IMG/VR virus record: IMGVR_UViG_3300027852_000130
Coordinates: 1-31,137 of that record
DNA length: 31,137 nt
Origin: a virus
Reading direction: 5' to 3' (one strand)
Shown: piece after piece, positions 1 through 31,137 of the stretch
How the letters are laid out: each line of letters begins with the position of its first letter
Numbering within the stretch: position 1 is the stretch's first letter
Translations under genes and position numbers: made by a program
Notes under the pieces: model-generated
Databases searched by the model: none
Seen by the model: the letters and a program-made list of their open reading frames with translations, nothing else
Told to the model about the DNA's origin: nothing

Positions 1-5989: not shown

Positions 5990-6540
5990 ACATGCCGCTT
6001 CAAAATCACCTGCTTCAAAATCACATGGCGGGGCAAATCGCGAAGGACATTGCTGCCCTGCGCGCGCAGGGCGTCTCCAACCTGGAGGCGCGCGTCGCTG
6101 TTATCTGGCCGTATCTGCGCCGGATCGAGTGCGGCGGGTTCGCGGCACTGACCGGACCTGACAATCCGGGAGATTCCGGCAAGGTGCCATCTAAAGCGCT
6201 GCCGCGCGTGGCGCTGGTGAAGTGGACGGAAAGGTCTGTGCCGCGCCATGCGGGCGTGTCGATGAGCGGGCATCGCGTGGATGCGCTGCGAAAGGCCGCT
6301 GGTGGTGGTTTTCACAAGAGGCTGTTGGTCGAAATGGGCATGGGCGATGCGACGGCCACGAATACAATCACAAAATTGAATCTGATGGGGCTGGTGGTCG
6401 TATCGGGCAAGCGCAAATGTGGGCGCGGGCAGCATCGCCGCCTGCGCAAAATCTATCGCGCCACCCCGCTGGGTCGCCGCGTGCTGGCCGCAATCGACGC
6501 TGGTCCAGACGCGCCGACGGTCTGGGTGGCACAGTCATGA
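5986..6540 (+). CDS. probable winged-helix DNA-binding protein
   Basis: A 184-residue protein. Residues about 105-165 look like a winged helix: a helix with MGDATATNTITKLNLMGLV followed by a basic wing (SGKRKCGRGQHRRLRK) and a C-terminal helix. The N-terminus carries a small tandem repeat (LQNHL, LQNHM) encoded by a 15-bp duplication at 5997-6026. It lies in the replication-position operon and could be a replication initiator or operon regulator; no ATPase or primase motif is present. ATGA-coupled on both sides. Confidence 0.65.
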   Translation: MNMPLQNHLLQNHMAGQIAKDIAALRAQGVSNLEARVAVIWPYLRRIECGGFAALTGPDNPGDSGKVPSKALPRVALVKWTERSVPRHAGVSMSGHRVDALRKAAGGGFHKRLLVEMGMGDATATNTITKLNLMGLVVVSGKRKCGRGQHRRLRKIYRATPLGRRVLAAIDAGPDAPTVWVAQS

Positions 6541-6779
6541 CTGTGATCGCGCTGCCCGTATCCTTCACCCCGCCAGACGCGCCCGCACGCGATCTGGACC
6601 CGTCAGCAGTCGCCGCGCTGCGACTGCAGGTGGCGGAGCATGTGGGCTGGATGTGTGGGCGCGGGATGACGCCTGAGCAAGCCATGCGCGCGATTGGTCG
6701 GGTTCGGCCCGACGCGACATGGCCGGACGTTCAGACGGCACTGGTGGTCGAAACGATTATTGGGGAGGGCGCGGAATGA
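6537..6779 (+). CDS. 80-residue hypothetical protein
   Basis: A short protein translated by ATGA coupling from the preceding gene and into the next one. The N-terminus is proline-rich; the C-terminal 45 residues are helical, with a pattern (MTPEQAMRAIGRVRPDATWPDVQ) that could be a small HTH. Not recognised. Confidence 0.65.
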   Translation: MTVIALPVSFTPPDAPARDLDPSAVAALRLQVAEHVGWMCGRGMTPEQAMRAIGRVRPDATWPDVQTALVVETIIGEGAE

Positions 6780-7393
6780 GCCAGGCGCGAACACTCAGCG
6801 CGGTGCCGGAGGGTGGATTGCCGCTGTACCCGGTTGCGACGGACGAACGGCTGACCTCGCATTATTTCGTCGCGCTGCATTTTGACCGCTACCTCAACAG
6901 CTCCTTCCGTGCCAACAGCACCGCAATTGTGCGGCTGTACGGAATGGAACTGTGGCTGCTGGCGCAAAAACAATCTCCGGTCGGAACGCTGCCCGAAAGC
7001 GACCGCGATCTGGCTTTCCTGCTGCACCTCGATCTGGCGGAGTGGCAGGACCTGCGACGGCTCGAATGGGGTCCGCTCTACAAATGGACGCATTGCATCA
7101 CCGATCAGGGCGAGGTGCGCCTGATGCACCCTGTCGTGCTGGAGGTCGTTCAAGATTCCATCGGACGACGCGATGCGCATCGGATGTCCCAGTCGGAGCG
7201 GGCGCAGGCCGCGCGCATCAAGCGGATGAAAGACACGCTGACCAAGCACCAAGCGCATCAGATCGCCCGCAGCCCAGTGGCGATGGAATGGATGGCAGAA
7301 TGGCTGTCCGAGCACCCCATCAAGAACTGGACCGAGGCGTGGGTGATGAAGGCTGCGAACGCCTGGTCTATACGCGATCTGGAGGACCAATGA
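6776..7393 (+). CDS. phage protein resembling DUF1376, replication-position gene
   Basis: A 205-residue protein. The first 120 residues recall DUF1376-type phage proteins: a start strand (SHYFVALHFDRYL), a helix with IVRLYGMELWLLAQKQ, then a LP-x-S-D-x-D-L-A-F-L-L segment and a W-x-x-L stretch. DUF1376-like proteins often sit in phage replication regions. The C-terminal third is basic and helical (RIKRMKDTLTKHQAHQ), possibly for DNA or partner binding. It is the last gene of the coupled operon; the AT-rich motif island follows directly. The family assignment is tentative. Confidence 0.6.
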   Translation: MSQARTLSAVPEGGLPLYPVATDERLTSHYFVALHFDRYLNSSFRANSTAIVRLYGMELWLLAQKQSPVGTLPESDRDLAFLLHLDLAEWQDLRRLEWGPLYKWTHCITDQGEVRLMHPVVLEVVQDSIGRRDAHRMSQSERAQAARIKRMKDTLTKHQAHQIARSPVAMEWMAEWLSEHPIKNWTEAWVMKAANAWSIRDLEDQ

Positions 7394-7426
7394 GGGAAAA
7401 CGCCTGAATTATCAATATCATGTCCA

Positions 7427-7494
7427 TTTCGTGATTTCGTGATTTTACGAAATATTACGTTTTGGAACGTAATTTTCACGTTTGTGTTTCGTGA
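7427..7494. promoter_or_regulatory. AT-rich island with seven CGTRA cores
   Basis: TTTCGTGA occurs three times (7427-7434, 7435-7442 in tandem, 7487-7494). A near copy is inverted (TTACGAAA, 7445-7452), and there is a perfect 8-bp inverted repeat with a 4-base spacer at 7454-7473. Core CGTRA occurs on the plus strand at 7430, 7438, 7468 and 7490, and inverted at 7445, 7455 and 7476. The island is sharply AT-rich against a GC-rich background. It may be an operator array or a replication origin with iterons. Confidence 0.55.
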
Positions 7495-7625
7495 CCACCG
7501 ACAGAGAGAGTCACAAAACAAATACATATGAGAGTACGCGCCGAAACACTGTTTCGGGACGGCGCGCCCTCTCGAACCCACCACGTGATGAAGCAGAGAC
7601 AGGGCTGAGAAAAGGCAGGTGCAGC

Positions 7626-8207
7626 ATGGACAGCATTGAACAGAAGGCGGGCGAGGAAAGAGTGCAGAAGATGCTGATTGAGCCGCTGATGCGCAGGGGA
7701 CTGGCCAAGCCCTCGGCGGTCAGCAAGGCGCAGTTCGAGGACATGAAGGCGGATATCTGCAAGCGCCTCGCCTACATGACCGACGCCAATCTCGCCGCAC
7801 TGGAGGAAACCGTCGCCGCCAATCCGGGCGGCAAGGATAAGGATCGCCTGCCGATCGGGACCGTGGTCCTGGGCTACGCGGCGGATATCCAGCCGCCGGG
7901 TGATACGGCCTCGCCCCTGATGCGCGCCGTGTTCCGCTCACCGATCGGGTTGGAGGCTTTGCGCGATGGGTGGTCCCCTGAATTGCTGGGACTGATCCGT
8001 CGCACCCGCAAGTGGCCGAATGCCTTCGCCCTGACGCAGGCGAAGAAAAGCGCGGATGACCGGGTCCGCGATTTGAGGCGGATGGAGGAAGCTGTCGCCT
8101 CGGGTTTGGAGTTGAGCGCGAGAGATGCCGAGTGGCGCGCCCATCGCCTTGCCGCGCTGCGCAAGTGCGAGGAAATCAGGGACATGGCGATGAGGGCGGA
8201 AGGATGA
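7626..8207 (+). CDS. hypothetical protein preceding the NusG-like gene
   Basis: A 193-residue protein of mainly charged helices. Early segments (EERVQKMLIEPLMRRGL, FEDMKADICKRLAYM) are followed by a glycine-rich stretch and two basic helices near the C-terminus. No membrane segment or known motif is seen. I chose the ATG at 7626, downstream of the AT-rich island, because the frame upstream of it runs through non-coding-looking AT-rich sequence. It overlaps the NusG-like gene by ATGA, so the two probably work together in the switch to late expression. Confidence 0.7.
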   Translation: MDSIEQKAGEERVQKMLIEPLMRRGLAKPSAVSKAQFEDMKADICKRLAYMTDANLAALEETVAANPGGKDKDRLPIGTVVLGYAADIQPPGDTASPLMRAVFRSPIGLEALRDGWSPELLGLIRRTRKWPNAFALTQAKKSADDRVRDLRRMEEAVASGLELSARDAEWRAHRLAALRKCEEIRDMAMRAEG

Positions 8208-8782
8208 GCATGATGGGTGTGATCGAGGCGGACGATCTGGACTGGTATGCGGTCGAGGTCTTTTCGGGCAGAGAGCGCCGGGTCGCGGATGCGGTCGAGG
8301 CGATGGGGTTGATTGCCTACGTCCCGGTATGGCGGCGGCAGGGGCCGATCATTCGCAAGACGGGTCAGCGCAAGATAGTGTCCTCGCCCCTGGTGCCGGG
8401 TTGGGTCTTCGTCGCCTGGCCGCGGGGTTGGGGGGCGGCGTTCCATGCCGTCGGGTCGCATCGCGATGTGCGCGGGTTCGTCGGCGTGGACGGTGTGCCC
8501 AGCCGCATCCGCAGCCGCGTCATGGACGGCTTCATCCGGGATCACGGCAAGGACGGTTTCACGTTGGCCGCGCAGGTCGAGAGCGAAGACGAACGTGTGG
8601 ATCGCATTCGCGCTCAGTTGGGCAAGGTGCACACGGCCCGTGTGGCCGAAGGCAGCTTCATCGGCGCGCAGGTCAAGGTGCGATCGGTCAAGGGAAACCA
8701 CGCGCGGGTCATTATGCAGCTGTTCGGTGGCGACGCCTTCGCAGTGGTGCCTATTGCCTCTCTTGTGCCGGAGGGGACTTGA
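8204..8782 (+). CDS. NusG/RfaH-like transcription antiterminator
   Basis: A 192-residue NusG paralogue. The N-terminal NGN domain (residues about 10-110) starts WYAVEVFSGRERRVADAVE and contains the RNA-polymerase-binding pattern with PLVPGWVFV. A KOW-type segment follows at about 148-190 (FIGAQVKVRSVKGNHARVI). Specialised NusG paralogues such as RfaH and LoaP load on chosen operons and suppress termination. Here the gene ends the early region and is followed at once by a TTGACA box and the late operon, the position of Q in lambda. It is therefore probably the late antiterminator. ATGA-coupled to the previous gene. Confidence 0.85.
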   Translation: MSMMGVIEADDLDWYAVEVFSGRERRVADAVEAMGLIAYVPVWRRQGPIIRKTGQRKIVSSPLVPGWVFVAWPRGWGAAFHAVGSHRDVRGFVGVDGVPSRIRSRVMDGFIRDHGKDGFTLAAQVESEDERVDRIRAQLGKVHTARVAEGSFIGAQVKVRSVKGNHARVIMQLFGGDAFAVVPIASLVPEGT

Positions 8783-8807
8783 CAGGATCGGGGCAGGGGT
8801 CTTACCG
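8779..8807 (+). promoter_or_regulatory. candidate late promoter
   Basis: A consensus -35, TTGACA, at 8779-8784 overlaps the stop of the NusG-like gene. Possible -10 boxes are TTACCG (17-bp spacer) or TACCGA (18-bp spacer), both weak, as is common for activated phage late promoters. It reads toward the terminase about 250 bp away. Confidence 0.4.
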
Positions 8808-9057
8808 ATTGGAACAGGACGACCGCTGATCCCTGCTCTGAGAAGCATATGGCGATCCTTTACGATCTGACGCCCGGTGGGAAAGTCGAGATCGCAAAGT
8901 GCGACGCTGTGGTCCGAACGCCCCCGATGACGACCCCCCCCTTCAACGGGTCCTTCCTTTGCCCAGCATATATGCGGGGACATCATGCGCTCATGTTCCG
9001 TGGTGCTTAACTATTCTGCGGTGCCTTAACTTCGCAATCTGACTTTCCGGAGGTGTC
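8783..9057. other. leader before terminase, candidate cos region
   Basis: This 275-bp interval is the longest gap in the plus-strand genes and lies directly before terS, where lambdoid phages carry cos. It holds a run of eight C (8934-8941), a hairpin-forming GGGACAT/ATGTTCC pair around 8976-9000, and imperfect direct repeats GGTGCTTAACT and GGTGCCTTAACT (about 9002 and 9021) that could be terminase small-subunit sites. No cohesive-end sequence can be proven. Confidence 0.35.
8849..9010 (+). CDS. possible 53-residue ORF in the late leader
   Basis: An open frame starts MAILYDLTPGGKVEIAK and contains two Cys. GAGAAG upstream is a weak ribosome-binding site. It spans an eight-C run and lies in the presumed cos leader, so it may be chance. 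Not recognised. Confidence 0.25.
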   Translation: MAILYDLTPGGKVEIAKCDAVVRTPPMTTPPFNGSFLCPAYMRGHHALMFRGA

Positions 9058-9666
9058 ATGTCCGCCACGGCCACAGAAATTTCCAAAGCACTCAGCCTTA
9101 GCAAACCGCGCATCAGTCAGCTGACCAGCGACGGCACCCTCGACGGGTGTTTTGTCGGGACCGGGCGCGGACGGCGGTATGATCTGCAGAAGGTGGCTGA
9201 GCGGCTCGACCACAAGCTCGACCCCGGCCAGTCACTGGGACATGGCGCAGCGCGTAAGAAAGCGACGCGGGATCTGCGCCAGGATGATTCCCCGCGGGAC
9301 AACGGCGAGACCGACCAGCCACCTTCGCAAACCGACGACCGGTATCAGAATGCCCGGATCACCGCTCTCGAAGAACGCAACAGGGAGCAGCAACGCAAGA
9401 ACGCACTGGCCGACGGGACCTACGTTCTCGCCTCCGAGGTCGCACGGGAAGTGCAGACGCAGATGGCGGCGGAAATCGCGGCGATAGATTCCATGCTCGG
9501 CGATGCCGCCCGCGCTGTCGCGGATGAATTCCAGATCAACGCCGGAGAGGTCCGCAAGGTCCTGCGCGATACCTGGCGCCTGCATCGGCAACGTCGTGAG
9601 CGGATCAAGGGTGAGCAATCTGACGCCGCTCAGCTGACGGAGGATGAACAGGAGGCGAATATCTGA
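9058..9666 (+). CDS. terminase small subunit (Nu1-like)
   Basis: A 202-residue DNA-packaging protein. An N-terminal winged helix (residues about 5-45, ISKALSLSKPRISQLTSDGTL then a GRGRRYDL wing) resembles lambda gpNu1 (181 residues), which binds cos. A polar linker follows, then a coiled-coil-like helix (about 100-150) and a basic C-terminus for binding the large subunit. A GGAGG ribosome-binding site at 9048-9052 fixes the start. The stop overlaps the large-subunit start (TGATG). Confidence 0.85.
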   Translation: MSATATEISKALSLSKPRISQLTSDGTLDGCFVGTGRGRRYDLQKVAERLDHKLDPGQSLGHGAARKKATRDLRQDDSPRDNGETDQPPSQTDDRYQNARITALEERNREQQRKNALADGTYVLASEVAREVQTQMAAEIAAIDSMLGDAARAVADEFQINAGEVRKVLRDTWRLHRQRRERIKGEQSDAAQLTEDEQEANI

Positions 9667-11645
9667 TGACCTCTCTCACACCTGCCGCCGGCATCGTTGC
9701 GCAATCGATCGCAACTGCAATGGCCCCGCCACCGCCGCCGGACATAACCAGATGGTGTGAGGAGAATCTCATCTTCGACGAAACCTCGGCAATGCCGGGG
9801 CCTTTTCGCATTGATCGCTTTCCCTTCCTTCGTGAAGTCCACGAGGTCCTGTCGCCCGAACATCCCGCGCGCGAGGTCAGCGTGCGCGGCAGCGCCCAAT
9901 GGGGAAAGACGGAATCGGTCATCAATCCCACAATCGGGGCGTGGCATGAGTACACGACGCTGAACAGCCTGATCGTGCATCCTACGTCTGCGGCTGCACT
10001 GGAATGGGCGCGACGAAAATTCGGTCCCCTGCGCAGGGCGGCAAAGTCGCTGCGCAAAATCTTCGGACGCAACGCAAATGCGACGGATTCGCTCAGCAAT
10101 ATCGAGACGGCAGATCAGACCGGCAGCATCAAGATCACCTCTTCCGGGTCACCCTCGGACCTGACGGGAAACACGCGGCGGCTGGTCATCATGGATGACC
10201 TGTCAAAATTCGAGATGAACCCTCTGGGCGATCCGGAAGAGCTGGCCGCCAGTCGCGCGTCGAGCTTTCAGGATGGCTGCAAGATCGTTCGCGTCTCGAC
10301 GGCGATGATCAAGGGCACATGCCGGATCACAAATGCTTTCGAGCGGTCGGATCAGCGGTTCTTCGAGCTGCCTTGCCCACATTGCGATCACTACCACGCG
10401 CTGGAATGGGAAAATTTTGTCGGGAATATCGAGCCGGAAAATCTGTCCGCGGCGCATTTCACCTGTCCAGCCTGTCATGAGGCAATACAGCACAAGCACA
10501 AGCCCGTGATGCTGGCGCGCGGCAGATGGACTGCTCGCAATCCCAAAGGCGACCATCCCGGCTTTCACCTATGGCGGGCATACGCACCGCAGCGTGATTG
10601 GGAAAGTATCGCACGCGACTATGCTCGCGTCATGGGATGGTCGCGCGGCGGCGACGGGACCGGCGAGGCTGCGGTCGTGCAGGCGGAATCGGAGCAGACC
10701 TTCTGGAACGACGTGCTGGGTCTGCCCTATGAGATGTCGAGCGGAGGAATGGACTGGAAGAGCATCCAGACCCGTGCGGAGGCCGAGGACGCCGACGCGC
10801 TGGACCGCAGTGTGGTCCCGGCCGGCGGGGTCATACTGACCGGAGGGGTCGATTGTCAGGACGACCGGACGGAGCTGGTCGTGATGGCATGGGGCCGGAA
10901 CATGAGACGGCACGCGATGCTGCATGTCGTGATCCCGCATCCGATCACCGATCCGCAGGCAGGCGCCGCTTTGGACGCCTATCTGGACCAGTCATGGAAA
11001 ACGGGCGCAGGTCTGCCCCTGAAGCTGGACATGCTGGCGATCGATGAGGGCAGCTTCACGCAGGCGGTACGCGATTGGGCGTATCGGCATCCCTGGTCAC
11101 GGGTGATCACGGTCAAGGGTGGCAGCTCCGCGAATGCGCAGACCCTGCTGCCGATGACTTTCCGCACGAAATCCGATGGCCGCAAGGCGCGGCGGAAAAG
11201 AGGACAGAAGGCCAGCTGGATGCTGAATGTCAGTCGGCTGAAAGGGGATTTGTACGCGGTCCTACCGATCGAGGATCCAGAAGCGCGGGGCTATGTCAGT
11301 TTCGCAAAGGGGATGGGCGATGAGTTCTATCGCCAATTCTGCTCCGAGAAGCGGGTCACGGCGCGTGACCGCTACGGCGTCATGCAATCGAAATGGGTAC
11401 TGGTCGAGCCGACCCGCCGGAACGAGGTTCTGGACTGTCAAAACTACGCCTGCGCCGCTGCGCTGCGCAAAGGCTGGGTCTCGATGACCGATGCACAATG
11501 GGATGCGATCGAGGCAGCCCAATCGAAGATCCCGGTCGAGGGACAGAACGACCTATTCGACCTCGCACTATCCCCGGTGCCGGAGGCCGCGCCAAAGGCC
11601 AAAGCTGCAACAAAGACCTACAAGAATTGGACATTTCCGAAATGA
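9666..11645 (+). CDS. terminase large subunit (lambda gpA family)
   Basis: A 659-residue GpA-type terminase (lambda gpA is 641). It is the motor and nuclease that cuts and packages DNA. The Walker A variant is GSAQWGKTE with K81, and the Walker B is VIMDDLSKF with D177-D178. A Cys-rich segment, CPHCDHYH followed by CPACHE, looks like the zinc-finger insert of this family. The C-terminal nuclease begins around GGVDCQDDRTEL. It starts at 9666, overlapping the small-subunit stop. A GpA-type enzyme implies cos packaging. Confidence 0.95.
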   Translation: MTSLTPAAGIVAQSIATAMAPPPPPDITRWCEENLIFDETSAMPGPFRIDRFPFLREVHEVLSPEHPAREVSVRGSAQWGKTESVINPTIGAWHEYTTLNSLIVHPTSAAALEWARRKFGPLRRAAKSLRKIFGRNANATDSLSNIETADQTGSIKITSSGSPSDLTGNTRRLVIMDDLSKFEMNPLGDPEELAASRASSFQDGCKIVRVSTAMIKGTCRITNAFERSDQRFFELPCPHCDHYHALEWENFVGNIEPENLSAAHFTCPACHEAIQHKHKPVMLARGRWTARNPKGDHPGFHLWRAYAPQRDWESIARDYARVMGWSRGGDGTGEAAVVQAESEQTFWNDVLGLPYEMSSGGMDWKSIQTRAEAEDADALDRSVVPAGGVILTGGVDCQDDRTELVVMAWGRNMRRHAMLHVVIPHPITDPQAGAALDAYLDQSWKTGAGLPLKLDMLAIDEGSFTQAVRDWAYRHPWSRVITVKGGSSANAQTLLPMTFRTKSDGRKARRKRGQKASWMLNVSRLKGDLYAVLPIEDPEARGYVSFAKGMGDEFYRQFCSEKRVTARDRYGVMQSKWVLVEPTRRNEVLDCQNYACAAALRKGWVSMTDAQWDAIEAAQSKIPVEGQNDLFDLALSPVPEAAPKAKAATKTYKNWTFPK

Positions 11646-11857
11646 CCGACACCGCAATCTTGCAGACGCGACTGGATGAGGCCGAAGCGGCGATGCACAA
11701 GCTGCAGACGGGCGCCCTTCAGGCCAGCGTCGATTATGACGGTCGCAAGGTCGCCTATTCCGCTGCCAACATCGACGCATTGAGGGGCTATATCGCTGGC
11801 CTGAAGCGCGCACTTGGGAAGCCGAGCGGACGTCGCGCAATCGGGGCGCGGTTCTGA
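11642..11857 (+). CDS. head-tail joining protein gpW
   Basis: A 71-residue gpW-family protein (lambda gpW is 68). It has two helices joined by a short beta-hairpin with the family pattern VDYDGRKVAYSAANIDALRGYI. gpW plugs the portal after DNA packaging and makes the site for gpFII. The ATG overlaps the terminase stop and the stop overlaps the portal start. A much longer open frame exists upstream, but it lies inside terminase. Confidence 0.9.
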   Translation: MTDTAILQTRLDEAEAAMHKLQTGALQASVDYDGRKVAYSAANIDALRGYIAGLKRALGKPSGRRAIGARF

Positions 11858-13479
11858 TGGCAATTCCATCCGTCATCGATGGCGCCTATCGGCAGCGCCG
11901 CGCCCGCGCCATGGCGAATGGCCGGTGGGATGACCATGCGCATGTCGCCGCCGGGCAGTCCGGCGACGGCATGATGAATTTCAACCCACCTTCGCGCCCG
12001 GCAGATGCCGAGGTGCTGCGGGATCGGGAGAAGATCGCGGCGCGGTCCCGTGCGATGACGCGCAACAATGGCTGGGCGGCAGGCGCGGTCGAGAAAGAAG
12101 TGGAGAGCGTCGTCGGGGCCCAGTTTCGACCGACACCAAAGCCCGATTTCCGCGCGCTCGGCCTCGATGCCGCATGGGCTGCAGATTTCAAGCGGCAGGT
12201 GCAATCGGACTGGCGCGCCTGGGCGGAGGACCCGCTGAACATGGCGGACCTGTCGCGGACGCAATCTGTCGGGCAGATGCTGGGCGGGGCCTATCGCAGC
12301 TATGTGGTGGACGGGGATGCGCTGGCGCAGATCGCGTGGCGTCCTGACCGTGCCCGTGGCACCTGCCTGCGCCTGATCGACCCCGATCTGCTGTCCAATC
12401 CAATGGACATGCCGGATGAGGAATATCTGCGCGGTGGGATCGAGCTGGATCAAGACGGTGCGGCGGTGGCCTATCATTTCCGGCAAGCGCACCGCGCCAC
12501 GCTGTGGCCGGGCACCAAGGCGATGGAATGGATGTCCCTGCCGCGTGAGGAGGTGTGGGGCCGCCCGATCATCCTGCACCATTTCGACAAGAAGCGGGAC
12601 GGGCAGACGCGTGGTGTCAGTCGCCTCGCCCCGATCATCGAGGCCCTGCAGATGGAGGACCAGTACGGACGGACCGAATTGCAGGCCGCGATCCTGAACG
12701 CGGCCCTCGCGCTTTTCGTGCGGTCGCCGATGGATGCTGAGACGATGGCCGAGGCGCTCGAAGATTCCTCCGTAGCCGATGGCATCAAGAAATATGACGA
12801 GTATCGGACAGAGTTTCATGGTGAGGACGGTGTTCGCTTCGGCGGGGCGCGCGTTCCGCACCTGTTTCCGGGTGAGGAGATCGAAGCCGTCAGCGCGGTA
12901 CGCCCCGCCAGCCAATTCGGGGAGTTCGAGGGCGCGGTCCTGCGCAAGATCGCATCGGGTCTGGGCATCAGCTATGAGCAGCTGTCGTCTGACTGGTCCA
13001 AAACGAATTATTCCAGCGCCCGCGCCGCATTGATCGAAATCTGGCGCGGCTGGACGTCGAAGCGTGAGTCTTTCGCGCAGGGATTTTGTCAGCCTCTCTA
13101 CCTCGCATGGCTGGAGGAGCAGATCACCGAGGGTCACATCGCCCTGCCAGAGGGCGCACCGGACTTCTACGACGCCTGGGCATTCTACACCCGTGCCGAC
13201 TGGATCGGACCCGGCAAGGGGTTCGTCGATCCGGTGAAGGAGGCGACGGCGGCTGGAGTGCGCGTCTCATTGGGTCTGTCCACGATGGAGCGCGAGGCGG
13301 CGGAGCTGACCGGGTCTGATCATTCTGAGAACATCGAGCAAATCCAGATGGAAATCGAGTCCATGAAGGGTCTCGGCATCATGCACCCGGCGCAGGAATC
13401 CTACGCAAAACTGCTGATATCCGGCGGTCAGCGCCAGATGGAAGTCGCACCCCACCCCGACGAAGAGGACACGCAATGA
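11857..13479 (+). CDS. portal protein (lambda gpB family)
   Basis: A 540-residue portal (lambda gpB is 533) that forms the dodecameric ring at the packaging vertex. Family features include the early R-x-x-R-x-M-x-R-N-N-G-W segment, the LRLIDPDLLSNP strand, H-H-F-x-x-x-R-D-G-Q-T-R-G-V-S, and the SYEQLSSDWSKTNYSSARAA stretch (quoted in 20 letters) typical of gpB. The start overlaps the gpW stop; the end overlaps the protease start by four bases. Confidence 0.95.
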   Translation: MAIPSVIDGAYRQRRARAMANGRWDDHAHVAAGQSGDGMMNFNPPSRPADAEVLRDREKIAARSRAMTRNNGWAAGAVEKEVESVVGAQFRPTPKPDFRALGLDAAWAADFKRQVQSDWRAWAEDPLNMADLSRTQSVGQMLGGAYRSYVVDGDALAQIAWRPDRARGTCLRLIDPDLLSNPMDMPDEEYLRGGIELDQDGAAVAYHFRQAHRATLWPGTKAMEWMSLPREEVWGRPIILHHFDKKRDGQTRGVSRLAPIIEALQMEDQYGRTELQAAILNAALALFVRSPMDAETMAEALEDSSVADGIKKYDEYRTEFHGEDGVRFGGARVPHLFPGEEIEAVSAVRPASQFGEFEGAVLRKIASGLGISYEQLSSDWSKTNYSSARAALIEIWRGWTSKRESFAQGFCQPLYLAWLEEQITEGHIALPEGAPDFYDAWAFYTRADWIGPGKGFVDPVKEATAAGVRVSLGLSTMEREAAELTGSDHSENIEQIQMEIESMKGLGIMHPAQESYAKLLISGGQRQMEVAPHPDEEDTQ

Positions 13480-14936
13480 GCTATCCCCATATCTGCGCAC
13501 GCGCATTCGGTACGCCGCTGCTCGTCCATCCCACAAAGGGCCATGCCTTCATTCGTGGTCTGGGGCCGCGCATCGTCGAGGGAGAGGTGCAGGTCAATAT
13601 CCCCTCGGCCCTCGCCGGTGACGACAATATCGATGCTTCGACCCCGCGTGCGGCGGCCTCGCTGATCGGGGGCGAGTTGAGCACAGAGGTATTGGACAGC
13701 GGCTATGGCTATGCGCTGGTCGATGGGGTCGCGATCATCCCGGTCGCGGGCGTCCTGGTCCATCGCGGGGCGTGGATTGGCAAAAGCTCAGGTGTCACCA
13801 GCTACGAAGGGCTGGCCGCGCAGATCGACGCGGCATCGCGCGATGATCGTGTCCACGGCATCGCTCTGGAGATCGACTGTTTCGGGGGCGAGGTGTCGGG
13901 ATGCTTCGATCTTGCCGACCGCATTCGCAAGGTGGGTGAGATCAAGCCGGTGCGCGCCTTCGTTGCCGACTATGCCTTTTCCGCCGCCTACGCCATTGCG
14001 TCGGCCTGCGACCGTATTGTGGTCAGCCGGACCAGCGGTGTCGGGTCGATCGGCGTGATCAGCATGCATGTCGACTATTCCGGTGCGCTGGAGAAGGACG
14101 GCATAGACGTCACGATCATTCACGCCGGCCAGCACAAGGCGGACGGGAATCCTTATGCCGCGCTGCCCGACGCGATCCGGACCGAATGGCAAAATGAGAT
14201 GGAATCCCTGCGCCAGCTGTTCGCGCAAACCGTCGCAGCTGGTCGGGGTGAGCGGCTGGACGCGGCGGGCGCCTTGGCCACCGAGGCGCGGTGTTTCACG
14301 GGCCACAAGGCGGTGCGTGAGGGTCTTGCCGATGACGTCTCCGAGCCGACAGCCGCCTTCGCCTCATTTGCAGCGAGCCTCGACCCCGATGAGAATCCCG
14401 CCGCTCCTGCGGCATCACCCAGCGCCACGGCGCGAAAGCCAGGAGGACGTTCCATGTCCCGTAAATCCCGCCGCGCACGCGGTCAGACGGATGATGAAGA
14501 TCAGATGATGGAGGATGAGGACGAGCCCGAAATCGAAGAGGATGAGCTGGATCCGGATGACGATCTCGATCCCGAGGGGGACGAGGACGAAGACCTGCCC
14601 GAAGACGGCGCGGAGGAGGACGAAGACAAGCCTGCCGCCCGGCGGGGCGACCGGGCATCGTCCGAGCGCCGTCGCATTGCCGCGATCCTCGATTGCGATG
14701 AGGCGCAAGGTCAGGAAGCACTGGCCCGTCATCTCGCTTTCAGCCCCGGTATATCGGTGAGTTATGCGAAGGAAACGCTGGCCGCCGCGTCCCGCTCGTC
14801 GGGTGGCAAGGCGAAAGGCGGGCGTCTGTCCGAGCGGATGCAGGCCTCGGGACGCTCTGATTTGCGCCCGACCGGTGCTGCCGGGGGGCGTCAGTCCAGC
14901 CTGGCCGACCGCATGAAGGCGAAGCACGCCAAGTAA
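13476..14936 (+). CDS. S49-family capsid maturation protease with C-terminal scaffold
   Basis: A 486-residue gpC-like protein (lambda gpC is 439). Residues about 70-300 are an S49 (SppA-type) serine protease: nucleophile S169 in ADYAFSAAYAIAS and base K221 in AGQHKADGNPY, with the SGVGSIGVIS strand between. Residues after about 326 are acidic, then basic, and serve as scaffold. It cuts scaffold and portal during head maturation. An in-frame internal start at 14454 allows separate production of the scaffold. Confidence 0.9.
   Translation: MSYPHICARAFGTPLLVHPTKGHAFIRGLGPRIVEGEVQVNIPSALAGDDNIDASTPRAAASLIGGELSTEVLDSGYGYALVDGVAIIPVAGVLVHRGAWIGKSSGVTSYEGLAAQIDAASRDDRVHGIALEIDCFGGEVSGCFDLADRIRKVGEIKPVRAFVADYAFSAAYAIASACDRIVVSRTSGVGSIGVISMHVDYSGALEKDGIDVTIIHAGQHKADGNPYAALPDAIRTEWQNEMESLRQLFAQTVAAGRGERLDAAGALATEARCFTGHKAVREGLADDVSEPTAAFASFAASLDPDENPAAPAASPSATARKPGGRSMSRKSRRARGQTDDEDQMMEDEDEPEIEEDELDPDDDLDPEGDEDEDLPEDGAEEDEDKPAARRGDRASSERRRIAAILDCDEAQGQEALARHLAFSPGISVSYAKETLAAASRSSGGKAKGGRLSERMQASGRSDLRPTGAAGGRQSSLADRMKAKHAK
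14454..14936 (+). CDS. nested scaffolding protein (Nu3-like), internal start
   Basis: A 160-residue product of an internal ATG at 14454, in frame with the protease gene. AGGAGG at 14441-14446 lies seven bases before it, an unusually good ribosome-binding site for coding sequence. Residues 1-65 are extremely acidic; residues 65-160 are helical and basic with a C-terminal basic tail (DRMKAKHAK) that could hold the coat protein. This is the lambda C/Nu3 arrangement. In lambda, gpNu3 guides capsid assembly and is degraded afterwards. Confidence 0.8.
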   Translation: MSRKSRRARGQTDDEDQMMEDEDEPEIEEDELDPDDDLDPEGDEDEDLPEDGAEEDEDKPAARRGDRASSERRRIAAILDCDEAQGQEALARHLAFSPGISVSYAKETLAAASRSSGGKAKGGRLSERMQASGRSDLRPTGAAGGRQSSLADRMKAKHAK

Positions 14937-14938
14937 GA

Positions 14939-14965
14939 CACACTCGCACCGCCTTGGTGCGTGTG
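14939..14965 (+). terminator. hairpin after the protease/scaffold gene
   Basis: CGCACC (14945-14950) pairs with GGTGCG (14956-14961), loop GCCTT. An outer CACA/TGTG pair (14939-14942 with 14962-14965) extends it past a 2-base bulge. There is no T run, so it may process or protect RNA rather than terminate. A second GCGCGC hairpin lies at 14980-14999. Confidence 0.4.
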
Positions 14966-15030
14966 ACCCGATAGCCGCCGCGCGCCGGTTCCTGCGCGCA
15001 CACCCACCCACATCGATAATGGAGGCCATC

Positions 15031-15405
15031 ATGGTCACGAAAACCGAGGGCACGCGGATCGACGATCTGGTCCTGTTCGAAGAGGACGACTTCTATTCGC
15101 GCGAAGTCGTCACCATTGCCAGCGGGGCCGATCTGTCGATCGGTGCCGTACTGGGCGTGGTCACTGCAACCGGGAAATATGTCTCGTCCGACCCGACGGC
15201 GACGGACGGGTCGCAGACACCTGTTGCGGTGCTGATCCGCGATGCGAAGGCCGCCAGCGCGGATGTCACTGACGCACTGGTCATTGCCCGTCACGCGCGC
15301 CTGATCCGCTCCGCATTGGTCTTTGACGATGCGATTGATGACAGCACCAAGCGGGCGACGGCGGTCGCAGCCCTGAAGGCGCGTGGCATTCTGACGGACG
15401 TCTGA
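15031..15405 (+). CDS. head decoration protein (gpD-like)
   Basis: A 124-residue protein (lambda gpD is 110) that stabilises the expanded head as trimers. The family pattern is visible: an S/G-A-x-L-x-x-G-A-V-L-G strand pair, then P-V-A-V-L and a final ALKARGI-like helix. I chose the ATG at 15031 because GGAGG (15021-15025) precedes it at the right distance; an ATG four codons upstream has no site. It is flanked by stable hairpins, fitting high expression. Confidence 0.85.
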   Translation: MVTKTEGTRIDDLVLFEEDDFYSREVVTIASGADLSIGAVLGVVTATGKYVSSDPTATDGSQTPVAVLIRDAKAASADVTDALVIARHARLIRSALVFDDAIDDSTKRATAVAALKARGILTDV

Positions 15406-15416
15406 TCCTCTCCGGT

Positions 15417-15432
15417 CGCGGCAGAGGCCGCG
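15417..15432 (+). other. hairpin between gpD and gpE genes
   Basis: CGCGGC (15417-15422) and GCCGCG (15427-15432) form a perfect 6-bp stem with an AGAG loop. There is no T run. It lies 54 bases before the capsid start. Confidence 0.4.
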
Positions 15433-15485
15433 CCCGGTTTCACCTGAATGGGCCTGCACCAGCGGGCGAACAAAAGGAGCCAGTC

Positions 15486-16511
15486 ATGGCACAATTGGAT
15501 ATCATCGCCGGTGACGGCTTCTCGACCCGTGAACTTTCGGACGCGATCTCGATCGTTCCGAACCAGTGGGGTCGCATCGGCGAGATGGGGCTGTTCACCC
15601 CGAAGCCGCTGCGCACCGCCGAATTCTCGATCGAGGCGAAGGGGGGCTTCCTGCAGTTGATCCAGTCCTCGCAGCGGGGCACCAACCTGCCGGGACGCCA
15701 GCGTGGCAAGCGCGCCTTGCACACCTTCCGCACCGAGCGCTTCGGGCTGGAGGGGCGCGTCACGGCGGAGGATATCGCTGCCATCCGCGCCTTCGGCAGC
15801 GAGACCGAGTTGATGCAGGTCCAGGACGTGATCAACGATGAGCTGGTCGAATTGCGGGCATCGCTGGACATCACCCGCGAATGGCTGCGCGCCACCGCAT
15901 TGCAGGGTCTGGTCAAGGACGCGGACGGCACCACGATCCTCGATCTGCACAGCGCGTTCGGGATCACGAAGAAAAGCGTCGATTTCACCTTCGCGACCAG
16001 CGGTACTGATACGGCAGGCAAGGCGCGTTCGGTCAAGCGGCACATCGAGCAGAACCTGCTGGGTGATGTGATGACCGGCGCTCACGTCCTGTGCTCCCCC
16101 GAATTCTGGGATGAGATGATGGAGGACGAAGCGTTCAAGCGGGCCTACGACTTCTACATGGGTGTCAACCCCATGCGCGATGATGTCCGCAAGGGCTTCG
16201 ACTGGCAGGGTCTGACCTGGGAGGAATATCTGGGTGAGGCGAGTGTGCCCAATGAGGATGGCACCATGACGATCCGGCGGTTCGTCCCGCAGGGTGAGGC
16301 CTTCGCGTTCCCCGTGGGCACGCGCAACACCTTCCGCCAGTACAACTCCCCCGCCGATTTCATCGAGACCGTGAATCAGCCGGGCATGGAATACTACGCG
16401 AAGGCCACGCCCGACCCCAAGGGCCGGTATGTCGATATCGACGCGCTCATGCAAACGTTGCCGATCTGCATGCGCCCCGGCGCGACGGTGCGTCTGCACT
16501 CCTCCAACTGA
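15486..16511 (+). CDS. major capsid protein (gpE family)
   Basis: A 341-residue major coat protein, exactly the length of lambda gpE, with the HK97-type fold of this family. Seen in the sequence: an N-terminal arm (ISIVPNQWGRIGEMGLF), a long helix (ITREWLRATALQGLVKDADG region), a P-EFWDEMM segment and a C-terminal Y-A-K-x-x-P-D-P-K-G-R-x-V typical of gpE proteins. AAGGAG at 15474-15479 gives a strong start, and a 10-bp hairpin follows the stop. Confidence 0.95.
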   Translation: MAQLDIIAGDGFSTRELSDAISIVPNQWGRIGEMGLFTPKPLRTAEFSIEAKGGFLQLIQSSQRGTNLPGRQRGKRALHTFRTERFGLEGRVTAEDIAAIRAFGSETELMQVQDVINDELVELRASLDITREWLRATALQGLVKDADGTTILDLHSAFGITKKSVDFTFATSGTDTAGKARSVKRHIEQNLLGDVMTGAHVLCSPEFWDEMMEDEAFKRAYDFYMGVNPMRDDVRKGFDWQGLTWEEYLGEASVPNEDGTMTIRRFVPQGEAFAFPVGTRNTFRQYNSPADFIETVNQPGMEYYAKATPDPKGRYVDIDALMQTLPICMRPGATVRLHSSN

Positions 16512-16526
16512 GCGCGTTTGCCACAC

Positions 16527-16551
16527 GGCGCGGGGTGATGCCTCGCGCCGA
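16527..16551 (+). terminator. very stable hairpin after the capsid gene
   Basis: CGGCGCGGGG (16527-16536) pairs with CCTCGCGCCG (16542-16551): ten pairs including one G-U, loop TGATG. Only ACTTTCCC follows, so termination would be partial; it may protect the capsid mRNA end. Confidence 0.5.
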
Positions 16552-16594
16552 CTTTCCCGGTCTGTCCGGGCACCCCTGTTTCAGGAGCAATCCA

Positions 16595-16996
16595 ATGACT
16601 GATCGACTGGTTCACCTCAATAACGAATACCGCGCCCCTTTGGCGGCGGATGATCCGACCGGAGAATACAAGATTTATCCACGGGGCTGGCGCGGACGCG
16701 TCCCTGCTGATCTGGCGAAGGACATGATCGAAAGCGGTGCCGGGCGCGATATCACGACCGCTGCCGCCGATGAGGGCGATGCCGAAGACAGGGCCGCCGC
16801 AAAGAAGGCCGTGACCGACGCGAAGCGCGCTCTGACCAAGGCGAACAAGGCCGTCACGGCCAAACGCGCCGACGTGGGCGAGGATGGTCCCACGCTGGAG
16901 CAATCGGCAGCGATAGGCGCAGCTGAGCAGGCCGCATCCGAGGCGCAGGCGGAGCTCGACGCAGCCGAGCAGGCGCTCGACGATCTCGACGACTGA
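16595..16996 (+). CDS. gpFI-position head protein with coiled coil
   Basis: A 133-residue protein (lambda gpFI is 132). The N-terminal 45 residues are compact (YRAPLAADDPTGEYKIYPRGW); residues about 55-130 are a long charged Ala-rich coiled coil (KAVTDAKRALTKANKAVTAK). gpFI helps terminase dock to empty heads. The assignment rests on position, length and composition more than sequence. AGGAG at 16583-16587 sets the start. Confidence 0.65.
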   Translation: MTDRLVHLNNEYRAPLAADDPTGEYKIYPRGWRGRVPADLAKDMIESGAGRDITTAAADEGDAEDRAAAKKAVTDAKRALTKANKAVTAKRADVGEDGPTLEQSAAIGAAEQAASEAQAELDAAEQALDDLDD

Positions 16997-16998
16997 AG

Positions 16999-17316
16999 AT
17001 GGCCTTCGACCCCGCACAGCCGTTGGACGCGGTTTTCGATGTTTTCGGCGTCGCGGCGACGTTTCAGCTGTCCACCGGCGAAGCGACGGCTGTGCGGGCC
17101 ATCGTCAGATTGCCCGATGTAATGGTCGAAAGCTTTGTTTCGCGTGTCGTCGTGCCATCGCGCCAGGTGGAGATACGGGCGGCTGATCTGGTCGACCTGC
17201 CACGGGCACCGCAGGCGGGTGATGTGCTGACGGTCGATGGGTCGGCCCATACTGTCATCAATACGCCGGAGCGTCGCGACAGCCTGTCGATGGTCTGGAC
17301 GCTGGATCTGCGATGA
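16999..17316 (+). CDS. head-tail connector gpFII-like
   Basis: A 105-residue beta-rich protein (lambda gpFII is 117). The family end is visible: R-V-x-V-P-x-R-x-V-E-I-R-A-A-D-L then P-x-A-G-D-V-L-T-V-D-G-x-A-H-T-V and a final strand, a layout shared by Phage_attach proteins. It joins the filled head to the tail. The start directly follows the previous stop. Confidence 0.75.
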   Translation: MAFDPAQPLDAVFDVFGVAATFQLSTGEATAVRAIVRLPDVMVESFVSRVVVPSRQVEIRAADLVDLPRAPQAGDVLTVDGSAHTVINTPERRDSLSMVWTLDLR

Positions 17317-18038
17317 GCGGATTTGAGATACGTCTCGCCTTGCAGGGAGATCTGCAAAAGTACCTCGAAGAGCAGGAAGCGGTCATCGCGAAGGCGACCA
17401 CAGATGCAGCGCGCCAGACAGGCAAGGACGTGCAGGCACTGTACCGTGAAGCGCTGGTGCGGGCGGGCCTGGGCAACAAGCTGCCGCGCACGATCCGCAC
17501 AAAGACCTATCCCGAGCAGGGGACGTCTTTGGAACCGGCGACGCTGATCTGGTCAAAGGCGCCGCACATTCTTGCAGGTCTGGTGCAGTCCAGCACCATC
17601 ACCGGCACAGGCGGCAACTGGTTGGCCATCCCGACAGAAAATGCACCCAAGCGGCTGATGCGAAAAAGGATCACGCCGGATGTGTACGAGCAGCGGTACG
17701 GGGCAGGGCGGTTGCAGTTCGTGTCCCTTGTCCCGGGGAGATCAGGCATGCTTGTCGATACCGATCTGAGGGAAAAGAAGGGCAAGCGCGGCGGTTTCGC
17801 GCCGCGTACCGCAAAGAGCCGCAGCGCAGCGGTTGCCATGCCAATCTTCTGGCTGGTCAAGCAGGTACGGACCCGCAAGGTCGTGGATCTGGCCGATATC
17901 GAGCAGCGCGGGCGCAGTATGATGCGCGACGGCATCAGCGCGGAGATTGCACGGGCGCTGAGCGATGAGGCGGGAAGTGCCGCCAGTTCTGGTCGCAGCC
18001 GCAACACAGGCCCCCGATCACGGCGGAGGATCGCATGA
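17313..18038 (+). CDS. minor tail protein, DUF6441-like (gpZ position)
   Basis: A 241-residue protein at the gpZ position (lambda gpZ is 192). It begins with a helical segment (LQGDLQKYLEEQEAVIAKAT) and contains W-S-K-A-P-H-I-L and WLAIPTENAPKR strands, with a very basic C-terminus (RSRNTGPRSRRRIA). This resembles the DUF6441 phage family common in Rhodobacteraceae prophages. gpZ-type proteins act at the head-proximal end of the tail. Coupled by ATGA on both sides. Confidence 0.7.
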   Translation: MSGFEIRLALQGDLQKYLEEQEAVIAKATTDAARQTGKDVQALYREALVRAGLGNKLPRTIRTKTYPEQGTSLEPATLIWSKAPHILAGLVQSSTITGTGGNWLAIPTENAPKRLMRKRITPDVYEQRYGAGRLQFVSLVPGRSGMLVDTDLREKKGKRGGFAPRTAKSRSAAVAMPIFWLVKQVRTRKVVDLADIEQRGRSMMRDGISAEIARALSDEAGSAASSGRSRNTGPRSRRRIA

Positions 18039-18484
18039 GCACCACTCCTGAAGCGGCCTTCGAGGCTGCGGCCACGATCCTGCGGAGCGCTTTGGCAGCC
18101 GCCGTGCCCGGCGCGGTCTTCATCGATGACAGCCTGACAGGTGCCGGCATGGCGCTGCCGGATGAGGGTCAGGTCGTGATCACTCTGGCGGATCGCGGTG
18201 TCGCTGAGGGGATCAATGGATTCGGGCCGTTCTTCCGGTCCATGGAGGTCGAGATCGAGGCGCTGGCCACGGGTGCTACGGCAGGGGTCAGGCGGGCGCG
18301 CGTGGCAGACCTGCTGCATGCGGTCGAGGCCGCGCTTAATGCGGATCGATCCCTGGGCGGCGTCGCGGAGGATTGCGATTTCGAGCCTCTGGACCCGCAA
18401 AGGCAGGCTCCGCCCGCCGCAGACGACATCGCCGCCGAAAAGATTCTTCTGACAATCGAAATCCACACTGACACTCAAATCTAG
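18035..18484 (+). CDS. tail terminator/completion protein (gpU-like)
   Basis: A 149-residue alpha/beta protein at the gpU position (lambda gpU is 131). A first helix (FEAAATILRSALAAAVPGA) is followed by strands VVITLADR and MEVEIEALATG and a helix RVADLLHAVEAALNAD, the layout of tail terminators, which cap the finished tail tube. Sequence similarity is weak; position and fold pattern carry the call. Confidence 0.65.
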   Translation: MSTTPEAAFEAAATILRSALAAAVPGAVFIDDSLTGAGMALPDEGQVVITLADRGVAEGINGFGPFFRSMEVEIEALATGATAGVRRARVADLLHAVEAALNADRSLGGVAEDCDFEPLDPQRQAPPAADDIAAEKILLTIEIHTDTQI

Positions 18485-18495
18485 GAGGGCTGACG

Positions 18496-19788
18496 ATGCG
18501 TGCATCGGGTCGAAATATCAAACTGGCTATGGCGTGGCAGAGCGGTTTCGCTGCGCCCGCATCTGCCACGGATGCGGCGTGGACCTTCAATTCCGCGTCT
18601 GGATCAGTCGGGCCAATCGGTGTCGAGGCGCCGGATCATCGTGCCCTGATGGGGGCGGACGGCGACGCAATCGACCCGGACCGTGGCGCGCATGACGTCT
18701 CCGGCACGTGGGAGTTGCCGCTGTGCGCGCGTCAATCGGGGCTTTGGCTGCGCGGGCTTTTCGGGGACGCTGCATCGACCACGACTGCTGGCTCGCGGGG
18801 CGGGCTGGACTTTGCCGCACAGGCGATCGCGGGTGACACGATTACAGTCGGTGCGACGACCCTGACCTTCGTCGCGGCGGATGCCGGCATAAATGAAGTG
18901 CTGATCGGCGCCACGATTTCAGACACGATTGATGCGGTGACCACCGCGATTGACGACCTCGACGATCTGACCGCGACGCGCTTCGGGCAGCTGGTGCTGA
19001 TCGAGCATATGACGGCGGATGCGACGGGTGACGCGATCGTGACGGGTGCCTCGGCTGCACACCGGATGCGGCCGATTGCGGCGACCCTCAAGGGCGGCGG
19101 TATGACCCGCCATCATTTCACGGACCGCACGCACCAGTCACGTCCCTTTGCCACGATCGAGCGTGAGCATTCGGACCTGACGGGCGCGAACGCCTTCCGG
19201 GTCGTCGACAGCCAGATCGTGCGGGCACTCAACTTCCCGCGTGCGCGGTCGGGGCAGGCGACTATGCGTGCAGATGTGCTGGCGCGCTATGATGCCCGGT
19301 CGGCAACACGGTCCCTGAGCGCCACGCCCACGGCTTTGCGCGCGGAGCCTTTCTCGATGATCGGTGGCCGGATCACCGTCGACGGAGCCTGTATCGGCAC
19401 CATCGACAGTGCCGCGCTGGAGCTGGGCGTGGATGTGACCGCTGACGGCTTCGACGCGTGCGGGCTGGCCGATGCCGGTGTCATCGGCGAACCGGTAATC
19501 GGGGACACCACCGCGAAATTCGATATCACCGCACGTTTCCCGACAGGTGATCTGATGGATGCGGCATTCAACGCCTCGCACGTATCGGTGCAGATGGTCT
19601 ACGCCTCGCGCAGCAGCGGTGCGATGCTTATCCTCGATGTGCCGCGCGTGTTCTGCGGACGTCCGGGTGAGACATTCAACGGGAGGTCGTCGGTCACAGC
19701 CGCGTTCACCGGCGAGGGGTATGTCGATACCGACGCGGGCTACCGCTACGCAGCGACCTATTACTCCCCTGTGGCGGCGTTCTCGTGA
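18496..19788 (+). CDS. major tail tube protein with inserted domain (gpV position)
   Basis: A 430-residue tail tube protein at the gpV position (lambda gpV is 246). The ends are tube-like: an N-terminal G-R-N-I-K-L-A-M and a C-terminal half of paired strands ending F-S-x-E-x-Y tube-type strands. Residues about 100-195 are an insertion with the pattern GDTITVGATTLTFV then IDAVTTAIDDL, a repeat unit seen on surface-exposed phage and bacterial proteins. AGGAGGG at 18483-18489 sets the start. Known tube proteins carry such decorations on the tube exterior. Confidence 0.8.
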   Translation: MRASGRNIKLAMAWQSGFAAPASATDAAWTFNSASGSVGPIGVEAPDHRALMGADGDAIDPDRGAHDVSGTWELPLCARQSGLWLRGLFGDAASTTTAGSRGGLDFAAQAIAGDTITVGATTLTFVAADAGINEVLIGATISDTIDAVTTAIDDLDDLTATRFGQLVLIEHMTADATGDAIVTGASAAHRMRPIAATLKGGGMTRHHFTDRTHQSRPFATIEREHSDLTGANAFRVVDSQIVRALNFPRARSGQATMRADVLARYDARSATRSLSATPTALRAEPFSMIGGRITVDGACIGTIDSAALELGVDVTADGFDACGLADAGVIGEPVIGDTTAKFDITARFPTGDLMDAAFNASHVSVQMVYASRSSGAMLILDVPRVFCGRPGETFNGRSSVTAAFTGEGYVDTDAGYRYAATYYSPVAAFS

Positions 19789-20237
19789 GCGGCGCGAAGA
19801 AGGGCGTCGTTTTGGCCCCCGCCCGCACGGACCCCGAGTGGCTGGTCGTCCAGATCGGAGACGTTGAGGTGCCAATGCTGGCGCGCCCCTTCAACGTGGT
19901 GCTGGATGAAGAGGCGCGGCAGCGGCTGGAGAAGGAGTCGCGCGCGACATCTTCGATCACCGAATTGCTGCAGATCATGGCGCCCACAGCCGCTGCCGCC
20001 CTGCGCAGCGTCGATGCGGTCACGCTGGAATCGGCGCTGCACGTCTGGCTGGCGATCCAGATCGGGCGGGTGGTGGTCGAGGATTGGGATCACATGCTTG
20101 ACCCGGACGGCCAGCAGCTGCCCTTCAGCGCGGACCGTTTTGACCTGGCCTGTATGACCGTGCCGAAATTCGCTCAGGGCTTCTATGAGGCATGGACGCG
20201 ACCGCGCACGATGGTGGCCGCAGCGGGAAACGCGTAA
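19785..20237 (+). CDS. tail assembly chaperone gpG-like
   Basis: A 150-residue chaperone (lambda gpG is 140) that binds the tape measure protein and recruits tube subunits. It is mainly helical after residue 40 (EEARQRLEKESRATSSITEL, quoted in 20 letters). Most ribosomes end at TAA 20235-20237. Some should slip back one base on GGGAAAC (20225-20231) and continue into the T frame, giving a gpGT fusion of about 261 residues. Confidence 0.85.
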   Translation: MSGAKKGVVLAPARTDPEWLVVQIGDVEVPMLARPFNVVLDEEARQRLEKESRATSSITELLQIMAPTAAAALRSVDAVTLESALHVWLAIQIGRVVVEDWDHMLDPDGQQLPFSADRFDLACMTVPKFAQGFYEAWTRPRTMVAAAGNA

Positions 20238-20569
20238 GGCTCCGCGCCCTGCATCATTTCGGGGCCGGAGCCAGAGACTGTGAGACCTGCCCGGACAGGC
20301 TGATGCCGCCCCGCGCGTGCGGCGATTGCCCCTGCCATTCCTTCGCGCCGCGCATCGCTGAGGAAATCGAGGCCTGGCGCATCGTGTGGCCTTTGCCGCC
20401 GGTGGTGCGCCTATCGCGCGACGATGGCTCGGTTCTGGTGACGGGCCTGTCGATTGAGGAGGTGCGGGCGCGGGTCCGCCCCGGCTTCGACGTCGAACTG
20501 GTCGCGGAAATCGCTGCTTATGCCGAGCCGTCCATCATCGAGGAATGCAACAGAGAGGTGCCCAAATGA
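20192..20569 (+). CDS. T part of the gpGT frameshift product
   Basis: This frame is -1 relative to gpG. Real translation is expected only from about 20231, after slippage: gpG residues 1-149 are followed by RVRLRALHHF and about 102 more residues. An ATG at 20192 in this frame has no ribosome-binding site and lies within gpG. The T segment has a Cys cluster (CETCP and CGDCPC) that might bind zinc, then a short alpha/beta domain. In lambda, the T part recruits tube protein to the tape measure. Confidence 0.7.
   Translation: MDATAHDGGRSGKRVRLRALHHFGAGARDCETCPDRLMPPRACGDCPCHSFAPRIAEEIEAWRIVWPLPPVVRLSRDDGSVLVTGLSIEEVRARVRPGFDVELVAEIAAYAEPSIIEECNREVPK
20225..20272 (+). promoter_or_regulatory. programmed -1 frameshift signal of the G-T pair
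   Basis: GGGAAAC (20225-20231) stands in the exact X-XXY-YYZ phase: gpG codons read GCG-GGA-AAC. Six bases later GGCTCCG (20238-20244) pairs perfectly with CGGAGCC (20266-20272). Beyond a bulged C the stem continues as GCCC/GGGC. Slippery site, spacer and stem are all canonical. Confidence 0.85.
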
Positions 20570-22515
20570 GCAGACCGAGCGTCGGCATCCGGCTGGATGT
20601 ACTTGGCAAGCGTGAGGTGGTCGATGCGCTGCGCGACGCGGGGCGCGAAGGCCAGCGCATGGCGGATCGGATCGAGAAGTCCGGCCCGCCCGCGTCAAAA
20701 TCGCTGCGCACCCTCGATGCGGCGGCGGGTGAGCTGCGTGGTGGTCTGTCAGGACTCGCTGCGGAATCCGGCGGAGTAGGGCGCGCGTTGGGGTCCCTCG
20801 GAAAATTCGGTGCTGTGGCTGCTGTTGGCCTCGGCGCGATCACCGTTGGGGCCGTGGGTCTGTACGGCGTTGCGCGACGTGCGACCAGTGAGGTGGCCGC
20901 GATGGCCGATCAGGCGGATCGCCTGGGCGTCTCTTCGGAATCGTTACAGAAATGGCAGTATGCGACGGCGCAATTCAATGTGGATGGCGAGACCACTGCG
21001 GGCCTGATGGGGGAGATTGCCAATAAGGCGGTCGAGGCGGCCCAGGGCGGTGGCGAGGCGGCGGAAGTTTTCGATCGTCTGGGTGTAAGCGTCCTTCGTG
21101 CGGATGGCTCGATGAAGTCGATGGACGAATTGCTGCCTGATATCGCGGACGGCTTTCAAAGCATGGACGATCCCATGGCGCGTGTGAATGCCGCCTCGGC
21201 GCTGTTCGGGGATGAGGGCCGCAAGCTGATCCCGCTATTGTCGCAAGGCGCCGACGGGCTGAAGGACATGGGGGACGAGGCGGAGCGCGCGGGCCTGATC
21301 CTGAGCGATGACATGGTTTCGGCAGCACAGGCTGCGAACCGTGAATTTGAGCGGCAAGCGGATATCATCCAGACGAGACTGCGTAACGCATTCGTGGAAC
21401 TTGGGCCGACAATCGGCGAACTTATCCCTATCGTAGCGGGTTTCGTAAACGCCGTTATTGAGGGGATCATGCGTGTCCTCGACCTGTTCGGCATTGTGGA
21501 TCGTCGGCGCGTTGAGGATTTACAGCCTCGCGTCGATAGTCTGGAACAGAGGCGGTCTGAGATTCTGGGAAATCTGTCTCAGCAGGATCTGCTGATCCTG
21601 CGCGGAGATGTTCCAGCGGAAACATATACCCGGAATGGAGACCCGACTGCACTTGAGAACCTCCGCGAAAACACTGCGGAGCTCAGTGCGGTCGAAAGTG
21701 AGATTGGTGAACTGCGAGCGGAAATATCTCGTCTGCTCAATCCTGAAAGCCCGTCAGACACGCCGCCACCGCGTTATGTTCCTCCAAGTCAGGGCGATGG
21801 CAGTGGCGGCGGTGGAGCGGATGCTGTCGATCCGAATGCAGCGGCGGTCGCGGCCATGGATCGCATTTGGGCCAGAGTGGAAGAGTCCATCGAGGTCGAG
21901 AAAGAGCGGATGGAGGTGACGAAGAAGGCGAATGAAGCCCTGCGCGATCTTACCGATAAAGGCATTCAGGAGACTGCCAAGAGCCTTGCTGAGGCCACTC
22001 TGGGCATGCGCGATTTCACGGATGTTTTCCAAAATATCCTGCTCGACCTTGCCACCGATTTGCCCGCGCTGCTGACCGGTGGAACTGTGAGCACAGGCGC
22101 GGGCGGCATCGCGCAATCCATCCTCGGCGGTGTCGGGAGTGGCATCGTCAATGATAGCGGCGGCACCATCGGCGACTGGGTGGCGGGCTTGATGGGCTTC
22201 TCCGATGGCGGCGGGTTCGAGGTGACGGAGCGGTCGTCGCAGATGCGCATTCCGGCCCGTGGCGGTGACGACCGGCTGGTCGCCTTCCGCGCTCAACTGG
22301 GCGAGCGGGTCAATGTCTCACGCCGGGGGCAGTCCGGGGGAGGGGACACAATCAACCAGAACATCATCGTCGAGGGCGATGCGACCGACGCGACGATCGA
22401 GAGGATGCGCAGCGTCATGCGGGAGGAGATCGCCATGCAGCGGCCCGGTATCGTCCAACAATCGGTCGCGGCAAGCGGTCGGGAAATCCGCAAGAATCCG
22501 GACTACGGGAGATGA
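20566..22515 (+). CDS. tape measure protein
   Basis: A 649-residue tape measure (lambda gpH is 853). It has an early helical region, a hydrophobic stretch at residues about 81-103 (FGAVAAVGLGAITVGAVGLY), long charged helices (about 230-400), and a glycine-rich C-terminal region with INQNIIVEGDATDATIERM, common at tape measure ends. With 0.15 nm per residue, a tail of about 100 nm is expected. The start overlaps the T stop by ATGA. The C-terminus is where gpH-type proteins are processed. Confidence 0.9.
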   Translation: MSRPSVGIRLDVLGKREVVDALRDAGREGQRMADRIEKSGPPASKSLRTLDAAAGELRGGLSGLAAESGGVGRALGSLGKFGAVAAVGLGAITVGAVGLYGVARRATSEVAAMADQADRLGVSSESLQKWQYATAQFNVDGETTAGLMGEIANKAVEAAQGGGEAAEVFDRLGVSVLRADGSMKSMDELLPDIADGFQSMDDPMARVNAASALFGDEGRKLIPLLSQGADGLKDMGDEAERAGLILSDDMVSAAQAANREFERQADIIQTRLRNAFVELGPTIGELIPIVAGFVNAVIEGIMRVLDLFGIVDRRRVEDLQPRVDSLEQRRSEILGNLSQQDLLILRGDVPAETYTRNGDPTALENLRENTAELSAVESEIGELRAEISRLLNPESPSDTPPPRYVPPSQGDGSGGGGADAVDPNAAAVAAMDRIWARVEESIEVEKERMEVTKKANEALRDLTDKGIQETAKSLAEATLGMRDFTDVFQNILLDLATDLPALLTGGTVSTGAGGIAQSILGGVGSGIVNDSGGTIGDWVAGLMGFSDGGGFEVTERSSQMRIPARGGDDRLVAFRAQLGERVNVSRRGQSGGGDTINQNIIVEGDATDATIERMRSVMREEIAMQRPGIVQQSVAASGREIRKNPDYGR

Positions 22516-23261
22516 GCCTCGAAATCGTCACGCTGCCACCCGGTCTGGCCGTCAGTCAGGCCAGCTTCGGCAGGTCGCATTCCGAGCGGGTCGAGGTCCG
22601 TGCGCGATCCGGGATCGAGGACCGCTTTCGCGATGGGGCGGACCGCTGGACGGCATCCTTCATCGCTGCGCCGAGTGCTTCGAACCGCGATGAATGGCGC
22701 GCCTTCGTCATGGAGCTGTCCGAGACCGGAGCGCTGGTCTACGTCCACGATATCAATGCGGCACGCCCCTACGGGGGGGAGCGGCGCTTGTCCGATTATT
22801 TCAATCTCCCATTCGTGATGATCGACGAAAGCGGCGACGAGGTCGCTCTCGTCGACGCGGATGATGAGACCGTCGAAATGATCGGCGATCCGGAGAGTGC
22901 GACCGCCAAGATCGAGGTCTCCAAGACGGCGGATGAGGGTGCCGCCCTCGTCGAGATCGCCGGGCTGCATCCGGGAGTCGTGGCGATTAGACGGGGTGCC
23001 TATGTCCAGATCGGGCACTGGCTATACCTCGCCCGCGTCGACGTCGTTCCAGACTATCGGGGTGTGGCAGAGGTGCCGGTGCACCCTGCGCTTTGGCGTG
23101 CTGCGCCGCTGGGAGAAGGGGTCAAGCTGACATGTGCTGGCACCCTCATGCGCCTGGACCAGAAATCCACGCGGTGGACCGGCTCACCGCGCGATCGGCG
23201 TCATGCGATCGCATTCACATTCCGTGAAGTCCTTCCGCCCGAAGAAGGGATACCGCTCTGA
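22512..23261 (+). CDS. minor tail protein at the gpM position, distal-tail-like
   Basis: A 249-residue beta-rich protein following the tape measure, where lambda has gpM (109). An N-terminal belt-like domain (about 1-90, with R-W-x-A-S-F-x-A and W-R-A-F-V-M-E-L) is followed by a middle domain and a C-terminal strand set ending I-A-F-T-F-R-E-V. This layout is found in distal tail proteins of alphaproteobacterial siphophages, which form the hexameric ring at the tube end. The role is inferred from position and strand pattern. Confidence 0.65.
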   Translation: MSLEIVTLPPGLAVSQASFGRSHSERVEVRARSGIEDRFRDGADRWTASFIAAPSASNRDEWRAFVMELSETGALVYVHDINAARPYGGERRLSDYFNLPFVMIDESGDEVALVDADDETVEMIGDPESATAKIEVSKTADEGAALVEIAGLHPGVVAIRRGAYVQIGHWLYLARVDVVPDYRGVAEVPVHPALWRAAPLGEGVKLTCAGTLMRLDQKSTRWTGSPRDRRHAIAFTFREVLPPEEGIPL

Positions 23262-23827
23262 TGGAGATATGGACGGATGAAGAAATCGCCGCCCTGGCCA
23301 CACCGACGAAGCGGCGCGTGTCGCTGTTCGAGCTGCGGCTGGACGAAGGCACATGGCGCGGGGCGCAGACGCATCGGCCAGTCACGGACCTAGATGGCCG
23401 GCGGTGGGAGGCCTATCACCAGAATGGTCAGGTCGAGAATCTGGGCACATCAATGTCGCGACGCCCGAGAGAGGTGCGCGTGACCCTGCATGGGATCAAG
23501 TCCGGACAGTCGATCTACACGAAGCTGAAGGCCAGCAGCCCCATCGGAAAGCTCGCGCTGATCTACCGCGCATGGGTCGACGCGAACGAGAGGCTGATCG
23601 TCCAGCCGAAGCTGCGCTTCGCCGGTGTCGTCGCCGCTGCACCTGCCATACATCTGGGTGAGACGGATCGCGTGTCGCTGACTCTGCTGCGCGGCGGTGC
23701 CGATGCGGGGCGGTTGGAGCCGGGCTGGGACGCGACACCTGCATCGCATCGTGCCTACACGGGCATTCCCGACGCGGTCTACGACAGGGTCACCTCGCAG
23801 ACACAGCGTCCGACGGCAATCTCATGA
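23261..23827 (+). CDS. minor tail protein at the gpL position
   Basis: A 188-residue protein between the gpM-like and gpK-like genes. It begins WTDEEIAALATPTKRRVSLF, then has strands R-W-E-A-Y and R-P-R-E-V-R-V-T-L and an IYRAWVDANERLIV segment typical of this tail-tip family. Unlike lambda gpL (232), it has no Cys and so no iron-sulphur site. It probably links the tail tip ring to the hub. Confidence 0.65.
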   Translation: MEIWTDEEIAALATPTKRRVSLFELRLDEGTWRGAQTHRPVTDLDGRRWEAYHQNGQVENLGTSMSRRPREVRVTLHGIKSGQSIYTKLKASSPIGKLALIYRAWVDANERLIVQPKLRFAGVVAAAPAIHLGETDRVSLTLLRGGADAGRLEPGWDATPASHRAYTGIPDAVYDRVTSQTQRPTAIS

Positions 23828-24282
23828 GACTGCCCGATTGGCAGACCCGTCTGCATGTCAGCCTTGATGAGATCAAAGCGGAGCCGGTGCAATGGGCGGT
23901 CTGCGGCGCGACCTGCCTGCATCTGCTGCAGGACAGCGCATCGGCGATGACAGGTCGGGATATAGCCGGAATGGCCCGGCAAGCTCTGGGCCCTGCGCCG
24001 ACAGATGAGCGGTCGATGCTGAGATATCTGGTGGCGCGCGGTGGGGTGACGGGCGTAATCGCGTCGGTCGCTGCCGCCGCAGGATTTCCCGAAATATCAC
24101 CGGATGACGCGACGGAGGGAGACTGGGCCGTGACGGACGATTTGCAAAGGCTGGGCCGGTCCTCCGGCGAGGAGGCGATATTGCGCGTCACTGGTGGCTG
24201 GGCATTCCGATTGCCCGATCTGGGTATCGTGTGCCTGCCCGCACATCTGGTCGCGCCCCGTGCGGCATGGGCGGTGGGCTGA
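23824..24282 (+). CDS. tail tip protein, DUF6950-like (gpK position)
   Basis: A 152-residue protein with the DUF6950-like N-terminus: P-V-Q-W-A-V-C-G-A-T-C-L-H-L followed by AMTGRDIAGMAR. The family is thought to be NlpC/P60-related, which fits the gpK place in the tail tip. Two candidate catalytic Cys lie at about residues 27 and 31; a His-containing active-site strand is not obvious, so activity is uncertain. It may locally cut peptidoglycan during injection. Confidence 0.65.
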   Translation: MRLPDWQTRLHVSLDEIKAEPVQWAVCGATCLHLLQDSASAMTGRDIAGMARQALGPAPTDERSMLRYLVARGGVTGVIASVAAAAGFPEISPDDATEGDWAVTDDLQRLGRSSGEEAILRVTGGWAFRLPDLGIVCLPAHLVAPRAAWAVG

Positions 24283-26477
24283 TGGCTGCGAGTATTACGA
24301 TAGGCACGATCATTTCGGCTGCCATCAATGCGGCCATTACTGCTGTCGTCAGCTTTGCGATCACCAGTGTCTTTGGAAAAAAGCCGAAGGCGGTGATCGA
24401 TACCAGTCCGCTGTCGACCGCGCTGGAGGCAGGCGGTCCAAAGCGCGTCGTGGTCGGTCGTGTGGGCGTCAGGGCAGCCCGCCTCATCGCAAATGAGAGG
24501 CGCCGTCTGGAGCTTGTCTACGATCCGGATGCTGGCATGTCGTCGGGCGCATTTGGATTTCCTGAGCGGCAATTGGGGGTGTACGACAAAACATTTCATC
24601 ACTGGGTGGCGGTCATCAGCGATCATCCGATCACGGCATTTCGCAATGTCTACATCGACGGAAAGAAGGTCGAGCTGAACGATTTGGGGTGGGTGGTATC
24701 GCAGCCATGGATCTACGAGGGTCACTATTCGATAAATTTTCAATTTTTCGACGGTAAGAGCAATGACTTGTCCGAGTTGATCGACCTGGGGCTTGTCGAT
24801 CCCGGATCTGTCGGTGAAGGCACGGCCATCGTGTGGGCGCGCCACTTGGTGACGCACAAGCAGTATTTTCAAAAGCTTTTCTCAGGAATGGTCCCGACCT
24901 ACACGTTTGAGGTGGATGGCGCGGCCCTTCCCGATCCGACAGACCCCGAATGCGATCTTGAGGATGAGGCGACGTGGAAGTTTCGGCGGGAGTCGATCCT
25001 CGTCCAGGCTTTCCACCAGATTTCCCCGCTTGGCCGCAATCGACCGATTGGTGAGATCGACTGGGATCAGGTCGCAGAGATTCTGCCGCGCCACGCCCAG
25101 ATCGTCACTTCTGCTCATGGTGAGGAGGCCCCGCGATTCTGCGCGGACGGCCTTTGGAAAACGGTCGGCGAGACGCATGAGGCGGCTGAAGAGCGGATCG
25201 GGCAGACCTATGGCGGTCGTCCAATCGACATGGCGACCGATCTTGGGGCAGGGGGCGCACTTTTGCGCTTCAGTGGCTCCGGTCCCGATGGGGAGGTCGT
25301 CGATACGGTGCAAGGCAGCAAGGGCGACTATGGTCCCGACGGCGTCGCGCGGGAGGATGCCGAGCTGCTGGATACGCGCCCGAATGGATTCCGCTTCCGC
25401 TTCCATTTCAGGGACTGGGCGTGGGAGCCCTATACGATTGATTGGGTCGATAATGCCGCACTGGCCGAAGATGGCGGTCAGCGTCGATATTATGATGCCT
25501 CATCCGACATGGTCACAGGGCACCGGCAGGCATTCTTCCTTGGCTATCTGGGGTATTGCCAGGCGCGCTACGGCGAGGTGGTGGGCGGTGAGCTGGCTCT
25601 GCGCTTCCTGCGTCTTCAGGCGGGGGATTATCTCGCGATTGATGAGCCGGAATTCGGCGTCGACGGCTCCGAGCGCTATAAGGTCATGGCCGTCAGTGAG
25701 ACGGACAGCGATTATCCTACTGTCGAGATGATGCTGGACGATCCGGCGTGGCATGCAGATCCGGGTGAGCGCGAAGCGGCGCCGATTCCACTGTCTGAAT
25801 CCAGCGATGAAGCCGTTCTGACGGTCGAGGCACCGGAGGTTACCGTCACATCAGGCGGGACGGCGCTGATCGATGTCAGTGGTATCGTCATGCCCGGCAT
25901 GCGTTTCGTGATCGAGGATCCCGATCCGGGCATGATGTATCGCGCGATCGTCGAGGCGGAATACGAAAATAGCGGTAGCACCGTCGGCCTGTCGGGTACG
26001 GCGACATTCAGCGAAAATGGCGTCGCCATCGTCAGCTTGGGGCCTGTGCCCGCTGGCAGTTCGGTCGGCTGGACGGTGCGATCGCAATCCTCTTCTGTCT
26101 TGGTCGAAGATGCCACCGGACTGCATGTCGTCAATGGTGACGTCGAGCCGCCTGGTGCGCCGACGGGCTTGGCTGTGGCATCTGATGGGCCAGGTCGCGT
26201 GACCGTTACGGTCACGGCACCGAATGCCACTGATGTCGTTTCTATCGTTGCTGGATATGTGGCTCAGGGTGCACCGGCACCTGACCTTACGACATTGTCC
26301 TCTCGCCTTTCTGTGGCGGCGCTGCCGGGACAGGTCGGAACTACTATTCAATTTTCCGGACTTCCCACGGGGGAGTCCGATGGCAGCCACGACTTTTATG
26401 CGATCGCAACTGATCGAGCCGGAAATCCATCTCCGCTCGCCGGGCCTAAGCTCATTATTTTGGAGGATGTGACATGA
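24282..26477 (+). CDS. central tail hub/host specificity protein (gpJ-like)
   Basis: A 731-residue hub at the gpJ position (lambda gpJ is 1132). The N-terminus is hydrophobic (ITIGTIISAAINAAITAVVS), followed by a beta-rich hub domain with GPKRVVVGRVGVRAARL and the gpJ-type F-R-N-V-Y-I-D-G-K segment. The last 120 residues look like a fibronectin type III domain (PPGAPTGLAVASDGPGRVTV). The start overlaps the previous stop, ATGA-like, at 24280-24284. The adjacent tailspike probably docks at its C-terminus. Confidence 0.85.
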   Translation: MAASITIGTIISAAINAAITAVVSFAITSVFGKKPKAVIDTSPLSTALEAGGPKRVVVGRVGVRAARLIANERRRLELVYDPDAGMSSGAFGFPERQLGVYDKTFHHWVAVISDHPITAFRNVYIDGKKVELNDLGWVVSQPWIYEGHYSINFQFFDGKSNDLSELIDLGLVDPGSVGEGTAIVWARHLVTHKQYFQKLFSGMVPTYTFEVDGAALPDPTDPECDLEDEATWKFRRESILVQAFHQISPLGRNRPIGEIDWDQVAEILPRHAQIVTSAHGEEAPRFCADGLWKTVGETHEAAEERIGQTYGGRPIDMATDLGAGGALLRFSGSGPDGEVVDTVQGSKGDYGPDGVAREDAELLDTRPNGFRFRFHFRDWAWEPYTIDWVDNAALAEDGGQRRYYDASSDMVTGHRQAFFLGYLGYCQARYGEVVGGELALRFLRLQAGDYLAIDEPEFGVDGSERYKVMAVSETDSDYPTVEMMLDDPAWHADPGEREAAPIPLSESSDEAVLTVEAPEVTVTSGGTALIDVSGIVMPGMRFVIEDPDPGMMYRAIVEAEYENSGSTVGLSGTATFSENGVAIVSLGPVPAGSSVGWTVRSQSSSVLVEDATGLHVVNGDVEPPGAPTGLAVASDGPGRVTVTVTAPNATDVVSIVAGYVAQGAPAPDLTTLSSRLSVAALPGQVGTTIQFSGLPTGESDGSHDFYAIATDRAGNPSPLAGPKLIILEDVT

Positions 26478-28567
26478 GCATAATCGAGGCAGTTTACGAC
26501 TCAGCCACAAAGCGGCTGCGGGTCGATCTATTGGTAAGTATGGTTGGGGCTATAGCCAAGAGGACCTACACGGATCGTCCCGCTGCAGCCGAAGCGATTG
26601 CGATTGGTGATCTGGTTCTTGGCGATGCTTTCGCGGTCGAAGGTCAGGGCCAGTTCACCTTGGACGGTACGGGCACCGCCTTTGACGATCAGTCCAGCGG
26701 GCTGGGTGTGTCGGCGGTAGCAGAGGCCCCGCAGAGGATCACGCCGGAGCTTTTCGGTGCGGCGGCGGATGGCGTTACAGACGATGAGGCGGAGTTCCTG
26801 CGGGCGGCTGGCGTGGCAGACACAAAGCCGCTGCGCCTGACACGTCGCGCCTATTACCTCGCATCGTCGCGGCCACGGTTCCAGGACACTTTTGACGGGG
26901 GCTTCATGCAAGAGGCTGGCGGGCACCTGACGGCGGACCTGTCGCCCTCGATCAAGGAGATTCCGCTCCACACGCCGCTGAAAACCAGTCATCCCACCCT
27001 CAGCACACGCGACCATACGTTCATGGCGAACACGAACGTCCCTTGGCCTCTCGGTCAAATGTCGGCACTGATTGCCGACGCCACGCCTTACATCCTGACG
27101 CGGGGCGATTTTACGTCCGGATGGACAGACCGCCGGATTGATTCCGCGAACAATGCGACCGCATCCTCAGCGACGGTGACGGCCAGTCAGGTGTCGTGGG
27201 CATCGGATGCACCATCCGGCATCGAGGGAATCTACCGCGTATTTGAGCAGGGAGAGCATTGGCGAGTCACATTTCTGCGTGACGACACGTCCGAGGGTAC
27301 GGCGTCCAGCTATTATGTCGGCGTCGACGTGCGGTTCACTACGAGCGCCACAGCCCGGACTGTGCGGCTCAATTTTCGGCAGGACGATACCGGTGCCCGC
27401 GTCTGGTACTATGACGGCGGCGGCACAGGTAGCAGCGCTGCATTTGACCTGCCCAAAACGACGCAGACGATCAACACAAACGGCGCGCTGACGCTCGGTG
27501 CGCGGCTGGTGGGCGAGACGACGGTTGAGGTCTACGCGAACGACCTGCTCGTGTATTCGTGGGACCTGGCCGATCTGTACGGCGCGACCGATATTGACGA
27601 AATCGGCTTTTCCATATCTCGCCAAATGACGGCGCAAACGAAGATCCTGTACCCTGTACGTGTGGACTCGAAGTGGGTGCCGAAATCCAAGCGCGCCGTA
27701 AGCATCGCCCTGATCGGAGACAGCATCACCTACGGCGCTTGGGCCAGCATAGACTACGGGCAATTCCTCTCGCCAATGTTGAAATCGTCGCCGTATTTCG
27801 GTGACGTGTCGGTTGAAAATTTCGGTGTGAGCGGGGCGACTGCTGCCACGTGGGTGGCCGGGGGCAGCTACAGTGGCGACGGTCCAGCGCAGGCTTACGG
27901 CCCAATCGCGGATGAAGATTTCACGGGGTATGATTACGTTCTGGTCCAGCTCGGCACCAACGAGGCCAATTCCGGACTGAGCCGCACGACCTACATCACC
28001 AACATCGAGACTATTGGCGACAAGATCGTGGCAGATGGGGCAATCCCGATTTTCGGTGTTTTCCCGCGTGCCACGGAAACTTACGCGCCGTCGGATGATT
28101 ATGCCGAATATGTCGGCGCGCTGGAATGGGCCTGCGCGGGCAAGGGCTGGACTCTCGCAAACAACCGTGCGGCTTATGGATTGGTCAACGAGTTTTTCGA
28201 CAGTCTGCACCCGACGGAGCTGGGGCAAGTGCATCTGGCAGGTGGCTTCGCATCCGCGATCCTGACGCATGAATATACTGGTGCCTACCCGATGCCGAGC
28301 CGCCATTTCGCAGAATATGCGATCAGCGGCGACACGACGGCGCGTGCGCTGGCGGCGGTGGATTTGTCTGCCCTCGAGGCGGTTGACCTGTCCACCCTCA
28401 CGGTGAGCGCCAGCCCGACGCAGGCCGAGGTGGAGGCGATCCGCGACGGGGTGGAGGCCGCATTGCAGGCGCAGGCGACAGGGGTGGAGGCCGCATTGCA
28501 GGATGTGGCCGACGTGCTGGCCACGCTTGCCCGAGACCTCGCAGCGGCTGGCGCGGTGAAAGTCTGA
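26474..28567 (+). CDS. tailspike/tail fibre with SGNH esterase domain
   Basis: A 697-residue receptor-binding protein. Residues 1-90 are a docking region; then a tailspike-type F-G-A-A-A-D-G-V-T-D-D motif (about 95-106) without the long beta-helix that normally follows. Residues about 215-375 form a jelly-roll (concanavalin-like) domain. Residues about 410-610 are an SGNH hydrolase: S417 in LIGDSITYG, G454 in GVSGA, N496 in GTNE, and D576-x-x-H579. Residues about 635-690 are a helical trimerisation tail with repeated GVEAALQ. It probably removes acyl groups from surface polysaccharide. Confidence 0.85.
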   Translation: MSIIEAVYDSATKRLRVDLLVSMVGAIAKRTYTDRPAAAEAIAIGDLVLGDAFAVEGQGQFTLDGTGTAFDDQSSGLGVSAVAEAPQRITPELFGAAADGVTDDEAEFLRAAGVADTKPLRLTRRAYYLASSRPRFQDTFDGGFMQEAGGHLTADLSPSIKEIPLHTPLKTSHPTLSTRDHTFMANTNVPWPLGQMSALIADATPYILTRGDFTSGWTDRRIDSANNATASSATVTASQVSWASDAPSGIEGIYRVFEQGEHWRVTFLRDDTSEGTASSYYVGVDVRFTTSATARTVRLNFRQDDTGARVWYYDGGGTGSSAAFDLPKTTQTINTNGALTLGARLVGETTVEVYANDLLVYSWDLADLYGATDIDEIGFSISRQMTAQTKILYPVRVDSKWVPKSKRAVSIALIGDSITYGAWASIDYGQFLSPMLKSSPYFGDVSVENFGVSGATAATWVAGGSYSGDGPAQAYGPIADEDFTGYDYVLVQLGTNEANSGLSRTTYITNIETIGDKIVADGAIPIFGVFPRATETYAPSDDYAEYVGALEWACAGKGWTLANNRAAYGLVNEFFDSLHPTELGQVHLAGGFASAILTHEYTGAYPMPSRHFAEYAISGDTTARALAAVDLSALEAVDLSTLTVSASPTQAEVEAIRDGVEAALQAQATGVEAALQDVADVLATLARDLAAAGAVKV
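28448..28502 (+). repeat. 33-bp-period repeat in the tailspike tail
   Basis: A 22-base unit starting GGGGTGGAGG occurs at 28448-28469 and 28481-28502, exactly identical. The 33-base period equals 11 codons (GVEAALQ twice), one hendecad of a coiled coil. Confidence 0.75.
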
Positions 28568-29007
28568 TGTCCCTCATGCGGAGGCGCACCCATGACCGCC
28601 GGTTAGAGTGGTGGTTCGCGTCACAGACCCTTGCTTTCGGCCTTTTCCTCACGCACCCGGCGGCGTCGATGGACTCCACGGCCTTCATTCAGCTTCTGCT
28701 CTGGATGCCGGAAAACTGGTGGGGCGGAGCCTTCACGCTGACGGGGGGGCTGCACATTACTGCCCTCTGGATCAATGGGCGCAGATGGTGGACCCCATAC
28801 ATCCGGTCCACCACCACAATTGCAAATTTGGTCGCGTATTTCTTTTTTCTGGTCGGCTTCTGGCTGCTTGATCGGCACACCACGGCTGTCGCCACGTATG
28901 GCGCGCTCTGTGTCGCCGCCTGTATCTGCCTATACGGCGCTGCAAAGGACGCCGTTCACGCAAGGGACGGCATCCAGAAGGGGGGGCGTAGTGCTGAGTG
29001 CCACTGA
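28567..29007 (+). CDS. four-helix membrane protein of the lysis region
   Basis: A 146-residue protein with about four hydrophobic helices: residues 15-33, 50-70, 82-100 (VAYFFFLVGFWLL) and 106-124. Charged termini (MSLMRRRTHDRR; RDGIQKGGRSAE) point to an inner-membrane protein. It lies directly after the tailspike and before two lysis genes. Holin, antiholin or superinfection-exclusion roles are all possible; the sequence does not match a named holin class. Confidence 0.7.
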   Translation: MSLMRRRTHDRRLEWWFASQTLAFGLFLTHPAASMDSTAFIQLLLWMPENWWGGAFTLTGGLHITALWINGRRWWTPYIRSTTTIANLVAYFFFLVGFWLLDRHTTAVATYGALCVAACICLYGAAKDAVHARDGIQKGGRSAECH

Positions 29008-29281
29008 TCTAGCCGCCCTGATGACGGCTATGGCGGCCTTCATCGGGGCACTTATGACTGTCGCTGTCCGGTCCGCGAAGAAGGAGAAGAAGGGGGCGCC
29101 TAGCGATCCTTTGGCCACACCCGAAGCGATCCAGACCGCGACGCTACGCCACGAGATGGAGCAGGAACTGGAAGGCGTCCATCGCAAGCTGGGGTCGATT
29201 GATCGCGATGTGCGGACCACCCTCTCCCTTGTGGACAAGTGCCTGACCCACCTTCAAATCATCGAGCGGAGGCTGAAATGA
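28991..29281 (+). CDS. one-TM protein with coiled coil, holin- or spanin-like
   Basis: A 96-residue protein starting at GTG 28991 with GGGGGG just upstream (28981-28986). One hydrophobic helix (residues about 5-26, LAALMTAMAAFIGALMTVAV) is followed by a basic patch KKEKKG and a charged coiled coil to the end. That topology occurs in phage holins, antiholins and inner-membrane spanins. An ATG at 29020 is the alternative start but cuts into the helix. The stop overlaps the endolysin start. Confidence 0.65.
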   Translation: MLSATDLAALMTAMAAFIGALMTVAVRSAKKEKKGAPSDPLATPEAIQTATLRHEMEQELEGVHRKLGSIDRDVRTTLSLVDKCLTHLQIIERRLK

Positions 29282-29898
29282 CCCATTCTGTTGACGGCAT
29301 GATTGCCGACATTCTGCGCCGCGAGGGCGGTTTCGTGGATGATCCCGACGATCCGGGCGGTGCGACCAATCACGGCGTGACGATCCACACGATGCGCCGC
29401 CTGCGCCTCGACCTGGACGGCGACGGCGATGTCGATGTCGCGGACGTGCGCGCGCTGCCGATCGCAAAAGCGGCGGACATATTCAAGGATGAATATTTTC
29501 GCGCGCCGCGCATCCACCGGTTGCCCATCCCTCTATGGCCTGCCGTATTTGATATGCAGGTCAATGCGGGCAACCGCGCGGTGCGCCTGCTGCAAACGCT
29601 GCTGACACAGTGTGGGTATGATGTCGGTGCAGTCGATGGGCTGATCGGCGCAAAGACCATCGCGGGCGCGGAGGCGGCGATCAGAGATTTGGGGCCGGAT
29701 ACCGTGGTCGATGGCTACGGCATACTGCGCAGGGATTTCTATTACCGCCTGGCTGATCGGCGTCCGGCCAGTCGCAAATATGCCCGCCGCCGCGACGGCG
29801 GAAAGGGCGGCTGGATCACGCGGGCCGAGGAATTCATGTCACCCGCATCGCGCTACACCGATGCACAACACCGTAGGAGGGTCGCATCATGGCCTTGA
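29278..29898 (+). CDS. endolysin, GH108 N-acetylmuramidase
   Basis: A 206-residue muramidase. The GH108 catalytic motif is REGGFVDDPDDPGGATNHGVT (shown here as its parts REGGFV and DDPGGATNHGV), with catalytic E16. Residues about 95-165 (F-D-x-Q-V-N-A-G-N-R-A-V-R-L-L-Q, VDGLIGAKT) are the C-terminal peptidoglycan-binding domain of this family. There is no signal peptide, so release depends on a holin. It cuts between MurNAc and GlcNAc of host murein. Overlaps its neighbours on both sides. Confidence 0.92.
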   Translation: MTHSVDGMIADILRREGGFVDDPDDPGGATNHGVTIHTMRRLRLDLDGDGDVDVADVRALPIAKAADIFKDEYFRAPRIHRLPIPLWPAVFDMQVNAGNRAVRLLQTLLTQCGYDVGAVDGLIGAKTIAGAEAAIRDLGPDTVVDGYGILRRDFYYRLADRRPASRKYARRRDGGKGGWITRAEEFMSPASRYTDAQHRRRVASWP

Positions 29899-30509
29899 GT
29901 ATGACGGGCATCACCGGATTGATCCAGGGCGCTGGCCGCGCCGTCACTGGCGTGGCGGGCGCATTCATCCCGAATGCCGAGGCTGCGGACGCCCGCGCGG
30001 CGGATGCGCGCGCGGGCGCGCTGGCGCAATTCGCCGCGGAGTTTCAGCCGCAGCGCAGCTGGTTCGACGCGGTGATCGACGGTGTGAACCGCATTCCCCG
30101 CCCTGCGATGGCGCTGGGAACCATCGGGCTGTTCGCGTGGGCGATGACCGACCCGATCGGCTTCGCCGCCCGAATGCAGGGTGTGGCGTTGATCCCTGAG
30201 CCGATGTGGTGGCTGATGGGCGCGATCGTCGGATTCTATTTCGGGGCGCGTGAGCTGAGCCATAGCAGGGCGCGCGCGACCATCGACCCCGCGCAGGTCG
30301 AGGCGGCAGCGGACAGCATTGCGCGGATCACCGCGATTGGCGCGCGGCAGGATGATGTCGAGCATGTCCAGGCCACGTACCTGACGCCCGGCGCGGCGGA
30401 GGGTGCGGATCCCCAGCTTGATCTGGAGGCGGTCAGCGATGTGAATCCTGAGCTTGCGGAATTGCTGACGCGGGCGCGTGATTTCGAGGCGGGGCGGGGG
30501 AATGGCTGA
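29889..30509 (+). CDS. 3TM-type holin
   Basis: A 206-residue protein matching the holin_3TMs type. An amphipathic N-terminus is followed by hydrophobic helices at about 70-90 (MALGTIGLFAWAMTDPI) and 102-118 (MWWLMGAIVGFYFGARE), then a long helical cytoplasmic tail. AGGAGGG at 29875-29881 precedes the ATG. The gene overlaps the endolysin end by ten bases. It probably makes the membrane hole that frees the endolysin. Confidence 0.8.
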   Translation: MALSMTGITGLIQGAGRAVTGVAGAFIPNAEAADARAADARAGALAQFAAEFQPQRSWFDAVIDGVNRIPRPAMALGTIGLFAWAMTDPIGFAARMQGVALIPEPMWWLMGAIVGFYFGARELSHSRARATIDPAQVEAAADSIARITAIGARQDDVEHVQATYLTPGAAEGADPQLDLEAVSDVNPELAELLTRARDFEAGRGNG

Positions 30510-30521
30510 CTGGCCTGTAGC

Positions 30522-30812
30522 TCAAGTCAAATCGAAATAGCTCAATGCTCCCATGTCGCGCGCACTCTTGTGGTGCGCTTTCACCAGAGCCAGCGCCTCC
30601 TCTATTGTGTCGCACCTGCCCCGGTCAGGTCGGGGGTGAGGTATCCATCTGATTTGCCACGTCCACATCTCATCGGTATCGATCCACACCCTCCCGATAC
30701 ATTGACTGCGCCAATGTAGCGTCCAGCTATCTGCCCCTGCTCTGCGAAGGCGATAGGGGCTATCCCTGTATATTTGAAATGCTTTCCGCATATGAAGACA
30801 TATGCAGAACAT
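30522..30812 (-). CDS. small hypothetical protein, alphaproteobacterial W-x-W type
   Basis: A 96-residue protein convergent with the holin gene. The middle (GRVWIDTDEMWTWQIRWI) and the following R-G-x-x-D-T-x-E-E-A segment match a pattern I know from common small uncharacterised alphaproteobacterial proteins. The start at 30812 has a weak GAGAA ribosome-binding site; an ATG at 30791 would place an 18-bp palindrome across the start. It may be an accessory gene expressed apart from the late operon. Confidence 0.6.
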   Translation of the reverse strand: MFCICLHMRKAFQIYRDSPYRLRRAGADSWTLHWRSQCIGRVWIDTDEMWTWQIRWIPHPRPDRGRCDTIEEALALVKAHHKSARDMGALSYFDLT

Positions 30813-30819
30813 CTGTTCT
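30788..30819. promoter_or_regulatory. paired palindromes near the minus-strand gene start
   Basis: GCATATG-AAGA-CATATGC (30788-30805) is a perfect inverted repeat. It is followed at once by AGAACA-TC-TGTTCT (30806-30819), a second one. A third CATATG is at 30828-30833. Two adjacent palindromes at a gene start suggest an operator. Confidence 0.4.
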
Positions 30820-30961
30820 CATGCAATCATATGCGCGGGGGCAAATGGGCGCACCAACGCCCCTCACCATGCGGCAGATGCCAACCGCCCGCACCGACCG
30901 GCCACAAGTATCGATCGCCCGCGACCCCGAAGGGCAGGGCCATATTTGCCTGACTAGATTA

Positions 30962-31030
30962 ATGAATGATTACCAGAAAGTTCGCCCTGCTGCGCCTGTA
31001 GCGCCGTGGCTTGGGGGCAAAAAGGTGGTA
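30962..31030 (+). pseudogene. DNA adenine methylase (D12 class), broken by an insertion sequence
   Basis: The frame starts MNDYQKVRPAAPVAPWLGGKK. P-V-A-P-W-L-G-G-K is the opening motif of phage D12-class DNA adenine methylases, where it begins AdoMet binding. After GGKK the family sequence stops, and the frame runs into a segment that encodes a transposase end on the other strand. The gene therefore looks cut about 21 codons in, at about 31025. The remaining part would lie beyond the insertion, outside the window. Confidence 0.6.
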
Positions 31031-31137
31031 GTGTCTCAGTTTGAACTATCTTTTTTCTTATATGGCCCGCGCTTCTTAGGCGCAGGTGAGCGAGCATCCA
31101 TCAGCCCAACGATCCAATCCATGTCGTGCAGAGTGTC
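31027..31137. mobile_element. right part unseen: end of an insertion sequence
   Basis: The element appears to begin near GGTAGTGTCTCAG (31027 onward), directly after the truncated methylase, and runs off the window. The base composition changes here (a run of T at 31051-31058). The family cannot be set from one end; target duplication and the other inverted repeat lie outside. Confidence 0.55.
31036..31137 (-). CDS. transposase C-terminus, partial
   Basis: The last 33 codons of a minus-strand gene are visible. They read D-W-I-V-G-L-M-D-A-R followed by PAPKKRGPYKKKDSSN and a TGA stop. A K-R-G-P-Y-K-K basic tail after an acidic helix is typical of several insertion sequence transposases. The stop lies only about nine bases from the apparent element end, also typical. 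The IS family is uncertain. Confidence 0.55.
   Translation of the reverse strand, partial: DTLHDMDWIVGLMDARSPAPKKRGPYKKKDSSN

Follow-up and report, generated by a model that had tools for sequence, protein, structure and literature searches.

A NusG paralog encoded just ahead of the late operon likely serves as a processive antiterminator that is loaded at the late leader, where it would replace the Q protein of lambda. The evidence for this is comparative only and no experiment supports it. It comes from a window comprising the whole of a 31,137-nt stretch of DNA from a bacterial virus (IMG/VR record IMGVR_UViG_3300027852_000130, positions 1 to 31,137) and from its relatives. The features of the window on which the argument draws are the following.

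7626 to 8207, plus strand: the "UP" gene, conserved and of unknown function, whose stop overlaps the start of the NGN gene
8204 to 8782, plus strand: the NGN-KOW NusG paralog of 192 aa, proposed late antiterminator (ATG at 8204, TGA stop at 8780-8782)
8779 to 8808, plus strand: proposed late promoter in a conserved layout, TTGACA (8779-8784), 18 nt, TACCGA (8803-8808)
8814 to 8914, plus strand: leader RNA, a divergent member of the G1 group close to that of sister phage L156, with its start inferred
8817 to 8836, plus strand: 5' leader motif GGACGACCGCTGATCCCTGC, candidate loading element, at about +3 of the predicted transcript
8898 to 8914, plus strand: 3' leader motif AGTGCGACGCTGTGG, a motif occurring mostly in NGN leaders
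8903 to 8977, plus strand: C-rich, G-poor stretch after the leader, with 24-26 C versus 12-14 G per 60 nt
8946 to 8979, plus strand: inferred cos-like conserved element ACGGGTCCTTCC...ATATATGCGGGG
9058 to 9666, plus strand: terminase small subunit TerS, first gene of the late operon (PHROG_57, E 1e-14)
9666 to 11645, plus strand: terminase large subunit TerL (PHROG_15, E 2e-148)

The protein is a member of the NusG superfamily, with an NGN domain followed by a KOW beta barrel. Its match to Pfam NusG (PF02357) scores 43.7 bits, where the cut-off is 22.2 (E 4e-11), and over residues 8-185, nearly its full length, it matches the PHROG_6386 "transcription antiterminator" profile (E 8e-15). A profile built from 26 relatives matches NusG structures in the PDB across both domains (best 3e-21, RfaH 4e-8). 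The AlphaFold2 model (mean pLDDT 86.9) shows an NGN fold together with a KOW barrel of five strands, and its pTM of 0.56 leaves the orientation of the domains uncertain. Foldseek matches of this model include NusG, RfaH-ops complexes, and a NusG-RNA complex. The fold can be considered established. A separate, second NusG-like gene is present in the host genomes of the relatives.

Membership in a named subfamily was tested by score. The protein falls below the equivalog cut-offs of housekeeping NusG (TIGR00922, 34.8 bits against 135.7) and RfaH (TIGR01955, 29.1 bits against 144.5), and below the subfamily cut-offs of LoaP (NF033641, 22.9 bits against 125) and UpxY (NF033644, 42.1 bits against 100), the last being the top match among the named NCBIfam subfamilies. 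Since these cut-offs were not met, we do not file the protein as RfaH or LoaP; it belongs to neither and is a NusG-superfamily, PHROG_6386 protein. The AlphaFold2 model has no RfaH-like helical C-terminal domain (CTD) and shows a confident beta barrel instead, which is a prediction only. The initial annotation had stated that the last early gene encodes an NGN-KOW protein, and this held on the Pfam, PHROG, and AlphaFold2 results and on the replication-like and UP genes found upstream. It had also proposed RfaH/LoaP-like late control, of which subfamily membership failed and LoaP-like working is kept as an inference. That the paralog acts in a LoaP-like way while filling the role of Q is likely by analogy, its function being inferred without experiment. 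Type-B NGN proteins (L029, L074-L076, L079, L080, and others) carry roughly 35 additional residues early in the NGN domain, with a conserved GTG and basic residues; this insert is missing from the window protein and from type-A proteins.

A replication-like gene and the conserved UP gene stand 5' of the NGN gene in the window, and past TerL, head and tail genes continue in the same orientation to beyond 28.5 kb. We fetched 80 loci as relatives of TerL. Besides the window and its copies, 12 loci have an NGN gene on the same strand upstream of TerL, and the gene was present in 13 of the 50 whole records. The gene order runs from a replication-like gene through UP to NGN, which starts at the UP stop, and then, past a minor tail gene in some loci, to TerS and TerL; the regions fetched around the further members named below keep it wherever TerL is recognizable. 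The position of the NGN gene is conserved in about 30 related alphaproteobacterial phages and prophages. Further members were found in IMG/VR and in GTDB species genomes (Sulfitobacter, Ruegeria, Phaeobacter, Thioclava, Camelimonas, and others). With a score cut chosen so that the hosts' own NusG drops out, sampled whole genomes contained NGN members in 6 of 395 cases in one family and 5 of 397 in one order.

The UP gene has no match in Pfam or PHROG, and its profile matches more than 30 of the fetched TerL-related loci, NGN present or not. It precedes the late-regulator slot in phages with and without NGN alike and belongs to no known family. The window's sister prophage L141 has, at 6945-7673, 8695-9303, and 10838-10983, two tandem NGN genes, perhaps a broken third, and two copies of the leader. 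In the early region of the window, a strong terminator-like hairpin, CCCCGCTGGTGTGGGGCGCACCGGCGGGG and then CTTTTTC (4456-4484, plus strand, about -25 kcal/mol), sits at the end of the ORF at 3488-4507, where there is also a weak, sub-threshold Rfam match to suhB/mmgR.

An annotated antitermination gene occupies the same place in Sinorhizobium phages phi2LM21 and phi3LM21, Rhizobium phage vB_RleM_PPF1, and Nostoc phage Nsp-JY10, and the annotation names NusG in the first three. In those three the gene has the same position before the terminase, with related leader motifs and a terminator; it exists there as annotation only, and the layout apparently has not been interpreted. The text of the LM21 paper mentions neither NusG nor antitermination. 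The PPF1 record has its terminase at the left end and its NGN gene near the right end, resembling the placement of lambda A and Q. These annotated phages emerged only with TerL and phi2LM21's own protein as queries. A tblastn search of phage and plasmid records with the window protein gave no matches because this protein is too divergent, and a type-B paralog used as the query likewise gave none.

It is conceivable, though unlikely, that the paralog alters host transcription, either by competing with host NusG or by changing Rho termination, and that its position is incidental. NGN proteins can act genome-wide in trans, and the 2.5-4 kb lying between gene and leader in some loci would also be compatible with such a role. 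Against this, the gene's position and the layout persist across phages whose TerL proteins are only about 34% identical, and relatives fill the slot with other genes bearing their own promoter and terminator. We favor late antitermination as the function.

The promoter proposed for the late operon begins within the NGN gene, its TTGACA (8779-8784) overlapping the stop codon. TACCGA (8803-8808) is a poor sigma-70 -10, and a scan for consensus promoters lists none at 8779-8808. Taken alone, the TTGACA of the window is weak evidence, and the promoter reading is strengthened by comparative enrichment. We compared the DNA 3' of the NGN stop in 30 loci, using 28 non-redundant ones for enrichment counts. 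TTGAC lies within -40 to +80 of the NGN stop in 23 of the 28, versus 8.8% of random windows and 15% of other gene stops. The pattern TTGACA/G-N17/18-TA... is conserved after NGN genes, and the TGA stop of most type-A loci shares the window's exact overlap with TTGAC.

In most NGN loci, this TTGAC-type promoter is followed by a structured leader RNA of 100-190 nt. Three leader groups were aligned, and all of them show compensatory base changes, with 7 (A2), 11 (A3), and 19 (A4) RNAalifold pairs changed on both sides. The covariation score was never reached by 500 shuffles in A2, A3, or A4; the count of double-changed pairs was never reached in A3 or A4 and was reached by 55 of 500 shuffles in A2. 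Structures slid along the alignment score far lower than the actual ones. As it was these alignments that yielded the structures, the paired-cell percentage is biased towards them. Rfam gave no leader match at gathering score in eight loci, and on the window it gave sub-threshold matches only, none of them within the leader. Conservation of promoter and leader, and covariation in the leaders of relatives, are results of the comparison rather than inferences from it.

When 98 loci (1.23 Mb) were searched with covariance models R1 and R2, every match with E <0.01 fell downstream of an NGN gene on the same strand, with none below that value in the NGN-less relatives among these loci. L100 and L141 were outside the training set of the models. 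Two loci were found by the leader DNA pattern alone, and both carry an NGN gene. Strong leader matches occur with an NGN gene in four of the 395 family genomes, and the strong matches of the genome screen are training sequences or identical copies. Co-inheritance of neighboring genes by itself accounts for part of the association between NGN gene and leader. In L074, L100, and L158, kilobases of apparently inserted DNA part the NGN gene from promoter and leader, with the gene and the leader region both kept, so the leader is not merely the 3' end of the NGN gene. Two R1 matches without a nearby NGN gene in the family genomes (E 8.6e-9 and 1.2e-5) are unexplained. Leader-model matches lacking a nearby NGN gene lie in L162 (1501-1638, minus strand) and L163 (1501-1602, plus strand); one is antisense to a coding gene and one resembles the 5' half of G1, and neither has an explanation.

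Two leader motifs were counted over 3.5 Mb on both strands. For the 5' motif, GGAYGAnC-N3-8-GRTCC(C), 13 of 20 distinct occurrences lie just 3' of NGN genes, and for the 3' motif, AGTGCGA..GC..TG, 8 of 9 are in NGN leaders; as both motifs were drawn from some of the same loci, these counts are descriptive. The leader RNAs vary among groups, and a single shared recognition element has not been shown. The main rival to RNA-guided loading, which remains possible, is that the paralog is recruited in the manner of ops by a DNA element, with the 5' motif pausing polymerase and being read in the non-template strand while the remainder of the leader folds for another reason. In favor of this, no other element is shared as widely as the 5' motif, which stands at about +3 and can form a small hairpin, and RfaH-ops complexes are among the structural matches. 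Against it are the extensive covariation along the whole leader, which points to RNA structure, the divergence of G2 leaders in the 5' motif, and the lack of a predicted RfaH-type helical CTD. We infer RNA-guided loading from a leader with LoaP-type anatomy in the position of Q; both direct recognition of the leader and recognition as RNA rather than DNA are inferences.

A strong intrinsic terminator was found within 300 nt in 15 of the 28 NGN loci versus 9% of random windows, mostly at +100..164 in type A and at +197..262 in type B, and 13 of the 28 lack a strong terminator by the criterion used. A simple bulge-free terminator finder missed most terminators and was replaced. Within the Rhodobacteraceae set, a strong intrinsic terminator comes after the leader in about half of the loci; the four annotated outgroup phages all have one, each leader ending in it within +172..+207.

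The window's own leader is less easily placed. From TTGACA to CGCTGTGG (8914), where the similarity ends, it closely resembles the leader of the sister phage L156/L157, and the NGN proteins of the two are 74% identical. The G1 covariance model R1 gives L156 21 bits and the window leader only 5 bits. We rejected the direct R1 match to the window as not significant, and membership of its leader in the family is inferred solely through the bridge of L156. That this divergent leader functions like those of the relatives is likewise an inference. No convincing intrinsic terminator was found 3' of it. The C-rich stretch at 8903-8977 could be a region of Rho-dependent termination, which is speculation on our part. 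The inferred cos-like element has the form GGGTCCYTCC-N-TATACGGGG, which the window has in common with several relatives just 5' of TerS.

In the mechanism we propose, the late promoter overlapping the NGN stop would fire into a 100-190-nt leader with a defined RNA fold. Without the paralog, most transcripts would end at the leader terminator, an intrinsic one in about half of the relatives; in the window, RNA polymerase might be stopped by Rho rather than by a hairpin. Recruitment of the paralog would take place during emergence of the leader and would most likely depend on elements of the nascent RNA, namely the GGAYGAnC...GRTCCCTGC hairpin at the 5' end near +1 and hairpins further downstream. 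The paralog would then bind the NusG site on RNA polymerase and render it terminator-resistant, and the outcome would be processive transcription of the head and tail operon of about 20 kb. The antitermination activity itself is inferred.

This arrangement resembles Q-pR'-6S-tR' of lambda, with a last early gene, an adjacent late promoter, a short leader, a terminator (in relatives), and the late operon. Q modifies RNA polymerase near the late promoter. The likeness is one of layout and not of homology: the regulator directly before late promoter and terminase is present, and the terminator at the leader end is found in 15 of 28 NGN loci and the four annotated phages, with none convincing in the window. 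Unlike in lambda, the protein is a NusG paralog and not Q, and the leader is a conserved structured RNA. Antitermination by NusG paralogs is known from bacterial and plasmid operons. LoaP binds to a hairpin in the leader RNA and thereby polymerase gets past a NusA-dependent terminator (PMC12691694), and in the dfn leader of Bacillus velezensis, as here, a NusG paralog is combined with a leader hairpin and an intrinsic terminator before a very long operon, all determinants seemingly lying within the leader (PMC12691694). This layout is seen in our relatives, and a clear terminator is not seen in the window. LoaP differs in being a host gene for antibiotic operons with a UNCG hairpin, whereas the phage leader is larger and different. 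RfaH/ops and UpxY, the best NCBIfam match, share the NGN fold and the control of long operons; the window protein differs from them in falling below all subfamily cut-offs and in having no predicted helical CTD. GafZ of the Caulobacter GTA cluster also places an alphaproteobacterial phage-like late cluster under antitermination (PMC11150451). It apparently acts together with host NusG, and binding between -35 and -10, as for Q, has been proposed for it (PMC11150451), whereas here the phage itself supplies the NusG paralog.

In NGN-less relatives, the UP gene is followed by unrelated slot families, one matching PHROG_9306 (function unknown) and the other without a clear match. Their promoter regions differ from those of NGN loci, and a terminator lies close behind the slot gene in 10 of 12, starting at +43..+71. 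The clearest comparison is between L029, which has NGN, and L027, which has PHROG_9306. These are 88.5% identical over UP to the start of the slot gene and 97% identical onward from just before the cos-like element, and between these flanks they differ in regulator, promoter, and leader, plus a small extra gene in L027. In this one pair, regulator, promoter, and leader have been exchanged as a single block, a natural swap.

This swap bears on another explanation, which we consider unlikely, in which the leader acts alone on polymerase, as HK022 put does, or serves as a regulatory RNA in its own right, the paralog having some other job such as general elongation. The leaders are long and well structured, and RNA binding by the protein has not been shown. 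Against this idea, leader and NGN were exchanged together in L029/L027, confident leader matches occur only with NGN among the 98 loci, and a protein-independent leader would be expected beside other slot genes too. We continue to prefer joint action of paralog and leader. A bolder reading, toward which we lean without great confidence, is that of a modular late switch in alphaproteobacterial phages, exchanged as a cassette of regulator, promoter, leader, and terminator, one type being an RNA-guided NusG antiterminator in the role of Q with a new leader RNA family as its loading site, in Rhodobacterales, Rhizobiales, and relatives.

The remaining proposals of the initial annotation fared unevenly. 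A consensus TTGACA overlapping the stop with the late operon following was confirmed, with a weak -10 and comparative support for the promoter. Control of the late operon by a NusG paralog in the place of Q is supported comparatively, by synteny, promoter, leader, terminators, swap, and annotated phages, with function inferred. Hairpins within the late operon as its targets found no support, the region 14939-16551 not being above background and having no strong terminator. No ops-like element had been seen and recruitment was left unsettled; the conserved leader starting near +1 is now a candidate, its recognition inferred.

NusG annotations in phages are already known, and rfaH-like genes on prophages have been noted in passing only (PMC7593976). 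In the open-access literature searched, we found no phage NusG paralog tied to late control, leader RNA, or cassette exchange, and these links are apparently new. If correct, a NusG paralog as late master switch of a phage joins the Q and RfaH/LoaP strategies of antitermination, and a function is assigned to a phage gene family that has been annotated and not interpreted. Leaders outside Rfam, clear covariation, and a natural swap open nascent-RNA loading to direct tests in Roseobacter and Rhizobium hosts that can be cultured. Two other unknown slot gene families would also be predicted to be late regulators.

As to those families, slot protein (ii) was considered as a Q homolog and rejected, since its sequence matched nothing in the PDB and its model was weak, with no fold match. 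Slot family (iii) gave no convincing match either. In its phages (L024, L023, L010, L056) no good TTGACA promoter follows the slot gene, and GCTTA repeats stand ahead of a short leader in several of them, which together suggest a late promoter of the activator type.
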